Positions 1 to 64,000 of a DNA stretch of 64,000 nucleotides are shown here, piece by piece. Both the position numbers and the translations under genes were made by a program. The notes under the pieces are model-generated. The model did not search any database, was not told where the DNA came from, and worked only from the letters and a program-made list of their open reading frames with translations. The stretch is taken from NCBI RefSeq assembly GCF_900607225.1, contig NZ_LR027842.1:92539-156538 (forward strand), in the 5' to 3' direction. Each line of letters starts with the position of its first letter. Within the stretch, counting starts at the first letter, position 1. The DNA is from [Pseudopropionibacterium] massiliense (lineage in GTDB: Bacteria > Actinomycetota > Actinomycetes > Propionibacteriales > Propionibacteriaceae).

Positions 1-143
1 CGTCGGTGTCCTTGACGCCTGATCCGTCGCCGTCTCCTGTGCCGTCGTCGTCTGTTCCGGTTCCGGGGGTGACGGTGACCCCGACGGTTCCGGTTCCGGT
101 TCCGACGCCGGTCAGGCCCGGCCTGCCGAAGACCGGCGCCTGA
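1..143 (+). CDS. C-terminal tail of a surface protein ending in LPKTGA (5' truncated by window edge)
   Basis: Only the last 46 codons are visible. They encode a Pro/Thr/Ser/Val-rich stalk followed by R-P-G-L-P-K-T-G-A and a TGA stop. The ending matches that of the adhesin at 1574-4396, so this is almost certainly a third paralogue of the same family. A normal sortase substrate would continue with a hydrophobic helix and a basic tail; here the stop follows one residue after the LPKTG, and a strong hairpin begins 20 bases later. The N-terminal part, and therefore the binding domain, lies outside the window. Confidence 0.8.
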   Translation, partial: SVSLTPDPSPSPVPSSSVPVPGVTVTPTVPVPVPTPVRPGLPKTGA

Positions 144-162
144 TCACGGCAACATCTCACAT

Positions 163-192
163 GGGCCCCGATCCCGTCAGGGATCGGGGCCC
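163..192 (+). terminator. Hairpin terminator after the truncated surface protein
   Basis: A perfect 13-bp inverted repeat (GGGCCCCGATCCC / GGGATCGGGGCCC) with a 4-base loop starts 20 bases after the stop at 143. There is no T-run, as is common in high-GC actinobacteria. The paralogue at 1574-4396 has an equivalent hairpin at 4409-4448. Confidence 0.7.
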
Positions 193-243
193 TCATGTCA
201 CCGACCTGACTTCCTGATACCGGTCGCGGGAGCCCGTGCCGAT

Positions 244-1149
244 TCAGCTGGTCCGCGATGCCCTCGCCCAGAAGGGCAGAATCCGCTCCAGGCGGCCGTG
301 GACACGCAGAGTGGCCAGGTCGTCGGCCCGGGTGGCCCCGTCTCCCGCGATGATCACGTCCTTTCCCTGTTTCACGGCCCGGCGCGCGAACCGCAGGCCG
401 CTCATCACCGTCAGCGTGGAACCCAGCACGAGAAGAACATCGGCGGCGTCGAACAGGGCGTTGGCGGCCTCCACCGTCTCGCGCCGGGCGTTCTCGCCGA
501 AGTAGACGACATCCGGTTTGAGCATGCCGCCGCAGACGGGACACGCGGGATACACGAACCCGGTCATGTCGTCGATCTCCGCATCACCATCGGGTGCGGT
601 GCGGGCCCTCTCCGCCAGAGCGTCGAGGCCGGCGGCGAGGCCTGGATTGAGAGCCAGCAGCCGGGACTGCAGGTCCGCGCGTCCGGAGAACCTCCCGCAA
701 CCGAGACAGACCACGCGTGCCAGAGTGCCGTGGAGATCGACGACCGGAGCGGATCCCGCCGCCTGGTGAAGGCCGTCGACGTTCTGCGTGATGATCCCGG
801 TCAGCGGGGTGCGGCGGCCGATCTCGGCGAGGGCCAGGTGGGCGAGACCGGGACGGGCCGTCTCGAACCAACTCCAGCCCACCGTCGAACGGGCCCAGTA
901 GCGGCGACGGCTGAGGTCGCTGCCGGTGAACTCCTCGAAGGTCATGGGCGAGCGCGGCACGGCGTCGCGACCGCGATAGTCGGGCAGGCCCGAGCCGGTG
1001 GAAATGCCCGCACCGGTGAGCACGACGGTGGGGCGGCCCCGGAACAGGTCGAGGGCGGCGGTCAGGTCGGCGTCGGACGAGACACGCCCGAACCCACCCC
1101 AATGTGCCCGGTGACGGGCATCGTCGCTTGTGGAGTCCCAGCCCGTCAC
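244..1149 (-). CDS. Sir2-family NAD-dependent protein deacylase (sirtuin)
   Basis: Sirtuins remove acyl groups from lysines using NAD+, in the cytosol. From the GTG at 1149 the protein is about 301 aa. It has the Rossmann GAGIS segment near residue 46 continuing to PDYRG, the T-Q-N-V-D-G-L-H motif near 121-128, the catalytic His of L-H-G-T near 140, and two zinc knuckles, C-L-G-C (148-151) and C-P-V-C (203-206). It ends in the usual GST/GDG nucleotide-binding segments. A longer reading from GTG 1242 is possible; neither start has a convincing ribosome-binding site, and the extra residues do not look like sirtuin sequence. A terminal-repeat element (1274-1466) sits just upstream and may have displaced the original promoter. 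Family call is secure, start is not. Confidence 0.88.
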   Translation of the reverse strand: MTGWDSTSDDARHRAHWGGFGRVSSDADLTAALDLFRGRPTVVLTGAGISTGSGLPDYRGRDAVPRSPMTFEEFTGSDLSRRRYWARSTVGWSWFETARPGLAHLALAEIGRRTPLTGIITQNVDGLHQAAGSAPVVDLHGTLARVVCLGCGRFSGRADLQSRLLALNPGLAAGLDALAERARTAPDGDAEIDDMTGFVYPACPVCGGMLKPDVVYFGENARRETVEAANALFDAADVLLVLGSTLTVMSGLRFARRAVKQGKDVIIAGDGATRADDLATLRVHGRLERILPFWARASRTS

Positions 1150-1273
1150 CGAATCCGACCGGTACCCCCAGCGTGGAGGCTCCCTGCCCCACCAACCACA
1201 ACAAACACGGCTGCTGACCGGGCGGGGCTTCTCAACGACCACCCGACACGACCTGCTGTTTGAATTCTTCAGT

Positions 1274-1466
1274 GAGGCTTAATTCATGGCCTCTCCGAAG
1301 CTGGTTGAGCCGGACCGCGACGAAGGAGCAGTCCACCTCGAAACCACCTCGCGGGTGTCTGAGGAATCCGGGGGTCGAGTGTGTTTCTCGGCCGCCGGGT
1401 GGTTTCGACACAGCCGTTCGCTGGCGCTCACGAGCTGGCTCAACCAGCATCCTGTGAACAAGCCTC
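1274..1466. repeat. 193-bp MITE-like element with IS-type terminal inverted repeats
   Basis: Begins GAGGCTTAATTCAT and ends TGTGAACAAGCCTC. Inside are two oppositely oriented arms of about 50 bp, AGCTGGTTGAGCC...CGAAACCAC on the left and GTGGTTTCGACAC...GGCTCAACCAGC on the right, so the whole element can fold into one long stem. It has no coding capacity. Near-identical relatives lie at 8483-8673, 30807-30998 and 33622-33813; shorter ones at 4967, 31889, 35788 and 47574. The ends resemble those of the IS at 33843-34632. With 1467-1546 it fills the gap between the divergent sirtuin and adhesin genes. Confidence 0.85.
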
Positions 1467-1546
1467 GATGGACGGCATCTGCGTCGCTTGACATCAACCT
1501 TCCGCAATTCCTGAAAAGCAGGTCGTTCGGGAACTGATCGATGACA

Positions 1547-1573
1547 TACAATGCCGTGACGAGGAGGAAGAAA
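1547..1573 (+). promoter_or_regulatory. -10 box and ribosome-binding site that set the adhesin start at TTG 1574
   Basis: TACAAT at 1547-1552 matches a -10 hexamer, and GAGGAGGAAG at 1561-1570 is a strong ribosome-binding site just before TTG 1574. The in-frame ATG at 1541 lies upstream of the -10 box, so it could not be on a transcript from this promoter. The paralogue at 8881 has the same order (TAGAAT, then AAGGAGGGG, then start). Confidence 0.6.
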
Positions 1574-4396
1574 TTGAGGACAATCAGGACCCGCGGGAAG
1601 CGGAGATCGTTGGCGGTCTTCCTGGCATTTCTGATCGGCTTGGCCGGGATCGTGACAACGAGCTCCGAGGCAAGGGCCGACGAGGTTTCCGCCATCGACA
1701 CGGCGAGCATCACACTCACGAAAATGGACGCCGAAGAGGCCGCGATCTACATGTGGAGCAACGTGAGGGTGGATGCGAACTGGAGCATCCCGGACGGCAC
1801 CGGGAGGTCCGGTGACACCTTCAAGATCGTGCTGCCGAAGGAACTCGGGGGAGTCGAGGGCGCCTTCGACCTCCAGGGCCGGGCGGGCGATCCGCTGACC
1901 TATGGCACCTGCCAGATCACCAGGCCCGAGGTGGTCTGCACCTTCAACGCCAACGTGGAGGGCAAGAACAACGTCGGCGGCTCGCTCTGGCTGAAAACCC
2001 AGGTCGTCGCCCTGACGACGGCCTCCAAGCTCAACTTCGAGGTGAACAACGGGACGAAGGTGGATGTGCCGCTCCCCGACGGGCAGCAGGGCATCGACTA
2101 CAAGCCCTACGTCCCGACCGAGATCGACAAGTCCGGGTGGTTCCCCGGCACCGACCAGACCGCCGTCCACTGGCGCATCGTGGTACCCGGGGTCCAGATC
2201 GCCGACCGCTCCAGAGTGACCATCATCGACGACTACCGGCAGGCGGGATCGAACCTCATCGTGTCCGAGGGACATCCGAAGATCTTCTGGATCCCCAGCA
2301 CCCCGAAGTGCTGGAACGAACTCGGAACCGCGGAGTGCCGCAACGACCTGAGCGACTCCAGCGTGCCGTCGAGCACCGTCACGGTCGACGACGACAAGGA
2401 CCAGGTGAGTGTCATCCTCGACAACAACGGCCAGAACTTCCAGGCCGACCGGATCTACGTGTTCGACCTGGAGATCAAGACCGACGGCGAAATCCCCGTC
2501 GGATCCCAGTACGTCAACCGGGGCTTCGTGGACGGCGTGCTGCGCACCGCCCGCGCCGAGAAAACCTCCTCGGGTGGCGGCACAGGAGCCGGCGACGCCG
2601 TCGGGCACATCAGCGTGAAGAAAACCGTTGCGAACGGCAACGTCCCCGGTGACACCATGTTCCCGGTGACCTGGACCTACCAGTACAAGGGCGCCACCCA
2701 CACCGGAGAACTGTCCGTCAAGGGCGACGGCACCGTGGAAACTCTGAACAACATCCCCAACGGTGTGGTCGTCACGTTCACGGAGAGGATCCCGGCGGTT
2801 TCCGGGGTCGATTTCGGCGATCCCGTGTTCTCCGGTACCGGGGTGGCCGACGGGGTTCCGGACGCCAACAGCGCCCAGGTCACCGTCGAGGGCTTGAAAA
2901 CCGCCGAGGTGACCCTCATCAATCCGGTCAATCCGAAGCTGGCCACGGTCAGCGTGACTCCGGGGGTGTGTGCCCCGGGTGCGGCGGAGCCGTCGGACCC
3001 CACGGTTGAGATCGCTCCCACCGACGGGATCACGTATTCGGCGCCGGAGTTCACCAAAGCCGGGGATCAGGTGACGGTCAAGGTGACCGCCACCCCGGCG
3101 GCGGGCCGGGAAATCGATGACCAGAACCTTCCGAGCGGATGGGTCGCCAACGGGGACGGCACCTTCACCTTCACCACGACGGTCACCCAACCGACCTGCA
3201 TCCGCGACGTGGTGCCGGCCGTCCCGAACGTGACTCCGGGCGCGTGCCCGGTGGATTCGACCACCCCCACCCGGCCGGGCGTCACGGGGATCGACGACAC
3301 CGGACAGATCGACTACGGGGAACCCGTCTTCGTCGTGAACGGCGACCGGGTGACGGTGACCGTGACCGCCACCGCGAAGACCGGGCACCGGATCGATGTG
3401 GCGAACCTGCCCGAGGGGTGGGGTGTGGTCGGTGGTGTGGTGACCTACACCTCGACGCTCACCCAGCCGAGGTGTGCGGTGCCGGTGGTCCCGAGGATTG
3501 ATGCGGGTACGTGTCCGGCGGATTCGCTGACCCCGACGCCTCCGAGCGCGTCGATCGATGAGGTGGAGGGCCTGGAGTTCTCCGAACCGAGGATCGAGGT
3601 GAGGGACGGCAAGGTGACCGTTTCTGCTGCTGCGACGGCGAAGACGGGGTATCAGATCGGCGGTCCGTTGCCGGAGGGGTGGACGCGGGTGGACGAAACC
3701 TCCGCCACCTTCACCACCACCAAGGACCAACCGGTGTGTCAGCCCACGAAGGTGATTCCGGTGGCACCGACGGTCTCGGCGAGCGTCTGCAAGGCAGATT
3801 CCACCACGCCCAGCGAACCCGAGATCACGCTGCCGACCACCGAGGGCATCACCTACGCGGTGACCAGCCGTGAGGTCGTGGGCGGAAAGTTCAGGTACAC
3901 CGTCACCGCGAGCCCGGCTAACGAGGTGTTCGCGATCGACACCGACAATCTCGGTGCGGGCTGGGGAGCCCCCGTGAACGGGGCCTCAACCTACACCGGT
4001 GAGGTCGACGTTCCCACATGCGTGGTTCCGGTGGTTCCGAGGATTGATGTGGGGTCCTGTCCTGCCGGGGCGACCACTCCGACTGCTCCGAGTGCGGTCT
4101 TTGATGAGGTGGAGGGTCTGGAGTTCTCCGAGCCGAGTATCGAGGTGAGGGACGGCAAGGTGAGGGTCACGGCCACCGCTACGGCGAAGGCCGGATACCA
4201 GATCGGTGGTCCGCTGCCCGAGGGGTGGACGCGGGTGAACGAGACCTCCGCCACCTTCACGACGGTGAAGGACCAGCCGGCCTGCGGCGTCTCGCCGACA
4301 CCGACGGCCCCTCCGTCGGTGACCCCGACCCCGGTCCCGACGGCAACCGTCACGCCGACCCCGATCAGGCCCGGTCTGCCGAAGACCGGCGCCTGA
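1574..4396 (+). CDS. Secreted repeat adhesin ending in LPKTGA without a membrane anchor
   Basis: About 940 aa from TTG 1574. Residues 1-36 form a signal peptide: basic start, hydrophobic core, then S-E-A-R-A before D-E-V. Residues about 40-340 form an Ig-like adhesin head with W-S-I-P-D-G and G-D-T-F-K-I-V-L-P-K-E-L, as in actinobacterial collagen-binding/fimbrial heads. A DUF5979-like domain follows (starts V-G-H-I-S-V-K-K, ends V-T-L-I-N-P-V), then five repeats of about 88 aa. Each repeat has one Cys near its start (such as G-V-C-A-P-G) and one at its end (such as P-T-C), suggesting an internal disulfide. A Pro/Thr stalk leads to G-L-P-K-T-G-A and stop. A hydrophobic helix and basic tail are absent and no downstream frame supplies them. 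Aligning the N-terminus with the paralogue at 8881 supports TTG 1574 over ATG 1541. Function is inferred as surface attachment; the ligand is unknown. Confidence 0.85.
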   Translation: MRTIRTRGKRRSLAVFLAFLIGLAGIVTTSSEARADEVSAIDTASITLTKMDAEEAAIYMWSNVRVDANWSIPDGTGRSGDTFKIVLPKELGGVEGAFDLQGRAGDPLTYGTCQITRPEVVCTFNANVEGKNNVGGSLWLKTQVVALTTASKLNFEVNNGTKVDVPLPDGQQGIDYKPYVPTEIDKSGWFPGTDQTAVHWRIVVPGVQIADRSRVTIIDDYRQAGSNLIVSEGHPKIFWIPSTPKCWNELGTAECRNDLSDSSVPSSTVTVDDDKDQVSVILDNNGQNFQADRIYVFDLEIKTDGEIPVGSQYVNRGFVDGVLRTARAEKTSSGGGTGAGDAVGHISVKKTVANGNVPGDTMFPVTWTYQYKGATHTGELSVKGDGTVETLNNIPNGVVVTFTERIPAVSGVDFGDPVFSGTGVADGVPDANSAQVTVEGLKTAEVTLINPVNPKLATVSVTPGVCAPGAAEPSDPTVEIAPTDGITYSAPEFTKAGDQVTVKVTATPAAGREIDDQNLPSGWVANGDGTFTFTTTVTQPTCIRDVVPAVPNVTPGACPVDSTTPTRPGVTGIDDTGQIDYGEPVFVVNGDRVTVTVTATAKTGHRIDVANLPEGWGVVGGVVTYTSTLTQPRCAVPVVPRIDAGTCPADSLTPTPPSASIDEVEGLEFSEPRIEVRDGKVTVSAAATAKTGYQIGGPLPEGWTRVDETSATFTTTKDQPVCQPTKVIPVAPTVSASVCKADSTTPSEPEITLPTTEGITYAVTSREVVGGKFRYTVTASPANEVFAIDTDNLGAGWGAPVNGASTYTGEVDVPTCVVPVVPRIDVGSCPAGATTPTAPSAVFDEVEGLEFSEPSIEVRDGKVRVTATATAKAGYQIGGPLPEGWTRVNETSATFTTVKDQPACGVSPTPTAPPSVTPTPVPTATVTPTPIRPGLPKTGA

Positions 4397-4408
4397 TCCC
4401 GAACACCC

Positions 4409-4448
4409 GAGGGCTGGCCCCGATTCCACGGAATCGAGGCCAGCCCTC
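4409..4448 (+). terminator. Hairpin terminator after the first adhesin
   Basis: GAGGGCTGGCC-type left arm (from 4409) pairs with the GGCCAGCCCTC right arm ending at 4448, with GGAATC/GATTCC extending the stem around a 3-base loop. It lies 13 bases after the stop of the adhesin and ends 25 bases before the next gene. Confidence 0.7.
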
Positions 4449-4473
4449 ATTCGAGGCGCCGTAGACTCGCCCC

Positions 4474-4950
4474 ATGGACGACACCCCAGCGCTCAGGAGA
4501 CTCCGGGAACTCGGGGTGGAGCACACCGAGGTGCGGCACGGGCCCGTCGGTTCGGTCGCGGAGGCGGCGGCGGTGCGTGGCATCGATGTGCGCGACCTCG
4601 TGAAGACCATCGTCGTGCGTCGCGGCGCCGGCGACTACGTCTTCGTCCTGGTGCCCGGGGACCGCGAGTTCTCCTGGTCGAAGTTGCGGACCCTGCTCGG
4701 GGTCTCCCGGCTCTCAATGCCCGATGCCGCCGAGGCAAAACGGGCCACCGGATATGAACGGGGCACCATCACACCCTTCGGTTCCACCCATCCCTGGCCG
4801 GTGTTCGCCGATTCCTCCATCGTCGGCCGGTCCATCTCCATGGGAGGCGGGGCCCACGGGGTGGGAGTGAAACTCCAGGCCGACGACGCGATCGCGGCCC
4901 TCGACGCCACGGTCGCCGACCTGACCGCTCCGTCTTCCCACGCCGGCTGA
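4474..4950 (+). CDS. YbaK/EbsC-type aminoacyl-tRNA editing protein (Cys-tRNA(Pro) deacylase family)
   Basis: A 158-aa free-standing editing domain that hydrolyses misacylated tRNA, by family typically Cys-tRNA(Pro), in the cytosol. The N-terminal S-V-A-E-A-A-A segment, the D-L-V-K-T-I-V-V-R-R strand with the conserved lysine, and the later G-Y-E-R-G-T-I-T-P-F-G loop and S-I-S-M-G-G-G-A-H-G turn are characteristic of YbaK/EbsC. Length is typical. There is no ribosome-binding site; TAGACT at 4462-4467 lies exactly six bases before the ATG, suggesting a leaderless transcript. It stands alone between the adhesin terminator and a small repeat. Confidence 0.88.
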   Translation: MDDTPALRRLRELGVEHTEVRHGPVGSVAEAAAVRGIDVRDLVKTIVVRRGAGDYVFVLVPGDREFSWSKLRTLLGVSRLSMPDAAEAKRATGYERGTITPFGSTHPWPVFADSSIVGRSISMGGGAHGVGVKLQADDAIAALDATVADLTAPSSHAG

Positions 4951-4966
4951 GCCGGCCAGATCCATC

Positions 4967-5045
4967 GAGGCTTAATTCATGGCCCTCCCCAAGTGTGCGC
5001 TGACCAGGAGTTTTCCGACCGGCACACCGTCTGTGAATAAGCCTC
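4967..5045. repeat. 79-bp minimal element with IS-type terminal repeats
   Basis: Starts GAGGCTTAATTCAT and ends CTGTGAATAAGCCTC, the same termini as the longer MITE-like elements, but the interior is only about 50 bp and lacks the GGTTGAGCC arms. ATC stands just outside both ends (ATC|GAGG and CCTC|ATC), a possible 3-bp target duplication. A truncated right end of the same type is seen at 30730-30773. Confidence 0.7.
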
Positions 5046-5078
5046 ATCGTTATGTTACGTGGAAAACTTTTGGTCATA

Positions 5079-5132
5079 TCGTGAAAGGTTTTGTGCCGTA
5101 CACGGCACAAAACCTTTCCGAATGACATAACG
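5079..5132. repeat. Left copy of a hairpin-containing direct repeat flanking the CPBP gene
   Basis: About 54 bp starting CGTGAAAGGTTTTGTGCCG, folding onto CGGCACAAAACCTTTC and ending in TGACATAACG. The same unit, in the same orientation, recurs at 6172-6224 on the other side of the CPBP gene. CGTTATGT at 5048 is the inverse of the ACATAACG at this copy's end, so the left copy may be part of an 85-bp larger palindrome. Confidence 0.75.
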
Positions 5133-5150
5133 ATTCCGTCGGGTGATTCT

Positions 5151-6134
5151 TCAGCCAGCGGCGGGAGTGCTGGGTTGGGAAGTGTTGTCCCGCTTGAGGA
5201 TGATGGCGCCTGCGATGAAGAGGATCACGATGACGGGCCAGCCTCCCCATCCGGTGAATGCGGCGGCGACGGGGTCGTAGGGGTGGTTGACGTCGTTGAG
5301 AGGCGCGAAGATGAGCAGTGCTGGCGCTATGGCGTTGATGGCGGCGTGGGCGGATGCTGCTGCCCAGACGGAGCCGCCCCAGTTCATGAGGAGCTGGATG
5401 GGGATGGTCAGGCCTGCGCAGGTGATGATGAACATGAGGACGCCGAGCTGGGGGTTGTCGGGGTAGTTGTGCCCGAGCAGGATGATGGGGGCGTGCCACA
5501 GACCCCAGATGATGGCGGTCAGGGCGAGGGAGGCGGTGACGCCGAGGCGGTCGCGCAGGCGTGGGTAGAGCCAGGCATGCCAGCCGATCTCCTCACCCAG
5601 GGCTCCCACCATGCCGGCCAGGAACAGCATGGGGATGACTCCTGCCATTCGCGGCCAGAAAGCGTCCCACACCTGGGAAGTGGTGAGTCCGGTCTGCCCT
5701 GATGCTTCCAGGACCTTTTGGAATTCGGAGAGGTTCATCAGGTCGAAGTGGTAGGTGCCCAGCAGGGCCGAGGAACCGAGGGAGGCGAGGATCAGGATGA
5801 AGGCGATGGGGATGGAGAGCAGTGACCAGAGGAGGGTTTTCTTCCAGACCCCTTTCAGGCTGATCTTGAGGGTGGAGAACAGGGGCTTCTTCTCGATGAA
5901 GCGGACCACCGCTGCTGCTGCCACCGCCGGGGTCCACATGAAGGTGGTGGAGAAGATTGTGCCGATGAGTGTTGTGGGTCCGGCGTTGAGCAGGAGCCCC
6001 GGGATGAACATCATCCATCCCAGGCCGAAGGCCAGGGCTGTGTAGATGATGATCGGTTTCCACGACCGGTCGACGGTGTTCTCGGCCGGCGCGGAGACCG
6101 ACCGGGCGGGTCGGGACATGGGGATTTTTGACAT
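5151..6134 (-). CDS. CPBP-family intramembrane metalloprotease (CAAX/bacteriocin-processing type)
   Basis: A 327-aa polytopic membrane protein with about eight hydrophobic segments. The three hallmark motifs are present: E-E-I-G-W at 181-185, G-L-W-H (His 214) and the A-S-A-H helix (His 263), which form the metal-binding active site in the membrane. Members cleave prenylated proteins or peptides, or are linked to bacteriocin self-immunity; the substrate here is unknown. The start has a GGAAAGAGAAA ribosome-binding site. The gene has its own small cassette: 54-bp direct repeats lie 18 bases past its stop (5079-5132) and 37 bases before its start (6172-6224), which could have carried it in as a unit or act as terminator/regulatory hairpins. 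Confidence 0.9.
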   Translation of the reverse strand: MSKIPMSRPARSVSAPAENTVDRSWKPIIIYTALAFGLGWMMFIPGLLLNAGPTTLIGTIFSTTFMWTPAVAAAAVVRFIEKKPLFSTLKISLKGVWKKTLLWSLLSIPIAFILILASLGSSALLGTYHFDLMNLSEFQKVLEASGQTGLTTSQVWDAFWPRMAGVIPMLFLAGMVGALGEEIGWHAWLYPRLRDRLGVTASLALTAIIWGLWHAPIILLGHNYPDNPQLGVLMFIITCAGLTIPIQLLMNWGGSVWAAASAHAAINAIAPALLIFAPLNDVNHPYDPVAAAFTGWGGWPVIVILFIAGAIILKRDNTSQPSTPAAG

Positions 6135-6171
6135 GGATTTCTCTTTCCAGTGAGAAGATTTCTGCTCGCGT

Positions 6172-6224
6172 CGTGAAAGGTTGTGTGTCGAGTGCGACGC
6201 AAAACCTTTCCGAATGACATGACG
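6172..6224. repeat. Right copy of the direct repeat flanking the CPBP gene
   Basis: CGTGAAAGGTTGTGTGTCG, then GCGACGCAAAACCTTTC and TGACATGACG. It differs from the left copy mainly in compensated stem positions, so the fold is kept. It occupies the promoter side of the CPBP gene and the 3' side of the histidine-kinase gene at 6265. Confidence 0.7.
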
Positions 6225-6264
6225 ACAGGAGACCGGGGATGGTCAGGGCAGAAGCCCGAGATGT

Positions 6265-7536
6265 TCAGGACTCGACGGGGAGTGTGATGTGCGCGGACGT
6301 CGGACCGCCAATCGGGCTTTGGATCACCAGGAGGCCGTCGAAGGCCGCCAGGCGTCGTTCGATTCCGCGCAGACCGGTGCCGGTTTCGGGATTGGCCCCG
6401 CCCCGACCATCGTCGGTGACGCTGATCCGCAGCTCGTCGTTCTCGACCCGCAGGTCAATGTCGACCCGGTTGGCGCCGGAGTGTTTCACCACGTTGCCCA
6501 GCAGCTCGGAGACCGCGAAGTAGGCAGCCGACTCCAGTGCCGGACCCACTCGCTCGGGAATCTCGATGTTCACCTCCGCAGATATCGCACAGTCCGCCGC
6601 CAGGGCCCTCACGGCGTCGCCCAGCCCGCGGTCGGCCAGCACCGGAGGATGGATTCCGCGCACCAGGTCACGCAGCTCGCCGAGTGCCGTGGCGGAGGCG
6701 TTCTTGGCCTCGGTCAGCAGCGCCTCGGCGGCCTCCGGGTTGCTGCGCATCATTGCTTGGGCGGTGTTGATGGTCATGCCCATCGCCACCAGACGGGCCT
6801 GGGTGCCGTCGTGGAGGTCGCGTTCGATGCGGCGCAGCTCGGCCGCGGAGGAGTCGCGGGTCTCCCGCCGGGTCTGTGACAGGGCAGCCATCCGGGTGCG
6901 CTTGGTCGGGCCCAGCGCCCACCGAACGAAACGGCTGTGCAGCTTCACCCACCAGGGTGCGAGAAGCAGCCCGGCGAGCAGCACCAGCAGGCCGGGAATG
7001 GGCATGAAGGGCGCGGTGGTCTCGTTCACGGGGACGAACAGGTAGAAACTGCCGTCGGGCCAGTTCTTGGCGAACGGTTCCCAGATGATGGGCATCGCCA
7101 ACCCCAACAGCCCGCCGATGACAGTGGCCATGCTGAAAAGCGCGAGCATGGGGGAAACGCACAGGTCCATGAGCAGCCAGGCGACGTCGCGCCAGGTTCC
7201 GGGGTCCTTCACAAGCCGCACGGCCTCGTCGAACCGGCCCCTGAAACCCGGCTCGGCCGGTGGCAGCGGCAGGTACGGGGACTCGACCCGGATCCCCGAC
7301 CACTGATGGGCCATGCGGCGTTTCCATTCGGCCAGTGATCGCATCGCCTTCACCGCGACGGGCACCAGCAGGATTCCGATGCCGAGTGGGATCAGGGCGG
7401 CGGCCATCCAGATCGCGAAGAACAGTGCGATCGACACCGGCCACAGGGTCAGCAGCAGAAGACACCGGCCGAGGGCTCGCAAGCTCGAACCGATGACCGA
7501 TCTGCGTGAGGCCGGTGCGCTGAGGTGGGTGTTCAT
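6265..7536 (-). CDS. Sensor histidine kinase, NarX/DesK-type (HisKA_3)
   Basis: 423 aa from ATG 7536, chosen for the AAGGAGATGAC ribosome-binding site directly before it; the frame is open far upstream but that stretch is only shadow sequence. Two pairs of hydrophobic segments (about 25-62 and 115-200) form a membrane sensor resembling the actinobacterial 'Sensor' domain. The dimerisation helix has E-R-D-L-H-D-G-T-Q with phospho-accepting His 242, and the C-terminal HATPase contains S-E-L-L-G-N-V-V-K-H (N box) and D-D-G-R-G-G-A (G1 box). It pairs with the divergent regulator at 7756. The signal is unknown; many such pairs in this group sense envelope stress or control neighbouring ABC transporters. 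Confidence 0.92.
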   Translation of the reverse strand: MNTHLSAPASRRSVIGSSLRALGRCLLLLTLWPVSIALFFAIWMAAALIPLGIGILLVPVAVKAMRSLAEWKRRMAHQWSGIRVESPYLPLPPAEPGFRGRFDEAVRLVKDPGTWRDVAWLLMDLCVSPMLALFSMATVIGGLLGLAMPIIWEPFAKNWPDGSFYLFVPVNETTAPFMPIPGLLVLLAGLLLAPWWVKLHSRFVRWALGPTKRTRMAALSQTRRETRDSSAAELRRIERDLHDGTQARLVAMGMTINTAQAMMRSNPEAAEALLTEAKNASATALGELRDLVRGIHPPVLADRGLGDAVRALAADCAISAEVNIEIPERVGPALESAAYFAVSELLGNVVKHSGANRVDIDLRVENDELRISVTDDGRGGANPETGTGLRGIERRLAAFDGLLVIQSPIGGPTSAHITLPVES

Positions 7537-7592
7537 GTCATCTCCTTGACTCTCTGATGCCCACAATCCTGCTGGCGTCCGGCCCGGAAAAC

Positions 7593-7610
7593 AGTGGTGA
7601 AAATACCACT
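7593..7610. promoter_or_regulatory. Possible operator between divergent kinase and regulator genes
   Basis: AGTGGT (7593-7598) and ACCACT (7605-7610) form a perfect 6+6 inverted repeat around an A-rich 6-base centre, in the 219-bp divergent intergenic region. A dimeric LuxR-type regulator such as the one encoded at 7756 could bind it. TAGCCT at about 7716 may be the -10 box for the regulator. Both assignments are inferred from sequence pattern only. Confidence 0.35.
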
Positions 7611-7755
7611 TTTCAGAATGGTCCGAACCGGGCTGCGACGGAGAAGCTGCCCGTGTCGAAACCATCTGATGATTGGGCTGCACACCCGGCCTCGGGAAAC
7701 ACCCTGCCCCGCGTAGCCTCGTGTGGGATGGCAGACTCCTTCCCGGAGGTGATGA

Positions 7756-8442
7756 GTGGTGCGTGTGTTGATTGCTGAGGACCAGTTCCTGTTGCGCGAC
7801 GGTCTCAGCCGGATGCTGCAGGCGCTGGGCAATGAGGTCGTCGCGGTCGTACAGACCGCTTCCGAGCTGCGCAGGGCGTTGCTGACCGAGGACGTGGACG
7901 TCGCCATCGTGGACGTTCGGCTGCCCCCGACGTTCACCGACGAAGGACTGCGAATCGCGATTGAGGCCCGCAGGAAACGCCCCGGGCTGCCGGTGCTGGT
8001 GCTCTCGCAGTACGTCGAAACCCTCTACGCCCGCGAACTCATGGAGGACAGGCGCGGCGGGGTGGGTTACCTCCTCAAGGACCGCGTGCTGGGTGGCGAT
8101 CAGTTCCTCGACGCCGTGCAGCAGGTGGCGGCCGGGGGCACCTGCCTCGACCCGGAGGTCGTCGCCCGGATCCTCGGACGCCGCACGGGACGTCCCCCGC
8201 TCGACCGACTCACCCCGAGGGAGATCGAGACCCTGACCCACATGGCGCAGGGCAAGACGAACGCCGCGATCGCCAGGGCGATGTTCGTGACCGAGAAGGC
8301 CGTCGCCAAGAACGTGAACAACATCTTCTGCAAGCTCCAGCTGGCGCCCTCCGGCGACGACAACCGTCGCGTCATCGCCGTGCTGCAGTACCTGGAGGCA
8401 TCCGACCCCGACACGTCCCCGCAGCCTCAGGCGGCTGGCTGA
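7756..8442 (+). CDS. Response regulator, NarL/FixJ (LuxR) family
   Basis: 228 aa. The receiver domain (1-120) has the acidic pocket E-D near residue 8, phospho-acceptor Asp 53 in V-D-V-R-L-P and the conserved Lys in Y-L-L-K-D near 110. The C-terminal LuxR helix-turn-helix (about 150-212) begins L-T-P-R-E-I-E-T-L and includes N-A-A-I-A-R-A-M-F-V-T-E-K-A-V. The start is GTG 7756, five bases after GGAGGT; GTG 7759 is equally possible. It is divergent from its likely partner kinase at 6265-7536. Confidence 0.93.
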   Translation: MVRVLIAEDQFLLRDGLSRMLQALGNEVVAVVQTASELRRALLTEDVDVAIVDVRLPPTFTDEGLRIAIEARRKRPGLPVLVLSQYVETLYARELMEDRRGGVGYLLKDRVLGGDQFLDAVQQVAAGGTCLDPEVVARILGRRTGRPPLDRLTPREIETLTHMAQGKTNAAIARAMFVTEKAVAKNVNNIFCKLQLAPSGDDNRRVIAVLQYLEASDPDTSPQPQAAG

Positions 8443-8482
8443 GCGGGAGAACTTGAACAGGAGACCGTGGCCCGGACATCTT

Positions 8483-8673
8483 GAGGTTTGTTCACAGGAT
8501 GCTGGTTGAGCCAGCTCGTGAGCGCTGGCGAACGGCTGTGTCGAAACCAGCGGGCGGTCGAGAAGCACACTCGGACCCCGAGTCCTCGGATATCCACGGG
8601 GTGGTGTCGAGGTGGACTGCTCCTTCGTCGCGGTCCGGCCCAACCAGTTTCGGAGCGGCTGTGAACAAACCTC
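8483..8673. repeat. 191-bp MITE-like element (inverted relative to the 1274 copy)
   Basis: Ends GAGGTTTGTTCACAGG and CTGTGAACAAACCTC, with the same two GGTTGAGCC/GTCGAAACC arms inside. Each end carries a matching G-to-A-type change (AACCTC instead of AGCCTC), so the termini have stayed complementary. It lies between the response regulator and the second adhesin's promoter; 8674-8853 contains no gene that I recognise. Confidence 0.85.
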
Positions 8674-8853
8674 ATTCACGAACACTTCCATCACGTTCAG
8701 ACCCATCTCGGAATCAACAGGATCGCCGAAGGAGAATTGACGAAAGACGCCGGCGGATTCCGACGGATTGGACGATCGGTGCTTTTCGTCGCGGTGAGTG
8801 CTGACTTTGTGAACTGGCTGATGTACGGGTCGTCGAGAAAAGGGCAGGTGGCA

Positions 8854-8880
8854 TAGAATTTCGTGGCATAAGGAGGGGAA
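8854..8880 (+). promoter_or_regulatory. -10 box and strong ribosome-binding site of the second adhesin
   Basis: TAGAAT at 8854-8859 and AAGGAGGGG at 8870-8878, two bases before ATG 8881. Layout and spacing parallel the promoter of the paralogue at 1574. Confidence 0.6.
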
Positions 8881-10584
8881 ATGTTGAAAACAGCCAAAGT
8901 TCGTGGAGCGAGAAGTTCGGTGGCGTTCTTCCTCGCATTTCTGCTCGGCCTGTTCGGGATTGTCGCAACGAGTTCCGATGCCAGGGCCGACGAGATCCCC
9001 GCGATCGACGTTTCCAGTATCAGAATCACGAAACTGACCGCCGAGGAAGCCGCGATTTACAAGTGGAGCGTCGCCCGGGTGGATGTGAACTGGAGCATCC
9101 CGGATGGTTCGGGGAAGGCCGGAGACACCTTCAGGCTCGTGCTGCCCAAGGAGCTCGGGGCGTTCGCAGACACCTTCGATCTGAGGGACGAGGATGACGA
9201 ATCGCTCACCTATGGAAGATGCGAAGCCACCCTCGCGGAGGTCGTGTGCATTCTCAGCGAGAATGTTGAAAACAGACACGACGTCAACGGATCACTCTGG
9301 GTGAGGACCCAGGTGAAGGAATTGACGACGGCCAATACGCTTGAGTTTGAAACGAACAATGGGGTTAAGGTTCAGGTTCCGCTTCCCGACGGCCAGCGGG
9401 GAATTGGATACAACCCCGTCCTCCCGACCGAGACCAGCAAATCCGGGTGGTTCCCCGGAACCGACCGGACCGCCGTGTACTGGCGCGTCGTGATTCCCGG
9501 CTCCAAGATCTCCGGACACTCCAGCGTGACCATCGTCGACGACTACCGACAGGCGGGGGCCACGCTGACCGTGTCCGAGGGGGATCCCAAGATCTTCTGG
9601 GTCCCCGCGTCGCCCGAGTGCTGGGGAGAACTCAGCAGCTCGGCCTGCCGCCATGACCTGGGCAACGCCAGTGTGCCGTCGGCCGAGGTCGCCATCGACG
9701 AGGACAAGGACCAGGTGAGGGTCACCCTCGACAACAAGGGACAGAACTTCCAGACCGATCGGATCTACGTGTTCGATCTGGAGCTGAGGACCGGCGGGGA
9801 CATCCCCATTGGGTCCAAGTACGTCAACCGGGCCACCGTGAGCGACAAGCAGCTCCTGGGCAGCGCCGAGAAGAACCACTCGTGCGCGGGCAGCGGGACC
9901 GGTGAGGTCGTCGGACACATCGGGGTGAAGAAGGTCGTCACCGGTGGCACGGTTGACCCCGGGGTCGCCTACCCGGTGACCTGGTCCTACCAGCACGGGG
10001 GCGCCACCCGCAGCGGCGAGTTGTCGCTGAAGGGCGACGGTACCGTGGAAACCCTCAACAACATTCCCGACGGGACTGTCGTGACCCTCACGGAGAAGGT
10101 TCCCTCCGTGGCGGGGGTCGGCTTCGGTGATCCCGCTTTCTCCGGGGAGGGCGTGACCGACGACACCCCGGATGCCAACAGCGCCCAGGTGACGGTCGCG
10201 GGCCTGAAGACCCTCGATGTGACCCTCACCAACCCGGTGGGCGCTCCGGCGAGCGATCGCGCGGTGAGCGACCATGCGGTTCTGGGTGCGGTCGATGTGC
10301 AGGTCGGGGTGTGTCCTCCCGGCGGCACCGAGCCGACGGAACCGTCGGTCAGGGTCACTCCCACCGACGGGGTCGTCTACTCCGAACCGAGGATCAGCAG
10401 CAACGGGAACCGCGCGACGATCCAGGTCACCGCAACCGCCGAGGCGGGCAGGACCATTGACGAGCAGAACCTGCCGGACGGATGGGCCGCCGCCGGGGAC
10501 GGATCCTTCGTGTTCACCCGGACGGTCGCGATCCCCACGTGCGGGAAGGCCGTGAAACCCGGCCTGCCCAGAACCGGCACCTGA
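8881..10584 (+). CDS. Second secreted adhesin paralogue, ending in LPRTGT without a membrane anchor
   Basis: 567 aa. Signal peptide 1-36 with a hydrophobic core and A-R-A before D-E. The Ig-like head (about 40-330) matches that of the 1574 protein throughout, for example W-S-I-P-D-G and G-D-T-F-R-L-V-L-P-K-E-L. A DUF5979-like domain (V-G-H-I-G-V-K-K-V-V) follows, then a single Cys-bounded repeat like the five in the larger paralogue. There is no long Pro/Thr stalk: the protein goes from the repeat to G-L-P-R-T-G-T and stops. It is likely a short surface or secreted adhesin, a copy number variant of the same design. Retention on the cell wall cannot follow the standard sortase route because the hydrophobic helix and basic tail are missing. 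Confidence 0.87.
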   Translation: MLKTAKVRGARSSVAFFLAFLLGLFGIVATSSDARADEIPAIDVSSIRITKLTAEEAAIYKWSVARVDVNWSIPDGSGKAGDTFRLVLPKELGAFADTFDLRDEDDESLTYGRCEATLAEVVCILSENVENRHDVNGSLWVRTQVKELTTANTLEFETNNGVKVQVPLPDGQRGIGYNPVLPTETSKSGWFPGTDRTAVYWRVVIPGSKISGHSSVTIVDDYRQAGATLTVSEGDPKIFWVPASPECWGELSSSACRHDLGNASVPSAEVAIDEDKDQVRVTLDNKGQNFQTDRIYVFDLELRTGGDIPIGSKYVNRATVSDKQLLGSAEKNHSCAGSGTGEVVGHIGVKKVVTGGTVDPGVAYPVTWSYQHGGATRSGELSLKGDGTVETLNNIPDGTVVTLTEKVPSVAGVGFGDPAFSGEGVTDDTPDANSAQVTVAGLKTLDVTLTNPVGAPASDRAVSDHAVLGAVDVQVGVCPPGGTEPTEPSVRVTPTDGVVYSEPRISSNGNRATIQVTATAEAGRTIDEQNLPDGWAAAGDGSFVFTRTVAIPTCGKAVKPGLPRTGT

Positions 10585-10607
10585 GGTACGCGACGATCTC
10601 GCGAAAT

Positions 10608-10653
10608 GGACAGGACCCTTGACCTGATCGTGTCGGGGTCCTGTCCTCCTTTT
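10608..10653 (+). terminator. Terminator of the second adhesin gene
   Basis: GGACAGGACCC (10608-10618) pairs with GGGTCCTGTCC (10636-10646), followed by TCCTTTT. It lies 24 bases past the stop. Confidence 0.75.
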
Positions 10654-10934
10654 GGTCGGGAACCTGATTCCTTCCGGTCCCGGAGAAGCTCGCTGACTAG
10701 GGGGTTCGTCGTCGAGGTGGCCCGGGTGACCGGGAAAACCCCTCCGAGGCGGCGCCGTCGAGGGAAGAGGGACTGTCGGTGAAGGGGGAGGTCATAGTAG
10801 CTTCATGCTTCCGGAAACCCGGCGCGCAGGAGGAGGGGCAGCATATTGGGCTGGCTCTCCGCAAGGGCTAGCCTAGGTACCGTTCGGGCATTGACTTTAG
10901 GTCAGGCGAAGCTCTCTCGACAGGAAGGAGACCC
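10654..10934. other. Intergenic region without a recognisable gene
   Basis: Nothing coding is visible. CTAGCCTAGGTACC near 10868 and TTGACT near 10892 could belong to a promoter for the next gene, whose AGGAAGGAG ribosome-binding site ends just before 10935. Confidence 0.4.
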
Positions 10935-11696
10935 ATGAAGTCGCCCTACTGGGACGTCATCATCACGGGTAGAAGTGATGCGACTGTCAATGGGGTGCAG
11001 GTCGAGATGGTGGTGCCCAGCAACGTCTACTCGTCGGTCTTCCAGCACCTCGCCACCGAGGCGCGCCAGGCCGGTCGTCCCGTGCTCGCCCGTGGCGTGG
11101 ACGAGACCCGGGGCGGTCGGGTGTCGTGGTTCACGGTGGACGCCGATGGGCAGGCGGCCGCAGCGCAGCCGCCCGCGGCGATGTCCAACAGCACCCGGTC
11201 CGCGGCCCCCAGCAGGGCGGCCCTGCCGAAGCCGCGCCGCGCTCCCGCCCCGCAACCGGAAGCCGCCCACGAAGCCCCCGAACCATCGGTGGAGCCGTCG
11301 CCCGCCCGGGCCCTGGCCAAGGCGGAATCGCAGACCTCCAGCCCCAGGGTCTCGGCCTCCCCCGCGCGGGCGCGAATGCCGGAACCACCGGAGACCGGTG
11401 TCTCCCCGGTGCCGCCGGACGCACCTCCGCCATCCGAACCTCCCCGGCAGACGACGGCCCCCGGCCGCTCGGAGGCTCCCCGACAGCTGGAGGGACCCCG
11501 ACCAGGGGTGCCGCGCAAGGCGCCGCCGGGCCCGGTCCCGCCGACGTCCGTGAGGCAGGCCCCGAAGCCCCCGGGGCCCCGCGGTCGAACCCCCGCAGAC
11601 CGGACGGTCCCCGAGGCAGGGCCCCCCGAGGCCGAACCACAGGAGGTCTCCCCGCCCACGGCCTCCCGGATGTGCCGTTCCGATCGATCTCCATGA
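10935..11696 (+). CDS. Protein with small conserved N-terminal domain and long Pro/Ala-rich tail, coupled to a MinD-like ATPase
   Basis: 253 aa. Residues 1-75 look folded (Y-W-D-V-I-I-T-G-R, then N-G-V-Q-V-E-M-V-V-P and W-F-T-V-D). From about 78 to the end it is low-complexity Pro/Ala/Ser/Arg sequence with no predicted fold. The start follows AGGAAGGAG. The stop overlaps the next ATG as ATGA (11693-11696), so the two are translationally coupled. In type VII secretion loci, EspI-like proteins fuse a Pro-rich N-terminus to a MinD-like ATPase; here the two halves are separate genes. I do not recognise the N-terminal domain with confidence, and no WXG100 or EccC gene is in the window. Confidence 0.7.
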   Translation: MKSPYWDVIITGRSDATVNGVQVEMVVPSNVYSSVFQHLATEARQAGRPVLARGVDETRGGRVSWFTVDADGQAAAAQPPAAMSNSTRSAAPSRAALPKPRRAPAPQPEAAHEAPEPSVEPSPARALAKAESQTSSPRVSASPARARMPEPPETGVSPVPPDAPPPSEPPRQTTAPGRSEAPRQLEGPRPGVPRKAPPGPVPPTSVRQAPKPPGPRGRTPADRTVPEAGPPEAEPQEVSPPTASRMCRSDRSP

Positions 11697-12646
11697 ACGT
11701 GCCCGCGCCGCAGCCCTCCGTGCCGGATTCGGCGCCGTCGTCGCTGCTCGTGCGTCCTCCGAAGGCCGTGCCGCAGGGAGGACTCCGCGGCGCGATGTAC
11801 CGGCTGACGTCGGGGCGTGTGAATTTCGGCCCCAGCCAGACCCAGATCCGTCTCGCGGAGAGGGATTCGCGGATCTCCCGGTCGCTGGAACGCCCCTACA
11901 GCACCGTGTTCCTCTCCTTCAAGGGTGGCATCGGCAAGACCTCGACGGCTGTCGGGGTGGGCCTGGCCCTCGCCCAGGCGCGGGGCGTGCCTCCCATCGC
12001 CATCGACGCCGACCCGGACTCGGGCGACCTGGCCGAGCGGTTGCTCGGCGAGGACGAGATGCTGCGGCTGCAACCGCGCAGCATCACCGACCTGGTTCGT
12101 GACATCCCACGGGTGAAGACGTGGACGGACCTGTCCGGCTACATCACACAGGTCGACCGGCTGCACGTCGTCGCGGGCGAGCAGGACCCGGCGGTCTCGG
12201 ACAGCCTCACCGCCGACGGCTACCGGCGCGTCCACGAGCTCGTGCAGAACTTCTTCTCCGTGGTTCTCACCGACTGCGGCACCGGCGTGACACACAACGC
12301 CATGAGCGGGATCCTCGCGAAGGCCGACAGCGTGGTGATCGCCACCGGCTACGCCTTCTCCGGTGTCAAACGGGCCGTCAGCACCGTCGACTGGCTCGTG
12401 CATCACGGCTACGAGAAGTTGGCCCAGGAAGCGATCATCGTCCTCACCGACAAGGACAACGTGTCCATCCGGGTGCAGAAGGACATGGTGCGCACCCATC
12501 TGGCAAGTCACAGCCGGCATGTGTTCGTGGTGCCGAACGACCAGACCGTCGCCGACGGCGACCGCATCAGCCTGGAACGGGTCCATCCCCGCACGAAGGA
12601 GGCGTGGGCCGAGGTCGCCGCGGCCCTGATCGACGGCTACCAGTAG
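11693..12646 (+). CDS. MinD/ParA-like ATPase of the type VII secretion-associated (EspI-like) group
   Basis: 317 aa from the ATG overlapping the previous stop. Residues 1-70 form a basic linker (L-R-G-A-M-Y-R-L-T-S-G-R-V-N-F-G-P-S) of the sort found before the ATPase in EspI-like proteins. The deviant Walker A is F-K-G-G-I-G-K-T-S at 76-84, followed by switch-like A-I-D-A-D-P-D at 102-108 and V-L-T-D-C-G-T-G. These P-loop ATPases act as dimers on membranes or scaffold proteins. Known relatives sit in ESX loci and modulate secretion; the exact role here is inferred. Codon use and GC are typical of the neighbourhood. Confidence 0.85.
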   Translation: MNVPAPQPSVPDSAPSSLLVRPPKAVPQGGLRGAMYRLTSGRVNFGPSQTQIRLAERDSRISRSLERPYSTVFLSFKGGIGKTSTAVGVGLALAQARGVPPIAIDADPDSGDLAERLLGEDEMLRLQPRSITDLVRDIPRVKTWTDLSGYITQVDRLHVVAGEQDPAVSDSLTADGYRRVHELVQNFFSVVLTDCGTGVTHNAMSGILAKADSVVIATGYAFSGVKRAVSTVDWLVHHGYEKLAQEAIIVLTDKDNVSIRVQKDMVRTHLASHSRHVFVVPNDQTVADGDRISLERVHPRTKEAWAEVAAALIDGYQ

Positions 12647-12793
12647 CCGGCGAAGTGAGGAGCGGGCAAGCCTAACGGAGACGTTCCCGGAAAGCCCGGA
12701 GGCGAGGCTGGGGCTATTCTTCTGTCATCCAAACGGCTTGAATCCCCGAGGGAGGACCATGCGTCGCGTCGTTGCTTCGGGCGCTATGCTCGT

Positions 12794-13093
12794 GTGCTGC
12801 AATCCCATGACCGGTGGCTGATCATGGGAGACGGGAAGGAACTCGATGCGGCAGCTCTCCGCAAGATGTACAAGGGGTACCCGGAGACAGCCAAGGTGCT
12901 GCTCGCGGCGCTGGATCGGGGATGGAGGGTGTGCAAGTTGGGGCACGGCGTCAAGATGTTCTGCCCCTTGGCCACGCGGGACGGGTGCATGCGCTCGGTG
13001 GCCGGGACCCCGCGCAGCGACGGCAATGAGGGGAAACGTCTCCGTCGCTTTCTGGAGAGCTGCGTCCATGAACCGGATTCCGGAACTGATTGA
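12794..13093 (+). CDS. Small HicA-like protein, putative toxin partner of the HTH gene downstream
   Basis: 99 aa from GTG 12794; an in-frame ATG at 12824 is an alternative and neither has a good ribosome-binding site. The core, R-G-W-R-V-C-K-L-G-H-G-V-K-M-F-C-P then S-V-A-G-T-P-R, resembles HicA-type small RNA-binding folds (a dsRBD-like beta-beta-beta with a G-H motif before a Cys-Pro strand). The ending R-R-F-L-E-S-C is common in actinobacterial members. It is followed 68 bases later by an HTH gene on the same strand. A toxin role is inferred from family resemblance and gene order only. Confidence 0.6.
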   Translation: MLQSHDRWLIMGDGKELDAAALRKMYKGYPETAKVLLAALDRGWRVCKLGHGVKMFCPLATRDGCMRSVAGTPRSDGNEGKRLRRFLESCVHEPDSGTD

Positions 13094-13161
13094 TCTACGG
13101 GTAGGGTTGACTGTAGTCAACCGCTGGGTGTGGAATTGACAGCCGAGGACAGGAGAAGCTC

Positions 13162-13722
13162 ATGCAGCGTGACTATGTTGTGACGTTCCTGGTCGAGGAC
13201 GTACCTCGGGACGTTGAGGAAGCATTGCTGTCCGACGGGCGTTTCGCCGTCTCGCGACGGTGCGGTCGGACTCTGATCGAGGGCGAGGATTCCGCGGCCG
13301 ATGCCGTCGCCGCCGCCAAGGCCATGGCCGAGCACCTGCGACTCAGCGGCGTGAGCGTACGCTCGGTCATGCCGGAGCTGGTCACGATGGCCGACATCCA
13401 TCGCCGTTCGGGTGTGTCCAAGCAGGCCGTGTCGAAATGGGTGAACAACTCGAGGGACAACGAGTTCCCGGAGCCCCACTGTTTCACCGACAGCTCCCCG
13501 CTGTGGCAGTGGCAGTTCGTCAACGAATGGTTGCGGGCCAAGGGGCATCGGCACGACGACTGGGACGTCCCGACGGAAGCGGAGGTCGCCAGGATCAACG
13601 AATGGTTCGCCGCATCCCTCGATCCGAGGCGCCCGGCGGATCATCGCCCTACCATCACCAAGCGGGGGGAACCGCTCATGGCCACCACGCGGGCGTACAG
13701 GTATGACCGTGTCCCGGCCTGA
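13162..13722 (+). CDS. HTH DNA-binding protein with N-terminal alpha/beta domain, putative antitoxin/regulator
   Basis: 186 aa; the start follows AGGAGAAG. Residues 1-65 form an alpha/beta domain with a D-S-A-A-D-A-V-A-A-A-K helix, resembling the N-terminal part of HicB-like actinobacterial partners. Residues 74-98 are a helix-turn-helix (M-A-D-I-H-R-R-S-G-V-S-K-Q-A-V-S-K-W-V) of the AlpA/MerR-like kind, continuing with F-P-E-P-H and W-Q-W-Q-F-V-N-E-W-L. This is the usual layout of an antitoxin that binds its own operator. It overlaps the next gene by 20 bases, so all three genes from 12794 may be one operon. Confidence 0.7.
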   Translation: MQRDYVVTFLVEDVPRDVEEALLSDGRFAVSRRCGRTLIEGEDSAADAVAAAKAMAEHLRLSGVSVRSVMPELVTMADIHRRSGVSKQAVSKWVNNSRDNEFPEPHCFTDSSPLWQWQFVNEWLRAKGHRHDDWDVPTEAEVARINEWFAASLDPRRPADHRPTITKRGEPLMATTRAYRYDRVPA

Positions 13723-14125
13723 GACGTGGGTGAAGTTCGTCCTGCATCTGTGTTCGTTCGCCCAGGAGGCAAACGGACTGCTCACGATCGTGGGCGCCGG
13801 AACCAACACGCACGTGCCAGGAGCGCCCCTGTATCTCGCAGGTTTCATCCATGGAACGCCCACCCAGCTCTGCGCTTCCGACCTGGTCGTCGATGTGAAC
13901 GGTCCGGGTCACCGAAGCGAACTGCTGCGCGTGCCGCCACCGCCTCAGGAGGCTTTCGAGAATGCGGGCGAGGATGAGCAGGTGCGCATCACCCTGGCGT
14001 TCGACATGCGCCGCTGGGACGTGACGGACCTCAAACCCGGAGAATACGAGGTTCGCGTGAGTATTGGGGAAGAAACGGAAGCAATACGTCTGTTCTTTGA
14101 TTGCCCACAGGCACCGGAGACGTAG
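13703..14125 (+). CDS. DUF6941-like conserved protein
   Basis: 140 aa, predicted beta-rich and cytosolic, with no signal or membrane segment. The opening F-V-L-H-L-C-S-F-A-Q-E-A-N-G-L-L-T-I-V-G-A-G matches the DUF6941 pattern (a strand, A-x-x-x-x-G-K-L, then a hydrophobic I-x-G-G). The C-terminal half has a G-E-Y-E-V-R-V-S-I strand typical of small-ligand beta sandwiches. Function is unknown. The overlap with the HTH gene suggests co-translation, so it may be a third component of that unit or a passenger. Confidence 0.6.
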   Translation: MTVSRPETWVKFVLHLCSFAQEANGLLTIVGAGTNTHVPGAPLYLAGFIHGTPTQLCASDLVVDVNGPGHRSELLRVPPPPQEAFENAGEDEQVRITLAFDMRRWDVTDLKPGEYEVRVSIGEETEAIRLFFDCPQAPET

Positions 14126-14203
14126 GCCACGGGCAGGCGACTCTGGGATCGCGGTCCGGTGGGCCTGTCGCACCGATTGTCCACCTTCCCGTGGTTCGCC
14201 TGT

Positions 14204-14240
14204 CTTGTGGTCATGTGCTTGCGCTGTAGCGCTGGCGTTC
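14204..14240. repeat. 37-bp sequence duplicated at 30193-30229
   Basis: CTTGTGGTCATGTGCTTGCG followed by CTGTAGCGCTGGCGTTC occurs here and, with one change, at 30193. The core contains the palindrome CGCTGTAGCG. It is intergenic at both places. The rest of 14126-14329 shows only a decayed GGCTCAACCGG half-repeat near 14300. Confidence 0.55.
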
Positions 14241-14329
14241 CGGCGGTGCCACGAATGATGTGGAGCAGCGGGGTGGTCCCGACTCGGACCGCTACCCCGG
14301 CTCAACCGGTTTCAAAGGGTCCGAAGCGA

Positions 14330-14374
14330 CGAGGCGCTGTGTGCCCGACCACCAGTCGGACGCACAGCGCCTCG
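14330..14374 (-). terminator. Terminator of the GH16 gene
   Basis: CGAGGCGCTGTG (14330-14341) and CACAGCGCCTCG (14363-14374) form a perfect 12-bp stem with a 21-base loop, ending 15 bases past the stop of the minus-strand gene at 14390. Confidence 0.7.
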
Positions 14375-14389
14375 TTCCCGCACCAGCTC

Positions 14390-15598
14390 CTAGCTCCTGG
14401 TGTAGTGCGCCACGTAGTCGATCTGGATGTCGGAGACCTGCGGGGTGAGGTCCCCCGGAACACCGCCGTCGACGGTCTCGGTGTGGCTCTCCTTGCCGTT
14501 GGGATCCATCGCGCCTGTCTGAACCCCGAACCACATCTGCGTGTCGGTGACGTTCGGCTGATCGATTCGGCCCCACTCCTTGCCGTCGATGGTGAAGATG
14601 ATGTGATCCTGCTCCACGATCACGCCGTAGGTGTGCCAGCCGGTCATGTCCTCGTGGTCGACGAACTTGTGGTCCTGCTTGTCGTCGGAATCCCAGTGGT
14701 AGGTGCCCATGATCTCGGGTCCGTTGACCCGTCCCTCGGCGAAGTCGATCTCCGGGGGCCAGCTCTGGTTCTTCGGCCACAGCAGGAAGACGTAGCCGAT
14801 GCCCTTGGCCTTCGGGAACTTCGCGCGAACCTCCCAGCGGCCACGCGAGGCCGAGAAGACCTTCTCGGTTCCGGTGCCGCCGGCGTGCCACTTGCCGCCC
14901 TTGTACTCGGTGCGCACGATCAACTCGCCGTTGCGCACGAACGTGTTCTCGTCGGACATCACCCCCATGGCGCCGTGTCCTACCTCGGGTTTGCCCCACC
15001 CGTAATGCTCCCAGCCCAGCTCCTCGAGGGAGGAGTCGAAGCCCTCGAAGTAGTCGATGTTCCAGCCGTTGATCTCGGCCTCGGAGCGGCCCTGGCCGGA
15101 CGATCCCCCGGAGGTCTGCTGCGGCGCTGCGGACTCGGCCGCCGGGGACTGGTCGGACTCGGACGGGGAACTCAGGGGCGAACGCTCCCCCGACGCCCTC
15201 GACACGGAGGACTTCTCCGCGGCCGGGGAGTCACTCGCCGACGGCGTTGACGTGGAGGCTCCGGTCGATGACGACTCGGCTGCTGCCGACTGGGTTGGTG
15301 ATTCGCTCGCCGTGGGTGAGCTCTCGCTCCCCGTAATTTCTGATGACGGCGTAACTGCTGCCTCCGCGCTGACGGCCCTGCTCGGGCTGGGCGATGCCGC
15401 CTTCGGAGTGACCCTGCTGGAACTGAGGGAGGCCGGGTTCGCGGCCACTTCCTGGTCCGTGCCGTGGGGTTGTAAGAACAACCCACCTGTGATCGTCGCG
15501 GCGGCAAGGCCCAGGGCCATCAGGGGTCGAGTTATTCGGTTTGGTATCAAAGTCCCTCCCTTAACGGTACGGAAGAACCCTAACTTGCGATCGGCCAT
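14390..15598 (-). CDS. Secreted or anchored glycoside hydrolase family 16 enzyme
   Basis: 402 aa from ATG 15598, preceded by CGGGGTTGGG; an upstream GTG at 15640 has no ribosome-binding site. A basic N-terminus and a hydrophobic segment (about 24-42) form a signal or anchor, followed by about 130 residues of Ser/Thr/Ala/Pro linker (46-175). The catalytic domain (about 180-402) carries the GH16 signature E-I-D-F-A-E: Glu 283 nucleophile, Asp 285, Glu 288 acid/base. Conserved aromatics include H-W-D-S, W-H-T-Y-G and W-F-G-V-Q. GH16 enzymes cleave beta-1,3 or mixed beta-1,3/1,4 glucans and galactans. It lies next to a surface-glycan locus and may trim a surface or plaque polysaccharide; the substrate cannot be read from sequence. 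Confidence 0.92.
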   Translation of the reverse strand: MADRKLGFFRTVKGGTLIPNRITRPLMALGLAAATITGGLFLQPHGTDQEVAANPASLSSSRVTPKAASPSPSRAVSAEAAVTPSSEITGSESSPTASESPTQSAAAESSSTGASTSTPSASDSPAAEKSSVSRASGERSPLSSPSESDQSPAAESAAPQQTSGGSSGQGRSEAEINGWNIDYFEGFDSSLEELGWEHYGWGKPEVGHGAMGVMSDENTFVRNGELIVRTEYKGGKWHAGGTGTEKVFSASRGRWEVRAKFPKAKGIGYVFLLWPKNQSWPPEIDFAEGRVNGPEIMGTYHWDSDDKQDHKFVDHEDMTGWHTYGVIVEQDHIIFTIDGKEWGRIDQPNVTDTQMWFGVQTGAMDPNGKESHTETVDGGVPGDLTPQVSDIQIDYVAHYTRS

Positions 15599-15733
15599 CA
15601 CCCAACCCCGATCGAACTCGGAAACCCGTGTGATCCCCACCAGAAGGGGAGCGACACGCTACGATTCAGGGACGAGCGGGTCGGGGGGTCGGTACGGCAC
15701 CCGCAGGTTCTTGAGGAGCCCGGTGAACAACTG

Positions 15734-16570
15734 ATGAAACCGCACATTTCCGTTTGCATCCCGGTCTATCAAGGGGCGTCAACCCTGGCGGCGACCCTGC
15801 GATCGGTGTTGGCCAGCGAATGCGCCGACTTCGAGGTGGTGATCCGGGACAACGGCTCGACCGACGGCACCGGCGACGTGATCGCCGGTTTCGACGACCC
15901 CCGCATCCGATCCATCCGCTCCGAGGAAACCCTTCCGTTGCCGGCCAACTGGTGTGCGACCGTCGAACAGGCCCGTGGGGAACTGATCAAGGTGGTGTGC
16001 GCCGACGACCTCATCCGTCCGGACTGTCTCGCATCCCAGGCCACGCTCATGGAGGATCCGACGCTCGCCCTCGTCGCGTGCCGCCGCGATTTCATCGACG
16101 GCAACGGCAACGTCCTGACCCGCAACGCGGGCCTACCGGGTCTGCTGGGGCGCCACGGCGTCTCCGAGGTCGCCAGGGTGGCGGTGCGGTTCGGGATCAA
16201 CCCGGTCGGTGAACCCGCGTGCGTGATGTTTCGTCGCCGTGACTACGACGCCATCGGCGGTTTCGACGGTGCGATCGTGTTCGCCATGGACATCGACGCC
16301 TGGCTGCGGATCCTCACCCGCGGGGACATGATCGGCCAACCCGAGGCCCACGCCGCGTTCCGCATGTGGACGGAATCGTTCTCAAGCAGCCACAACCGGC
16401 AGCAACTCGGCGAACACCTCCGATTCCTCAAACAGGTCGCGAACGATCCCCGCTACGAGATCCCGACCGTCCTGCGTCACCTCGCGCCCGCCGCGGCCCA
16501 CGTCTCCTGGCACGCCTGGTCGGCGCGGCAGTGGCTGTGGGGCCGGAGGTCCACGTCCCACGCTGGTTGA
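15734..16570 (+). CDS. Family 2 glycosyltransferase
   Basis: 278 aa GT-A fold enzyme. It opens I-S-V-C-I-P-V-Y-Q-G, has R-D-N-G-S-T-D-G-T near residue 40 and the metal-binding V-C-A-D-D near 95, then G-E-P-A-C and F-A-M-D-I-D in the acceptor region. The start lies after an AGGAGCCC ribosome-binding site. Its TGA stop falls inside a GGTTGAGCC repeat (16563 onward), so the last residues are encoded by repeat DNA; the repeat may have replaced the original 3' end. It is the only plus-strand enzyme at this end of the glycan locus. Confidence 0.9.
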   Translation: MKPHISVCIPVYQGASTLAATLRSVLASECADFEVVIRDNGSTDGTGDVIAGFDDPRIRSIRSEETLPLPANWCATVEQARGELIKVVCADDLIRPDCLASQATLMEDPTLALVACRRDFIDGNGNVLTRNAGLPGLLGRHGVSEVARVAVRFGINPVGEPACVMFRRRDYDAIGGFDGAIVFAMDIDAWLRILTRGDMIGQPEAHAAFRMWTESFSSSHNRQQLGEHLRFLKQVANDPRYEIPTVLRHLAPAAAHVSWHAWSARQWLWGRRSTSHAG

Positions 16571-16745
16571 GCCGGCCTGCGAGCGTCAGCGAGTGGGTCG
16601 TGTCGAAACCATGGCGAGGGAGGCCGGGGTCGGGTGCTGGCTACCGGGCGCCGGGGGTGGTTTCGACTCGGGTCGCTCGTTCCTCGCGCCCCGGCTCAAC
16701 CAGCGTCAGGGAAGGGCGCTCGCGCCCCGGCTCGACCAGCGTCGG
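16563..16745. repeat. Cluster of GGTTGAGCC...GTCGAAACC repeat units
   Basis: One unit (CTGGTTGAGCCGGCCTGCGA to GTCGAAACCAT, 16563-16612), an inverted one (GGTTTCGACTCGG to GGCTCAACCAGCG, 16658-16705) and a partial second arm (to 16742). It sits between convergent 3' ends and may act as a bidirectional terminator. Related units occur at 30121, 30303, 38694, 59508 and 63133. Confidence 0.75.
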
Positions 16746-16756
16746 GGAGTCGTGGG

Positions 16757-18202
16757 TCAGATGGCCTGGAGGCGCCGCAGACCCAGGAAGAACGGCACCA
16801 GGCAGCAGCAGGAGAACGCGAACCGCCCGATCCTCCAGACCGGTTCCTGGGGGGCGAGGACCGATGCGACGCAACCCGCCACCGCCACCACGATCAGCGC
16901 CACCACCGGCCAGGCCACCCGGACGGGGGCGTGACGTCGCGTCACCGCGAGACGCAGCACCACCGCCTGCGCGAGCAGCGCCAGGAAGGTCGCGGCCGCG
17001 GTGCCGTTGAGTCCGAACGGCACGATGAGGGCGAAGGTCGCGGCGATCTTCACCGCCACCGCCACCACCGACGCCCACGCCAACGGCACCGACCAGCGGA
17101 TCGTGATGAGCATCTGGCTGCTCGCGGCCGCCGCCGCGACGGGGAACGCCGCCAACCCGATCAACGCGACCACCGAGACCAGCTCCTCCTGCGCATAGGT
17201 GGCGGGCGCGAAGATCTGCAGCAGCGTCGGGGCGGCGACCGTGACGCCGAGCACCGCCCACGCCACCAGCGAGAACACGCCGTCGCGGGAGGTCGCGATC
17301 ACCCGCCACCGCTGGGTGTCGTCGGCGACGTTCTTCAGGCGCGGCAGCCAGGCGCGGTTGGTGAACGTCAGCATGAGCGTGACGACGTTGCCGATGGTGA
17401 ACGCCACCTGGTAGCGCGCCACCTGCACCTCGCCCAGCATGCGCTGGATGATGAATCGGTCCCCGGCGGTGAGCAGGAAGGTCGACAAACCGGTGAGGGC
17501 CAGCGGGATCCCGAGACGCAGCCCGCGGCGCAGCGTCTCCTTGTCGAACAGGCCCGCCAGCCGCGGCCGGGTCCACGCCAGCCCCAGCACGAGCGCGACC
17601 ACCTGCCCGATGATCCCACCCAGCGCGTACACCTCCGCGGTGCGCTCCCACGTGAACAACAGCACGAGGCCGAACAGCAGACCCCCCACCGTCGAGATCA
17701 GCGACACGGTGGCGAACCGCGCGAACCGGTCCTCGGCCTGCAGCAGCGACAGCGCCAGCATCACCCCCGCGCCGGGCGCGGTCCAGCCCAGCGTGATGAG
17801 CACCAGCGTGTAGCTGGAGAACCCCAGGGCGGGCGCCCACAGCGGAGACAGCAGCGCGATGCCCCCGACGATGACCACGTCGACGGCCAATCCCGCGGCC
17901 AGCAGTCCGCGGGCACGGGCAGGGTCGCGGTCCTCCACCCGCTGCATCTCCAGCGCCTGGTCGAGGCCGAGCACGGTGAGAACGATCAGCAACTGGTAGA
18001 GCGCGATGGCCGCCGACAGCGACCCGAACTCCGCCACCGGCAGCGTGTAGGTGAGCACGGGGGAGACCACCGTCGCCACGACCATCTGCATGGACCAGAT
18101 CACGACGTAGAGCATTCCCCGGCCGAACAGGTCGGAGGTGCCGCCCCTGCCCGTGGCCTTGGCCGTTCCCGCCGGATCGGCGTCCCTCTCCCCGGGGGTC
18201 AT
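16757..18202 (-). CDS. Polysaccharide flippase-like membrane protein (MOP/Wzx type)
   Basis: About 481 aa with roughly 12-14 hydrophobic segments and no large soluble domain, the layout of O-antigen/teichuronic flippases that turn lipid-linked glycans to the outer face. Recognisable features are the early F-G-S-L-S-A-A-I-A-L-Y-Q-L segment and G-D-R-F-I-I-Q-R-M-L-G near the middle. The start is ATG 18202, whose ATGA overlaps the upstream stop; a GTG at 18214 is less likely. It is the last gene of a three-gene run 21209-16757. Confidence 0.88.
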   Translation of the reverse strand: MTPGERDADPAGTAKATGRGGTSDLFGRGMLYVVIWSMQMVVATVVSPVLTYTLPVAEFGSLSAAIALYQLLIVLTVLGLDQALEMQRVEDRDPARARGLLAAGLAVDVVIVGGIALLSPLWAPALGFSSYTLVLITLGWTAPGAGVMLALSLLQAEDRFARFATVSLISTVGGLLFGLVLLFTWERTAEVYALGGIIGQVVALVLGLAWTRPRLAGLFDKETLRRGLRLGIPLALTGLSTFLLTAGDRFIIQRMLGEVQVARYQVAFTIGNVVTLMLTFTNRAWLPRLKNVADDTQRWRVIATSRDGVFSLVAWAVLGVTVAAPTLLQIFAPATYAQEELVSVVALIGLAAFPVAAAAASSQMLITIRWSVPLAWASVVAVAVKIAATFALIVPFGLNGTAAATFLALLAQAVVLRLAVTRRHAPVRVAWPVVALIVVAVAGCVASVLAPQEPVWRIGRFAFSCCCLVPFFLGLRRLQAI

Positions 18203-19056
18203 GGCAGCGGCCACAGGTCCTGCTCGATCCTGTCCAGCAGGGCGGTGGAGTCCTCACGGAACTTGCGGGCGAACAGGACGGGCGAGACCTCCCGGGTGCG
18301 GGCGGCGCGCAGCGCGGGCAGGTCGGTCTCGTCCAGCCACCGCGGGTTGGGGCTGGGTTGTGTGCCCCAGTCGATGTACCACGCGGCCCCCGGCAGGTGG
18401 CTCGACTCCCATCGGGCGCCGAACGCGGGGGAGGTGAGCAGGCTGGGGATCATCGTCTCGTCGGGGATCCACGTCGTGCGGAAGTAGTCGACGAGATCTG
18501 GCCGGGAATCGACGATCTCCAGGATCAGCTCGGCGTGGTGGCGGGCGAGGATCTTCAGTTGCGACCCGCCGGCGGGACGAATCCCCTTCGGCCAGCGCCT
18601 GGGGATCAGCGACCAGACGCGTTTGCGATCCCTGACCCGGTTGCCGAACACGAAACGGTCGTAGCCCCCCATCGGGCCCCAGTGCTTGATCGGCAGCCTG
18701 CGGATCTGGGCCCACGACCTGCCCCGTGCCCGGTCCAAGCGTTCCACGAGTCCCTCGACGTCGACCAGGGGGTAGTCCGCCCCCGTCATCATCACGATGT
18801 GTTGGGCGTCGGTGGTGGCGCACACCTCCCGGTACCCGGCGAGCTCGGCCTCCAACAACCCGAAGGTCGCCCATCCCGAGGAGATCCGCGGCAGCAGCCG
18901 CACCCGCTCGGGAAGTGCAGCGGTGAGCTCGGCGTGCATCTGCGGCGGCACGCCCGCGTCGACGTGCAGGAAGATCGGGAGTCCGTCGAGCGCCCCCACG
19001 AGTCGCCGTAGGAGTTGCGGTTTGTCGTGGGCGAGGAGAACCACTGCGATGCTCAT
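18199..19056 (-). CDS. Core-2/I-branching-type beta-1,6-N-acetylglucosaminyltransferase (GT14)
   Basis: 285 aa. The GT14 pattern is clear: opening I-A-V-V-L-L-A-H-D-K-P-Q-L-L-R-R-L, then F-L-H-V-D-A, M-M-T-G-A-D-Y-P-L, a late W-I-P-D-E-T-M-I-P-S-L-L and S-S-H-L-P-G. It has no signal peptide or membrane span and is therefore cytosolic. Bacterial members transfer a sugar, probably GlcNAc-like, during surface polysaccharide assembly. It overlaps both neighbours by four bases (ATGA), forming a tightly coupled operon. Confidence 0.9.
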   Translation of the reverse strand: MSIAVVLLAHDKPQLLRRLVGALDGLPIFLHVDAGVPPQMHAELTAALPERVRLLPRISSGWATFGLLEAELAGYREVCATTDAQHIVMMTGADYPLVDVEGLVERLDRARGRSWAQIRRLPIKHWGPMGGYDRFVFGNRVRDRKRVWSLIPRRWPKGIRPAGGSQLKILARHHAELILEIVDSRPDLVDYFRTTWIPDETMIPSLLTSPAFGARWESSHLPGAAWYIDWGTQPSPNPRWLDETDLPALRAARTREVSPVLFARKFREDSTALLDRIEQDLWPLP

Positions 19057-21209
19057 GAAACGCTGCTTCCCGGGAGTTCGTACACGGCGACCCCGTCCCC
19101 CTGGTAGGCGACGGTGACCCCCGGTGTGTTCCGGAGCGCCTGTTCGAGGCGGGTCTGGTCGGATGCGAGCAACTGGGCGTAGCGTTCGTCGAAGGCCTTC
19201 ATCCGGTCGCTCACTAACACATAGCGCACCTTCGCCGGCACGGCCATCCAGTGCTTCATGAGCATCGCCAGGTCGGCCTGCGGATCGTAGTCGGCCCCGG
19301 TCGTGGCGGGGTAGACCTCGGTGGTCTTGTCGCGCAGCACCAGTTCCCGGGACAGGTAGAACATGTCCTTCCCGGACAGGCGCAGCGGTTCGGCGAGTTC
19401 ACTGCCGAGCGTGAACACCTGGGTCTCGGGGGTGACGTGTTCCTCCACCCACGCCACGGCCTTCACGTTCTCGGGGTTCATCACCCGGGTGTAGTCCATG
19501 CCGGTGGTGCCGATGACGAACACCGCGGTCAGCGCGACCACACCGGCGTTGCGGACGGGATGCCACGGCACGGTCCAGAACCGTCGTCCCGTCTGTGGCA
19601 GGTTGATGGATCCGATGATCGCGAGCCACGGCAGACAGAACAACGTGACCCGGAAGATGCCCTCCGAGCCGTAGGCGGAGGCCGCGAACAGCCCTGCGGG
19701 ACTCGCCGCGGCCAGTGTGAGACCGATGGTCATGCGGTTGTGGAAACGGAACAACGCCAGCAGGGCGACCACACCGATGCACACGAGCGCGATGGCGGGC
19801 ACCCAGAACGTGATCGTGTTGATCAGGGCCGGGGAGAGGGCGCTGGAACTCGGCCTGGAGGGGGTCTTGAAGTTCGAGAGAATGTTGAACAGCTCGTCGA
19901 GGGACACGTACGACTTCAGCACGCCGCGGTTGAGCAGCGCCCAGACCACGGCGGGCGCGACCAGCACCACCGGCGCCCACCACATCTTCATCAGACGCGC
20001 CACGACCAGGGCGATGCAGATCAGCGTCGCCAGGAAGGGACTGAGCTGGTGGGTGACGCAGGCGGTGACCGACAGCATCAACGCGGCCCAGACCCGCGAC
20101 CACTTCAGGCCCGTGCTGTTGCGCAGCAGGGCCGTGGTGGCGGTCGTCACGAACGCCAGTCCCGCCACCTGGGGGGCGTAGAAGCTGGTGGTGAGGCTGG
20201 AACCGAGCGCGAACACCAGACCCGCCCACCAGGCGCGTTCGTCGTCGACGAAGTAGCGTGCCAGCTGCGCGACCGCGAGGCAGTTCACGCCCGCACCGAC
20301 GGCACCGAACACGGCGGCGTACATCATCAGATCCGGCCAGCCCGCGGCCTGCTGCACCAGTGCGCTGGACGCGAAAAGACCCGAGTAGGCCTGGTAGATC
20401 CCGGCCCCGCGGTCCAGGCCACCATCGGCGATGAGCAGGTTCACGATGCCGAGGTGGCGGGCCGCGACCTGCACCGTCGGTGTGCCGTACATCACGGCCT
20501 GGCTCATGGGGACGACGGTGGCCAGCAGCACGATGCTCCAGCTGCGTCCACCGACGCTGGAGAAGGCCCAGCACACGGCGAACACGATCGCTCCCAGCCC
20601 GAGGAACCACAACGGGCCGGCGGCCAGCGCGGCGCCGTAGAAGGCCGGGGACTGGGGCTGCGCGGCCGCGGTGAGCACCGCGACGAGGAACCCGGCCGTG
20701 GCGAGGCCGATCGGGCCGATCATCGCCCGGCCCGTCCGGCGCATCCACGTCGCCTCCAGGGTCGGCGGTCGTTTGTACGCCACCCACACGGCCACCGCCG
20801 TCGAGGCGACCATGATCAGCGTGGCCATCACCCGCGGATGCCAGAAGCTGGTCAGCGCCATCGGCAACGAGCACAGGATCAGCACCGCGAGGCTGCCGAC
20901 GAACCACGACAGGATCAGGTCGAGACCGTGCAGCCGGTACACCACCCCGATGGCCAGGCCGGGCACGGTGTGCAGCAGGATGGCCACGAGCAGCCCCTGG
21001 AAGCCACCCTGGCCGCCGGTGATCGTCAGCACCGTGCCCACCACCCCGAGGAAGGCGACGAGCAGGGCCACCCAGAACCGGTTCAGCAGGTCCTCGTCGT
21101 TCGTCGAGGCCGATGCGATGGCGACGGGTTCCATTTCCGGGTCGGGAACGATGGAGACACGCGCGGGGATGGTGGGTTTTTCTCCACCCTTCCGGGAGTC
21201 GATGCTCAT
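19053..21209 (-). CDS. Large polytopic membrane protein of the glycan locus
   Basis: 718 aa. A soluble N-terminus (1-40) is followed by about 13-14 hydrophobic segments to residue 540, then a soluble extracytoplasmic C-terminal domain of about 170 aa ending in V-A-V-Y-E-L-P-G. The layout resembles lipid-linked-sugar glycosyltransferases of the GT-C class or polysaccharide polymerases, but I see no decisive motif. The start has a GAGGGG ribosome-binding site. It is first gene of the operon with GT14 and the flippase, so polymerisation or transfer of the flipped glycan is a reasonable guess. Confidence 0.75.
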   Translation of the reverse strand: MSIDSRKGGEKPTIPARVSIVPDPEMEPVAIASASTNDEDLLNRFWVALLVAFLGVVGTVLTITGGQGGFQGLLVAILLHTVPGLAIGVVYRLHGLDLILSWFVGSLAVLILCSLPMALTSFWHPRVMATLIMVASTAVAVWVAYKRPPTLEATWMRRTGRAMIGPIGLATAGFLVAVLTAAAQPQSPAFYGAALAAGPLWFLGLGAIVFAVCWAFSSVGGRSWSIVLLATVVPMSQAVMYGTPTVQVAARHLGIVNLLIADGGLDRGAGIYQAYSGLFASSALVQQAAGWPDLMMYAAVFGAVGAGVNCLAVAQLARYFVDDERAWWAGLVFALGSSLTTSFYAPQVAGLAFVTTATTALLRNSTGLKWSRVWAALMLSVTACVTHQLSPFLATLICIALVVARLMKMWWAPVVLVAPAVVWALLNRGVLKSYVSLDELFNILSNFKTPSRPSSSALSPALINTITFWVPAIALVCIGVVALLALFRFHNRMTIGLTLAAASPAGLFAASAYGSEGIFRVTLFCLPWLAIIGSINLPQTGRRFWTVPWHPVRNAGVVALTAVFVIGTTGMDYTRVMNPENVKAVAWVEEHVTPETQVFTLGSELAEPLRLSGKDMFYLSRELVLRDKTTEVYPATTGADYDPQADLAMLMKHWMAVPAKVRYVLVSDRMKAFDERYAQLLASDQTRLEQALRNTPGVTVAYQGDGVAVYELPGSSVS

Positions 21210-21289
21210 CTGGGATTCCCCTCGTTGCCATGCGCTGGGTCGCGCTGTGTGGGCGGTCGATCATGCCCGTCCTCGGGTAGAGTCACGCC

Positions 21290-22573
21290 ATGCTGGAACA
21301 TCCTATGCACAGCAGCGGAACCCCCGAGTGGGCCGGTGCGGTGTGGGTCGGTCAACTTGATCTTAGCGACGTGACGTCGGCGCCTGCCGGTTCGTCGTTC
21401 GAGCTGTCCGGCGGGTCGGGCTATCGCAGGGCCCGGTTCCTGGTGCGCGAGGGGCAGGCAGTGCGTGGTTTCGTTACCGTCGCCGTGGAGCGGGGGAGGA
21501 TTCGGGTCGATGATCTGCGCAGGTACGTGGAGACGCTTCCAGCAGCCGCACCCGAACCGGAGCCGTTCCGGCCGCCGATCAGCGTGGTGATCTGCACCCG
21601 CGACCGGGGGCGGCTGCTCCGCGACGCGGTCGATTCCGTCCTGGCCAGCGACTACCCGAGTTTCGAGGTCGTGGTGGTCGACAACGCCGGTGCCACGTCC
21701 GAGACCCGCGACGTGGCCCTGCGCCACCCCGACCCCCGGGTGCGCTACGCCCACGAGCCCCTCGCGGGACTCTCCTACGGACGCAACCGGGGTCTGCGGG
21801 TGGCCGTGAACGAGCACGTCGCCTTCATCGACGACGACGTGGTGGTGGACCGTCACTGGTTGACGGGGATCGCACGTGGTTTCGGCCGTGATCCCCACGT
21901 CGGCCTGGTGTGCGGGCTGGTGCCCAGCGGTGAGATCCGCACCCGCACGCAGGCGTGGTTCGATCATCGCGTGACCTGGGCCGAGGCGCGGGAGCCCCGT
22001 GTGTACTCGCTGTCCGCGCCGCCACCGGAGCTGCCGTTGTTCCCTTTCCAGGTCGGCGTTTACGGCACGGGCGCGAACAACGCCGTGACCAGGGCGGCCT
22101 TCGAACACGTCGGCGGGTTCGACGTCACCCTGGGAACCGGGCAACCCACCATGGGGGCGGAGGACATCGACCTGTACCTGCGCATGCTCGCGGCCGGGTA
22201 CTCGATCAGTGTGGAACCCTCGGCCATCACCTGGCACCGTCACCGTTCCGACCTTCCCGCGCTCAGGGCCCAGGCCCGCGGGTACGGCGCCGGGATGGGG
22301 GCGTGGTGCACGAAGATCCTCCTCACGCCGTCGCTGCTGCGCCTGGCGGTGGGGAAGGTGCCGGGCGCGATCTCCAGGATGCGGGCGATCGCGCAGGGTG
22401 GTTCGTCGAATCCGGCCAGCGCCGACGCGGAGTTCGGACTTCCGCAGGGATACACCGCCGCTCTCGGGGCATTGGAGATGCGCAGTGCCCTCACCGGTCC
22501 CTTCCGTTACGTCCAGGCGTGTCTGGGTAAATGGCGCAACCGTTGGCTGGCGGGGGCGAGGGCGTCCGGGTAG
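21290..22573 (+). CDS. Family 2 glycosyltransferase with N-terminal extension
   Basis: 427 aa. Residues 1-95 are an extension of unknown role. The GT-A domain opens I-S-V-V-I-C-T-R-D-R-G, has V-V-V-D-N-A-G-A-T, and the F-I-D-D-D-V-V-V-D metal motif near residue 182. The later G-A-N-N-A-V-T-R and M-G-A-E-D-I-D-L-Y-L-R-M acceptor motif are intact. TAGAGT at 21278-21283 lies six bases before the ATG, suggesting a leaderless transcript. The last 83 bases overlap the end of the convergent methyltransferase gene (22491-23636). Confidence 0.92.
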   Translation: MLEHPMHSSGTPEWAGAVWVGQLDLSDVTSAPAGSSFELSGGSGYRRARFLVREGQAVRGFVTVAVERGRIRVDDLRRYVETLPAAAPEPEPFRPPISVVICTRDRGRLLRDAVDSVLASDYPSFEVVVVDNAGATSETRDVALRHPDPRVRYAHEPLAGLSYGRNRGLRVAVNEHVAFIDDDVVVDRHWLTGIARGFGRDPHVGLVCGLVPSGEIRTRTQAWFDHRVTWAEAREPRVYSLSAPPPELPLFPFQVGVYGTGANNAVTRAAFEHVGGFDVTLGTGQPTMGAEDIDLYLRMLAAGYSISVEPSAITWHRHRSDLPALRAQARGYGAGMGAWCTKILLTPSLLRLAVGKVPGAISRMRAIAQGGSSNPASADAEFGLPQGYTAALGALEMRSALTGPFRYVQACLGKWRNRWLAGARASG

Positions 22574-23636
22574 GACCTGCCCCGAGCAGCGCGATCCGGC
22601 CCGTGAGCCGGGGATGCGTGGCCAGCAGTTCGTCGTGGAGGTCCGGCAGCAGGAGCAGCACCTCCCCGGGATCGGCCGCGACGAGTTCTGCCGGGCTGAT
22701 CACGGGAATGCGGCTCCCGGGCATGCAGCGTCCCTGCTTGGCCGGTGACGCATCCCCGACCGCGAGGATCGCGCCGGCCGCATCCCCCACCATCGCAAGC
22801 TCCGCGACGGCCTTCGACGCGGCACCGTAGGCGAACAGACGCGTACCCGCGGCGCGGTGGCCCTCCAGGTAGGTGCGCAGCCGCGTCGTCGAGACCGAGA
22901 CCGCCTCCGCCAGGCACGCGAGCCCCTCCGGGGTCGCCAATCCCCGCCGGGACTCGTCGTCGTAGGCGGCCAGCAGGTCGGCGTCGGGACGCCCGCCGCG
23001 GCTGGCGAGCACCACCGCGACCCCGCCGTAGAGGTCGTAGCGCAGCACACTGGTGGGCGTGATCCCGACCGTGCCGAGCGCGGTCCTCAGCGACGTGAGG
23101 GTGAAGTAGCCGTGATGGCCGTGGCGCAGCGCGGTCCAGGAGCGTTGTGCGACGACGTCGCCGAGCGGCTGGATGAGGAAGACCGCCAGGCCGTCGTCGG
23201 CGAGCGCCTCGGCGTGGCGGGCCAGGGTGGCCGGGAGGTCGCGTTCGTGCATCAGCCCGAAGCTGTCCACCACCAGGTCCGCGGGCCCGTCGGTCGGGGT
23301 CAGGTCGAGCAGCGGCAGCCAGCTGCCGCCGTGCGGGGACCCGAACTCGACGACCGTGGCCCGGCCGTCGAGGTGCCCGAGCCGTCCCAGGTCCGCGACC
23401 GCCCGGCGGGCCTGGTCGACGACCGCCCGCGGCTCCGGCACCGCGACCTCCGGTTCGGTGGTGTCGTCGGCGTCGAGCTGCGCCAGCCCGCAGCCGGTGC
23501 ACAGCCGCATCGCCAGCGCGTGGGTGGGGTCGGGCAGTGGGTCGGTGGGCAGCGGCCAGTGCCGCGGTGACGGCTGGGCACCCAGGTCGAGCACGATCAC
23601 ACCCTCACCGGAGCCGCACAGGATGCACTCAGCCAC
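22491..23636 (-). CDS. SAM-dependent sugar C-methyltransferase-like protein
   Basis: 381 aa from GTG 23636, preceded by GGAGAAGGAG. N-terminal zinc-binding cysteines C-I-L-C (about 4-7) and C-T-G-C (about 50-53) match the putative zinc domain of NDP-sugar C-3 methyltransferases (NovU/TylCIII type). The middle has V-V-E-F-G-S-P-H-G-G, a weakened SAM motif I (the family usually reads E-x-G-x-N-D-G). The C-terminal C-methyltransferase domain has Y-G-A-A-S-K-A near residue 270 and P-G-S-R-I-P-V-I-S-P. The altered SAM loop could mean reduced activity. It is the second of two paralogues in the locus (the other is 26628-27872). Confidence 0.85.
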   Translation of the reverse strand: MAECILCGSGEGVIVLDLGAQPSPRHWPLPTDPLPDPTHALAMRLCTGCGLAQLDADDTTEPEVAVPEPRAVVDQARRAVADLGRLGHLDGRATVVEFGSPHGGSWLPLLDLTPTDGPADLVVDSFGLMHERDLPATLARHAEALADDGLAVFLIQPLGDVVAQRSWTALRHGHHGYFTLTSLRTALGTVGITPTSVLRYDLYGGVAVVLASRGGRPDADLLAAYDDESRRGLATPEGLACLAEAVSVSTTRLRTYLEGHRAAGTRLFAYGAASKAVAELAMVGDAAGAILAVGDASPAKQGRCMPGSRIPVISPAELVAADPGEVLLLLPDLHDELLATHPRLTGRIALLGAGPTRTPSPPPANGCAIYPDTPGRNGRDR

Positions 23637-23667
23637 GTCGTGTCTCCTTCTCCGGCATGATGAGGGC

Positions 23668-24219
23668 ATGGAGGTACGCGAAACCGGCATCGACGGGGTG
23701 CTGACGTTCGTTCCCCGGCCGCGCCGCGACGACCGGGGGGTGTTCACCCGCACCTTCGACGCGGCCGTCGGCGCGCGCCACGGGGTGGTCTTCGGCGAGC
23801 ACACCCAGGATTCCCAGTCGCGGTCGGCCCCCGGTGTGCTGCGCGGCCTGCACGGCAGGTCGGGGGAGGGCGAGGCCAAACTCATGCGGGTCTCCGCCGG
23901 CGCGGTGCTCGGCGTCGTGGTGGACGCGCGATGTGGGTCGGCGACCTTCGGGTCCCACGTCTCGCTGCTGCTCGACGACCACGACTTCGTCGCGGTGTGG
24001 ATTCCCGCCGGATGTCTCAGTGGATTCCAGGTGCTGCGCGGCCCGGCGGACGTGCAGTACCGCATCGATCGGCCCCACGACCCGGCCGAGGACGTCGCGG
24101 TGCGATACGACGACCCGGACCTCGGGATCGCGTGGCGTCCCGGGGAGCCGGTGGTGAGCGAACGCGACCTCGGGGCGGGTTCCTGGGCGGACCTGGTGGC
24201 CCGGCTCCGCGGATCCTGA
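23668..24219 (+). CDS. RmlC-like sugar 3,5-epimerase family protein
   Basis: 183 aa cupin of the dTDP-4-dehydrorhamnose 3,5-epimerase family. Key segments: D-D-R-G-V-F-T-R-T-F near 22-31, V-L-R-G-L-H with the catalytic His near 63, and V-W-I-P-A-G-C-L-S-G-F. In canonical RmlC this last stretch is usually P-x-G-F-A-H-G-F, so G-C-L-S-G-F is a departure and substrate or epimerisation position may differ. It is divergent from the methyltransferase at 22491-23636 and ends 11 bases from the convergent epimerase gene. CATGAT six bases before the ATG could be a leaderless -10. Confidence 0.85.
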   Translation: MEVRETGIDGVLTFVPRPRRDDRGVFTRTFDAAVGARHGVVFGEHTQDSQSRSAPGVLRGLHGRSGEGEAKLMRVSAGAVLGVVVDARCGSATFGSHVSLLLDDHDFVAVWIPAGCLSGFQVLRGPADVQYRIDRPHDPAEDVAVRYDDPDLGIAWRPGEPVVSERDLGAGSWADLVARLRGS

Positions 24220-24230
24220 GAGTCGCGGCC

Positions 24231-25250
24231 TCATGTCGCGGCCCGGAGCCCGGCGTCGATCCGGGAGGACTCCTGTAGTTCCCGGATCCGGGCGAGCCGG
24301 ACGAACCGGTGGGTGAACAGGTCCTCGGTCATGCCGTGGTCGCGGTAGGCGGCCACCAGCTCGCGGGCCCCGTCGGCGATGCTGCGGCGCATGTTCGCGC
24401 CCGGCAGCAGGCGGCGCAGCCGGGAGAAGTCCACCCGGTAGGAGCGCGGATCGTTGCCGGCCTCGCCGGTGATCCGCACCGCCGCTCCCGTCTCGGCGGC
24501 GACGATCTCCGCGATCTCCGCGACGGTGACGTTGTTGGTCTCGGTGCCGACGTTGATCTTCTCGCCCCGCACGTCGTCGGCGGGCGCAGCCAGCGCGGCC
24601 GCGAACACCTCGGCGATGTCGGCGGCGTGCACGAGCGGCCGCCACGGGGTGCCGTCGGAGAGCACCAGCACCTCCCCCGACAGCAGCGCGTACCCGACGA
24701 GGTTGTTGAGCACGATGTCGGCGCGCAGCCGCGGGGAGAAACCGAAGGCGGTGGCGTTGCGCAGCGAGACGGTGCAGAAGTCCGCGTCGGTGAGCTCGTC
24801 GAGATCCGACTCGACCCGCCCCTTGCTGATCGCGTACGGGGTGCCCGGCGCCGGGTCGGCGCCCCCCGCGACGAGCCCGTCGCCCGCCGCGCCGTAGACG
24901 CTGCACGTCGAGGAGTACAGGAACCGGCCCACGCCCGCCTGTTTCGCGAGCCGCGCCAGCCGCACCGAGGCCGCGTGGTTGATGTCGTAGGTGATCTCGG
25001 GGGCGAGATGACCGAGGGGATCGTTCGACAACGCGGCGAGGTGGACGACCGCGTCGAACCCCTCCAGGTCGGCGGCGGTCACGTCCCGCAGGTCGAGTCG
25101 CATGCCGGGCGGGTCGGTGGGGGCGGGGCCGAGCACGCAGTCGGCGAACCAGCCGACGTCGAGGCCGGTGACCTCGTGGCCCGCGGCCCGCAGCACCGGG
25201 GCCATGACGGTGCCGAGGTAGCCCTGGTGGCCGGTGAGCAGGACCTTCAT
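24231..25250 (-). CDS. NAD-dependent epimerase/dehydratase (extended SDR)
   Basis: 339 aa. Rossmann motif G-H-Q-G-Y-L-G at 7-13, L-A-A-L-S near 73, catalytic Y-A-I-S-K (Tyr 139, Lys 143) and R-N-A-T-A-F-G beyond it. R-P-L-V-H-A-A-D-I-A near 230 is typical of sugar-nucleotide epimerases/dehydratases. Gene order suggests it works on the CDP- or NDP-sugar made by the RfbF-like enzyme. The start overlaps the previous stop as ATGA, so it is co-translated with the PIG-L gene. Exact substrate is not readable from sequence. Confidence 0.9.
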   Translation of the reverse strand: MKVLLTGHQGYLGTVMAPVLRAAGHEVTGLDVGWFADCVLGPAPTDPPGMRLDLRDVTAADLEGFDAVVHLAALSNDPLGHLAPEITYDINHAASVRLARLAKQAGVGRFLYSSTCSVYGAAGDGLVAGGADPAPGTPYAISKGRVESDLDELTDADFCTVSLRNATAFGFSPRLRADIVLNNLVGYALLSGEVLVLSDGTPWRPLVHAADIAEVFAAALAAPADDVRGEKINVGTETNNVTVAEIAEIVAAETGAAVRITGEAGNDPRSYRVDFSRLRRLLPGANMRRSIADGARELVAAYRDHGMTEDLFTHRFVRLARIRELQESSRIDAGLRAAT

Positions 25251-25894
25251 GCGTGAACTCCGATCTTGATCGTGGTGGTGGGCACGACGAACGCCTCGGC
25301 GTACCGGTGGTTGCACTGGATGCCGCGCAGTCTCATGAGCGCGGTGAACGCCTCCGCGTCGAACCAGGGATGCCCCTCGGCCTGGCTCGGGTAGCGGCGG
25401 GTGATGATGTCGGCCTTGAGGCGCACCACGTCCTCGGGCACGGGCACGAACGTGGCCGGGGTGGGCAGGTCGGACTCGTACTTCGCGATCTCGTAGCCCC
25501 ACACCGGCTGGCGGCGGAAGGTCTGGGCCAGCAGTTCGGCGACGAGCCGGTGGTCCTGGTGGGCGTCGCCCGGCTGGGGGCCGATCACCAGGTCCGGTTC
25601 CCCCGCCTCGCGCAGCGCCACGACGGCCCGTTTCGCCTCGCCCCAGTGGGCAGGGAGCCGGTTGTCGGGAAAACCGGAGATGTTCACGTCGAGATTCGTG
25701 CCGGCGCACAGCTCCGCCAGGGCGGCCCGTTCCTCGTCCTCGCGGACGGTTCCCGCGCCGGTGAGGATCAGTGCCGTCACCCGCATCCCGGGGTTGGATT
25801 CGCACAGCATGCGCACCGTGGCGCCCGCGCCGATCGCGATGTCGTCGCAGTGCGCCCCCGCCAGCACCAGGTGGCGTACCGGTTCGAGGATCAT
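25247..25894 (-). CDS. PIG-L family deacetylase
   Basis: 215 aa. Zinc-binding motif A-H-C-D-D near residues 14-18 (usually A-H-P-D-D), with the later P-G-D-A-H-Q-D-H-R supplying the second histidine pair. Family members remove N-acetyl groups from sugars, for instance GlcNAc-inositol or sugar-nucleotide intermediates. ATGA overlaps link it to the cytidylyltransferase before it and the epimerase after it, so the substrate is probably an N-acetylated sugar of this pathway. Confidence 0.9.
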   Translation of the reverse strand: MILEPVRHLVLAGAHCDDIAIGAGATVRMLCESNPGMRVTALILTGAGTVREDEERAALAELCAGTNLDVNISGFPDNRLPAHWGEAKRAVVALREAGEPDLVIGPQPGDAHQDHRLVAELLAQTFRRQPVWGYEIAKYESDLPTPATFVPVPEDVVRLKADIITRRYPSQAEGHPWFDAEAFTALMRLRGIQCNHRYAEAFVVPTTTIKIGVHA

Positions 25895-26631
25895 GGCACC
25901 GTCACCACGCCGCGACGACCCCAGGGCACGTTTCCGGAGGCGTACATCGCGTCCAGCAGGGCGCGTTCCTTGAAGGTGTCGGCGGGCAGCCAGAACCCGT
26001 CGTGCCGGTAGGCGAGCAGTTGTCGGGTCGGCAGGAGCGCCTCGAAGGCGACGTCCAGGTTGCGCCCGACGCCGAGATGGTCGAAGAACGGTTGGCGAAG
26101 GATCAGGTAGCCGCCGTTCTCGCGGATCGGCAGCTCCTCCAGGCGGTGGAACCCGGAGACGGTGTCGTCCTCGCGGATGTTGATCACGTGGAACGATGCG
26201 TGTGGGCGCACCGACAGCATCATCGCCGCGGCCGTCGGGGACGCCTTCATCCTGTCGACCATGTCGTCGAGGGAGACGTCGGTGAGCACGTCGGAGTAGT
26301 TCGCGAAGAACATCTCCTCGCCGGCGACGAGGGGGCGGGCCAGTCTCAGGCGTTCCCCGACCGGGGTTTCCGGGCCGGTGTCGAGGTATTCGACGTGCCA
26401 GTGCCGGGCCCGCGGATGGTTCGCGACCACGCTCGCCACCGCCTCCCGGATCTGGTCGGCGGCGTGACCGAGGCACAGCACGAAGTCCGTGTGACCGTAG
26501 GCGGCGTAGTGGCTCATCACGTGAACCACGAGCGGAAGGTCACCGACGAGCTGGAGGGGCTTGGGTAGCCCTTCGCCGCTCCATCCGAGCATGCGCATGC
26601 CGTGACCGCCACAGAAGAGTACGACTTTCAT
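25891..26631 (-). CDS. rfbF: Glucose-1-phosphate cytidylyltransferase-like nucleotidyltransferase
   Basis: 246 aa. The NTP-binding loop reads G-G-H-G-M-R-M near 8-14 with L-P-K-P-L near 22-26 (variant of G-G-x-G-T-R-L). F-F-A-N-Y-S-D-V-L-T-D-V corresponds to the N-Y-G-D-G-V-S-D motif of RfbF, and G-F-W-L-P-A-D-T-F-K-E to its G-F-W-x-x-M-D-T-x-R-E. It would make CDP-glucose or a related CDP-hexose, first step of dideoxy and branched sugars. The ATGA overlap joins it to the PIG-L gene. Substitutions in both key loops leave some doubt about the substrate. Confidence 0.85.
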   Translation of the reverse strand: MKVVLFCGGHGMRMLGWSGEGLPKPLQLVGDLPLVVHVMSHYAAYGHTDFVLCLGHAADQIREAVASVVANHPRARHWHVEYLDTGPETPVGERLRLARPLVAGEEMFFANYSDVLTDVSLDDMVDRMKASPTAAAMMLSVRPHASFHVINIREDDTVSGFHRLEELPIRENGGYLILRQPFFDHLGVGRNLDVAFEALLPTRQLLAYRHDGFWLPADTFKERALLDAMYASGNVPWGRRGVVTVP

Positions 26632-27872
26632 TGTTGCCCCAGGGTTTCGACTTCAAGTTCGGGTAGTGGCCACACGAGCCTGGTTCCGGGCCTCAGGGTG
26701 GCCGCGAGCTGGGCGGTGATCTCGTCGCGGAGGTTCCACGGCAGCACGAGCACGTCGTCGGGGCAGTCCTCGACGAGATGCTCCGGCGACACCACCGGGA
26801 TGCGGGTGCCGGGGGTGTAGCGGCCGTGTTTGAAGATGTTGCGATCCGCGGCGTAGGCCAGCAGATCGGGGCGGATGCCGCAGTAGTTGAGGAGGGTGTT
26901 GCCCTTGCCGGGCGCACCGTATGCCACCACCCGTCGACCTGCCCGCCGGGCCTCGATCAGGAACGCGACGAGGTCGTCGCGGATCCCTGCGACCCGTTCC
27001 GCGAGGCCGAGGTAGGCCTCGGGGGTGTCGAGCCCGGCGGCCCTCTCCACTGCCTCGACCTCCGCCACCCGCGGATGTTCGGCGACATCCGTTTCCTCGG
27101 GGACCGCCCACAGCCGGATCGATCCGCCGTGCGTGGGCAGCAGCTCCACGTCGACGAGTCTCAGTCCGCCTGCTGCGAGCCCGTGTCGGGCGGCGAGCAC
27201 CGTCCAGTACTGGAAGTGTTCATGATAGACGGTGTCGAACTGTGCCGCGGTGATCAGCGACAGCGCGTGGTGGACCTCGATGGAGATCCGTCCGGTGTCG
27301 GCGACCAGGCCCCGCAGCCCAGTGGCGAAACCGGTGATGTCGGGGATGTGGGCGAAGACGTTGTTGGCGACGACCAGATCGGCCGGGCCGTGTTCGGCGC
27401 GAACCCGTGTCGCGAGTTCCTCGTCGAGGAAGGCCCGCAGCATGGGGATGCCCTTGGCGCGGGCCGCTTCGCTGCAGTTGAGGCTCGGTTCGATGCCGAG
27501 GCAGCTGATGCCGCGGTTCACGACGTGCTGGAGCAGGTAGCCGTCGTTGGCGGCTACCTCGACGATGAAACCGTCCGGGTCGAGGCCGAGGGCATCCACG
27601 GTCCGGTCGACGAATCGCCGGGCGTGTTCGACCCACGAGGTGGAGTAGGAGGAGTGGTAGGCGTAGTCGCCGCCGAAGGTGTCCTCCGGGGTGATCAGGG
27701 CCGGGATCTGCAGCAGCAGGCAGTCGGGGCACAGCCTCAGGTGCAGCGGGTAGGTCGCCTCGGGCTGGTCGAGTTGCTCCTCGGACAGGAAGGACTCGCA
27801 CGGTGGGCTGGCTCCGAGGTCGAGCACGGAGATGAGGTCGCTGTTGCCGCACAGGCGGCAGGTGATGCTCAC
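26628..27872 (-). CDS. SAM-dependent NDP-sugar C-methyltransferase
   Basis: 414 aa from GTG 27872, whose GTGA overlaps the preceding stop. The N-terminal zinc domain has C-R-L-C (5-8) and C-P-D-C (about 49-52). SAM motif V-E-V-A-A-N-D-G-Y-L-L near 108-118 is intact, followed by H-H-A-L-S-L-I and Y-H-E-H-F-Q-Y-W, which is the catalytic Y-H-E-H motif of C-3'-methyltransferases such as TcaB9. The C-terminal domain has Y-G-A-P-G-K-G-N-T. It adds a methyl branch to a 4-keto sugar nucleotide. It is the well-conserved member of the two C-methyltransferases here. Confidence 0.93.
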   Translation of the reverse strand: MSITCRLCGNSDLISVLDLGASPPCESFLSEEQLDQPEATYPLHLRLCPDCLLLQIPALITPEDTFGGDYAYHSSYSTSWVEHARRFVDRTVDALGLDPDGFIVEVAANDGYLLQHVVNRGISCLGIEPSLNCSEAARAKGIPMLRAFLDEELATRVRAEHGPADLVVANNVFAHIPDITGFATGLRGLVADTGRISIEVHHALSLITAAQFDTVYHEHFQYWTVLAARHGLAAGGLRLVDVELLPTHGGSIRLWAVPEETDVAEHPRVAEVEAVERAAGLDTPEAYLGLAERVAGIRDDLVAFLIEARRAGRRVVAYGAPGKGNTLLNYCGIRPDLLAYAADRNIFKHGRYTPGTRIPVVSPEHLVEDCPDDVLVLPWNLRDEITAQLAATLRPGTRLVWPLPELEVETLGQQ

Positions 27873-28903
27873 CGGGGGGTTCCTTCCTGCTTGCGTCGGT
27901 TCCGTCGAATGGCGAAGTGCCCGACGACGTAGCCGATACCGGTCATCGCGAACGCGGATGCGATCGCGAACGCTCCCCCCAGGCCGCGCCCGCGCGTGCG
28001 GGGGGCCGACAGCAGTTCCCGCAGGAAACCACGCGGCAGGATGTGCGTGGCGTAGGACATCTCCGTGGACAGCGACGCCTGACGTGAGGTGCGTTCGCTC
28101 ACGGCGGACTTCGAGATGCCCTCGGCGTAGGAGCGGCGCCACAGGTAGCTCCACGTGAGACGGTCGGGGCTGACGTGGTGGCGCACCCGGCTGCGCGGTT
28201 CGAAGAGGATCCCGGCGTCGGGGTGGTGGCGGGTCGCCCGGATGCACAGCTCGGTTTCCTCGCAGCCGTACGGCACGCGACCCACGCGGCCGAGGTCCTC
28301 ACCGAACAATCCGGCGGTGTCGAACACGCTGGTCCGGAACGCCATGTTGCAGCCCATGACGTTGCGCACCGGGGCGAGGGTGGTGGGTTGCCCCTCGTAG
28401 GTGCAGCCGACCACCCAGTCCAGTTCGCCCCGGCCGCTGCGGGCGGCGGGCAGCGAGACGGGCCGGGTGGCGTCGTCGGGCCAGCGGGGCGTGGCGGCGC
28501 CACCAGTGATGAGCACCTCCTGATCCCTGAAGGGAAACAGGAGGTGCTCGAGCCAACCGGCTTCGGGGGTCGCGTCGTCGTCGAGAAAAACGATCACCTC
28601 TGTGTCGACGAGTCCGATCGCCGTGTTCCGACCCCCGGACAGCCCCCGCCTGCGAGTGTTCGCGACGACGTCCACCAGGGGGCCCGAGAGCTCACCCGCC
28701 TTGGTCAGGAGGTCGTCGTTGTGGTCGACGACCACGAGCACCCGGCCGGCGCGGCCGGAGGCCTCGAGCTGCCGGGCGGCCTCCAGCACTCCGTCGTGCA
28801 GGTCCGTCCAGCGGTCCAGTGTGTAGGCGCAGACGACAACGGTGACGCTTTCCAGGTCGTGGACGTTGTCGCCCGCCGGTGATTCGGATGGGTCCTCAGA
28901 CAT
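27869..28903 (-). CDS. Family 2 glycosyltransferase with C-terminal membrane segment
   Basis: 344 aa. GT-A core: V-T-V-V-V-C-A-Y-T near 20, D-H-N-D-D near 60, S-G-G-R-N-T near 90 and V-F-L-D-D-D-A-T near 108 for metal binding, then G-C-N-M-A-F-R and Y-G-C-E-E-T-E-L. Residues about 310-335 are hydrophobic with a basic tail, anchoring it to the membrane. It overlaps its neighbours on both sides (8 bases with 28896-29720, GTGA with the methyltransferase). Probable chain-extending transferase of the surface glycan. Confidence 0.92.
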   Translation of the reverse strand: MSEDPSESPAGDNVHDLESVTVVVCAYTLDRWTDLHDGVLEAARQLEASGRAGRVLVVVDHNDDLLTKAGELSGPLVDVVANTRRRGLSGGRNTAIGLVDTEVIVFLDDDATPEAGWLEHLLFPFRDQEVLITGGAATPRWPDDATRPVSLPAARSGRGELDWVVGCTYEGQPTTLAPVRNVMGCNMAFRTSVFDTAGLFGEDLGRVGRVPYGCEETELCIRATRHHPDAGILFEPRSRVRHHVSPDRLTWSYLWRRSYAEGISKSAVSERTSRQASLSTEMSYATHILPRGFLRELLSAPRTRGRGLGGAFAIASAFAMTGIGYVVGHFAIRRNRRKQEGTPR

Positions 28904-29720
28904 TCAGGTGATCCCACTCACGTGAGCGCAGACGGCAGGTGGGCAGGTGGTGGCGTGCCGGGGCGGCGACCAGCCGGGTGCGCTTGGCGCGGCCGTTGCG
29001 GGCCGTCTCGGTGGCGATGGTGCGCAGCACCCGCTGCCCGTCGGCGAAGGTGCGCAGGTTGCTCTCACCGTGGATGCGGCTCAGTTCGAAACTGGGCACC
29101 TCGGTGACCGCCAGGCCGGCCTGCGCGGCGCGGACCGTGATGAGGGTCTCGATCTCGAACCCGTCGCCCCAGATGCGGCCGCCGTCGTCGGGTTGGGGTA
29201 GGTCGGGGTCGGGTAGTTTCAGCGCAGGGACGATGTCCCGCCAGAAGGCGTTGTAGCCGTAGCACAGGTCGGTGAACTTCGTGCCCAGGCTGAGGTTGCT
29301 CAACACGTTCAAGCCCCAGTTGCCGGCCGAGCGCAGCCGGGTCAGGTCCACGGAGCCCCCGCCCGTCATGTATCGCGATCCCTTCGCGAAGTCCGCGCCC
29401 TCGACGAGCGCGTCGACGAACGCGGGGATCTCGCACGGGTCGGCCGAGCCGTCGGCGTCGAGGGTGACGACGATGTCGCCCGTGGCGGCGTACATCCCGC
29501 AGACCAGGGCGTTGCCCTTGCCGGTGCGGGTCTGGTTGATGACCTGGAGGTTGGACAGGTGGCGGCGTGCGACCTCGACCGTGCCGTCGTCCGACCCCGC
29601 GTCCACCAGAACCACCTCGTGGACATCCGGCATGTCGGGGAGTAACACCTCCAGGTTCTTGGCCTCATCCTTGGTCGGGATGACGACGGACACGCGTGGG
29701 CTGTGTGGTCGGGTGTGCAT
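28896..29720 (-). CDS. Family 2 glycosyltransferase, dolichyl-phosphate-mannose-synthase-like
   Basis: 274 aa. V-S-V-V-I-P-T-K-D-E-A near 10-20, V-D-A-G-S-D-D-G-T near 41-49, T-L-D-A-D-G-S-A-D near 88-96 and D-L-C-Y-G-Y-N-A-F near 148, all typical of DPM1/GtrB-like transferases; no C-terminal transmembrane pair is present. The start (ATG 29720) has an AAGGGGG ribosome-binding site. It is first gene of the minus-strand sugar operon that runs down to 24231. Confidence 0.9.
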   Translation of the reverse strand: MHTRPHSPRVSVVIPTKDEAKNLEVLLPDMPDVHEVVLVDAGSDDGTVEVARRHLSNLQVINQTRTGKGNALVCGMYAATGDIVVTLDADGSADPCEIPAFVDALVEGADFAKGSRYMTGGGSVDLTRLRSAGNWGLNVLSNLSLGTKFTDLCYGYNAFWRDIVPALKLPDPDLPQPDDGGRIWGDGFEIETLITVRAAQAGLAVTEVPSFELSRIHGESNLRTFADGQRVLRTIATETARNGRAKRTRLVAAPARHHLPTCRLRSREWDHLNV

Positions 29721-29750
29721 GTGATACCCCCTTGCCTCGATATCAAGAAG

Positions 29751-29834
29751 TGCGCAGTTCTGTTGAACGGATGGCCCGTGTTTGCAGCCTGGGTGGTGGC
29801 TATGTGGCACGAAGCCATGAGCAAGAACTGCGCA
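29751..29834 (-). promoter_or_regulatory. Inverted repeat in the leader of the sugar operon
   Basis: TGCGCAGTTCT (29751-29761) and AGAACTGCGCA (29824-29834) are perfect 11-bp complements 62 bases apart, 30 bases upstream of the operon's first start codon. They could form a leader stem or a split operator. The rest of 29835-30115 is unusually AT-rich for this genome with no recognisable gene. Confidence 0.35.
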
Positions 29835-30387
29835 TTGCTGATGATCATATGCCGATTTTCCGGTCTCGGGGCTCATTGGGGAACTCTCGGTGTGTCCGAA
29901 GGTGGCCGAACGATTGTCACAAGCACTTTCGCCGGTTTCGTGCCGTTCGTTTCCGGGCGTGTCGGAAGTTGAACGTGAAATAATCCAATGGTTGAGGGCG
30001 GGATCCGGAGAGATGTTTGCGTAATGAAATGACTGAAAGTCTGACAAAGGATCGATTTTTGCAGCGGCTTTCCGGATAGGTGATTGACCCGGTGCGGATG
30101 CGAAGGGGATGCCCTCCGAAACTGGTTGAGCCGGGCCGCGACGAACGAGCGGCCCGTGTCGAAACCGCAGTTCCGATGCCGGTTGCGCTTGCCTTGTGGT
30201 CATCTGCTTGCGCTGTAGCGCTGGCGTTCGACGGTCGGGCTGGCCTTTCTGTCGGGAAGGTTGGCAGATGACGGGAGGGCTGGCGTTGGGCGCGGGGACG
30301 AAGCTGGTTGAGCCGGGCTGCGAGGAACGAGCGGCCCGAGTCGAAACCACCTGGAGGGTGGGCACCCAGTCCCGGGCGTCCGTCGCC
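29835..30387. other. Non-coding region with two GGTTGAGCC repeats
   Basis: No gene found. It holds repeat units at 30121-30165 and 30303-30352 (CTGGTTGAGCCGGGC to GTCGAAACC) and, between them, the second copy of the 37-bp sequence of 14204 (30193-30229). Its left part probably carries the sugar-operon promoter. Confidence 0.6.
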
Positions 30388-30662
30388 TCAGTCGTTCGGT
30401 GGTTCGTAGGACAGGCCCGGTATTTCGAGGCGCCTGCTTCCACCCTCTGGCTCCGGGACACGCAGCACCCGCCAGGCCTCTCCCTCCAGGACGTCGAGAC
30501 CTGCGGGGGTCCAGCTGGCGTAGCTCTCCACCCCGGGGACGCGGGGCCGCACGGAGATGAAGGCGCGTTCCAGGGTGCCGTCGGGGTGGGAGATCCGGAT
30601 CAGTCCCGAGACGTCGGCGGTGGCGATGAGATCCTTTGTGGGATGCCATGCGACCCCGGTCG
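30388..30662 (-). pseudogene. C-terminal remnant of a WD40-repeat protein (copy 1)
   Basis: About 90 codons starting at A-T-G-V-A-W-H-P-T-K-D-L-I-A-T-A-D, a WD40 blade (usually G-V-A-W-S-P-D-G), continuing S-G-L-I-R-I-S-H-P-D-G-T-L-E-R and ending in a natural stop. A near-identical segment occurs at 32261-32505. There is no start or preceding blade; upstream sequence stops at a truncated terminal-repeat element. The parent gene was probably a multi-blade WD40 protein, lost here except for its end. Confidence 0.75.
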
Positions 30663-30729
30663 CCCGGTCTGTGTGGCCGGGGCATAAAGTCGTTCTAGAG
30701 CCCAGACAGCCACCCACCGCCTTTCCCGA

Positions 30730-30773
30730 CTAGAGATTTTGCTGGCCGGTGCGCCGTCTGTGCATAAGCCTCC
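30730..30773. repeat. Truncated right end of a terminal-repeat element
   Basis: GGCCGGTGCGCCGTCTGTGC followed by ATAAGCCTCC matches the right end of the 79-bp element at 4967-5045 and of the 47574 element. No matching left end is found; the break coincides with the truncation of the WD40 remnant. Confidence 0.55.
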
Positions 30774-30806
30774 TTGAGTGCCGAAGTCCCCCGCGCCGGG
30801 TACCCA

Positions 30807-30998
30807 GAGGCTTATGCACAGCCGCACCGAAGCTGGTTGAGCCGGACCGCGACGAAGGAGCAGTCCGTGTCGAAACCACCCCGTGGGTGTCTGAGGAATC
30901 CGGGGTTCGAGTGTGCTTCTCGGCTGCCGGGTGGTTTCGACACAGCCGTTCGTTGGCGCTCACGAGCTGGCTCAACCAGCATCTTGTGAATAAGCCTC
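30807..30998. repeat. 192-bp MITE-like element
   Basis: Ends GAGGCTTATGCACAG and TTGTGAATAAGCCTC, with both GGTTGAGCC arms, same orientation as the 1274 copy. It fills much of the gap between the WD40 remnant and the lower-GC gene pair. Confidence 0.85.
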
Positions 30999-31030
30999 TA
31001 GGTAAATATCCACAAGAGCTTAAAGTGTGG

Positions 31031-31471
31031 TTAGCGGTTTTCTTGCTCGAGAAGCTGGGCCGTTGATGTGTAGGTTGCCGCCCAGTGTGAGCCAGTCGCA
31101 ATACATCGGGCCAGCGGCAGCAGGCTTGTCACCACGTCGACATGGCCGGTAAGATTGTAATGAATGCCGTATCCGTGGGATGAGTCGTTCCCCTCGAGGT
31201 AGGCAGTGAGCTTCACCCAGTTTCCGCCATGAAGTCTGACCAGCCCTTCACCAAGGAAGGCCTCGTAGAGTGTTTTCACATGGTTAACTTCGCTTTCCGA
31301 TAGCTGTACATACGCTTGCTCGGCTGCCAGAAGTGAGGCTTCTGACCACGGGGATTTCAGATCGATACCCATGATTTCATCCTTGCGGGTATCGAAAAGA
31401 TCACGAAATCTGACAACCGTTGGATCATCCGGTTGCAGTATGACGAAATCAACGTCGTTGATCTCCGTCAT
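31031..31471 (-). CDS. Small cytosolic protein coupled to a secreted peptide gene; possible immunity protein
   Basis: 146 aa, no signal or membrane segment, mildly acidic N-terminus (I-N-D-V-D-F-V-I-L-Q-P-D-D-P). I do not recognise the family. Its ATG directly follows the stop of the secreted-protein gene (TGAATG), so translation is coupled. The pair has distinctly lower GC than its surroundings and lies among mobile remnants, as expected for acquired DNA. A toxin-immunity relationship is a guess based on arrangement: small secreted product first, cytosolic partner immediately behind. Confidence 0.6.
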   Translation of the reverse strand: MTEINDVDFVILQPDDPTVVRFRDLFDTRKDEIMGIDLKSPWSEASLLAAEQAYVQLSESEVNHVKTLYEAFLGEGLVRLHGGNWVKLTAYLEGNDSSHGYGIHYNLTGHVDVVTSLLPLARCIATGSHWAATYTSTAQLLEQENR

Positions 31472-31777
31472 TCACCAGCCCTGCCCTTTAGGGATGAGAA
31501 CCCAGACCTTACCGGCCTTGATGCACTTGAGATCACTTTTGTTGGGCATCAGGCGACGCACATTCTCACAGCCGGCCTTGGTCATGAGGATTCTGAGGAC
31601 GAGGTGCCAGACTGCCGGCTCTGCTTTTTGGTTGTTTTGAGTTTCCGTCAGCGTGGAGATGGCAGCGTCTTCGCTAGCTGTCTGAGCGCTTGCTGGTGCC
31701 GACTGAAGCCCTGCTCCCACCAAAAGTCCAAGTGTCGCGAGACCTGCGATGAGGCGTTTTTTGATTGAAATTGACAC
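31472..31777 (-). CDS. Small secreted protein (candidate bacteriocin or effector)
   Basis: 101 aa. A classic Sec signal peptide (K-K-R-L, hydrophobic core, A-P-A-S-A before Q-T) leaves about 69 residues. The mature part has two cysteines, one in K-A-G-C-E-N-V-R-R and one in D-L-K-C-I-K-A-G, and a basic, Trp-containing end (V-W-V-L-I-P-K-G-Q-G-W). GTG start after a GGAAAG site. No family recognised. GC is low for this genome. Could be a bacteriocin, a small effector or an uncharacterised exported protein. Confidence 0.6.
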   Translation of the reverse strand: MSISIKKRLIAGLATLGLLVGAGLQSAPASAQTASEDAAISTLTETQNNQKAEPAVWHLVLRILMTKAGCENVRRLMPNKSDLKCIKAGKVWVLIPKGQGW

Positions 31778-31888
31778 GATCGCGCTTTCCGTTTTCTTGA
31801 ATCGATTGCTTCTTGCCCTTAGCGTAACATTTCCACCCTCGAGGTAAATATACCAATAGTAGGCGATGGCAGGGTAACTTTTGATAAG

Positions 31889-32035
31889 GAGGCTGGTTCA
31901 CAGGGGGCACCGGCCAGCGCAATCCTCTGGTGGTCGTGTCCTGGGAATTGCGGTGGGCTCTGATGGTTTCGACACGGACTGCTCCTTCGTCGCGGTCCGG
32001 CTCAACCAGCTTCGGAGAGGCTGTGAACAAGCCTC
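31889..32035. repeat. 147-bp short-form MITE-like element
   Basis: Ends GAGGCTGGTTCACAGG and CTGTGAACAAGCCTC. It has only one GGTTGAGCC/CGAAACC arm; the other half is a different sequence (CACCGGCCAGCGCAATCCTC) shared with the elements at 35788 and 47574. It lies upstream of the secreted-protein gene; 32036-32260 holds no recognisable gene. Confidence 0.75.
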
Positions 32036-32260
32036 CACCTGCCATGGGGTGGGTTCACAAAGTCGTGGAACGCAATGGCATCGCAACCAGCCTCAAGGGG
32101 ACGATACAGCCGGCTCATACAGCCTGGAGGGCCTGGGGGGTGTCACACCCTGTCCCAAGGTCCACGCCCACCGGGGCCTGTGGCCGACCCGGCGGGCAAG
32201 GCCGCCTACCGGCGTCCCGACGGGGTGGCGGTGGTGCCGCTGGCTCTCCTTGGTCCGTAG

Positions 32261-32505
32261 CTACTTTCCGTCTTCCGGGTTCGGGACGCGTAGAACCCGC
32301 CAGGCCTCTCCTTCCAGGACGTCGAGGCCTGCGGGGGTCCAGCTGGCGTGGCTCTCCACTCCGGGGATGCGGGGTCGCACGGAGATGAGGGCGCGTTCCA
32401 GGGTGCCGTCGGGGTGGGAGATCCGGATCAGTCCCGAGACGTCGGCGGTGGCGACGAGAGCGCCGTCAGGGCTCCAGGCGACCCCTGTAACGCGATGGTT
32501 GTTTT
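32261..32505 (-). pseudogene. C-terminal remnant of a WD40-repeat protein (copy 2)
   Basis: About 80 codons, starting R-V-T-G-V-A-W-S-P-D-G-A-L-V-A-T-A-D, close to copy 1 at 30388 over the whole length with only a few substitutions, then a natural stop. Upstream the sequence switches abruptly to the truncated ABC exporter gene. The two copies flank a 1.6-kb segment with the element at 30807 and the lower-GC gene pair. Confidence 0.75.
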
Positions 32506-32514
32506 GCCCGCGCT

Positions 32515-33486
32515 GACCAGGCCCTGAAACCATTTGTGGCCGAAATCGAAGATGGCCTGCATGGGGTAACGAGGAACATCGCGTAGCCGAAGAAACTGAA
32601 TCAGTTGCCCCATGGTCAACGCCCCGGTCAGCAACTGCCGAGATCCGAGGTAGACGAGCACGACGAGCAGCAGCCCGGATAGCAGCACGCTGATCGCCTC
32701 GACGACGCCCTGCCAAGTGCCCAGCCGGGTCCCGAGGCGTCGGACCTTCTGGGATTGGCGCTGGTAGTTCTCGGCGAACCTGTGTTCCCCGCCGATGCCG
32801 CGCAGGATCCGCAGCCCGGTGACGATGTCGGTGGCCACCGAGGTCAGCGTCGAATTCTCCGTGCGCTCCGCCGATTGTGCCCCGGCCAACGGCCGCAGCA
32901 CGGGTACGGAAACACCGAGCAGCAGCGGCGTCGCGATGAGCACGATGAGGGCCAATTCCACGGATGTGTGCAGCATCAGGGCGCAGGCGATCAGGAAGTT
33001 CATGACGGCAGCGAGGGCATGAGCGAATGAATCGAGCGTGGCGCCAAACTGGTCGCTGTCGGATGCCGAGACGCTCACCACCTCACCCGTGGGCAGCCGC
33101 CGGTTGAGGACGTTGCCCAGCGCGGCGGAGCGCCGCGCCACCCGGCGCTGAATGCGGTACAGCCACATTCGCACCGACAAGGTATGAAAGAGGATGCCTC
33201 CCATCACGCCGAAGGCGATCACCCCGATCAGCACGGCCACCCACGAGAGAGTGGCCCAGGCGTCGCTGCGGACGACACCCGCATCGATGGCGCGGCCCAG
33301 CAGCCACGGGCTGAGGGCAAACGGCATCATCCACGACGACGCGGCAAGCACCATCGCGGGCGCCACAGTCCTGGCTGCGTATCGGCCACCACAGGAAGCG
33401 GCTTGGGGAACGGGTGTCGGGCGCGTCGTTGGCGGGGATGGCGCCCCCAGACACCACCCCGCCACCCACCCCACATTTCGCAACAC
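32515..33486 (-). pseudogene. Truncated ABC exporter (membrane domain only)
   Basis: The frame encodes a type I ABC exporter membrane domain: P-W-L-L-G-R-A-I-D-A-G-V, about six hydrophobic segments, G-E-V-V-S-V-S-A-S-D-S-D and G-L-R-I-L-R-G-I-G-G-E coupling-helix signatures. It should continue into a nucleotide-binding domain; instead it breaks off near 32515 and runs into the WD40 remnant. The start is also unclear, with a second frame carrying related sequence near 33490-33600. Non-functional as an ABC transporter as it stands. Confidence 0.8.
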
Positions 33487-33621
33487 GACCTAGTCCCGCG
33501 TCGATTGTCAGGTCTTCAGCATCGATGGCCGTGAACTCTACGCGGCCCGCCTTGTTGAACATCCGAATCGGCGGCGGTGTCGCCGACCTTGCTTCGTCTA
33601 CTCGTAACCTGTCAGTGCTTG

Positions 33622-33813
33622 GAGGCTTATTCACAGGATGCTGGTTGAGCCAGCTCGTGAGCGCCAGCGAACGGCTGTGTCGAAACCACCCGGCGGCCGA
33701 GAAATACACTCGGACCCCGGAGTCCTCAGACACCTATGGGGTGGTTTCGACTCGGACTGCTCCTTCGTCGCGGTCCGGCTCAACCAGCTTCGGAGAGACC
33801 ATGAACAAGCCTC
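33622..33813. repeat. 192-bp MITE-like element adjacent to the IS
   Basis: Ends GAGGCTTATTCACAGG and ATGAACAAGCCTC, with both arms, orientation opposite to the 1274 copy. It lies 29 bp from the left end of the IS at 33843, so IS and element carry the same termini side by side. Confidence 0.85.
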
Positions 33814-33842
33814 TTGGAACTTCAGCGTGTATTTCTTGCCTG

Positions 33843-34632
33843 GAGGCTTATTCATAGGGGTGTTTTGACTTTCTCCAACTAACGTTTTACCCGAGGGTAA
33901 TGTGAGGGCGGCTTGCCAGATCCGAGACAATCACAGTGTTCTACTACAAAGACTTTCAGATGAAAGACAAGCCGCTGCCATGGAGACTATCAAAAGCCTT
34001 GAGCGTGATCGGGTCCTTGGCCTGTGTGAGCTGGTCCACACCTCCTGTTCCGGAAACCTTCCCCCGGCAGGGTCCCGTACCTTGGGGTTGTTCCGTTGTA
34101 TCCGGGTCGCTGTGTTGATGCTGCGGCGCAATCTCGCCCAGGAGTTGCTGGCCGACATCCTCATGGTCTCCCGGGCCACGATCTCGCGAGTGGTGGCGGT
34201 CCACGCTCCCCTTTTGGTCGCCGAAGTTCTTCCAAGCATGTGTGCCCGGTGTGGAAGATCCGCGCCCCGGACCCGGCAGCTCGCTTGGGTCTCCCCACAC
34301 CGCTGGTGGGTGGTGTTCATGATGCGAAGGCCGTCAGGGAATCCGGTTTCCTTACAACCCTTGATGCTGGAAGTCATATTGGGGACAAGGGCTATGTCGG
34401 TTTGGGAATGATCACCCTCGTGAAGAAGCCCGCTCACGGTGAACTCGCCGACAGCAACAGGAGAAGCAGCACGGCCATCAACCGTGTCCGTTATCTCATT
34501 GAGCGTGTCATCGCGAACCTCGAGACCTGGCGTGTTCTGCACGCCGATTACCGCCGCTCGTACGACACCTTTGAAACCACAATACAAGCCGTCACCGGAC
34601 TCGTCTTCGCCTACACCCCATGAATAAGCCTC
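33843..34632 (+). mobile_element. Degenerate IS5-family insertion sequence
   Basis: 790 bp bounded by GAGGCTTATTCATAGGGG on the left and CCCCATGAATAAGCCTC on the right, an almost perfect 17-18-bp inverted repeat. The enclosed transposase is broken (see 33902-34623). No clear target duplication is visible. The termini match those of the MITE-like elements at 1274, 4967, 8483, 30807, 31889, 33622, 35788 and 47574. Confidence 0.85.
33902..34623 (+). pseudogene. IS5-family (DDE_Tnp_4-type) transposase, frameshifted and internally deleted
   Basis: The N-terminal half in one frame has an HTH (L-A-Q-E-L-L-A-D-I-L-M-V-S-R-A-T-I-S-R-V-V). The C-terminal half in another frame has V-H-D-A-K-A-V-R-E, G-D-K-G-Y-V-G with the second catalytic Asp, R-S-S-T-A-I-N-R-V-R and the glutamate of E-R-V-I-A-N-L-E-T-W-R-V-L. 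The segment with the first Asp (usually a D-G-T motif) is missing and the frame changes around 34210-34310. Length is about 240 codons instead of the usual 260-290, and the enzyme should be inactive. Confidence 0.85.
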
Positions 34633-34805
34633 AATATCCTTGTTTCCCGGTATGTGCGGTGTATCCCTCCGGGTGGACCATCGAAAACCGGTTCACCGAT
34701 CAGATGCCTGATCCGACGCAGGGATACCCCGTGTTGGGATCGTCGCCCTGGACTTGCACCGCGCACCATGCGCCGCTGAGCTGCTGGGTATCGGACCCCG
34801 GGGAT

Positions 34806-35205
34806 TCAGTGCGTCACCCAGTGTCTCCACACCTGGCGGCCGCGCCGCAGGGTGCAGGCGGCGCTGGCGATGGTGGCGGGGCCGAGGAACATCATCCAGG
34901 AAAGGAGCCCCTGCCGAGCGGAGTTGCAGTAGGAAACGTCCTCCAGCTGCCCCTTCAAAATCCCTCTGACCTCACTCTCGGTCAGTTGTGCTCCCGAAGA
35001 AGAGCTTCTCCGTTCATCACGTTCACCTATGCCGGTGTCATTTGTCAATTTCGTCAAGGAGTGGCACACCAGCTGACTTGTCCTGCCGTCTAAAACCATC
35101 TCGGATTTCTGGGGGGGAGTGGTTCATGACGAGAAAACTCAAAACTATCAGAATCCCGGTGAGAATGAAGGGTATTGCCATTGACGGAGGCTTCGCGTCG
35201 GTCAT
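34806..35205 (-). pseudogene. Small two-helix membrane protein gene, frameshifted (copy A)
   Basis: From ATG 35205 one frame gives M-T-D-A-K-P-P-S-M and a hydrophobic helix (F-I-L-T-G-I-L-I-V-L-S-F-L-V), then stops near 35038. A second, overlapping frame continues with T-E-S-E-V-R-G-I-L-K-G, Y-C-N-S-A-R-Q and a second hydrophobic segment (W-M-M-F-L-G-P-A-T-I-A-S-A-A-C). Both halves have counterparts in one continuous frame of copy B (35359-35733), so a one-base shift near 35045 has split the gene. TACCAT six bases before the ATG fits the local leaderless pattern. Confidence 0.6.
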
Positions 35206-35358
35206 GCATACATGGTAGCCGCGCGCGGGTTCAAGCCCGTGTGCCAGCGTCGCGGAAGTGCTTCGCAGGTGACCCCTCAGAGCCCTCGCGGCCAACGTGC
35301 TCCCTCCGAAAGGCAGTGCTCGTCCGGTACGGGAAAACCGTGACGGGATTTTCGGGAA

Positions 35359-35733
35359 TTACGTGGCAGATGAGTTTTTGTCGCTCGGGGTTTCCCGGGA
35401 TCTATTGCGTTGTTCATCCTCCTCCCATTCCGCTTGCAGGAATCGCCGGTACGTCCAGCCGGTGTAGGCGATGCTCCCGACGGCGGCGGGGCCCAGGAAC
35501 ATCAGCCAGGCCAAGTGAGTTTGCCGGGCGGGAACGCAGTACAAACCATTGCTGGGATCGGGCAAAGGCCTGCACGCCACCTCTCGTCTGTCCGGGGAGG
35601 TCCTGGTGCCGGACTGATCGTAATCGTAATACACGGCTTTCCCGGGCGACTGGGCGAGAACGAGGATTGACAGGAATACGAGAATTGCGGTGAGCGCGAA
35701 GGGAAACCACAGCGATGGTTTTGGTGTCGCATT
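35359..35733 (-). pseudogene. Small two-helix membrane protein gene, start disrupted (copy B)
   Basis: One frame encodes A-T-P-K-P-S-L-W-F-P-F-A-L, a hydrophobic helix (A-I-L-V-F-L-S-I-L-V-L-A), then Y-Y-D-Y-D, L-Y-C-V-P-A-R-Q, a second helix (W-L-M-F-L-G-P-A-A-V-G-S-I-A-Y) and a charged tail (E-E-D-E-Q-R-N-R). It is clearly paralogous to copy A. The frame has no usable start: upstream it reaches TGA within two codons, while the ATG six bases after TAAAAT is in another frame. A one-base insertion near the start would explain this. A GTG at 35634 could start a shorter protein without the first helix. Confidence 0.55.
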
Positions 35734-35787
35734 GCATCATTTTAGTCGCTGAGGGGTTCACTGCTGTGGGAATGGAACGCGGCCAAG

Positions 35788-35928
35788 GAGGCTTGTTCAC
35801 AGCCTTCCTGAAGCTGGTTGGGTCGGGCCGCGACGAAGAAGCAGTCCACCTCAACCGGTTTCCACCCCTCAGCTGCACCCCTGGCCAGAGGATTGCGCTG
35901 GCGGCTGTCCCGTCGGTGAACAAGCCTC
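35788..35928. repeat. 141-bp short-form MITE-like element
   Basis: Ends GAGGCTTGTTCACAG and GGTGAACAAGCCTC. Same short form as 31889 and 47574: one GGTTGxGxC arm and a right half with CCAGAGGATTGCGCTGGC. Beyond it, 35940-36030 has a decayed CCCCGGCTGCGCAGCA half-palindrome. Confidence 0.75.
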
Positions 35929-36037
35929 GAAGGGCGTTGTGTCACGAGAATCGTGGTAGCGCGGAACCCCGGCTGCGCAGCATTGGTTGCGCCTCGGAAC
36001 GATCCGTTGGGTGATCGGTGCTGCGCAGGCAGGGTTT

Positions 36038-36550
36038 TCAGCTGGGCAGCGCGGAGGGCGACGGGCTCGGCGCCAGGCAGATGGTGCCGGATTCGATCGG
36101 GATCTCGGTCAGGCCGGATTCCGCCAGGCCCGCGAAATCGGAGCCGACCAGCACGTCGACGGTGCCGTCGACCCGGGAGTCGGTTTCCACGGTGGGCTCT
36201 GTCAGGTAGCTGGCGACCAGTTTCGCCGCCTCGGTGTTGTTCTCGCCGCTGCGGATGATGGTCTTCGTGACGCGTTCCTTGGTGTTGGTGGTCTTCGCCA
36301 CCTCGAAGCCCGCCGTCTTCAGCGCCTGCCCGACCTTCGAGCCCAGGCCGCTGGTGAAACCGCCGTTGTACACCAGAACCGTCACCTGATTCGGTGTGAG
36401 CGTGCTCACCTGCTGGGTGACGCATGGAGTCGGTGGTGGGCTGGGAATCGGTGCGGTCAGGGCGTTCCATCCCAGGTTCGCCCCCCAGATCAGGAAGATC
36501 AGCAGACCGATCAACAGGGCCGGGGTGGCGAGAAGTCGGAAGGCGCGCAC
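36038..36550 (-). CDS. LytR C-terminal-domain (LytR_C) protein
   Basis: 170 aa. An N-terminal hydrophobic anchor (about 8-27), a Pro-rich linker, then the LytR_C domain with V-L-V-Y-N-G-G-F-T-S-G-L near 58-69 (family N-G-x-x-x-x-G-x-A), T-A-G-F-E-V, and V-L-V-G-S-D-F near the end. The domain is found alone or after LCP ligases that attach polymers to the cell wall. The gene lies 14 bases after the conserved small gene at 36565, an arrangement common in actinobacteria. Confidence 0.88.
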   Translation of the reverse strand: MRAFRLLATPALLIGLLIFLIWGANLGWNALTAPIPSPPPTPCVTQQVSTLTPNQVTVLVYNGGFTSGLGSKVGQALKTAGFEVAKTTNTKERVTKTIIRSGENNTEAAKLVASYLTEPTVETDSRVDGTVDVLVGSDFAGLAESGLTEIPIESGTICLAPSPSPSALPS

Positions 36551-36564
36551 GATTCAGCAGGCTC

Positions 36565-36876
36565 TCACGAGAGTTCCAGCACGCGGGCGTGCATCGTCTG
36601 ACGTTGCTGCAGCGCGGCACGCAGGGCGCGGTGCAGACCGTCCTCCAGGTACAGGTCGCCGCGCCAGGAGACGACGTGGGCGAACAGATCGCCGTAGAAG
36701 GTGGAGTCCTCCTCCAGCAGGGCCTCGAGGTCGAGGGTGCGTTTCGTCGTGACCAGCTCATCCAGCCGCACCTGGTGCGGAGCGATGGCGGCCCACTGCT
36801 TCTGGACGTAGCCATGGTCCGGGTAGGGGCGGGAATCGCCGACACGCTTGAAGATCACACCGGTCAGTTTAGCCAT
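36565..36876 (-). CDS. Conserved actinobacterial small protein annotated in relatives as VapB-family antitoxin
   Basis: About 103 aa. V-I-F-K-R-V-G-D-S-R-P-Y-P-D-H-G, then V-R-L-D-E-L-V-T-T-K-R-T-L-D and E-D-S-T-F-Y-G-D-L-F-A-H-V-V, W-R-G-D-L-Y-L-E-D-G-L-H-R-A are strongly conserved across Actinobacteria. It is often labelled a VapB-type antitoxin, but there is no PIN toxin here and it is usually next to LytR_C, so that label is doubtful. Alternative starts are the preceding ATG (36879) or GTG 36858, which would match the usual M-I-F-K-R start of relatives. Confidence 0.8.
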   Translation of the reverse strand: MAKLTGVIFKRVGDSRPYPDHGYVQKQWAAIAPHQVRLDELVTTKRTLDLEALLEEDSTFYGDLFAHVVSWRGDLYLEDGLHRALRAALQQRQTMHARVLELS

Positions 36877-37075
36877 CATCGTGTCAATCGGCTCACCGGC
36901 ATACAACCCGGGCAACGCCTTCCCGTACGAGGTGTCGAACGGGCCACGCGGACAGGAATTCGCTCGGCATCGGTCGAGTCGGTGCGCGACGACGGAGGCC
37001 CCGCGTCGGAAAGCCCTCTCTCCCGCCCGGGGTGTCCTCGCCGGGAACGGCGCCGATCAGTGCTTCCCTAGGGGG

Positions 37076-38662
37076 GTGAGTGAAGAACTGGTGGCAACGA
37101 TTCAGGCCGGATACGGGTTCGACGGCGACGCGGTGCAGCTGGGCGTTCTGCTGGACGGCGCCCCCGTCGTCGAGGCGCCCATCCGGATTCCGCTGGCGAT
37201 GTTCAACCGGCACGGACTCGTCGCCGGGGCCACGGGCACCGGCAAGACCAAGACCCTCCAGCTGATGGCCGAGGCCCTCAGCAAGGCGGGTGTTCCCGTC
37301 TTCGCCGCCGACATCAAGGGCGATCTGTCCGGCATGGCCTCCCCCGGGGTGGCGAGCGAGAAACTGGCCGCGCGGGTCGAGGCGCAGGGGCAGCCGTGGG
37401 AGGCGAAGGCCGCGCCCTGCGAGTTCCTGGCGCTCGGCGGGCAGGGCACCGGAATCCCGGTGCGGGCGACGATCTCGTCGTTCGGCCCGATCCTGCTGTC
37501 GAAGGTGCTGGGGCTCAACGAGGTGCAGGAGAGCTCCCTCGGGCTGGTGTTCTACTACGCCGACAACAACGGCCTGCCGCTGCTCGACCTCAAGGATCTC
37601 GTCGCGCTGCTGAAGTTCCTCACCTCCGACGACGGCAAGGACGAGCTGAAGGGGATCGGTGGGGTCTCGGCCGCCACGGCCGGGGTGATCCTGCGCAACC
37701 TCGTCGGCCTCTCCGAGCAGGGCGGTGACGTGTTCTTCGGGGAGCCCGAGTTCGAACCCTCGGAGCTGCTGCGCGTCGCCGACGATGGCCGCGGTGTGGT
37801 GTCGCTGCTGGAGCTGCCCGACCTGGCGTCGCGACCCGAGATGTTCTCCACCTTCCTGATGTGGCTGCTGGCCGACCTGTTCAGTTCCCTTCCCGAGATC
37901 GGAGACGCCGACAAACCGAAACTGGTGTTCTTCTTCGACGAGGCGCACCTGCTGTTCAAGGGTGCATCCAAGGCCTTCCTCGACTCCATCACCCAGACCG
38001 TGAGGCTGATCCGCTCCAAGGGGGTGGGGGTGTTCTTCGTCACCCAGACCCCCAAGGACGTGCCCGAGGACGTCCTGGCGCAGCTCGGCAGCCGCGTGCA
38101 GCACCAGCTGCGCGCCCACACCCCCAACGACGTCAAGGCGTTGAGGGCGACGGTGTCGACCTACCCGAAGTCGGGCTACGACTTGGAGGAGGTGCTGCAG
38201 GGCCTCGGGATCGGCGAGGCGATCGTCACCGTCATGAACCCCAAGGGCGCACCCACCCCCGTCGCCTGGACCCGGCTGTGGGCCCCCGAGACGTCGATGC
38301 AACCCACCGACGCCGCCGTGATGCAGCAGGCGGTGGCGGCCTCGCCGCTGATGGCGAAGTACGGGCAGGCCATCGACCGCGAGTCGGCCTACGAGATCCT
38401 CACCGCGAAACTGGAGGCCGGCGCGAAAGCGGCCGAGGAGGAACGGCAGCGCGCCGAGGCGGAGAAAGCCGAGGCCGAACGCCGCGCCCAGGAGGAGAAA
38501 GAACAGCGTCAGGCGGAACGCTCGGAGGAGCGGTCGTCGGGATCGGGTCGTGGTCGCACGTCGGCGGTGGAACGGATCGCCAGCCGCGGCATCATGCAGG
38601 TGATCCGCACCGTCACCCGGGAGATCGTCCGGGGCCTGTTCGGCACGGGCAGGCGGCGATAA
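37076..38662 (+). CDS. DUF853 / HerA-like helicase-domain ATPase
   Basis: 528 aa from GTG 37076. The Walker A is G-A-T-G-T-G-K-T-K near 53-61, Walker B V-F-F-F-D-E-A-H near 283-290, and S-K-G-V-G-V-F-F-V-T-Q-T-P-K-D marks the sensor region. Residues 445-490 form a Glu/Lys/Arg/Ala-rich coiled coil, and a basic tail ends the protein. DUF853 ATPases are related to HerA and FtsK; their cellular role is not settled. It is divergent from the LytR_C operon and has no partner nuclease (NurA) beside it. Confidence 0.9.
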   Translation: MSEELVATIQAGYGFDGDAVQLGVLLDGAPVVEAPIRIPLAMFNRHGLVAGATGTGKTKTLQLMAEALSKAGVPVFAADIKGDLSGMASPGVASEKLAARVEAQGQPWEAKAAPCEFLALGGQGTGIPVRATISSFGPILLSKVLGLNEVQESSLGLVFYYADNNGLPLLDLKDLVALLKFLTSDDGKDELKGIGGVSAATAGVILRNLVGLSEQGGDVFFGEPEFEPSELLRVADDGRGVVSLLELPDLASRPEMFSTFLMWLLADLFSSLPEIGDADKPKLVFFFDEAHLLFKGASKAFLDSITQTVRLIRSKGVGVFFVTQTPKDVPEDVLAQLGSRVQHQLRAHTPNDVKALRATVSTYPKSGYDLEEVLQGLGIGEAIVTVMNPKGAPTPVAWTRLWAPETSMQPTDAAVMQQAVAASPLMAKYGQAIDRESAYEILTAKLEAGAKAAEEERQRAEAEKAEAERRAQEEKEQRQAERSEERSSGSGRGRTSAVERIASRGIMQVIRTVTREIVRGLFGTGRRR

Positions 38663-38693
38663 AGGTCGGGCCTGTCTACCGGGTGACGGGGCG

Positions 38694-38803
38694 GTTTCGA
38701 CTCAGCCGTTCGCTGGCGCTCACGTGCTGGCTCAACCAGCTTTGTCCTTCTTGAAGTTGGTTGAGCCGGGCTGCGACGAAGGAGCGGCCCGTGTCGAAAC
38801 CAT
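38694..38803. repeat. Two GGTTGAGCC/GTCGAAACC repeat units between converging genes
   Basis: An inverted unit (GGTTTCGACTCAGCCG to GGCTCAACCAGC, 38692-38740) followed by a direct unit (AGTTGGTTGAGCCGG to GTCGAAACCATGG, to 38803). They lie between the 3' ends of the DUF853 ATPase and the ABC permease and may terminate both. Confidence 0.75.
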
Positions 38804-38827
38804 GGTGAGGGTGTCCGGGGCCTTGGG

Positions 38828-40027
38828 TCAGATCTGACGCAGGAGCGTGTCCGTGTCGACGCGCAGCAGCGTGGCGGCCCTGCGACCCGCTCCGGCGATG
38901 AAACCGAGCGGTACGGCGATCAGTGGTACCGCGACCACCCAGGCCTGGGCCAGCAACGCCCCGGGATCCATGCTGAAGCCGGTCACCGACGTCAGCAGGG
39001 ACGGCAGCGCCGCCAGTGCCACGACCAGCCCCGTGCCCAGAAGCACCCCGATGGCTGAGACGCACAGCGCAAAGATGAGGGCTTCCAGCAGGTAGAACCT
39101 CACGATTGCCCGTCGCGTCCACCCCAGGGACCTGAACAACCCGATCTCCTCGATGCGCGATGTCATCCACGTTCCCGCCACGGATGTGCCCGCGAACAGC
39201 GCCCCGAGGATGGTGACGAAAAGCACCAGGACGGAGGCCACCGCGAGTCCCTGCCGGGCCCTGTCGAGCTGGACCCCGGAGCCAATGGCGCTGCGGGTGC
39301 CGTAGCCCAGGTCCTCCACCGACTTCTGCACCTTCGCGACGTCGTTCACATCCCCGACGTAGAGGTAGATGGAGCTGTAGCCAGGCGTGTCCGGTGGCAG
39401 TGCTGCCGCCTGGATCTCGTTGAACTGGGAGGAGTTGATGAACACCGCGTCCGGGGGCTCCCCCTGGATGGTTGCCGGGTCGTAGGTGCCGATCACCTCG
39501 AACTGTTTCGCCTCGCCCGTTCCGCTGTTGGAACTGACCGCCCGCGTGACGTTGACCTCGATCGTCTTTCCCACCAGGTTCTCGTGTTTTCCGGGTACCA
39601 GCATCTGACCGGGCTCCGGGAAAGCGGCGGGATCGCCGTGGGCGTCCTTCATCCGGTCGTCGAACGGGTTGCGGGGCATCAACCACCACGGCCCCGCGCC
39701 GTCCTCGGAGTCGGCGATGTCCGCGGGCGGGTCGATTCCCGACATGCCCGACGGGAACACGTGCTCCACACCGTCCAGTTCCCCCAGTTGCTTGACCGCG
39801 TCCGTGTTCAGCGGTGGACTGTCCGGCCTGCCGTAGCCCTGGATGACCTCGATCTCCTTGGCGCCGAGGCTTTCCGTCAATCCCCGGGATGTGCCGTGGG
39901 TGGCCCCTCGGGCCAGCCAGGACAGGACAACCGTCGCCAACACCAGGAGCAGCACCAGCACCGCGATCAACCTGTGCCGCCGCACGGTCCTGGCCAGGCT
40001 GCGTCTCACCAGGGCGAAGGTGCTCAT
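38828..40027 (-). CDS. ABC transporter permease, FtsX/MacB type
   Basis: 399 aa. One N-terminal transmembrane helix (about 20-42), an extracytoplasmic domain of about 220 residues (MacB-PCD-like), then three C-terminal helices with the FtsX signature R-I-E-E-I-G-L-F-R-S-L-G-W. It works with the ATPase at 40024-40668 (ATGA overlap) as a tripartite-type or mechanotransmission exporter. No periplasmic partner or regulator is adjacent, so the substrate is unknown. Confidence 0.9.
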   Translation of the reverse strand: MSTFALVRRSLARTVRRHRLIAVLVLLLVLATVVLSWLARGATHGTSRGLTESLGAKEIEVIQGYGRPDSPPLNTDAVKQLGELDGVEHVFPSGMSGIDPPADIADSEDGAGPWWLMPRNPFDDRMKDAHGDPAAFPEPGQMLVPGKHENLVGKTIEVNVTRAVSSNSGTGEAKQFEVIGTYDPATIQGEPPDAVFINSSQFNEIQAAALPPDTPGYSSIYLYVGDVNDVAKVQKSVEDLGYGTRSAIGSGVQLDRARQGLAVASVLVLFVTILGALFAGTSVAGTWMTSRIEEIGLFRSLGWTRRAIVRFYLLEALIFALCVSAIGVLLGTGLVVALAALPSLLTSVTGFSMDPGALLAQAWVVAVPLIAVPLGFIAGAGRRAATLLRVDTDTLLRQI

Positions 40028-40668
40028 AGGATGGTCCTCCTTCCGCGGAGAGCAACCGCGCGATCCGCCGCCGCTGAGGTGGCCTCCTCATGGGTCGCGA
40101 CGACGACCGTGCAGCCCCGGTCGGCCAGATCCCGCAACGCCCGCCGGACGCAGGAGGCCAGGTGGTCGTCGAGGCCCGTGGTCGGTTCGTCCAGCAACAG
40201 GACCTCCGCCTCCATCTGCAGGGCCCTCAGGATGCACACCCGGCGTCGCTGCCCGCCGGAGAGCTTGTTGATCTCGGTGTCGTGGAAGTCGTCGATTCCC
40301 AGGTTTCTCCTGACCTCCGCGAGCCACGGCGCGGGAGCGCGGGGGTCGGGACCGATCTCCAGGTTCTCGTTCACCGAGAGCCAGGGAAACAGATAACTCG
40401 ACTGGTGGACGATGCCGATCGCGTGACGTCTGAGGCCGGCCCGGCCGTCCTCGTCCAACTGGCTGAGGTCCTGCCCCGCCACCTCGACGACGCCCTGATC
40501 CGCCGTGGTCAAACCTCCCAGTATGTTCAACAAGGTGGTTTTCCCACCGCCGGACGGCGACACGAGCGTCACCAACTCACCGGCGTCGACCCAGAAATCA
40601 AGATCCTTGAGCACGACGTTCTCGCCATACGACTTCGTTATGCCGTGACACGTGATTCTGGTCGTCAT
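40024..40668 (-). CDS. ABC transporter ATP-binding protein, LolD/MacB type
   Basis: 214 aa. Walker A S-P-S-G-G-G-K-T-T near 38-46 (usually G-x-S-G-S-G-K-S-T), signature L-S-G-G-Q-R-R-R near 136, Walker B V-L-L-L-D-E-P-T-T-G-L-D near 156, and H-loop V-A-T-H-E near 191. The stop overlaps the start of the FtsX-type permease. The first residue of the Walker A is changed to S-P, which is tolerated in some relatives. Confidence 0.92.
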   Translation of the reverse strand: MTTRITCHGITKSYGENVVLKDLDFWVDAGELVTLVSPSGGGKTTLLNILGGLTTADQGVVEVAGQDLSQLDEDGRAGLRRHAIGIVHQSSYLFPWLSVNENLEIGPDPRAPAPWLAEVRRNLGIDDFHDTEINKLSGGQRRRVCILRALQMEAEVLLLDEPTTGLDDHLASCVRRALRDLADRGCTVVVATHEEATSAAADRAVALRGRRTIL

Positions 40669-40849
40669 TCAATTCCCCAAACGGCGCTCAGACGGTGGGC
40701 GAGAGAGGAAACGGGACCGCATTTCGAGGGCTGCCCCGATCCGTCATCATCAAGCATTCAACATTGTTGCGGGTGGTCGGCTTCTGCAAGTTTACCTTGA
40801 CGCCTTGCTCTTGCTGTGCGGAAAGACCGGGATGCGTCGCGTCCCTAAT

Positions 40850-40923
40850 CCCGGTTGCGCAGCACTCAACTCGATTTTCGCCCCTTCTGGGGCGATTTTT
40901 GAGATTGAGTGCTGCGCAACCGG
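40850..40923. repeat. 74-bp palindromic element downstream of the B12-type transporter operon
   Basis: CCCGGTTGCGCAGCACTCAA and its complement form a long stem with an inner GCCCC/GGGGC hairpin. Copies at 47474-47548 and 48781-48855 share the arms; the inner loop here differs. Each copy lies shortly after a stop codon, and the stem ends in T-runs (GATTTTT) that could serve as terminator. No gene lies between 40669 and 40937. Confidence 0.8.
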
Positions 40924-40937
40924 GTGGGGCTCCTCGT

Positions 40938-41708
40938 TCACGGGTAGCTGAGCAGCAGCCGGGGTTCCCCGGTGGCCGGGTCGGTCACCATCGAGGCGGC
41001 CATTCCGAACACGTCGCCGACCAGTTCCGGGGTGAGCACCTCCGAGGGTTTCCCGTCCGCCGCGACCCCGCCGTCGTTCAGAACCACGATGTGGTCGAAA
41101 TAGGTGGCGGCCAGGTCGAGGTCGTGGATGGCGGCGATCACGGTGCGTCCCAGCCCCCGCACCATCCGCAGCAGCGCGTGCTGGTGCCGGATGTCGAGGT
41201 GATTGGTGGGTTCGTCCAGCAGCAGCAGCTCCGTGCGCTGCGCCAGGCCACGCGCCAGCAGCACCCGGCGCTGCTCGCCTCCCGAGAGCTGGTGGAAACC
41301 CCGGTTCGCGTAGGCGGTCATCGACACCTGTTCCAGGGCCTCGGCGACGGCGTTGCGTTCCTTGCGGCCGCCACCCGACCACGGCGGCCGGTGGGGCAGC
41401 AGCCCCAGCGCGACGACCTCCGCGACCCGCAGGTCAGCGGGGGTTTCCTCCTGCTGACCGACCATCGCCAAGGTCCTGGCGCGTTCCAGCGGGCTCAGTT
41501 TCACGAGGTCACGACCGGCGACCAGCACCCTGCCCGACGGGATCGGCAGCAGCCCCGCGAGGGTCCGCAGCAACGTCGACTTGCCGGTTCCGTTGGGGCC
41601 GACCAGGGCCATCATCTCCCCCTCGGGAACCTCCAGGTCGACCCCGTTCAGGATCGGATACTTCCCCAGCGCGCAGCCCAGGTCCTGCGTGGCGAGCATC
41701 GTGTTCAT
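40938..41708 (-). CDS. ABC importer ATPase, FecE/BtuD type
   Basis: 256 aa. Walker A G-P-N-G-T-G-K-S-T near 37-45, Q-loop Q-Q-E-E, signature L-S-G-G-E-Q-R-R-V near 145, Walker B L-L-L-L-D-E-P-T-N-H-L-D, H-loop A-I-H-D-L-D. The start shares one base with the permease stop (TGATG). The operon (43910 to 40938) sits behind a cobalamin riboswitch, so the likely cargo is cobalamin or a cobinamide-like corrinoid. Siderophore import is the family alternative. Confidence 0.92.
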   Translation of the reverse strand: MNTMLATQDLGCALGKYPILNGVDLEVPEGEMMALVGPNGTGKSTLLRTLAGLLPIPSGRVLVAGRDLVKLSPLERARTLAMVGQQEETPADLRVAEVVALGLLPHRPPWSGGGRKERNAVAEALEQVSMTAYANRGFHQLSGGEQRRVLLARGLAQRTELLLLDEPTNHLDIRHQHALLRMVRGLGRTVIAAIHDLDLAATYFDHIVVLNDGGVAADGKPSEVLTPELVGDVFGMAASMVTDPATGEPRLLLSYP

Positions 41709-42787
41709 CAGCCGGCACCTCCGAAGTGGTAGTGGCGCCTGCCGAGCAGCAGCAGGAAGACCGGGGCGCCGATCAGGCCCGTCACGACGCTCAGCGGAAC
41801 CTCCATGGGTGGGGCCATGACGCGGGCCGCGACATCCACCCACACCATGAACAGAGCCCCCATGAGGGCAGCCACCGGCAGCACGCAGCGGTGGCGCGCC
41901 CCCACCATGAGCCGGGCCAGGTGGGGGACGATCAGCCCGACGAAACCGACCCCGCCGACGACCGCCACCAGGGCGCCGACCAGGAGGGCCTGCAGCACGA
42001 AGACCGCGTTGCGGGCCTGCTTCACCGGCACACCGAGGCTGGCGGCCACGTCGGGACCGTTCGCGAGGGCGTCCAGCCAGCCGCTGCCTGCCATCATGAC
42101 GATGAATGCCAGCACCACGACGACCAGCGGGAACAGCAGCTGATCCCATTTCGCGCGTGTCAGGCTGCCGAGCAGCCAGAACAGCACGGACTGGGCGGCC
42201 TGCGGTTCCTGGCTGCGGATGACCAGGAAGCTCGCAATGGCCGAGAACGCTGAGCCCAGCACCGTGCCGGTGAGCACCAGCCTCAGCGGTGTGAGGCCGC
42301 CCTGGGCCATGGCGATGCCGAACACGACGACGGCCGCCCCGAGCGCCCCCGCCAGGGCGCCGGCGGTGAGTGCCAGGGTGCCCAGCGAGCTGAACAAGCC
42401 GATGGTGATCACGGCGGTGGCGCCGACGCTCGCGCCCGAGGAGATGCCGAGCAGGTAGGGATCGGCGAGGGGGTTGCGCACGAGGGTCTGGATGACGGAA
42501 CCGGCCAGTGCCAGCCCGGCGCCGACGAAACTTCCCAGCAGCACGCGGGGAGCGCGGATGTTCCAGACGATGGTGTTGGCCGTCTGGGGTGCATCGGGGC
42601 TGCCGGTCAGGTGCGCCATCAGCACGTCGACGACGGTGCCGGGGGACACGGAACTGGGGCCGAAACCGGTGGCCAGCACGAGACTGGCCACCAGGGCGAT
42701 CAGCAGGCAGACGATCAGGGGAGCCACCGGCGCTCGCCAAGAGGTCACCTGATCCCTGCCGGTCCTGGAACGGGTTTTCACGTTCAC
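41708..42787 (-). CDS. ABC importer permease, FecCD/BtuC family
   Basis: 359 aa, about ten hydrophobic segments. Family signatures: R-A-P-R-V-L-L-G-S-F-V-G-A-G-L-A near 67-82, L-A-D-P-Y-L-L-G-I-S-S-G-A near 104-116, and G-F-V-G-L-I-V-P-H-L-A-R near 287. It forms the channel with the ATPase at 40938 and is served by the binding protein at 42807. Placed second in the riboswitch-led operon. Confidence 0.93.
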   Translation of the reverse strand: MNVKTRSRTGRDQVTSWRAPVAPLIVCLLIALVASLVLATGFGPSSVSPGTVVDVLMAHLTGSPDAPQTANTIVWNIRAPRVLLGSFVGAGLALAGSVIQTLVRNPLADPYLLGISSGASVGATAVITIGLFSSLGTLALTAGALAGALGAAVVVFGIAMAQGGLTPLRLVLTGTVLGSAFSAIASFLVIRSQEPQAAQSVLFWLLGSLTRAKWDQLLFPLVVVVLAFIVMMAGSGWLDALANGPDVAASLGVPVKQARNAVFVLQALLVGALVAVVGGVGFVGLIVPHLARLMVGARHRCVLPVAALMGALFMVWVDVAARVMAPPMEVPLSVVTGLIGAPVFLLLLGRRHYHFGGAG

Positions 42788-42806
42788 CGGAGGGGTCCCG
42801 GGCCGT

Positions 42807-43910
42807 TCAGCTCTTGAGAACGCCGTAGCCGAGGCTTTCCGGGAGTTTGCCCTTGACCGGGCTCTCGGGGGCCATGCCCATCTGCTCGAGACCCTTGCGG
42901 ATCTGCACCGCCGCCTCCAGGTTCGGGTATCCGCTGGTGAACAGCACGAGGGGCAGGACGATGATGCGGTTCTGCTTGACCACGTCGAGGTTCGCGAGCG
43001 CCGGCTGGGTGCGGATGGTCTCCAGTTTGTTCTTGATCTCGTCCGCGTCGCCCTTGCGGTAGTCGAGGACGACGATCACGTCCGGCTGGGTTTCCGCCAC
43101 GGACTCCCAGCTGGCCTTGAACCAGGTGGTGTCCTGGTTTTCGAACACGTTGACGCCGCCCGCCGCGTCGATGATGCCCTGCGGCGGCCCGTTGCGCCCG
43201 GAGGTGTAGAGCTCATTGGTGCCGCTGTCGAACAGCAGGATGCGGGGCTTCTTCGTCGGGGCCGGGGCCTGTTGCAGCTCCGCGAGCTGCGTGTTGAACT
43301 CCGTGAGGGCCTCCGTGGCCTCGGCGGTCCTGCCGGTCAGGGCGCCGTAGTTCTGGATGTCGGTGCGCACCGCGTCCCACGGGTCCATGGTGCCGAGTTT
43401 CGAGGAGGAACCGGCGGCGGGATCCTGCCTGCACGAGTCGCTGATGACGTAGGTGGGGATGTTCTGCTCGGCCGCCGCCTCGGGGGTCACACCCGAGGAA
43501 CCGGAGAACAGCCCGCTGTAGGAGCCGATCAGCAGGTCCGGTTCGGTGGAGACGATGGACTCCATGGAGATGGGGTTCTGCAGGCGGGGAACGTTCTCGA
43601 TGCCGGGGCTGTAGAGGGCGGAGAGCACCTCGTCGTTTCCCTTCTGCAGCGACACCGCCGCCAGGTTCTGGACCGCGCCGATGCGGATCAGGGTTCCGAT
43701 GTTCGCCGAGTTGCTGGTGGCGACGATGCGGGAGGCCTGTTTGGGGTAGGTCACCTCGGTGCCGCAGTTGGTCAGGGTGACGGGGCCGGAACCCGAGGTG
43801 GAGGCCTGGGGCGACGGGGAACCGGACGAGCAGGCGGCGACCAGCAGGGCTGCTGCGCTCAGCGCTGCGAGGGTGAGGTGGGGTTTTCGGGAAACACGGG
43901 ATGTGGGCAC
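42807..43910 (-). CDS. Substrate-binding lipoprotein of the first cobalamin-type importer
   Basis: 367 aa. Lipobox L-V-A-A-C near residue 27 after a hydrophobic core, so the mature protein is tethered outside the membrane. The rest is a class III (FepB/BtuF-like) binding protein: V-T-Y-P-K-Q-A-S-R-I-V-A early in the first lobe, E-P-D-L-L-I-G-S-Y and Q-P-D-V-I-V-V-L-D in hinge regions. Cobalamin specificity rests on the riboswitch at 43955-44118, not on residues I can identify. Confidence 0.92.
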   Translation of the reverse strand: MPTSRVSRKPHLTLAALSAAALLVAACSSGSPSPQASTSGSGPVTLTNCGTEVTYPKQASRIVATSNSANIGTLIRIGAVQNLAAVSLQKGNDEVLSALYSPGIENVPRLQNPISMESIVSTEPDLLIGSYSGLFSGSSGVTPEAAAEQNIPTYVISDSCRQDPAAGSSSKLGTMDPWDAVRTDIQNYGALTGRTAEATEALTEFNTQLAELQQAPAPTKKPRILLFDSGTNELYTSGRNGPPQGIIDAAGGVNVFENQDTTWFKASWESVAETQPDVIVVLDYRKGDADEIKNKLETIRTQPALANLDVVKQNRIIVLPLVLFTSGYPNLEAAVQIRKGLEQMGMAPESPVKGKLPESLGYGVLKS

Positions 43911-43954
43911 GACGATCCTGTCCTTGGCTAGGGCCTTTTCGCGAGGCCGGGGGA

Positions 43955-44118
43955 TACCAACCGGAGACGGCAGGTATTCGGGCTTCAGCTTTCCCGTCCC
44001 CAGAACCTTCCCAGACGATCCCGTCCAGTGGCGTACTTGGCGACAACGCCGTTACCGCTGCGCGTCAGCTCCGGATTCTCACCGGATTCCCTTGTCCGCT
44101 TCCTCGGGCAGCCTAACA
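43955..44118 (-). promoter_or_regulatory. Cobalamin riboswitch of the minus-strand importer
   Basis: On the minus strand: GAATCCGGTGAGAATCCGG, GCTGACGCGCAGCGGT, then GCCACTGG and a B12-box-like GAAGCCCGAATACCTGCC at 43970-43987. These are the conserved core elements of AdoCbl riboswitches. It ends about 45 bases before the start at 43910 and probably represses the importer when cobalamin is abundant, by translational or transcriptional control that I cannot tell apart. Confidence 0.88.
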
Positions 44119-44304
44119 CCGACTTCGGCGGTCCAGCCGGGCGGGGTTCCGTCGCGCCCGGAAGGGTTTGATGGAGAGCGGGGGAGGTGCGGTGGCGGGG
44201 CATACCGAGCGGGGCCGATCGCCGAGACGATTGAAAAGGTGATCGAGCACGTGGGGCCTTGCAGCGGCATCTTCGCCACCGCGTCCCGATGTGTGGACAG
44301 CACC

Positions 44305-44480
44305 CGGTGGGAGGGCTAGCCTTGTCGGCGTCGCCGAGCGCCCACGGGCAGGGAATCCGGTGCGACTCCGGAACTGACGCGCAGCGGTGAGGGTGACACC
44401 GGATCATCAAGCCACTGGGCGACCTGCCCGGGAAGGCGGTCCGGTGGCAGAACCCGAGTCCGAAGACCGATCGGCGATGG
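44305..44480 (+). promoter_or_regulatory. Cobalamin riboswitch of the plus-strand importer
   Basis: Plus strand: GAATCCGGTGCGACTCCGG (from 44353), AACTGACGCGCAGCGGT, GCCACTGGG, then GGGAAGGCGG and B12-box-like GAGTCCGAAGACC near 44455-44467. It is a second, independent riboswitch facing the first across about 190 bp. It leads the importer operon 44608-47461, leaving about 130 bases for the expression platform. Confidence 0.9.
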
Positions 44481-44607
44481 GCACGCGAACCACCGTGCCC
44501 TGCCGTTCAGGGCCTCGCGCAACGGCCCCCGAGACAAGATCCTGTGTGCCATTTCCAGTGGCTGCCGTCACCCCCAAAACATCTCACAACTCAAGGGAAT
44601 CACCCAG

Positions 44608-45645
44608 ATGCACGTGAATAAGTCCGTTTGTTCGCTCGCGCTGCTGTCGGCTCTGCTGCTGGGCAGCTGCGCGGGCGCGGCCAAGGACCAGCCTGCCGAC
44701 GCCTCCGCCAACCAGTCCTCCGGGGCCTCCGCCGCCGGTTTCCCCCTCACCATCGACAACTGCGGACACCAGCTGACGTTCAAGAAGGCGCCCGCACGGA
44801 CGGTGTCGCTGAACCAGTCCTCCACCGAGATCCAGCTCTCCCTCGGGATCGCCGACAAGATGGTGGGCACCGCCACCTGGACCGATCCGGTGCTGTCGTC
44901 GCTGGAGAGCGAGAACGCGAAGGTGGAGCGGATCTCCGACGGCGGCCCCACCTCGGAGGCGGTCATCGCCAAGGAACCGGACCTCGTCACGGCATCCTTC
45001 CCGAGCACGCTGACCGACAAGGTCGCGGGCAGCTACGAGAAGTACGAATCCCTCGGGGTGCCCGCCTACCTGGCGCCGAACCAGTGCGGCAAGAAGAGCG
45101 GCGACGACGCCCCGGCGGAGAACTTCACCATTGAGAAGGTGTATCAGGAGGTCGATGAACTCTCCCGCATCCACGGCGTGCCCGAGAAGGGCAAGGAGCT
45201 CGTCGCCCAGCTCAGGCAGCGCCTGGAGAAGGCGGTAGCGCAGAAACCCGGCAAGCCCGTCAAGGTGATGTTCTGGTTCGCGAACTCCGAGGCCCCCTAC
45301 CTGGCGGGCGGTTCCGGTGCGTCCCAGTTCGTCAGCGACCAGCTCGGCATCACCAACATCTACTCCGACCAGCGCGACGAGTGGCCGCAGGTCAGCTGGG
45401 AGGACGTCGCCGCCAAGAACCCCGACATCATCGTGATGGGTGATCTCACCCGCAAGTCCCAGACTGCGGAGACCGCGGACGCGAAGATCGAATACCTGAA
45501 GTCGAACCCGGTCACCTCCCAGATGGACGCCGTCAAGAACGAGCGGTTTATCAAGGTCGCGGGCGGCGACATGAACCCGTCGATCCGCACCGTCGACCTG
45601 GCCGAGAAGCTGGTCGCCGGGATCGAGCAGTTCGGCCTCAAGTGA
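44608..45645 (+). CDS. Substrate-binding lipoprotein of the second cobalamin-type importer
   Basis: 345 aa. Lipobox L-L-G-S-C near residue 21. First lobe L-T-F-K-K-A-P-A-R-T-V-S-L-N-Q near 54-68, A-K-E-P-D-L-V-T-A-S-F near 132, second lobe K-N-P-D-I-I-V-M-G-D. Class III binding protein, BtuF/FepB-like. A Ser/Ala-rich linker follows the lipid-modified cysteine. It is only distantly similar to the protein at 42807, so the two importers are not a recent duplication. AAGGGA serves as ribosome-binding site; GTGA overlap to the permease. Confidence 0.92.
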   Translation: MHVNKSVCSLALLSALLLGSCAGAAKDQPADASANQSSGASAAGFPLTIDNCGHQLTFKKAPARTVSLNQSSTEIQLSLGIADKMVGTATWTDPVLSSLESENAKVERISDGGPTSEAVIAKEPDLVTASFPSTLTDKVAGSYEKYESLGVPAYLAPNQCGKKSGDDAPAENFTIEKVYQEVDELSRIHGVPEKGKELVAQLRQRLEKAVAQKPGKPVKVMFWFANSEAPYLAGGSGASQFVSDQLGITNIYSDQRDEWPQVSWEDVAAKNPDIIVMGDLTRKSQTAETADAKIEYLKSNPVTSQMDAVKNERFIKVAGGDMNPSIRTVDLAEKLVAGIEQFGLK

Positions 45646-46688
45646 CGCCATCCGCGACGACCCGGGGCCGGCGCCGGCGGCTTCCGGTGACACCGGTCCT
45701 GCTGATCGGACTGGTCCTGCTGGTTGGGTCCATCCTCTACGCGATCACCTTCGGACCCTCCGACCTGAGCATCGGCGAGGTCTGGGGGGTGGTCGCGAAC
45801 AAACTGGGGCTGGGACCCGACCCCGAACTGAGTCCGTTGCGCACCGCGACGGTGTGGCAGCTGCGGCTACCCCGTGTGCTGCTGGCCGCGGTCGCGGGTG
45901 CCGGGTTGAGCCTGTGCGGCGTCATCATGCAGTCGCTGCTGCGCAACCCGCTGGCCGAACCCTACCTGCTGGGTGTCTCCTCGGGCGCCTCCACCGGCGC
46001 AGTCCTGGTGCTGATCGCTGGTCTCGGGGGTGGGGTCATCAGTTTCTCGGCGGGCGCGTTCGTGGGGTCGCTGGGGGCCTTCGCGCTGACCCTGCTGCTG
46101 TCCCGGCTGGCCGGTGGCACCACCGACAAGATCGTGCTGGCGGGCATCGCGGTGACCCAGGGGTTCTCCGCGTTGACGTCGTTCATCATCATGATCGGCG
46201 CGGACGCCAACGTCACCCGGGGCATCCTGTACTGGCTGATGGGTTCCTTCGCCAACGTCTCCTGGGAGGAGGTAGCGCTCACAGCCGCGGTGCTGGGGTG
46301 TTTCCTCGTGCTCACCATCGGCATGGCCGGTTCCCTGGACGCGTTCATGTTCGGTGAGAAGGAGGCCGTCTCGCTCGGGGTGTCCGTGCAGCGCACCCGG
46401 GTGGTGCTGCTGGGATGCGCGGCCCTCATGACGGCGGTCGTGGTCTCCTCGTCGGGATCGATCGGTTTCGTCGGGCTCGTGCTGCCGCACATCTCCCGGA
46501 TGCTCGTCGGCTCCAGGCACCGGGGGTTGCTGCCGGTCTCGGCGCTGCTGGGCGCGATCTTCCTGCTGTGGGCGGACACCATCGCCCGGACGCTGTTCGC
46601 TCCGCTGGAGGTCCCCGTCGGGGTGATCACCGCCCTGTTCGGCGTGCCCATCTTCGCCACCATTCTCGCCAGGACCAGGAAACGATGA
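45642..46688 (+). CDS. ABC importer permease, FecCD/BtuC family (second system)
   Basis: 348 aa from the GTG that overlaps the previous stop (GTGA). About ten hydrophobic segments; L-R-L-P-R-V-L-L-A-A-V-A-G-A-G-L near 72-87, L-A-E-P-Y-L-L-G-V-S-S-G-A and G-F-V-G-L-V-L-P-H-I-S-R are the family signatures. It pairs with the ATPase at 46685. Confidence 0.93.
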   Translation: MTPSATTRGRRRRLPVTPVLLIGLVLLVGSILYAITFGPSDLSIGEVWGVVANKLGLGPDPELSPLRTATVWQLRLPRVLLAAVAGAGLSLCGVIMQSLLRNPLAEPYLLGVSSGASTGAVLVLIAGLGGGVISFSAGAFVGSLGAFALTLLLSRLAGGTTDKIVLAGIAVTQGFSALTSFIIMIGADANVTRGILYWLMGSFANVSWEEVALTAAVLGCFLVLTIGMAGSLDAFMFGEKEAVSLGVSVQRTRVVLLGCAALMTAVVVSSSGSIGFVGLVLPHISRMLVGSRHRGLLPVSALLGAIFLLWADTIARTLFAPLEVPVGVITALFGVPIFATILARTRKR

Positions 46689-47461
46689 AGATAGAAGCAG
46701 AGAACCTGTCGTGGGCCGCCGGTCCGGCCATCATCGTCGACGGCATCGACGTGCCCGCGATGCCCGGTCGCATTCTGGGGTTGCTGGGACCCAACGGGTC
46801 GGGAAAATCGACGCTGCTGGGGATGCTGGCCCGCACCATTCAGCCACGCACGGGCGTCGTCAGACTCGACGACCGCCCCTACGCCGACTGGGCGCCGCGC
46901 GACATCGCGCGGGTGCTGTCGGTGGTGCAGCAGAAGGCGACCACCGACCAGGACGTCACCGTGCGCGACGTCATCGACCTGGGACGGATCCCGCACCGCC
47001 GTCGCTGGGCCGGTCCCAGTCCCCGCGACCGCGAGGTCGTGGAGGCCGCCGCCCGCCGCACCGGCATCGACCACCTCCTGAACCGTGACTGGCACACCCT
47101 CTCCGGGGGTGAGCAGCAACGCGCCCACCTGGCCCGGGCGTTCGCCCAGGACGGGCAGGTCATGCTGCTGGACGAACCCACCAACCACCTCGACATCTCC
47201 CACCAGCTGGACATCCTCGCGACCCTGCGGGAGACGGGCCTGGGAGTGGTCGTCGCCCTGCACGACCTGAACCTCGCCACCACGTTCTGCGACGAGGTGC
47301 TGGTCCTGTGCAAGGGCCGGGCGGTGTGCCTGGGGCGTCCCGCGGACGTGCTGACCGAGGACCTGATCCGTGAGGTCTACGGGGTGGAGGTGCGGATCCT
47401 GCACCCGGACGGCGAGGAGACGCCGCTGTTCCAGTTCCTCAGGCCGGTGGCCGAGGCCTGA
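46685..47461 (+). CDS. ABC importer ATPase, FecE/BtuD type (second system)
   Basis: 258 aa from ATG 46685 (ATGA overlap). Walker A G-P-N-G-S-G-K-S-T near 36-44, signature L-S-G-G-E-Q-Q-R near 139-146, Walker B V-M-L-L-D-E-P-T-N-H-L-D, H-loop A-L-H-D-L-N. It completes the second riboswitch-controlled importer. A 75-bp hairpin starts 12 bases after its stop. Confidence 0.93.
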   Translation: MKIEAENLSWAAGPAIIVDGIDVPAMPGRILGLLGPNGSGKSTLLGMLARTIQPRTGVVRLDDRPYADWAPRDIARVLSVVQQKATTDQDVTVRDVIDLGRIPHRRRWAGPSPRDREVVEAAARRTGIDHLLNRDWHTLSGGEQQRAHLARAFAQDGQVMLLDEPTNHLDISHQLDILATLRETGLGVVVALHDLNLATTFCDEVLVLCKGRAVCLGRPADVLTEDLIREVYGVEVRILHPDGEETPLFQFLRPVAEA

Positions 47462-47473
47462 ACGGCGGGGAAT

Positions 47474-47548
47474 CCCGGTTGCGCAGCACTCAACTCGGAT
47501 TTTCCGCCATCAGCGGCGGTTTTCGGGGTTGAGTGCTGCGCAACCGGG
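47474..47548. repeat. 75-bp palindromic element, terminator position of the second importer
   Basis: CCCGGTTGCGCAGCACTCAA arms with an inner CCGCC/GGCGG hairpin and TTTTC/GTTTT spacers. The interior is identical to the copy at 48781-48855. It follows the importer stop directly. Confidence 0.8.
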
Positions 47549-47573
47549 TGACCTTGTCGTGAACCGGTACCTG

Positions 47574-47722
47574 GAGGCTTATCACAGCCTTTCTGAAGCT
47601 GGTTGAGCCGGACCGCGACGAAGGAGCAGTCCGTGTCGAAACCACTAAGGGCCCGCCGCAATCCCCAGGACGTGACCACCAGAGGATTGTGCTGACCGGT
47701 GCCCCGCCTGTGAATAAGCCTT
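47574..47722. repeat. 149-bp short-form MITE-like element
   Basis: Starts GAGGCTTATCACAG (one T fewer than usual) and ends CTGTGAATAAGCCTT. Right half with CCAGAGGATTGTGCTGACCG as in 31889 and 35788. It separates the importer operon from the toxin-antitoxin operator. Confidence 0.75.
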
Positions 47723-47757
47723 CTGGTTCCGCGCATGCCCTGCTGTGCAGCTCGCGT

Positions 47758-47888
47758 CACAGTGACACATGTACATCTACAGTGACAATTGTCGATGTGG
47801 TGTGTCACTGTGGTTGTCAGTCTGCGCGGCCGAGTGGCGACCACGATCCCCTGGGCCTCGTTGTTCCAGGTAGATTTCCAGGTAGAAT
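47758..47888 (+). promoter_or_regulatory. Operator and promoter of the toxin-antitoxin pair
   Basis: CACAGTGACACA (47758-47769) and TGTGTCACTGTG (47801-47812) form a perfect 12-bp inverted repeat, with a further CAGTGAC at 47780-47786 between them. TAGAAT at 47883-47888 is a good -10, seven bases before GTG 47896, and the TTCCAGGTAGA motif is tandemly doubled just upstream. Antitoxin autoregulation at this site is expected but inferred. Confidence 0.55.
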
Positions 47889-47895
47889 TGTCGTC

Positions 47896-48201
47896 GTGAG
47901 CGTGTTCTCCATAACTGATGCGAACCGCGTCGGAATCTCCGGGCTCGTCAGTTCCGCGGAATCCGGGCGGGTGGTGACCCTGTCCCGTCACGGAAAACCT
48001 GTTGCCGAGATCGTTTCCCGGGAAGAGATGGACCTGCTCCGCCGTGACCGGGAAACTCTCCGCGATGTCGTCCTCGTCATGACCCGGATGATCACCGATT
48101 CGGGCAATCGGACGGAGCTCGACGACGCGATGGAGGCTTTCGGAATCAACCGGGATGAACTCGAGTCCGAGATCAGGTCCGGCCTGCACACCCTGCCGTG
48201 A
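47896..48201 (+). CDS. Phd/YefM-type antitoxin
   Basis: 101 aa from GTG 47896. N-terminus with F-S-I-T-D-A-N-R, then G-R-V-V-T-L-S-R-H-G-K-P-V-A-E-I-V-S, the beta hairpin of Phd/YefM DNA-binding antitoxins. The C-terminal half (about 50-101) would wrap the toxin. Its stop overlaps the toxin start (GTGA). The transcript looks leaderless, as the -10 is only seven bases ahead. Confidence 0.88.
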   Translation: MSVFSITDANRVGISGLVSSAESGRVVTLSRHGKPVAEIVSREEMDLLRRDRETLRDVVLVMTRMITDSGNRTELDDAMEAFGINRDELESEIRSGLHTLP

Positions 48202-48758
48202 CGAAGAACGCGAAGCGCGTGCGCCTCACCGACGACGCCATTGACGACCTCCGCAGGCTGCACAGGAAAGATCCCCGGATCGTGCGCGACTTGTTCGCAA
48301 AAATGCTTCTGCTCGAACGGGTGAGCGATGCGGGTGAGCCTCTCGTCGGCGCGTTGGTCGGGTTCCGCAAGCTCGTCGTCGGCGATCGCTCGTGGCGCAT
48401 CGTGTGGCGTGAGACGACGGACGTGCGAAACAACCCCGTGCTGGACATCTCCGAGGTCTGGGCCGCTGGGGCCCGCGAGGACGGAGAGGTCTACTCGGAG
48501 ATGAAACGCAGGGTGGAAAAGGCGCGGAAGGCAGGACATCCGCAGGCGAAACCACTCGCCGAGGTGCTTGAGCGCATGGGAAGGCTGTACAGCGATATTC
48601 CTGCAACTCCCGAACCCACCCAACCTGCCGGATTACCGGATTGGCTCGTCAGGGGACTTCGGGAGGAGTTGCACCTGCCGATGGAGGAAATAGCGAATCT
48701 GTCGGAACCGGATGCGAAGCGACTGATGGTCGAGCACTGGTCCAGGAAACCGGAATGA
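48198..48758 (+). CDS. RelE/ParE-family toxin with a long C-terminal extension
   Basis: 186 aa. Residues 1-95 match the RelE/ParE fold: V-R-L-T-D-D-A-I-D-D-L-R-R-L early, then L-V-G-F-R-K-L-V-V-G-D-R-S-W-R-I-V-W-R, and a terminal E-V-W-A-A-G strand. RelE toxins are usually 80-100 aa; this one has about 90 extra residues (E-M-K-R-R-V-E-K-A-R-K, a Pro-rich turn and W-L-V-R-G-L-R-E-E-L near the end) that may form a helical module. mRNA cleavage at the ribosome is the family activity; the extension's role is unknown. Confidence 0.85.
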   Translation: MTKNAKRVRLTDDAIDDLRRLHRKDPRIVRDLFAKMLLLERVSDAGEPLVGALVGFRKLVVGDRSWRIVWRETTDVRNNPVLDISEVWAAGAREDGEVYSEMKRRVEKARKAGHPQAKPLAEVLERMGRLYSDIPATPEPTQPAGLPDWLVRGLREELHLPMEEIANLSEPDAKRLMVEHWSRKPE

Positions 48759-48780
48759 CGCCAAGCTGCGGTGTCCACAT

Positions 48781-48855
48781 CACGGTTGTGCAGCACTCAA
48801 CTCGGATTTTCCGCCATCAGCGGCGGTTTTCGGGGTTGAGTGCTGCGCAACCGGG
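48781..48855. repeat. 75-bp palindromic element between converging genes
   Basis: Same arms and interior as 47474-47548, with two changes in the left arm (CACGGTTGTGCAGCACTCAA). It starts 22 bases past the toxin stop and lies 36 bases from the end of the convergent gene, so it can terminate both. Confidence 0.8.
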
Positions 48856-48890
48856 TGGAACCGGGATACACCGATCCCGCACGTGCGGGA

Positions 48891-49387
48891 TCAGCGGTTG
48901 ATCATGAAGTAGAACCCCGGGTCTCCCGCGTGGGTCATGACGAAACCGATGCCGTCCAGGCAGAAGTTCGCGATGGATGCCGCGTCGTCGTCCAGCTGGA
49001 CGGTGCGGTGAAGCCGTCGTCCCTGCTCTCCCAGCCGCTCACCCACAGTTCCAGCAGCACGGAGGTGTCCTCCGAGCTGGGCGTCGGGCGCGCGCCCAGC
49101 TCGTCGTGGGGGATAAGAACGCAGGCGTTGGCGCTGTTGACGGGAGCCCAGAAGTCGCAGACCAAGTCGCGTTCGCACGTGAACAGGAACAGCGTGTGCC
49201 CGGCCGGGAGCCGGGGCGCCAGGGGGTCACCGGTGAACTGGCCGAGGAAACTCATGGGCAGGTTGCACAAGGCACACACCGGCCAGTCCCGCGACCACCC
49301 GATCGGGGCTCCGCCCACCTTGCAGACGACATCGGGCCGGGTGCGTTCCGGTTTCCGGACGGACCAGGTGGGAAAGTGGCTGAGCAC
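48891..49387 (-). pseudogene. CxxC protein resembling DUF1963/YwqG, frameshifted
   Basis: From GTG 49387 (site GAAGGGA) one frame runs V-G-G-A-P-I-G-W, W-P-V-C-A-L-C-N-L-P-M-S-F-L-G-Q-F (zinc-type CxxC) and W-V-S-G-W-E-S-R-D-D-G-F, then goes off. The next frame picks up at V-Q-L-D-D-D-A-A-S-I-A-N-F-C-L-D and ends G-F-Y-F-M-I-N-R. Joining them with a one-base shift near 49020 gives a typical length of about 165 aa. Either the gene is broken or the assembly has an error. It begins 13 bases after the TOPRIM-like gene stop and completes that operon. Confidence 0.65.
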
Positions 49388-49399
49388 GGGCTGTTCCCT

Positions 49400-50029
49400 T
49401 CAGTTCTGATTTTCGAGCTGCGCCAGGGCCCTTTGGATGTCGCGCTCCAGGCATTGCCAGGAGGGCAGGCCCCGCACGGCGCCGAAGGGATCGAGGCGTT
49501 GCAGCAACACCCCGCGGTGACGGTTGAAGCCGTTCTTCTGCTTCTGCAACCGCCGTCCGCCTGTCTCGCTCGCCGCGAGAAGCGCTTTCTTCAGGATTTC
49601 CTTGGGATTCCTGATGCCCTCGATGGCATTCGGTTTCGGCAGCTTCAGGGGTTGTTTCCCTTTTGGACAGGCCACGACATCCCGGATCGCCTGTTCGTCC
49701 AGGAGAAGCCAGGCCTCGGTTTCCTGCACCGGAATGACCGGAACGTGTGGGTGTGGGAAACCGCTGTCCTCCACTCCGCGTCGGATCTCGCGTTCCCGTC
49801 CGTCACGATCGGGACCGTCGGAGTCCCGGTGGATGAACACCATGTCGAGATTCGCGCCTTCCCTGAGCAGCTGTCGTAGCCGTGTGGCGATCGGCCCCTT
49901 CCGTGCGTCGGTCATTCCGGTGGCCTCCCGGGCGCCGAAATGAATCAACAGGGTCTCCAGGTGCGCTCTGAGCCCCTCGTCGGACGACCCTTCGCACAGG
50001 AGCACGAAGGAAATGCTCCCGACTGTCAC
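49400..50029 (-). CDS. TOPRIM-like (DUF4276/RloB-like) protein, partner of the AAA ATPase
   Basis: 209 aa from GTG 50029 (GTGA overlap with the ATPase stop). F-V-L-L-C-E-G-S-S-D-E near 8-18 corresponds to the first acidic TOPRIM motif (Glu 13). F-I-H-R-D-S-D near 65-71 supplies the D-x-D (Asp 69, Asp 71). P-V-Q-E-T-E-A-W-L-L near 100-109 matches the E-A-W/L-L motif of RloB/DUF4276. Basic C-terminus. In several defence systems (PARIS, AbiL and similar), an AAA ATPase is paired with such a nuclease-like protein. The exact family is not certain from sequence. Confidence 0.75.
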   Translation of the reverse strand: MTVGSISFVLLCEGSSDEGLRAHLETLLIHFGAREATGMTDARKGPIATRLRQLLREGANLDMVFIHRDSDGPDRDGREREIRRGVEDSGFPHPHVPVIPVQETEAWLLLDEQAIRDVVACPKGKQPLKLPKPNAIEGIRNPKEILKKALLAASETGGRRLQKQKNGFNRHRGVLLQRLDPFGAVRGLPSWQCLERDIQRALAQLENQN

Positions 50030-51414
50030 GAGACGGCCTCGATCGACAACAGCGTGTTCGGTGGTTCGGTCAGGTAGTCCGACAGGGAGGCCTTGAGGAC
50101 GGTGCGTGCCCCTTGTATCGCCTGCCATGTTTCCGGCAGCGGGCGCAGCTGCACCGTGGTCGTGATCCTCCCGTCCCTGCGAACCCGGGTGGGAACCGCA
50201 GCCAGCAGGTTGTCGTCGTAATAGCGGACGAAATGGGGGGAATGGGTGTTGACCATGACCTGGCGCATTGGATTCCCCGGCCCCGGTGGATCCTGCGGGT
50301 CCACGGCGAGGGAACGGACCAGATCGACCATGGCCTCGATGCGGGCCGGATGGATGCCGTTCTCGGGTTCCTCCATGCACAGCAACCCTCCGAAGGAGTC
50401 GTCGACGCGCATGATGCACAGCGTGAGGAAACGAAGCGTCCCGTCGGACAGGGAACGTGCCGGCAGCCACGGGCCGGTGCCCATGGAGGCCATCAGGGTG
50501 AGGGTGTCGCGGCGCTCGTCGTAGTCGACCGTGATGCCGCGGATGTCGGTGAGTACCGCCGCCTCGGAGGCGACCTCGGCGTAGACGTCGTCGCCCTGTT
50601 CCCTGGCCATGCGATACAGCGTCGCCGCCAGGTGCGCCCCAGACGTCGTGGGGTGAGGATCCACGAGAGTGCTGTCCGGGGCGCGCATGGCGGAAGGTTC
50701 GAGCGCCAACAGCCGCCACTGCTGCATCTCCCGGCGGGCAGACAGGATCGTCTGGTCGTCGGCGGCGGTAGTGGTGGACACGATCGTGCGCGGCGCCCGG
50801 GCGGCCGCCGAGGGGCGCGGTTTCCCCCGGCTGCCCCCGTCCTGGTGGACGTTGACCACGGCCTCCCCGGCCTCCCCTCGTGTGGTGGAGATGTAGGCCA
50901 CACCGGCGCGCCTCCCCCTGACGACGGCGTCGCGGAACTGCTTCTTACCACGGGTCCATGGAAGATGTTTGGGGGCGTCGCCCAGATTGATGTGGGTCAG
51001 GCTCTCGTGTTCGAGCTGGATCCTCCCGATCCGGGGGGAGGCCGGGTCGGGTGGGAGGTAGCGCAGCTTCAGGTCGTAGCGGAGGAAGGTGGTGGTCGCC
51101 GACACCTCGCGACCGAAGTCGTCGGTCACCTCCGCGGGAACGATCATCTCGACACCGAAGGAGATGACGGGATCACTGGATTCGGCGTTGTTCCAGAACA
51201 GGGACCGCGGGTCCACGACCTGCCCGCCGCGCAACCTGAGGCGCTGGGCCGCCTCGAGGAAGGTGTGATCCGCCAGCAGGGACAGGAACTCGATGGCGTC
51301 GAAGACGTTCGACTTTCCCACCGCATTGGGGCCCGCTATGCAGGTGTAGGGGCCGAAGTGGACATCGAGTCCCAGCAGGTTCTTGAACCCGTCGACCTGG
51401 AGTCGGGTGAGCAT
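50026..51414 (-). CDS. OLD/RecF-like AAA ATPase (AAA_21 type), defence-like
   Basis: 462 aa. Starts L-T-R-L-Q-V-D-G-F-K-N-L; Walker A G-P-N-A-V-G-K-S-N at 28-36; signature-like S-L-S-D-G-T-L-R-F; Walker B L-L-C-M-E-E-P-E-N-G-I-H-P; and V-N-T-H-S-P-H-F H-loop. The middle part (about 170-260) contains a low-complexity Ala/Thr segment. It is a stand-alone SMC-like ATPase that needs a separate nuclease; the TOPRIM-like gene directly behind fits. TAAGCT six bases before the ATG suggests a leaderless start. Confidence 0.87.
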   Translation of the reverse strand: MLTRLQVDGFKNLLGLDVHFGPYTCIAGPNAVGKSNVFDAIEFLSLLADHTFLEAAQRLRLRGGQVVDPRSLFWNNAESSDPVISFGVEMIVPAEVTDDFGREVSATTTFLRYDLKLRYLPPDPASPRIGRIQLEHESLTHINLGDAPKHLPWTRGKKQFRDAVVRGRRAGVAYISTTRGEAGEAVVNVHQDGGSRGKPRPSAAARAPRTIVSTTTAADDQTILSARREMQQWRLLALEPSAMRAPDSTLVDPHPTTSGAHLAATLYRMAREQGDDVYAEVASEAAVLTDIRGITVDYDERRDTLTLMASMGTGPWLPARSLSDGTLRFLTLCIMRVDDSFGGLLCMEEPENGIHPARIEAMVDLVRSLAVDPQDPPGPGNPMRQVMVNTHSPHFVRYYDDNLLAAVPTRVRRDGRITTTVQLRPLPETWQAIQGARTVLKASLSDYLTEPPNTLLSIEAVS

Positions 51415-51537
51415 GGCCCCAGCTTAGGACGTCACGCCGGTCGCGGTGCGCTGGATCGGGCGATCCGAGTGTCCCACCAGGAGCGGTGTCCCACCAGGAG
51501 CGCGCCCGGGGGCCGGTCCTGCCGGCCCCGTGTCCTC

Positions 51538-52812
51538 TCAGCGGCCCGTTCCGGCGTAGACGACGGCCTCCTCCTCGCCGTCCAGGCCGAAGGCGGCGTG
51601 GGCGCCGCGGACGGCGCGGTCCACTTCGTCTGTGCTGACCACCACGGAGATGCGGATCTCGGATGTGGAGATCATCTGCAGGTTGACGCCCTCGGCCGCC
51701 AAGGCCTTGAAGAAGGTGGTGGTCACACCCGAATGGGACCGCATCCCGACGCCGACGATCGAGACCTTGCCGATCTGGTCGTCGTAGAGGACCTCCTCGA
51801 AACCGATCTTGTTCTTGTTCGCCTCGAGCGCCTCGATGCCCTTGCGGCCGTCGGACATGGGCAGGGTGAAGGAGATGTCGGTCTTCACGTCCGAGAGCCT
51901 GGATACGTTCTGCACGATCATGTCGATGTTGATGCCCGCGTCCGAGATGACCTCGAAGATCGAGGCGGCCGCACCCACCTGGTCGGGGACGCCGATGACG
52001 GTGATCTTGGCCTCGCTGCGGTCGTGGGCCACGCCCGTGATGATGGCTTCTTCCATTTTGCCTGCCTTCCTGACCTCGTCGTGGGGTTTCACCCAGGTGC
52101 CCGGTTTGTCACTGAAGGACGAACGGACGTGGACCTTCACGTTCTCGCGGCGCGCGTACTCGACACAGCGCAGGTGGAGGATCTTGGCGCCGGAGGCGGC
52201 CAGCTCCATCATCTCCTCGTAGCCGATCTCGGTGATCCGGCGGGCGCTCGGCACGATCCGCGGGTCGGCGGTGTAGACGCCGTCGACGTCGGTGTAGATC
52301 TCGCAGTGGTCGGCGCCCAGGGCCGAGGCCAGCGCGACCGCCGTGGTGTCGGAGGCGCCGCGACCCAGCGTCGTGACGTCCTTGGTGGTCTGCGCCACGC
52401 CCTGGAAACCGGCGACGATGACGACGCTGCCCTCCTCCAGGGAACGCACGACGCGCCCCGGGGTGATGTCGATGATGCGCGCGTTGCCGTGGGTGGGGGT
52501 GGTGAGAATGCCCGCCTGGGAGCCGGTGTAGCTGACGGCCTCGACCCCGAGGTCGGCCAGGGCCATCGCCAGCAGCGCCGCCGACTGGCGTTCCCCGGTG
52601 GTCAGCAGCATGTCCAGTTCACGGGATTTCGGGTTCGGGCTCACCTTCAGGGCCAGGTCCATCAGCTCGTCGGTGGTGTCGCCCATCGCCGAGATGACGA
52701 TGATGACCTCGTGCCCGTCGGCGCGCGTGCGCGCGATCCGCCGGGCGACGCGCTTGATGGATTCGGCGTCGGCCACCGAGGAGCCACCGTACTTCTGAAC
52801 AATGCGTCCCAC
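51538..52812 (-). CDS. lysC: Aspartate kinase
   Basis: 424 aa from GTG 52812, set by AAGGAGG at 52819-52825; an in-frame GTG at 52827 lies upstream of that site. K-Y-G-G-S-S-V near 6-12, T-T-G-E-R near 75, G-R-G-A-S-D-T-T-A near 155 for ATP and aspartate binding, then two ACT domains (about 268-424) for feedback control by Lys/Thr. First step of Lys/Thr/Met/DAP synthesis. Actinobacterial lysC often has an internal start for a beta subunit and asd downstream; asd is not found here. Confidence 0.95.
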
Positions 52813-52940
52813 GCAAACCTCCTTCACCGACAGGGAAGGCTACCGGACGAGGCCGGGAACCCCCAGATCCCGTCCAGCATGAGCAATCTTCGCTGAAAAC
52901 GAGCCGACGGGAGGCGCCCCTGCGCGGGTTCCCGTCCCGC

Positions 52941-53052
52941 GTTCGCTGGCCTTGATCCGGGTTTGCTGGCCTTGTTCACGTTTGCCTGCGCTGTGAGGCC
53001 AGCAAACATCAACAAGGTCAGCAAACCGGCGGTAAAGCCAGCAAACCGGCGG
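52941..53052. repeat. Family-d palindromic repeat unit (copy 1)
   Basis: Contains GTTTGCTGGCCTTGTTCACG, TTTGCCTGCGCTGTGAGGCC and the inverse AGCAAACATCAACAAGG; arms are iterated GCTGGCCTT/AAGGCCAGC units. It lies between the aspartate kinase start and the response-regulator end, at terminator position of the latter. Other copies: 57008-57135 and 58160-58287. Confidence 0.8.
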
Positions 53053-53089
53053 GTGGGGTGGGATCAGGTCCCGGGGATGGCCCCACCCC

Positions 53090-53749
53090 TCAGTTGGATT
53101 CCGCCGTCCCGTCGAGATCGAACCAGCCGTCCTCCCAGGTCTGGGTGGCGGCCGCGGTCGTGTTGCCGACCGGCCTGCCGACGGCCGCGTACTTCTCGTA
53201 GGCCCGCGCCAGGTAGGTCTTGACGGTGGACAGGGAGATGATGGGATTGAACTGGCGGCCGATGGCCTTGATGGGAACCCCCTCCGAGGCGAGTCGCAGA
53301 CAGCGCAGCTCATGGGCCGACAACGCGGGCAGTTCCGCCGCGTCCTCGATGAGCGCGGCCGCCATCGCCGAGGACGGCGACCATCCCGTCTCGTGGATCT
53401 CCCGCAACGTCTCGAAGTGTTTGTCCGGCGACTCGTCCTTGAGGGCGAGGCCCCGGGCGCCGGCCCGCATGGCCATGCTGATCGGGACGCGACGATGGTC
53501 CGCGGTGAAGGCGAGGCACGAAATGCCCGCCTGACTCAGTACTCGAATGGTCTCGTGCCCGGCCAACTGGCCGTGCAACATCAAATCCACCATGGCCACG
53601 TCGGGATGGTTCTCGAGGCACCACGCCTGGAACTCCTCGGGGTAGGTGCTGGTGTACACCACCGCCAACTCCGGGTAGTCGCGACCGAGCGCCGAAATGG
53701 CGCGGCAGATGAATTCGTGGTCATCGAGGACTGCCACCTTGATGCTCAC
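53090..53749 (-). CDS. Response regulator, LuxR family
   Basis: 219 aa. Receiver: V-L-D-D-H near 7-11, phospho-acceptor Asp 55 in V-D-L-M-L, and Lys in A-L-K-D-E near 104. The LuxR-like HTH region (about 140-190) has L-S-A-H-E-L-R-C-L-R-L-A-S-E-G and I-S-L-S-T-V-K-T-Y-L-A-R-A. Its start overlaps the stop of the kinase gene (GTGA), so the two form one unit. The C-terminal tail (about 190-219) is longer than usual. Confidence 0.92.
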   Translation of the reverse strand: MSIKVAVLDDHEFICRAISALGRDYPELAVVYTSTYPEEFQAWCLENHPDVAMVDLMLHGQLAGHETIRVLSQAGISCLAFTADHRRVPISMAMRAGARGLALKDESPDKHFETLREIHETGWSPSSAMAAALIEDAAELPALSAHELRCLRLASEGVPIKAIGRQFNPIISLSTVKTYLARAYEKYAAVGRPVGNTTAAATQTWEDGWFDLDGTAESN

Positions 53750-55896
53750 GGCTTGTCCTCCTCACAACTGAACTGGGTGAAATCCGGATCGGTAAGCAAG
53801 ATTCTGGCACCTGTGAGGCCTGCCTGTCGCGTCTCCGTTAAACCCGGTTCTGCAACAGTCGCCACGAGAGTGCCCTGACGGCGGGTGATGGTCAGGTGCT
53901 GGCCGGGGACGGCGGGGTCCAGCTGGTTCAGCAGGGAGGCGAATCTCGTCGCCTCGAAGGCCTCCACCTGTTCCACGTCGAGCAGGCATCCCCAGCCCGC
54001 GCGACGCAACCGGTCCAGGGCCGTGGCCAGGTGAATGCCCCCCGGCCACAACCGCAGGGCGTCGCGCAGCCGCGACTCCACGTGCCTGGCCTCGACGCGC
54101 ACGGCGGGATCGGCGGGATCGACGGCCCCGGTGTAGAGCCCGGTGAACAGGGGGCCGCAGATCCGGTCCAGTGCCGCGATCCACGCCTCCTGCTCCGCCA
54201 CCCGCTCGTTCCTGAGCTGCTCGGCGAGCTGCTCCTCGGTGCGTTCCTCCTGCGCCTGGTGGGCGCGTTTCCCGATGTCCGAGGCGCCGAGCGCCAACAC
54301 CAGCGTCACCACACCGGCGGTGATGACGACCCCGGGGGAGCCGATGTCGGTGCCCTCCGGTACCCGCCCGAAAAGTCCCAGCGCCCCGGCGATGCTGGCG
54401 GCGACGTTGGCGAGCACCAACCCGGTGGCCTCCTTCCACTGCCGTCCCGGGATGGTGAGGACCATCAGGGCGGTGGTCAGGCCGACGGTCCACAGGTCGT
54501 AGCGGTTGTTGCCGGAGGCCGTCGACAACCAGGCGTGGTTCGCGATGAGCAGCCCGATGCCCCAGACGTTGGCCAGGATCGCCTCGTGGATGTGCAGGCC
54601 GCGCCTGCGCAGCACGCGGCTGGTCAGCGCCACCACGAACGCCGTCGCCACGAAGAGCGTCCATGCCATGAGCGGACTCGGCCCGACGTTCCGCAACATC
54701 AGCAGCAGGCCCGTCCCGAACAGGCTCGGCAGCGCGATCAGTGACAACCACCGCCGGCCCGACGGGCCGATGCGGGCCGCGTGCGGGATCGGGTTCCAGG
54801 TGAGGGTGACGGCGGTGCCGCCGACGACGTCGGAATGGATGGTGGCGTGCCCACCGACCTCCGCCATGCGCCCGTGAATGCCCTCCTTGATGCCCATGCG
54901 GCTGCGCGGCACCTCGCTGGGATCGAAACCGGGGCCCCAGTCGCTGATGACGACGGTGCAGCCACTGCCGGAGGTGCGGGCCGTCACCTGGGCGGTGCCG
55001 CCGGGAACGTGTTTGGCGACGTTGCGCACCGCCTCCCGGGTTGCCTCGGCGATGTTGCGGGTCACCTTGGACGGCAGGCTGGCCTCGTCCTCGATGCGCA
55101 GCGCGACGGGGCAGCCGACATCGGTGACGGCCTGCTCCAGGGCGCTCAACAGGGGAGAGGCCTCCAGATCCAGGTCGGAGGTGCCCAGCCCTGCCCGCGA
55201 CTCCTCACCCAGCCGCAGCACCTCCTCGCGGGTGATCTCCCCGCGTCCGCTCGCGACCTGCTGGAACAGGTGCAGGAGGGTGTCGTGGACTCGACGGATG
55301 TTCTCCCTGCGGGTGCTCTCCAACAGCCGGGTGCGATGCTCCACGCTCCGGCGACGGGCATCGTCGGCGACGCTGTCCTCGAGGTCCTGCAGCTGGGCCT
55401 GCATGGTGCGGTAGGCCAACGTCATGATGCCGATCGCGACGATCGTGAAACCGATGTCGAGGAGCTGCTGTCGCCAGTCGAGGCGCGGCAGCAGCACGAT
55501 CATCGGGGCGAGCGCGCCGACCGTCATGAGGATCCAGGGGCCGTGACTGTCGCGCCGGTGTTGCAGCAGGTAGATCAGGATCGTCCAGACCCACAGGTTG
55601 GAGTGCCACACCACCGGGCCCTCACCGAGCCACATACCGGCGCCGGCGAGCCAGAACCCGATGGTGTTGACCAGGGCCACGGGCCAGACCAGGGGAAGGT
55701 CGAGGAAGGCCCCGAGCGCGGCCAACAGATGGGCCAGCGCCATCAGCGCGAGCCCGGACACGGCGAGACCGTCCAAACCGGGGGTCAGCAGGTCCTCGAC
55801 GGGGGTCAGGCCCTGCAGGGCCGCGGCCAGACCCACGCCGAAACCCATCAGTCGGCGCATTCTTCTGGCTGGTTCCTGAAACTGCATCGTCGGCAT
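53746..55896 (-). CDS. Large histidine kinase with a central kinase core between two membrane bundles
   Basis: About 716 aa from ATG 55896. Residues 1-170 hold about six transmembrane helices. The kinase core is next: R-R-V-H-D-T-L-L-H with the likely phospho-His, then an HATPase with D-W-G-P-G-F-D-P and M-G-I-K-E-G-I-H-G-R-M. A second bundle of six to seven helices follows (about 380-545), then a coiled coil (E-R-T-E-E-Q-L-A-E-Q-L) and a soluble C-terminal domain of about 150 aa with no motif I recognise. Most LuxR-partner kinases end at the HATPase; this duplicated membrane layout is unusual. Partner regulator overlaps it. Confidence 0.85.
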   Translation of the reverse strand: MPTMQFQEPARRMRRLMGFGVGLAAALQGLTPVEDLLTPGLDGLAVSGLALMALAHLLAALGAFLDLPLVWPVALVNTIGFWLAGAGMWLGEGPVVWHSNLWVWTILIYLLQHRRDSHGPWILMTVGALAPMIVLLPRLDWRQQLLDIGFTIVAIGIMTLAYRTMQAQLQDLEDSVADDARRRSVEHRTRLLESTRRENIRRVHDTLLHLFQQVASGRGEITREEVLRLGEESRAGLGTSDLDLEASPLLSALEQAVTDVGCPVALRIEDEASLPSKVTRNIAEATREAVRNVAKHVPGGTAQVTARTSGSGCTVVISDWGPGFDPSEVPRSRMGIKEGIHGRMAEVGGHATIHSDVVGGTAVTLTWNPIPHAARIGPSGRRWLSLIALPSLFGTGLLLMLRNVGPSPLMAWTLFVATAFVVALTSRVLRRRGLHIHEAILANVWGIGLLIANHAWLSTASGNNRYDLWTVGLTTALMVLTIPGRQWKEATGLVLANVAASIAGALGLFGRVPEGTDIGSPGVVITAGVVTLVLALGASDIGKRAHQAQEERTEEQLAEQLRNERVAEQEAWIAALDRICGPLFTGLYTGAVDPADPAVRVEARHVESRLRDALRLWPGGIHLATALDRLRRAGWGCLLDVEQVEAFEATRFASLLNQLDPAVPGQHLTITRRQGTLVATVAEPGLTETRQAGLTGARILLTDPDFTQFSCEEDKP

Positions 55897-56011
55897 TTTC
55901 CCACGGGAGCGGAGGCTGGGCGGAACCCGAAGGTGTCGCGGTGTCCGCGTCCCGAAATTTGTCATCTCAAAGTTATGGTCAGCCCCCGATGTTCCAGAGT
56001 AGCCTTGGGCC

Positions 56012-57004
56012 ATGGAGAGCATTCGATGGGGAATCGTCGGGGCCGGAAGCATTGCGGACACCGTTGCGGGAGAGTTCGCTTTCGTGCCCCAGGCCGAACT
56101 GGTCGCGGTGGCGTCACGTGACCTGGAGAGGTCGCGGAAACTGGCGCGCAGACACGGAATTCCCGCGATTCACCGAGACTACCGCTCGCTGATCGAGTCC
56201 GACGGTGTGGATGTCGTCTACATCGCGACCACGCATCCTCATCACCGTGACATCGCCCTGGCCGCGATATCCGCGGGAAAGGCGGTGATGGTGGAGAAGG
56301 CCTTCACCGCCACCCTCGCCGGAACCGAGGAGGTGGTCGCGGCCGCCACCAATGCCGGGGTGTTCGCGATGGAGGCCATGTGGACCCGGTTCCTGCCCGC
56401 GGTGGAGGCGGCCCGGGAGGTCGTGGCGTGGGGAAGGATCGGGCAGGTGCTCGGCATGCAGGGGGACCTGTGTGCGTTCCGCCCCTACGACCCGAAGAAC
56501 CGGTTGTGGGATCCCGCCACGGGCGGCGGGGCCCTCCTCGACCTGGGCGTCTACGTCATCTCCATGGCCCAGGACTTCCTGGGAAGCTCTCGGGACGTGC
56601 ACTGCGCCGGGCGGTACGCGCCGAACGGGGTGGAGTCGGCGGCGACGATCAACATCGCCTACGTCGGCGGGGGGACGTCGGCGCTCACCTGCGGATTCGA
56701 CGTCCACGGGCCGGGCCGGATGATCATCCTCGGGACGAAGGGATGGGTGGAGGCTCAGCCCAGGTTCCACCATCCGACCACCATCTCCGTGCACCGCTCG
56801 GGGGTGCTGCCGCGGATCATCGAGGCCAAGCAGATCGGCAGGGGATACGCCCACGAGCTGATGGAGGTCAGCGACTGCCTGCTCGCCGGGCGCACCCAGT
56901 CGGCGACGATGCCGCTGTCCGACACCGTCGAGGTGATGCGGGTGCTGGAGGGCTGCCTGACGCAACTGGGTCGTCCGCAGGAGGAGGCGAGGGTCGAGAT
57001 CTGA
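56012..57004 (+). CDS. Gfo/Idh/MocA-family oxidoreductase
   Basis: 330 aa. Rossmann G-I-V-G-A-G-S-I-A-D near 8-17, V-Y-I-A-T-T-H-P-H-H near 70-79, V-E-K-A-F near 95 (the E-K-P-like motif with catalytic Lys), and G-G-G-A-L-L-D-L-G-V-Y near 172-182. Typical NAD(P)-dependent dehydrogenase of sugars or inositols/dihydrodiols; substrate unknown. TAGCCT six bases before the ATG suggests leaderless expression. Stands alone, divergent from the kinase operon. Confidence 0.92.
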   Translation: MESIRWGIVGAGSIADTVAGEFAFVPQAELVAVASRDLERSRKLARRHGIPAIHRDYRSLIESDGVDVVYIATTHPHHRDIALAAISAGKAVMVEKAFTATLAGTEEVVAAATNAGVFAMEAMWTRFLPAVEAAREVVAWGRIGQVLGMQGDLCAFRPYDPKNRLWDPATGGGALLDLGVYVISMAQDFLGSSRDVHCAGRYAPNGVESAATINIAYVGGGTSALTCGFDVHGPGRMIILGTKGWVEAQPRFHHPTTISVHRSGVLPRIIEAKQIGRGYAHELMEVSDCLLAGRTQSATMPLSDTVEVMRVLEGCLTQLGRPQEEARVEI

Positions 57005-57007
57005 GGG

Positions 57008-57135
57008 TCGCTGGCCTTAATCCGGTTTTGCTGGGCTTGTTCACGTTTGCTGGCCTCACAGCGCAGGCAAACGTGAACAAGCCCAGCAAACCATTGCCAA
57101 GGCCAGCGAATCAGGAGTAAGGCCAGCAAATCGGG
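57008..57135. repeat. Family-d palindromic repeat unit (copy 2)
   Basis: Fills exactly the space between the stops of the Gfo/Idh gene (57004) and the convergent AbiEi-like gene (57137). CTGGGCTTGTTCACGTTTGC pairs with GCAAACGTGAACAAGCCCAG around TGGCCTCACAGCGCAG. Confidence 0.85.
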
Positions 57136-57136
57136 G

Positions 57137-58069
57137 TCAGGAGCTGCGACGGGCGGTCCAGGCGGGGCTGGCGCTCGCGAAACCGGCATTCAACAGGGCC
57201 GTGAGCGAGGCCTGGTCGTTGGCCTCCCGCCAACCCCACCGGACGATCCAGTACCCGCACGCACGGATGCGTTGTTCGCGACGCTTCTCCGCCATCACGA
57301 CATCCGCCGCGGACTGGCCGGGGCCGAGCAGCTCCCGGTACTTGATGCGTCCGTCGACCTCCCCGACGAGCCCGTGCTCGGGCCAGCCGAAATCGGTGCG
57401 GGCGACGAACTCGCCGTTCGCGTCGAAGATCTCGAACTGCAGCTCCGGAGCCGGGATTCCCGCCCGCATCATGTGGAACCTGCTCAGCGACTCGGCGGGA
57501 GACTCCACCCGTCCGTCGCCGAGCGCCAGCACCCGCCTGGCCTGCCTCACCCCGTGAAGCCGGGGATGCCTGTGCAGCTCATCTTGGAGAAAGTCGCGTT
57601 TGAGACCGCGACCCAAGGCGGCGTCCACCACCGCGAGACCCCACTCGAAGGGCGACGTGCGGGCCAGGTCGGTAACCGTGCGCGAGAGGGTGGTCACCGG
57701 TAACCCGGCGATGCGCGTGACCTCGTCGTCGTGGATGGCGGTGCGACGGACCCGGAGGAGGTCGCTGTGATCGCCATGCCCGCGGGTGCGGCGGGTCATG
57801 GTCACCTCCCGCAGCGACTCAATGGGAACAGGTAAGCCGTGCAGCACCGCGGCCGAGGTGTGACTGAAGACGCTCGAGTCGTGAACGTCGATGGCGGCCG
57901 CCTGGATTCGTCGGCGGTGCTCCGCGAACACGTCCGCCTGCTGCGTCGGGGCGTAAACACCGCGCCTGAGGCGCACCATTGTGCCGTCGCGGAGGTGCTG
58001 TTTGAGTTGGGCGTCGGTTACTCCCAGGGTCGTGAGATGCTCGTGGGTCCAAAGGGTTGTGCGTGTCAT
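57137..58069 (-). CDS. AbiEi-like protein with N-terminal HTH and C-terminal DUF559-like domain
   Basis: About 310 aa from ATG 58069 (GTG 58087 also possible). N-terminal wHTH: L-G-V-T-D-A-Q-L-K-Q-H-L-R-D-G, then R-L-R-R-G-V-Y-A-P as in type IV antitoxin AbiEi and relatives. Middle has S-H-T-S-A-A-V-L-H-G-L-P. The C-terminal part has R-T-D-F-G-W-P-E-H-G-L-V-G-E-V-D-G-R-I-K-Y, a PD-(D/E)xK-like/DUF559 region with Asp, Glu and Lys present. No AbiEii nucleotidyltransferase is adjacent, so this is an orphan of a common actinobacterial family, with unknown target. Confidence 0.75.
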   Translation of the reverse strand: MTRTTLWTHEHLTTLGVTDAQLKQHLRDGTMVRLRRGVYAPTQQADVFAEHRRRIQAAAIDVHDSSVFSHTSAAVLHGLPVPIESLREVTMTRRTRGHGDHSDLLRVRRTAIHDDEVTRIAGLPVTTLSRTVTDLARTSPFEWGLAVVDAALGRGLKRDFLQDELHRHPRLHGVRQARRVLALGDGRVESPAESLSRFHMMRAGIPAPELQFEIFDANGEFVARTDFGWPEHGLVGEVDGRIKYRELLGPGQSAADVVMAEKRREQRIRACGYWIVRWGWREANDQASLTALLNAGFASASPAWTARRSS

Positions 58070-58159
58070 GAAACCATTGGACGCCACGTCGACTCTGCGC
58101 TGTCAAGGACCAGTTTTTCGCCTGTGGAAAACTCTCCTCGGGGCTGTTCCCCGACACGC

Positions 58160-58287
58160 CGGTTTGCTGGCCTTATCACCTTTTTGCTGGGGTTGTTCAC
58201 GTTTGCCTGCGCTGTGAGGCCAGCAAACGTGAACAAGCCCAGCAAACCCGGATTAAGGCCAGCGGACCGGATTAAGGCCAGCAAAAC
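58160..58287. repeat. Family-d palindromic repeat unit (copy 3)
   Basis: GGTTTGCTGGCCTTATCACC, GTTGTTCACGTTTGCCTGCG, CAGCAAACGTGAACAAGCCC, then two GGATTAAGGCCAGC units. It lies between the AbiEi-like start and the end of the convergently oriented upstream gene at 58332, whose terminator it may be. With copy 2 it brackets the AbiEi-like gene. Confidence 0.8.
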
Positions 58288-58331
58288 GACGGCGGGGCCG
58301 GGTGGTGGTGGGACCGGGTGGCGGGTGGGGG

Positions 58332-59447
58332 TTACAGAGAAGCCGCCATTCGGCGTACCGCCTCGGAGATGATCTCCTTCGACGTCGCCAGGTTGACGCG
58401 CACGAATTGGGTGGCCGACGGGGCGTAGTCGGTGCCCTGACCGAAACGGACCTTCGCCTTCTCGAAGAAATGCTGGCCCGCGTGGTCGAGACCCAGCGGG
58501 GAGCAGTCCAGCCACGCCAGGTAGGTGCCCTGCGACGGCGTGTAGGTCAGCTCCGGGATGGCGCGGTGGAGTTCGTCGGCGAAGTGCTGTTTGTTCTCGC
58601 GGATCTCCGCGGCGGCCTCCGCCAGCCAGTAGCGACCCTCGTTCAGCGCCGTCGCGTGCGCCACCACCCCGAGGTAACTGGCCGACTCCGGCACGTAACC
58701 GCTGAGACCCTTGACCACATCTGCGACCTCCGCACCCGGGACGATCAACCCGGCCTTCAAACCGGCCAGGTTCCACGACTTTGACGCCGACGTCACGACG
58801 AAGGCCCGCTCACCACCCGGCACCCGATGGATGGGGGTGTGTTCCGCGCCCGAGAGGGGAGCGTGGATCTCGTCGCAGATGACCGCGACACCGTGGGTGT
58901 TCGCCAACTCCATCACCCTGGTGAGTTCCTCGGCGGTGTGCACCGCCCCCGACGGATTGTGCGGGGAGCACAGCAGGTAGGCGGCGGGGCGCTCCTTCTC
59001 GAACGCGACCTCCAGGGCGTCGAGATCCAGGCGCCCCGCCTCGGTGGTGGGGACCTCGACGATGCGGCGGCCCGTCTCGTTGCAGACCGCCCGGAACGGC
59101 GGGTAGATCGGCGGGTTGATGACGACGGCGTCGCCGGGTTTCGTGGTCGCCAGTGTCATCTCCCGCATGCCCGTCATGACGTCGCAGGCCAGCGACACCG
59201 TCGCCGGATCGATGTCCCAGCCCCAGACATCGGAGGCGAAGGACGCGAACGCCTCCTGGTAGTCGGGCAGCTCCGGGTATCCGGTGTCACCCTCGGCGAC
59301 CATCCGGGAGAGGACATCCACCACCGCCGGCACCGGCCGGGCGTCCATCTCCGCGACGAACATCGGCAGCACGTCGGGCGCGAACCGGGCCCACTTGATG
59401 CTGCGGCGCCGGCGGAGGGTCTCAAGGGGGATGTCGAAGATGGCCAT
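58332..59447 (-). CDS. MalY/PatB-type PLP-dependent aminotransferase / cystathionine beta-lyase
   Basis: 371 aa fold-type I enzyme. M-F-V-A-E-M-D near 29-35 and G-Y-P-E-L near 57 are the MalY/PatB signature. N-P-P-I-Y-P-P-F near 111, P-H-N-P-S-G near 162-167 and C-D-E-I-H-A near 191-196 bind cofactor; Lys 223 in S-A-S-K-S-W-N forms the Schiff base; R-V-N at the end binds carboxylate. Likely C-S lyase producing homocysteine or sulfide from cystathionine or cysteine. TAGGAT six bases before the ATG again gives a leaderless start. Confidence 0.93.
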   Translation of the reverse strand: MAIFDIPLETLRRRRSIKWARFAPDVLPMFVAEMDARPVPAVVDVLSRMVAEGDTGYPELPDYQEAFASFASDVWGWDIDPATVSLACDVMTGMREMTLATTKPGDAVVINPPIYPPFRAVCNETGRRIVEVPTTEAGRLDLDALEVAFEKERPAAYLLCSPHNPSGAVHTAEELTRVMELANTHGVAVICDEIHAPLSGAEHTPIHRVPGGERAFVVTSASKSWNLAGLKAGLIVPGAEVADVVKGLSGYVPESASYLGVVAHATALNEGRYWLAEAAAEIRENKQHFADELHRAIPELTYTPSQGTYLAWLDCSPLGLDHAGQHFFEKAKVRFGQGTDYAPSATQFVRVNLATSKEIISEAVRRMAASL

Positions 59448-59507
59448 GGGCCGATCCTAGAGGCTCCACGGGCGGGGAATCCCCTGAGGTGGTCACCCCA
59501 TCCCGAA

Positions 59508-59760
59508 GCTGGTTGAGCCGGCCTGTTCGCTCTGCGAGTGGGTCGTGTCGAAACCATCTCATCCCCAAGCTGGTTGAGCCGGCCTGCGAGCGTCAGCGAG
59601 TGGGTCGTGTCGAAACCATGGTGACCTTGTCTGGGGTCTTGGGGGCGGGTTCTACTCACCGGGTGCCAGTAGTGGTTTCGACTCAGCCGTTCGCTTCGCT
59701 CACGTGCTGGCTCAACCAGCTTCGGAGAAGGAGGGTTCACGTCCCGGCTCAACCAGCTTC
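59508..59760. repeat. Cluster of GGTTGAGCC/GTCGAAACC repeat units upstream of the ileS leader
   Basis: Direct units at about 59508-59560 and 59570-59621 (GCTGGTTGAGCCGGCCTG to GTCGAAACCAT), an inverted unit 59672-59723 (GTGGTTTCGACTCAGCC to GGCTCAACCAGC) and a half-unit to 59760. No gene lies between 59448 and 59993 other than this cluster and the T-box. Confidence 0.75.
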
Positions 59761-59764
59761 GGGA

Positions 59765-59993
59765 AAAGAGGGATCCTCTCGAATTGCCCGATTCGGATGT
59801 CTCGCGCATACTTGATCCCGCATCGCAAGGCATTGATGGGGCCATCACCCCGGAGCTGCCGGAAGAACGGCGCACGCTCACTAGACCCGGCCGCGATCGA
59901 CAATCGAGTGGGACGCCCAGCGCGTCCAAGGAGGGTGGTACCGCGGGTTCCGGCTCGTCCCTCCGGTTCGTCCAGCCAACAACCGAGGTACCG
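59765..59993 (+). promoter_or_regulatory. T-box leader of ileS
   Basis: AGGGTGGTACCGCGG at about 59933-59947 is the canonical T-box sequence that pairs with the tRNA acceptor end; AAGGAGGGTGG faces CGTCCCTCC across it, forming the antisequestrator/antiterminator. An AGAGG-GAT-CCTCT hairpin near 59768-59780 contains an ATC that may be the isoleucine specifier in a short stem I, as known for actinobacterial ileS T-boxes. GAGGT before the ATG is the likely regulated ribosome-binding site. No classical terminator with T-run is visible, so translational control is favoured. Confidence 0.88.
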
Positions 59994-62900
59994 ATGAGTT
60001 CCTACAACGCAGTCCCCGCAACCGTTGATTTCCCCGCCCTGGAGCGCGAGATCATCGCCTTGTGGACTGAACGCGACACCTTCGCGAAGTCCCTCGAGAG
60101 CACCCGCGACGGCAAACCGTGGACCTTCTACGAGGGCCCGCCGACCGCCAACGGCATGCCCGGGACGCACCACATCGAGGCCCGCGTCTTCAAGGACCTG
60201 TTCCCGCGCTTCAAGACGATGCAGGGCTACCGCGTCGACCGCAAGGCCGGCTGGGACTGCCACGGCCTGCCCGTCGAACTCGCCGTCGAGAAGGAACTCG
60301 GTTTCTCCGGCAAACCCGACATCGAGGCCTACGGGGTGGAGCCGTTCAACGCGAAGTGCCGCGAATCGGTGCTGCGGCACGTCGACGCCTTCGCCGAGCT
60401 GACCCGCCGCATGGGCTACTGGGTGAACCTCGACGAGGCCTACGTCACCATGACCCCCGACTACGTGCAGTCGTGCTGGTGGGCGCTCAAGAAGATCTTC
60501 GACAAGGGCCTCCTCCAGGAGGACTACCGGGTGGCCCCGTACTGCCCGCGATGCGGCACCACCTTGTCCGACCACGAACTCGCGCAGGGCTACGAGGACG
60601 TCACCGACCCGTCGGTCTACGTGCGTTTCCCCGTCACATCCGGGCCGCTCGCCGGCCAGGCCGACCTGCTGGTGTGGACCACCACCCCCTGGACGCTGGT
60701 CTCCAACACCGCGGTCGCGGTGCATCCCGACGTCGACTACGTCGTCGGCACGCATCCCGAGCAGGGAAGCCTCGTGGTCGCGGAACCGCTGTTCGACGCG
60801 GTGCTGGGCGAGGAGTGGACGCGCGGCCGCTCGTTCAAGGGCTCCGAGATGGAACGCTGGGACTACCAGCGCCCCTTCGACCTGGTCGAGTTCCCCGCCC
60901 CCGCCAACTACATCGTGCTGGCCGACTACGTCACCACCTCCGACGGCACCGGCCTGGTGCACCAGGCGCCCGCCTTCGGTGAGGACGACATGCTCGTGTG
61001 CCGCGCCTACGACCTGCCGTTCGTCAACCCGATCCGCGCCAACGGCGCCTTCGACGACGCCGTGAAACTGGTTGGCGGCGTCTTCTTCAAGGAAGCCGAC
61101 GCGCTCCTCGTCGACGACCTCACCCAGCGTGGCCTGCTGTTCCGCAGGCTCGACTACCTCCACTCCTACCCGCACTGCTGGCGCTGCCACACCGCGCTGC
61201 TGTACTACGCGCAGCCGTCGTGGTACATCCGCACCACCCGCATCAAGGACCAGCTGCTGGCGCAGAACGAGGCCACCACCTGGTATCCCGCCTCCATCAA
61301 GCACGGTCGCTACGGCGACTGGCTCAACAACAACATCGACTGGGCCCTGTCGCGCAGCCGCTACTGGGGCACGCCGCTGCCGATCTGGCGCAACATCGAC
61401 GACCCCACCGACCTGATCTGCGTCGGCTCCCTGGCCGAGCTCGGCGAACTGGCCGGCCGCGACCTCAGCTCCCTCGACCCGCACCGCCCCTTCATCGACG
61501 ACGTCGAGATCGTCCGCGACGGCGCCACCTACCGTCGCGTGCCCGAGGTGATCGACGCCTGGTTCGACTCCGGGTCGATGCCGTTCGCGCAGTGGGGCTA
61601 CCCGCACGTCCCCGGCTCCGCGGAGAAACTGGAGGCCAACTACCCGGCCGACTTCATCTGCGAGGCCATCGACCAGACCCGCGGCTGGTTCTACTCGCTG
61701 ATGGCGGTCGGCACCCTCGTCTTCGACGAGTCGAGCTACCGCAACGTCGTGTGCCTCGGCCACATCCTCGCCGAGGACGGCCGGAAGATGAGCAAACACT
61801 TCGGCAACATCCTGGAACCCATCCCGCTGATGGACACCCACGGCGCCGACGCGGTGCGCTGGTTCATGGCCTGCTCCGGGTCGCCGTGGATGGCGCGCCG
61901 CGTCGGCGATGTCACCATCGCCGAGACGGTCCGCAAGGTGCTGCTGACCTACTGGAACACCGTCGCCTTCCAGTCGCTGTACGCGCGCGCCTCCGGGTGG
62001 GAACCGGGCGCCTCCGTGCCCGCCGTCACCGACCGGCACGTCCTCGACCGCTGGCTGGTCTCGGCCACCAACGAACTGGTCCGCGACGTCACCGCCGCCC
62101 TCGACGACTTCGACACCCAGAGGGCCGGCGCGCTGCTCGCGGGCTTCATCGACGACCTGTCGAACTGGTACGTGCGCAGGTCGCGGAGACGTTTCTGGGC
62201 GGGCGAGGCCGGTGCGCTGGCGACCCTCCACGAAACCCTCGACGTCGTCACCCGGCTGATGGCCCCGATCATGCCGTTCGTCACGGAACGGGTGTGGCAG
62301 GACCTGTTCGCCGCCACCAACCCCGACGGCCCCGAGTCGGTGCACCTGGCCAGCTGGCCCGTCGCCGACGAGTCGCTGATCGATTCCGACCTCATGGGCG
62401 CGATGGCCACCGCCCGGCGGATCGTGGAGCTGGGGCGCGCGGCCCGCGCCGAGTCGCGCATGAAGGTGCGGCAGGTGCTCAAACGGATGCTCGTGCCGAC
62501 GGCCGCCCTGGCGGAGCTGACCAAGGAACTCGTCGCCGAGGTGCGTTCCGAACTGAACGTCCAGGACATCGCGTCGTTCACCTCCGCCGGTGACCTCGTC
62601 GATCACATCGCCAAGGGCAACTTCCGGGCCCTGGGCAAACGGTTCGGGAAGCTCACCCCGAAGGTCGCGGCCGCGATCGCCGCGGCCGACGCCGCCCGGC
62701 TCGCCCGGGAACTGCGCGAGCACGGGAAGACGCGCATCGACCTCGACGGCGAATCGCTGGAGGTCTCCGTCGAGGAGGTGCTGCTCACCGAGCGCCCCCG
62801 CGACGGCTGGAGCGTGGTCAACGAGCAGGGCGAGACCGTCGCCCTCGACCTGGAGCTCACCCCAGAGCTGGTGCGCGCCGGCCGGGCCCGCGAGGTGATC

Positions 62901-63119
62901 CGGGTGATCCAGGAGGCCCGCAAGTCGTCGGGGCTCGACGTCTCCGACCGGATCCTGTTGCGCCTCGCCGCAAGCGCTGAGCTGCTGGAGGCGATCCGCG
63001 AACACGCCGACCTGATCGCCGACGAGGTCCTGGCCGTCGACCTGGAGCAGGGAGAGGTCGAGGACCCGACCGCGGAGGAACCGGAACTCGGCCTCAGGGT
63101 GAGGATCACCAAGGCCTGA
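59994..63119 (+). CDS. ileS: Isoleucyl-tRNA synthetase
   Basis: 1041 aa class I synthetase. HIGH-type motif within P-P-T-A-N-G-M-P-G-T-H-H near 49-60, K-M-S-K-H at 598-602 for ATP, W-T-T-T-P-W-T-L in the editing domain near 240, and zinc-like Cys pairs (C-P-R-C near 183, C-W-R-C near 397). The C-terminal region has the anticodon-binding domain with W-Y-V-R-R-S-R. The length and H-H/K-M-S-K-H form fit the eukaryote-like actinobacterial IleRS type (mupirocin-resistant lineage by family knowledge). Start at ATG 59994 after the T-box. Confidence 0.97.
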   Translation: MSSYNAVPATVDFPALEREIIALWTERDTFAKSLESTRDGKPWTFYEGPPTANGMPGTHHIEARVFKDLFPRFKTMQGYRVDRKAGWDCHGLPVELAVEKELGFSGKPDIEAYGVEPFNAKCRESVLRHVDAFAELTRRMGYWVNLDEAYVTMTPDYVQSCWWALKKIFDKGLLQEDYRVAPYCPRCGTTLSDHELAQGYEDVTDPSVYVRFPVTSGPLAGQADLLVWTTTPWTLVSNTAVAVHPDVDYVVGTHPEQGSLVVAEPLFDAVLGEEWTRGRSFKGSEMERWDYQRPFDLVEFPAPANYIVLADYVTTSDGTGLVHQAPAFGEDDMLVCRAYDLPFVNPIRANGAFDDAVKLVGGVFFKEADALLVDDLTQRGLLFRRLDYLHSYPHCWRCHTALLYYAQPSWYIRTTRIKDQLLAQNEATTWYPASIKHGRYGDWLNNNIDWALSRSRYWGTPLPIWRNIDDPTDLICVGSLAELGELAGRDLSSLDPHRPFIDDVEIVRDGATYRRVPEVIDAWFDSGSMPFAQWGYPHVPGSAEKLEANYPADFICEAIDQTRGWFYSLMAVGTLVFDESSYRNVVCLGHILAEDGRKMSKHFGNILEPIPLMDTHGADAVRWFMACSGSPWMARRVGDVTIAETVRKVLLTYWNTVAFQSLYARASGWEPGASVPAVTDRHVLDRWLVSATNELVRDVTAALDDFDTQRAGALLAGFIDDLSNWYVRRSRRRFWAGEAGALATLHETLDVVTRLMAPIMPFVTERVWQDLFAATNPDGPESVHLASWPVADESLIDSDLMGAMATARRIVELGRAARAESRMKVRQVLKRMLVPTAALAELTKELVAEVRSELNVQDIASFTSAGDLVDHIAKGNFRALGKRFGKLTPKVAAAIAAADAARLARELREHGKTRIDLDGESLEVSVEEVLLTERPRDGWSVVNEQGETVALDLELTPELVRAGRAREVIRVIQEARKSSGLDVSDRILLRLAASAELLEAIREHADLIADEVLAVDLEQGEVEDPTAEEPELGLRVRITKA

Positions 63120-63132
63120 GAACAGCCCGGGG

Positions 63133-63183
63133 GTGGTTTCGACTCGGGTCGCTCGTTCCTCGCGCCCCGGCTCAACCGGCTTC
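63133..63183. repeat. GGTTTCGACTCGG...GGCTCAACC repeat unit after ileS
   Basis: One inverted-orientation unit (GTGGTTTCGACTCGGGTCGC to CGGCTCAACCGG). It starts 14 bases after the ileS stop and can fold into a stem, so it may terminate the transcript. Confidence 0.75.
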
Positions 63184-63314
63184 GCCCTTTCACTCGCTGC
63201 AGGTACTTGACAGGACAAATTCTGTTCCCTGTTTGGCTGCCCGGGGGTGTTCCGGCTCCACCGGTGCGCTTTCCGGCGTTAGGCTGAGGAGAAATCTGAC
63301 GACGGGAGAAGTCG

Positions 63315-64000
63315 ATGTCGCTTCCTTTGGGCCCTTGGCGGCTTACCTACACGCCCGGCCAGTGGTTGGTGCTGGCCGGGCCGCGTCTGGTCGCGGTCAT
63401 GCAGCCCGCGCCGCCGAAAATGTCGGTACTCGTGAACCAGTTGTGGACCGACATGCAGGGTGCCGGTTCGCTGGCATCGCTGCTCGAGGTGCTGCGCGGT
63501 TATTCCCTGGACCAGATGCCGGACTTCGCGGCGTTCGTCTGGGACGGCGGGTCGCTGCACGGCCTGGCCCGCGGCCGGATCTCCGTCGTGGACATGGCGA
63601 CGGGGCAGACCGCACTCGACGGGTCGGGGGCGCTCACCTGGCACGAGGCCCCGCTGGGAACCATCCGTGGACTTCGCGTCGACATGGGGGTCCTCGAATA
63701 CGACGCGCTTCTCCACCTACCTTTGATCATCGGGGCGGTCGGCGCCTCGGCGCTGCACCTGACCACCGATCCCGATCAGCTCGTGCGTCTGCCCGACACC
63801 GACCACCAGCTTCCCGAACCCGTCGTGCAACAACCCCAGCCCGTCTCCGAGCCGCTGCAACCCGTCAGCATGCCGGAAACCCAGCAGATGGCGGCCGCCC
63901 ACAGTGAGGACTCCCAGTTCCAACGTCCCGCCATGGGCTACGCCGACGAACCACAGCAGTACGGTCCCGTCGGCATCGGCGTGCAGGTCAACACCGGCGA
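63315..64000 (+). CDS. N-terminal part of a conserved actinobacterial protein, 3' truncated by the window edge
   Basis: Open from ATG 63315 (GGGAGA site) to the window end, 228 codons. It starts L-P-L-G-P-W-R-L-T-Y-T-P-G-Q-W-L-V-L-A-G-P, with a predicted beta-rich domain of about 150 aa (Q-L-W-T-D-M-Q-G, P-D-F-A-A-F-V-W-D-G-G, L-P-L-I-I-G-A-V-G-A-S) and then a Pro/Gln-rich linker. In relatives, a similar N-terminal domain plus linker precedes an FHA domain, but that part is not in the window, so I leave the function open. Confidence 0.7.
   Translation, partial: MSLPLGPWRLTYTPGQWLVLAGPRLVAVMQPAPPKMSVLVNQLWTDMQGAGSLASLLEVLRGYSLDQMPDFAAFVWDGGSLHGLARGRISVVDMATGQTALDGSGALTWHEAPLGTIRGLRVDMGVLEYDALLHLPLIIGAVGASALHLTTDPDQLVRLPDTDHQLPEPVVQQPQPVSEPLQPVSMPETQQMAAAHSEDSQFQRPAMGYADEPQQYGPVGIGVQVNTG

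Follow-up and report, generated by a model that had tools for sequence, protein, structure and literature searches.

Adhesin genes with an LPxTG tag at the C-terminus

The window (the whole stretch of 64,000 nucleotides that was analysed) carries three adhesin genes on its + strand, here called A, B, and C. Gene A is represented by its 3' end (1-143; the remainder lies upstream of the window), which encodes a Pro/Thr/Ser-rich linker and the C-terminal residues RPGLPKTGA, followed by the stop; a search of the genome identifies it as a paralogue of B and C. One paralogue in the same genome (L019) has an interrupted frame. Gene B (1574-4396) encodes a signal peptide, a Big_8 domain (PF17961), repeats, a Pro-rich linker, and the tag; its TTG start at 1574, preceded by GAGGAGG, reads better than the alternative ATG at 1541, which would yield 951 residues, since the resulting N-terminus is closer to that of gene C. 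Gene C (8881-10584; 567 residues) combines a signal peptide, Big_8, DUF5979 (PF19407), and the tag. The Sec signal peptides of B (1574-1678, ending in SSEARA) and C (8881-8988, ending in SSDARA) are predictions judged by eye from the translations. Big_8 is recognized in B and C with 47.7 and 42.1 bits (cut-off 22.9), and by this predicted Ig domain both are MSCRAMM-like adhesins.

The three frames finish as the sequence-only reading had described them, in RPGLPKTGA, RPGLPKTGA, and KPGLPRTGT, each followed by TGA; the tags proper are PGLPKTGA in A (117-140, stop 141-143) and B (4370-4393, stop 4394-4396), and PGLPRTGT in C (10558-10581, stop 10582-10584). The helix expected after such a motif is indeed missing from all three: a hydrophobic stretch is absent from all three reading frames over 45 codons. 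The same reading had placed real terminators directly behind the genes, which holds in part: a strong hairpin follows each of them on the + strand (A, 163-192, MFE -36.8 kcal/mol, z -5.8; B, 4409-4447, -37.4 kcal/mol, z -7.4; C, 10608-10646, -37.8 kcal/mol, z -3.8), but none has a T-run, and none is found in a consensus terminator scan that demands one. These structures are hairpins, not classical T-tailed terminators.

The tag in the genome, the genus, and the family

A codon scan of the genome for PG[L/F]PxTG returns 19 matches, against 2 in the reversed control. Two of the 19 read PGFP and lie within long frames; the remaining 17 read PGLPxTG and are C-terminal without exception, 1-5 residues before the stop (one residue in 10/17), with K, R, E, or N in position X. 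None of the 17 has a basic tail, and no end is K or R. Signal peptide-like N-termini, judged from measured hydrophobicity and visual inspection, are found in 13 of the 17 carriers, B and C included; in the other four frames the signal peptide is absent or not readable. The tagged proteins belong to unrelated families and are for the most part secreted: they comprise MSCRAMM-like and thioester adhesins, a 5'-nucleotidase, subtilases, and CAP, LRR, and GDSL proteins, with domains (Big_8, SdrD_B, thioester domain, 5'-nucleotidase, subtilase, LRR_5) that are typical of wall-anchored proteins. What had been proposed as a family of secreted adhesins is thus too narrow a description: adhesins do carry the tag, but so do the 5'-nucleotidase, the subtilases, and other non-adhesins. 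Canonical anchors recognized by PF00746 number at least two in this genome, a lower bound as the model can miss some actinobacterial anchors; both are over the cut-off, pilin-like, end in LPLTG plus helix, and lie beside a class C sortase.

Proteins ending close to LPxTG, which the sequence-only reading had suggested looking for in relatives, are widespread. PGLPxTG followed by one residue and TGA occurs in 31 of 38 genus genomes, with 158 matches against 2 in the reversed control; it is present in Cutibacterium too (G035), and position X admits S and others besides K, R, E, and N. The 158 are pattern matches, mostly without reading of their context, with complete counts per genome; as the pattern required PG, exactly one residue, and TGA, genomes scoring zero may still carry tags. 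A second pattern, LP[KR]TG with 0-4 residues before TGA, gave 117 genus matches, of which 92 were used (9 from the own genome were removed, and 16 that repeated a site were merged with the first match there) and 3 of these 92 are out of frame. Among the 89 in-frame matches, the own genome excluded, 0, 1, 2, 3, and 4 residues follow TG in 0, 67, 7, 11, and 4 cases, respectively; a few may be chance, since 6 of 55 unique tails end frames of less than 100 residues. This pattern undercounts because residues other than K and R occur at X, and genomes without a match to it are often positive in the PGLPxTG scan. In the 49 unique tails that end frames of at least 100 residues, the motif is preceded by PG 44 times and by [RK]PG 42 times, although PG was not required by the pattern, and P, S, and T make up 55% of the 30 residues upstream.

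Across 49 stretches of DNA with the motif, 38 belong to Propionibacteriaceae and 11 lie outside (Streptomyces 5, others 6). Four of the Streptomyces stretches end in a common INPPGLPxTGx without a Pro-rich linker and are taken as one putative, unrelated family. Within Propionibacteriaceae the tag ends a frame of at least 60 residues (counted within the locus) in 35/38 stretches; the other three end either short open frames, 17 and 26 residues long, or a frame cut by the locus edge. Judged by these predicted frames, Arachnia, Tessaracoccus, and their relatives have many secreted surface proteins that end directly after the wall-anchoring motif.

Candidate sortases and the reading of the tag

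The genome encodes a class C sortase (C1:1531338), over the cut-off, whose pilin-like neighbors carry LPLTG plus helix, and a second, class F-like sortase (C1:1239017; gene C1:1238984-1239700). The latter matches PF04203 with 32.2 bits (cut-off 26.6) and the class F family NF033748 with 67.3 bits, which is under the cut-off of 166 and still the best of the three NCBIfam families listed; its catalytic His, Cys, and Arg are invariant across 20 aligned sequences, and its structure model matches solved sortases. It thus resembles class F in best match, catalytic residues, and fold, but differs in its sub-threshold score. Strong matches to it (E 2e-45 or better) occur in 36/39 genus genomes, PF04203 matches in 39/39. 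Of 35 genomes with a strong match, 30 have PGLPxTG plus one residue and TGA and 5 do not; among the three without (G184, G188, and G189, the last with a weak match only, E 3.7e-4 and 24% identity), G184 alone is tag-positive, with 2 tag matches, three PF04203 matches, and no match to the class F-like enzyme. Strict co-occurrence of tag and enzyme is therefore rejected on G184 and the five genomes without a tag match (Fisher p 0.08), G184 counting against the pairing as such. A dedicated sortase adjoining tagged genes, as for AbpA (below), is rejected as well: no sortase neighbors any of the 17 tags; the shortest distance from a tag is about 215 kb to the class F-like gene and 149 kb to the class C gene, and the tags flanking the two sortases are at C1:1023652 and C1:1680239.

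Class F sortases were reportedly first studied in P. acnes. Their physiological roles are described as unknown, and the deletion of four of them in Actinoplanes is reported to give no phenotype (PMC13251363).

With a probability of roughly two in three, [R/K]PGLPxTG with its trailing residue(s) at the C-terminus serves as a conserved signal for cell-wall sorting that lacks a helix, read most likely by the class F-like sortase. Directly supported are the tag itself, its conservation and its place at the C-terminus, the signal peptide-like N-termini of most carriers in the genome, and the catalytic residues of the sortase. A carrier would be exported via Sec, its Pro/Ser/Thr-rich linker would span the wall, and a membrane-bound sortase, possibly the class F-like one, would cut the T/G bond and free the short end, the threonine then being joined to a peptidoglycan precursor. 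The tag has one residue after TG and sometimes two to five; a single residue after G places the glycine in a peptide bond and is the smallest form known to be well accepted by sortases. Of the branches that the sequence-only reading had left standing, the better fit is use of the motif on soluble proteins that a sortase takes as substrates, because the motif is kept across unrelated families and species at a fixed short distance from the stop; the other, a conserved relic, finds no support where 103 of 112 adhesin homologues and 67 of the best 120 5'-nucleotidase homologues keep the tag.

Several known systems resemble this arrangement in part. The canonical LPXTG signal (PF00746) has in common Sec secretion, the Pro-rich linker, LPxTG near the C-terminus, and the types of protein, but here the helix and basic tail are missing and the stop follows 1-5 residues after TG. 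AbpA of oral streptococci ends in LPKTS, AVK, and a stop, and is described as anchored by SrtB and partly released (PMC4974636); it likewise lacks a helix and has its motif a few residues ahead of the stop, but is one protein with its own neighboring class B sortase, whereas here many unrelated proteins, none with such a neighbor, end in LPxTG and mostly a single residue. DsA1 (PA25957) of C. acnes, a member of the same bacterial family, is reported to have LPXTG at 411 of 432 residues without a membrane-spanning domain or charged tail; the account is of a single protein, and as given there proposes no general signal (PMC5527093). Soluble LPETG-amide, free of helix and tail, is reported to be joined to the S. 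aureus wall by SrtA, so that a sortase in living cells accepts helix-free LPxTG, but as a synthetic peptide and not as a natural protein signal (PMC3929722). A search of the open literature found no paper in which LPxTG without a tail is described as a general signal of Propionibacteriaceae; what is new is its clade-wide use on many proteins, with AbpA/SrtB and DsA1 as precedents.

Against a wall signal count the four of 17 frames without a readable signal peptide and the lost or degenerate subtilase tags described below. Tailless constructs in S. aureus are also said to have ended up secreted. The charged tail is described as aiding retention of the substrate for the sortase (PMC4974636), and the surfome of three propionibacteria is reported to have contained few LPXTG proteins (PMC3848858). 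The assignment to the class F-like enzyme in particular is weakened by the loose co-occurrence, the missed NF033748 cut-off, and the silent Actinoplanes deletions.

It is unlikely that the tag is read by something other than a sortase, such as a carboxy-terminal protease or a ligase, its likeness to LPxTG being due to descent or convergence. The conserved [RK]PG block, which reaches past the pentapeptide, and the lack of strict co-occurrence would fit such a reader, but sortases read precisely L, P, T, and G, X is variable, and the carriers are of wall-protein types. Reading by a different sortase, for example the class C pilus enzyme, seems improbable: that enzyme is present over the cut-off, PF04203 is found throughout the genus, and G184 is tagged with three such matches and none to the class F-like enzyme, but the class C neighbors use a different motif, LPLTG plus helix, and Cutibacterium is tagged, where C. 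acnes is said in one review to have a single sortase, of class F (PMC7913060).

Conservation, loss, and meaning of the tag

Conservation of the motif among orthologues, on which the sequence-only reading had made its case depend, is high: the tag is kept in 103 of 112 adhesin homologues, these being all matches, and in 67 of the best 120 of 2425 5'-nucleotidase homologues (the lists include the query and many near-identical sequences, and each search scored about 8000 candidates sharing most words). Orthologues continuing into a normal anchor, which would have pointed to truncation, were sought and in these two lists amount to a single, very distant adhesin homologue (27% identity) with helix and basic tail; among the best 120 of the 2425 5'-nucleotidase homologues, none has LPxTG plus helix. 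For a tagged Cutibacterium phosphoesterase, 23 of the best 120 of 1729 relatives, all distant, do have an LPxTG-like motif and helix at the same end, and the helix was therefore probably lost long ago, clade-wide rather than locally. In 21 subtilase loci the tag is found in 13, a degenerate PPxTG in 2, a linker without tag in 1, and neither in 3, while 2 run off the locus; as these relatives suggest, the tag can be lost.

That the motif is a useless relic of a lost anchor, its carriers now merely secreted, is very improbable. The probable helix loss in the phosphoesterase, the degenerate or absent subtilase tags, and DsA1, which is thought to be surface-associated and secreted alike (PMC5527093), are what such a relic could leave, but relics would decay, whereas about nine residues, the final one included, are here conserved across unrelated proteins and species, with a preferred length after TG, an empty zero-residue class (0/89), and 158 genus matches against 2 for the reversed pattern; a decaying relic is rejected on this conservation. 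Local truncation, frameshift, or sequencing loss of a normal helix, for which the interrupted frame of L019 might speak, has a negligible probability (sequencing loss had already been dismissed by the sequence-only reading), since this ending recurs at 17 places in the genome as well as in numerous species from independent assemblies, and no hydrophobic 18-mer lies 3' of the motif in other frames at the 17 sites except one, which belongs to the start of the following gene, presumably of the LCP family.

The helix-free sorting signal suggests, from the sequences compared, that Arachnia, Tessaracoccus, and their relatives use a shortened signal for wall attachment. If it is real, the surface proteins of Arachnia, Tessaracoccus, and Cutibacterium would have been wrongly taken for secreted or unanchored ones, a set of testable substrates would become available for class F-like sortases, and the helix-retention rule of wall sorting would have a natural, genome-wide exception. 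A further-reaching and rather doubtful extension is that Arachnia, Tessaracoccus, Cutibacterium, and their relatives gave up membrane-tethered signals for most surface proteins, the class F-like sortase taking translocated, soluble substrates. As these would be fully translocated, anchoring would not need to be cell-autonomous, and adhesins and enzymes from one cell could become fixed on the wall of its neighbor. In that case class F sortases would serve tailless substrates, a role overlooked because substrate searches require a helix; motif, helix, and basic tail commonly define sortase substrates, as in the criteria of PMC13251363. The tailless tags may in this way reveal the role of a poorly understood sortase.

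Adhesins ending at an LPxTG motif

Within the first 10.6 kb of the window, three proteins (adhesins A, B and C, ending at 143, 4396 and 10584) stop right after LPKTGA, LPKTGA and LPRTGT, as the sequence-only reading had proposed, and translation agrees for all three; its further claim, that real terminators follow directly, stands in so far as each stop is followed by a hairpin, but none of these has the T-run that marks a classical terminator. The 3' end of A opens the window, while B (1574-4396) and C (8881-10584) both show a signal peptide (recognized by eye) as well as a Big_8 Ig domain (PF17961), joined in C by DUF5979. A search of the own genome (GCF_900607225.1) yields five adhesin paralogues, these three and two at C1:628-632 kb, one of the latter with an interrupted frame. 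In the interrupted fifth paralogue (L019 8191-9986), the final 51 residues are read in a different frame and have kept the ending RPGLPRTGA.

Upstream of B and C, in opposite orientation, lies an inverted repeat of ~180 nt (1283-1466 and 8483-8665), with two arm pairs of 86-91% complementarity, which looks like a dispersed repeat element. A separate 72-nt repeat with an inner palindrome (5062-5133 and 6154-6225; copies 78% identical) flanks a membrane protein frame on the reverse strand (5151-6134).

A C-terminal tag across genome and clade

The ending, [R/K]PGLPxTG with one and sometimes two to five further residues before the stop, is almost certainly a functional, selected signal. Scanning the 3.48 Mb of the own genome for sequences encoding P-G-[L/F]-P-x-T-G, whatever stands downstream, gives 19 sites, versus 2 for the reversed control pattern. 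Two of the 19 read PGFP and are internal to long frames; each of the 17 PGLPxTG sites is a frame end, with one (10 cases), two (1), three (4), four (1) or five (1) residues between TG and stop. No helix follows these tags in any frame, except for one hydrophobic stretch that is part of the next gene. At L288 808-1533, a tagged secreted protein of 241 residues is followed by a frame (L288 1457-2485) that we take to resemble an LCP-family (wall polymer ligase) gene.

A signal peptide-like N-terminus is present in 13 of the 17 carriers; of the others, one is unreadable upstream, one is the interrupted paralogue, and two are frames of 253 and 104 residues in which none is seen. The Pfam domains of the carriers range from adhesin types (Big_8 with DUF5979, several DUF5979 in tandem, SdrD_B with DUF5979, thioester domain) to CAP, subtilase with Fn3, 5'-nucleotidase, LRR_5, and GDSL lipase with PKD; the carriers are thus unrelated, and the tag is not one family's trait.

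When PGLP[K/R]TG-x-TGA is scanned against 84,980 genomes, 38 of the 49 stretches belong to Propionibacteriaceae, among them Arachnia, Tessaracoccus and Acidipropionibacterium. For 35 of the 38, the tag forms the end of a frame of at least 60 residues within the locus, usually as a Pro/Ser/Thr-rich linker, [R/K]PG, LP[K/R]TG, one residue and stop. When x is left free, PGLPxTGx-TGA is present in 31 of the 38 genomes from the window's genus (own genome counted), the matches numbering 158 (150 if the own genome is set aside) versus 2 for the control. The other 159 family genomes give 28 matches versus 1, most strongly in genera g14 (8/9 genomes) and g4 (5/5); one g14 genome, G035, seems to be that of Cutibacterium equinum, since the protein read in it is 100% identical to one so named. 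Four Streptomyces proteins (L154, L160, L164, L166) all end in INPPGLPxTGx, have no Pro-rich linker and are probably one unrelated family.

Spacing and conservation

With LP[K/R]TG and TGA after 0 to 4 residues, PG not being demanded, the 89 in-frame matches in the other genomes of the genus have one residue after TG in 67, two in 7, three in 11, four in 4, and none in 0. A free glycine carboxylate is a poor sortase substrate; one more residue would therefore be the minimum needed. Immediately before the motif, unique tails whose frames reach 100 residues or more show PG in 44/49 and [RK]PG in 42/49.

Homologues of protein C end in LPxTG and exactly one residue in 103 of 112 cases; the other nine comprise seven partial or unrelated ends, one PGPPKTGA, and one distant protein (27% identity) with helix and basic tail. 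Of 2425 homologues matching the own 5'-nucleotidase, the 120 listed comprise 67 tailless proteins (65 of them with one residue), 52 without a tag and one whose hydrophobic C-terminus lacks the motif; LPxTG followed by a helix is seen in none of them. At 21 subtilase loci, LPxTG plus one to four residues forms the end in 13, a degenerate PPxTG in 2 (G190, G184), a linker without tag in 1 (G172), and the domain itself, without linker or tag, in 3 (G124, G174 and G167, where the match goes on past a stop); 2 run off the locus. The tag is thus usually kept, sometimes lost, and can go missing along with the linker. The G172 subtilase (L252; C1:2309825-2311255), which has kept its Pro-rich linker but closes on NPGLDR, with no motif, in an otherwise tagged genome, is a natural tag-less paralogue usable for comparison.

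For a Cutibacterium metallophosphoesterase, LP[K/R]TGx is the ending of the three nearest matches, namely the record of the query itself and two proteins sharing 79% identity. Among 120 listed relatives, 23 more distant ones combine an LPxTG-like motif with a helix (one of them, at 45% identity, ends NLPDTGA-helix-KRKRA), so that elsewhere the family is anchored to the wall in the usual manner; another 64 show a C-terminal helix but no motif by the definition used (several with xPxTGD), and 30 have neither. In Cutibacterium, by contrast, the protein stops one residue past the glycine.

Sortases and precedents

Two sortases exceed the Pfam cut-off in the own genome. One, of class C (NF033745, 245 bits, cut-off 160), adjoins two pilin-like proteins with LPLTG and helix, the only PF00746 anchors above cut-off; together (L020 1-5061) they are a second, ordinary sortase system. 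The other (C1:1238984-1239700; 241 residues, a membrane helix at the N-terminus) matches class F best among NCBIfam families, yet below cut-off (67.3 of 166 bits). Its model has a mean pLDDT of 84.6, all 50 listed PDB matches are sortases, and an alignment of 20 sequences shows no variation at His142, Cys214 and Arg227. Strong matches (E 2e-45 or better) occur in 36 of 39 genus genomes; G189 has a weak match, and G184 and G188 have none. Co-occurrence with the tag (PGLPxTGx-TGA) is not strict (Fisher p 0.08): 30 of 35 genomes with a strong match carry it, G188 and G189 have neither, and G184 has tags without a match. If the tag is a sortase signal, the class F-like enzyme is its likely reader in the own genome, because the class C enzyme lies next to proteins with a motif of their own.

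As a variant form of sortase sorting, the tag would have one characterised precedent, which concerns a single protein. AbpA of oral streptococci ends LPKTS-AVK without helix, and its anchoring to the wall by the neighbouring SrtB has been demonstrated, part being released (PMC4974636). DsA1 of C. acnes is noted to have LPXTG without membrane-spanning domain or charged tail (PMC5527093), and a review names class F as the only sortase of C. acnes (PMC7913060). S. aureus SrtA joins soluble LPETG-amide to the wall, the authors stressing the missing helix and charged part (PMC3929722). A 2026 paper calls the physiological roles of class F sortases unknown, demands helix and basic residues of substrates, and reports no phenotype upon deletion of four class F sortases in Actinoplanes (PMC13251363). 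Searches of an open-access library yielded no description of tailless LPxTG as a general signal in Propionibacteriaceae.

The sequence-only observation of proteins stopping at LPxTG holds and extends to a clade-wide C-terminal signal on many proteins, which, with a probability of about two in three, is a sortase signal without a helix, probably read by the class F-like sortase.
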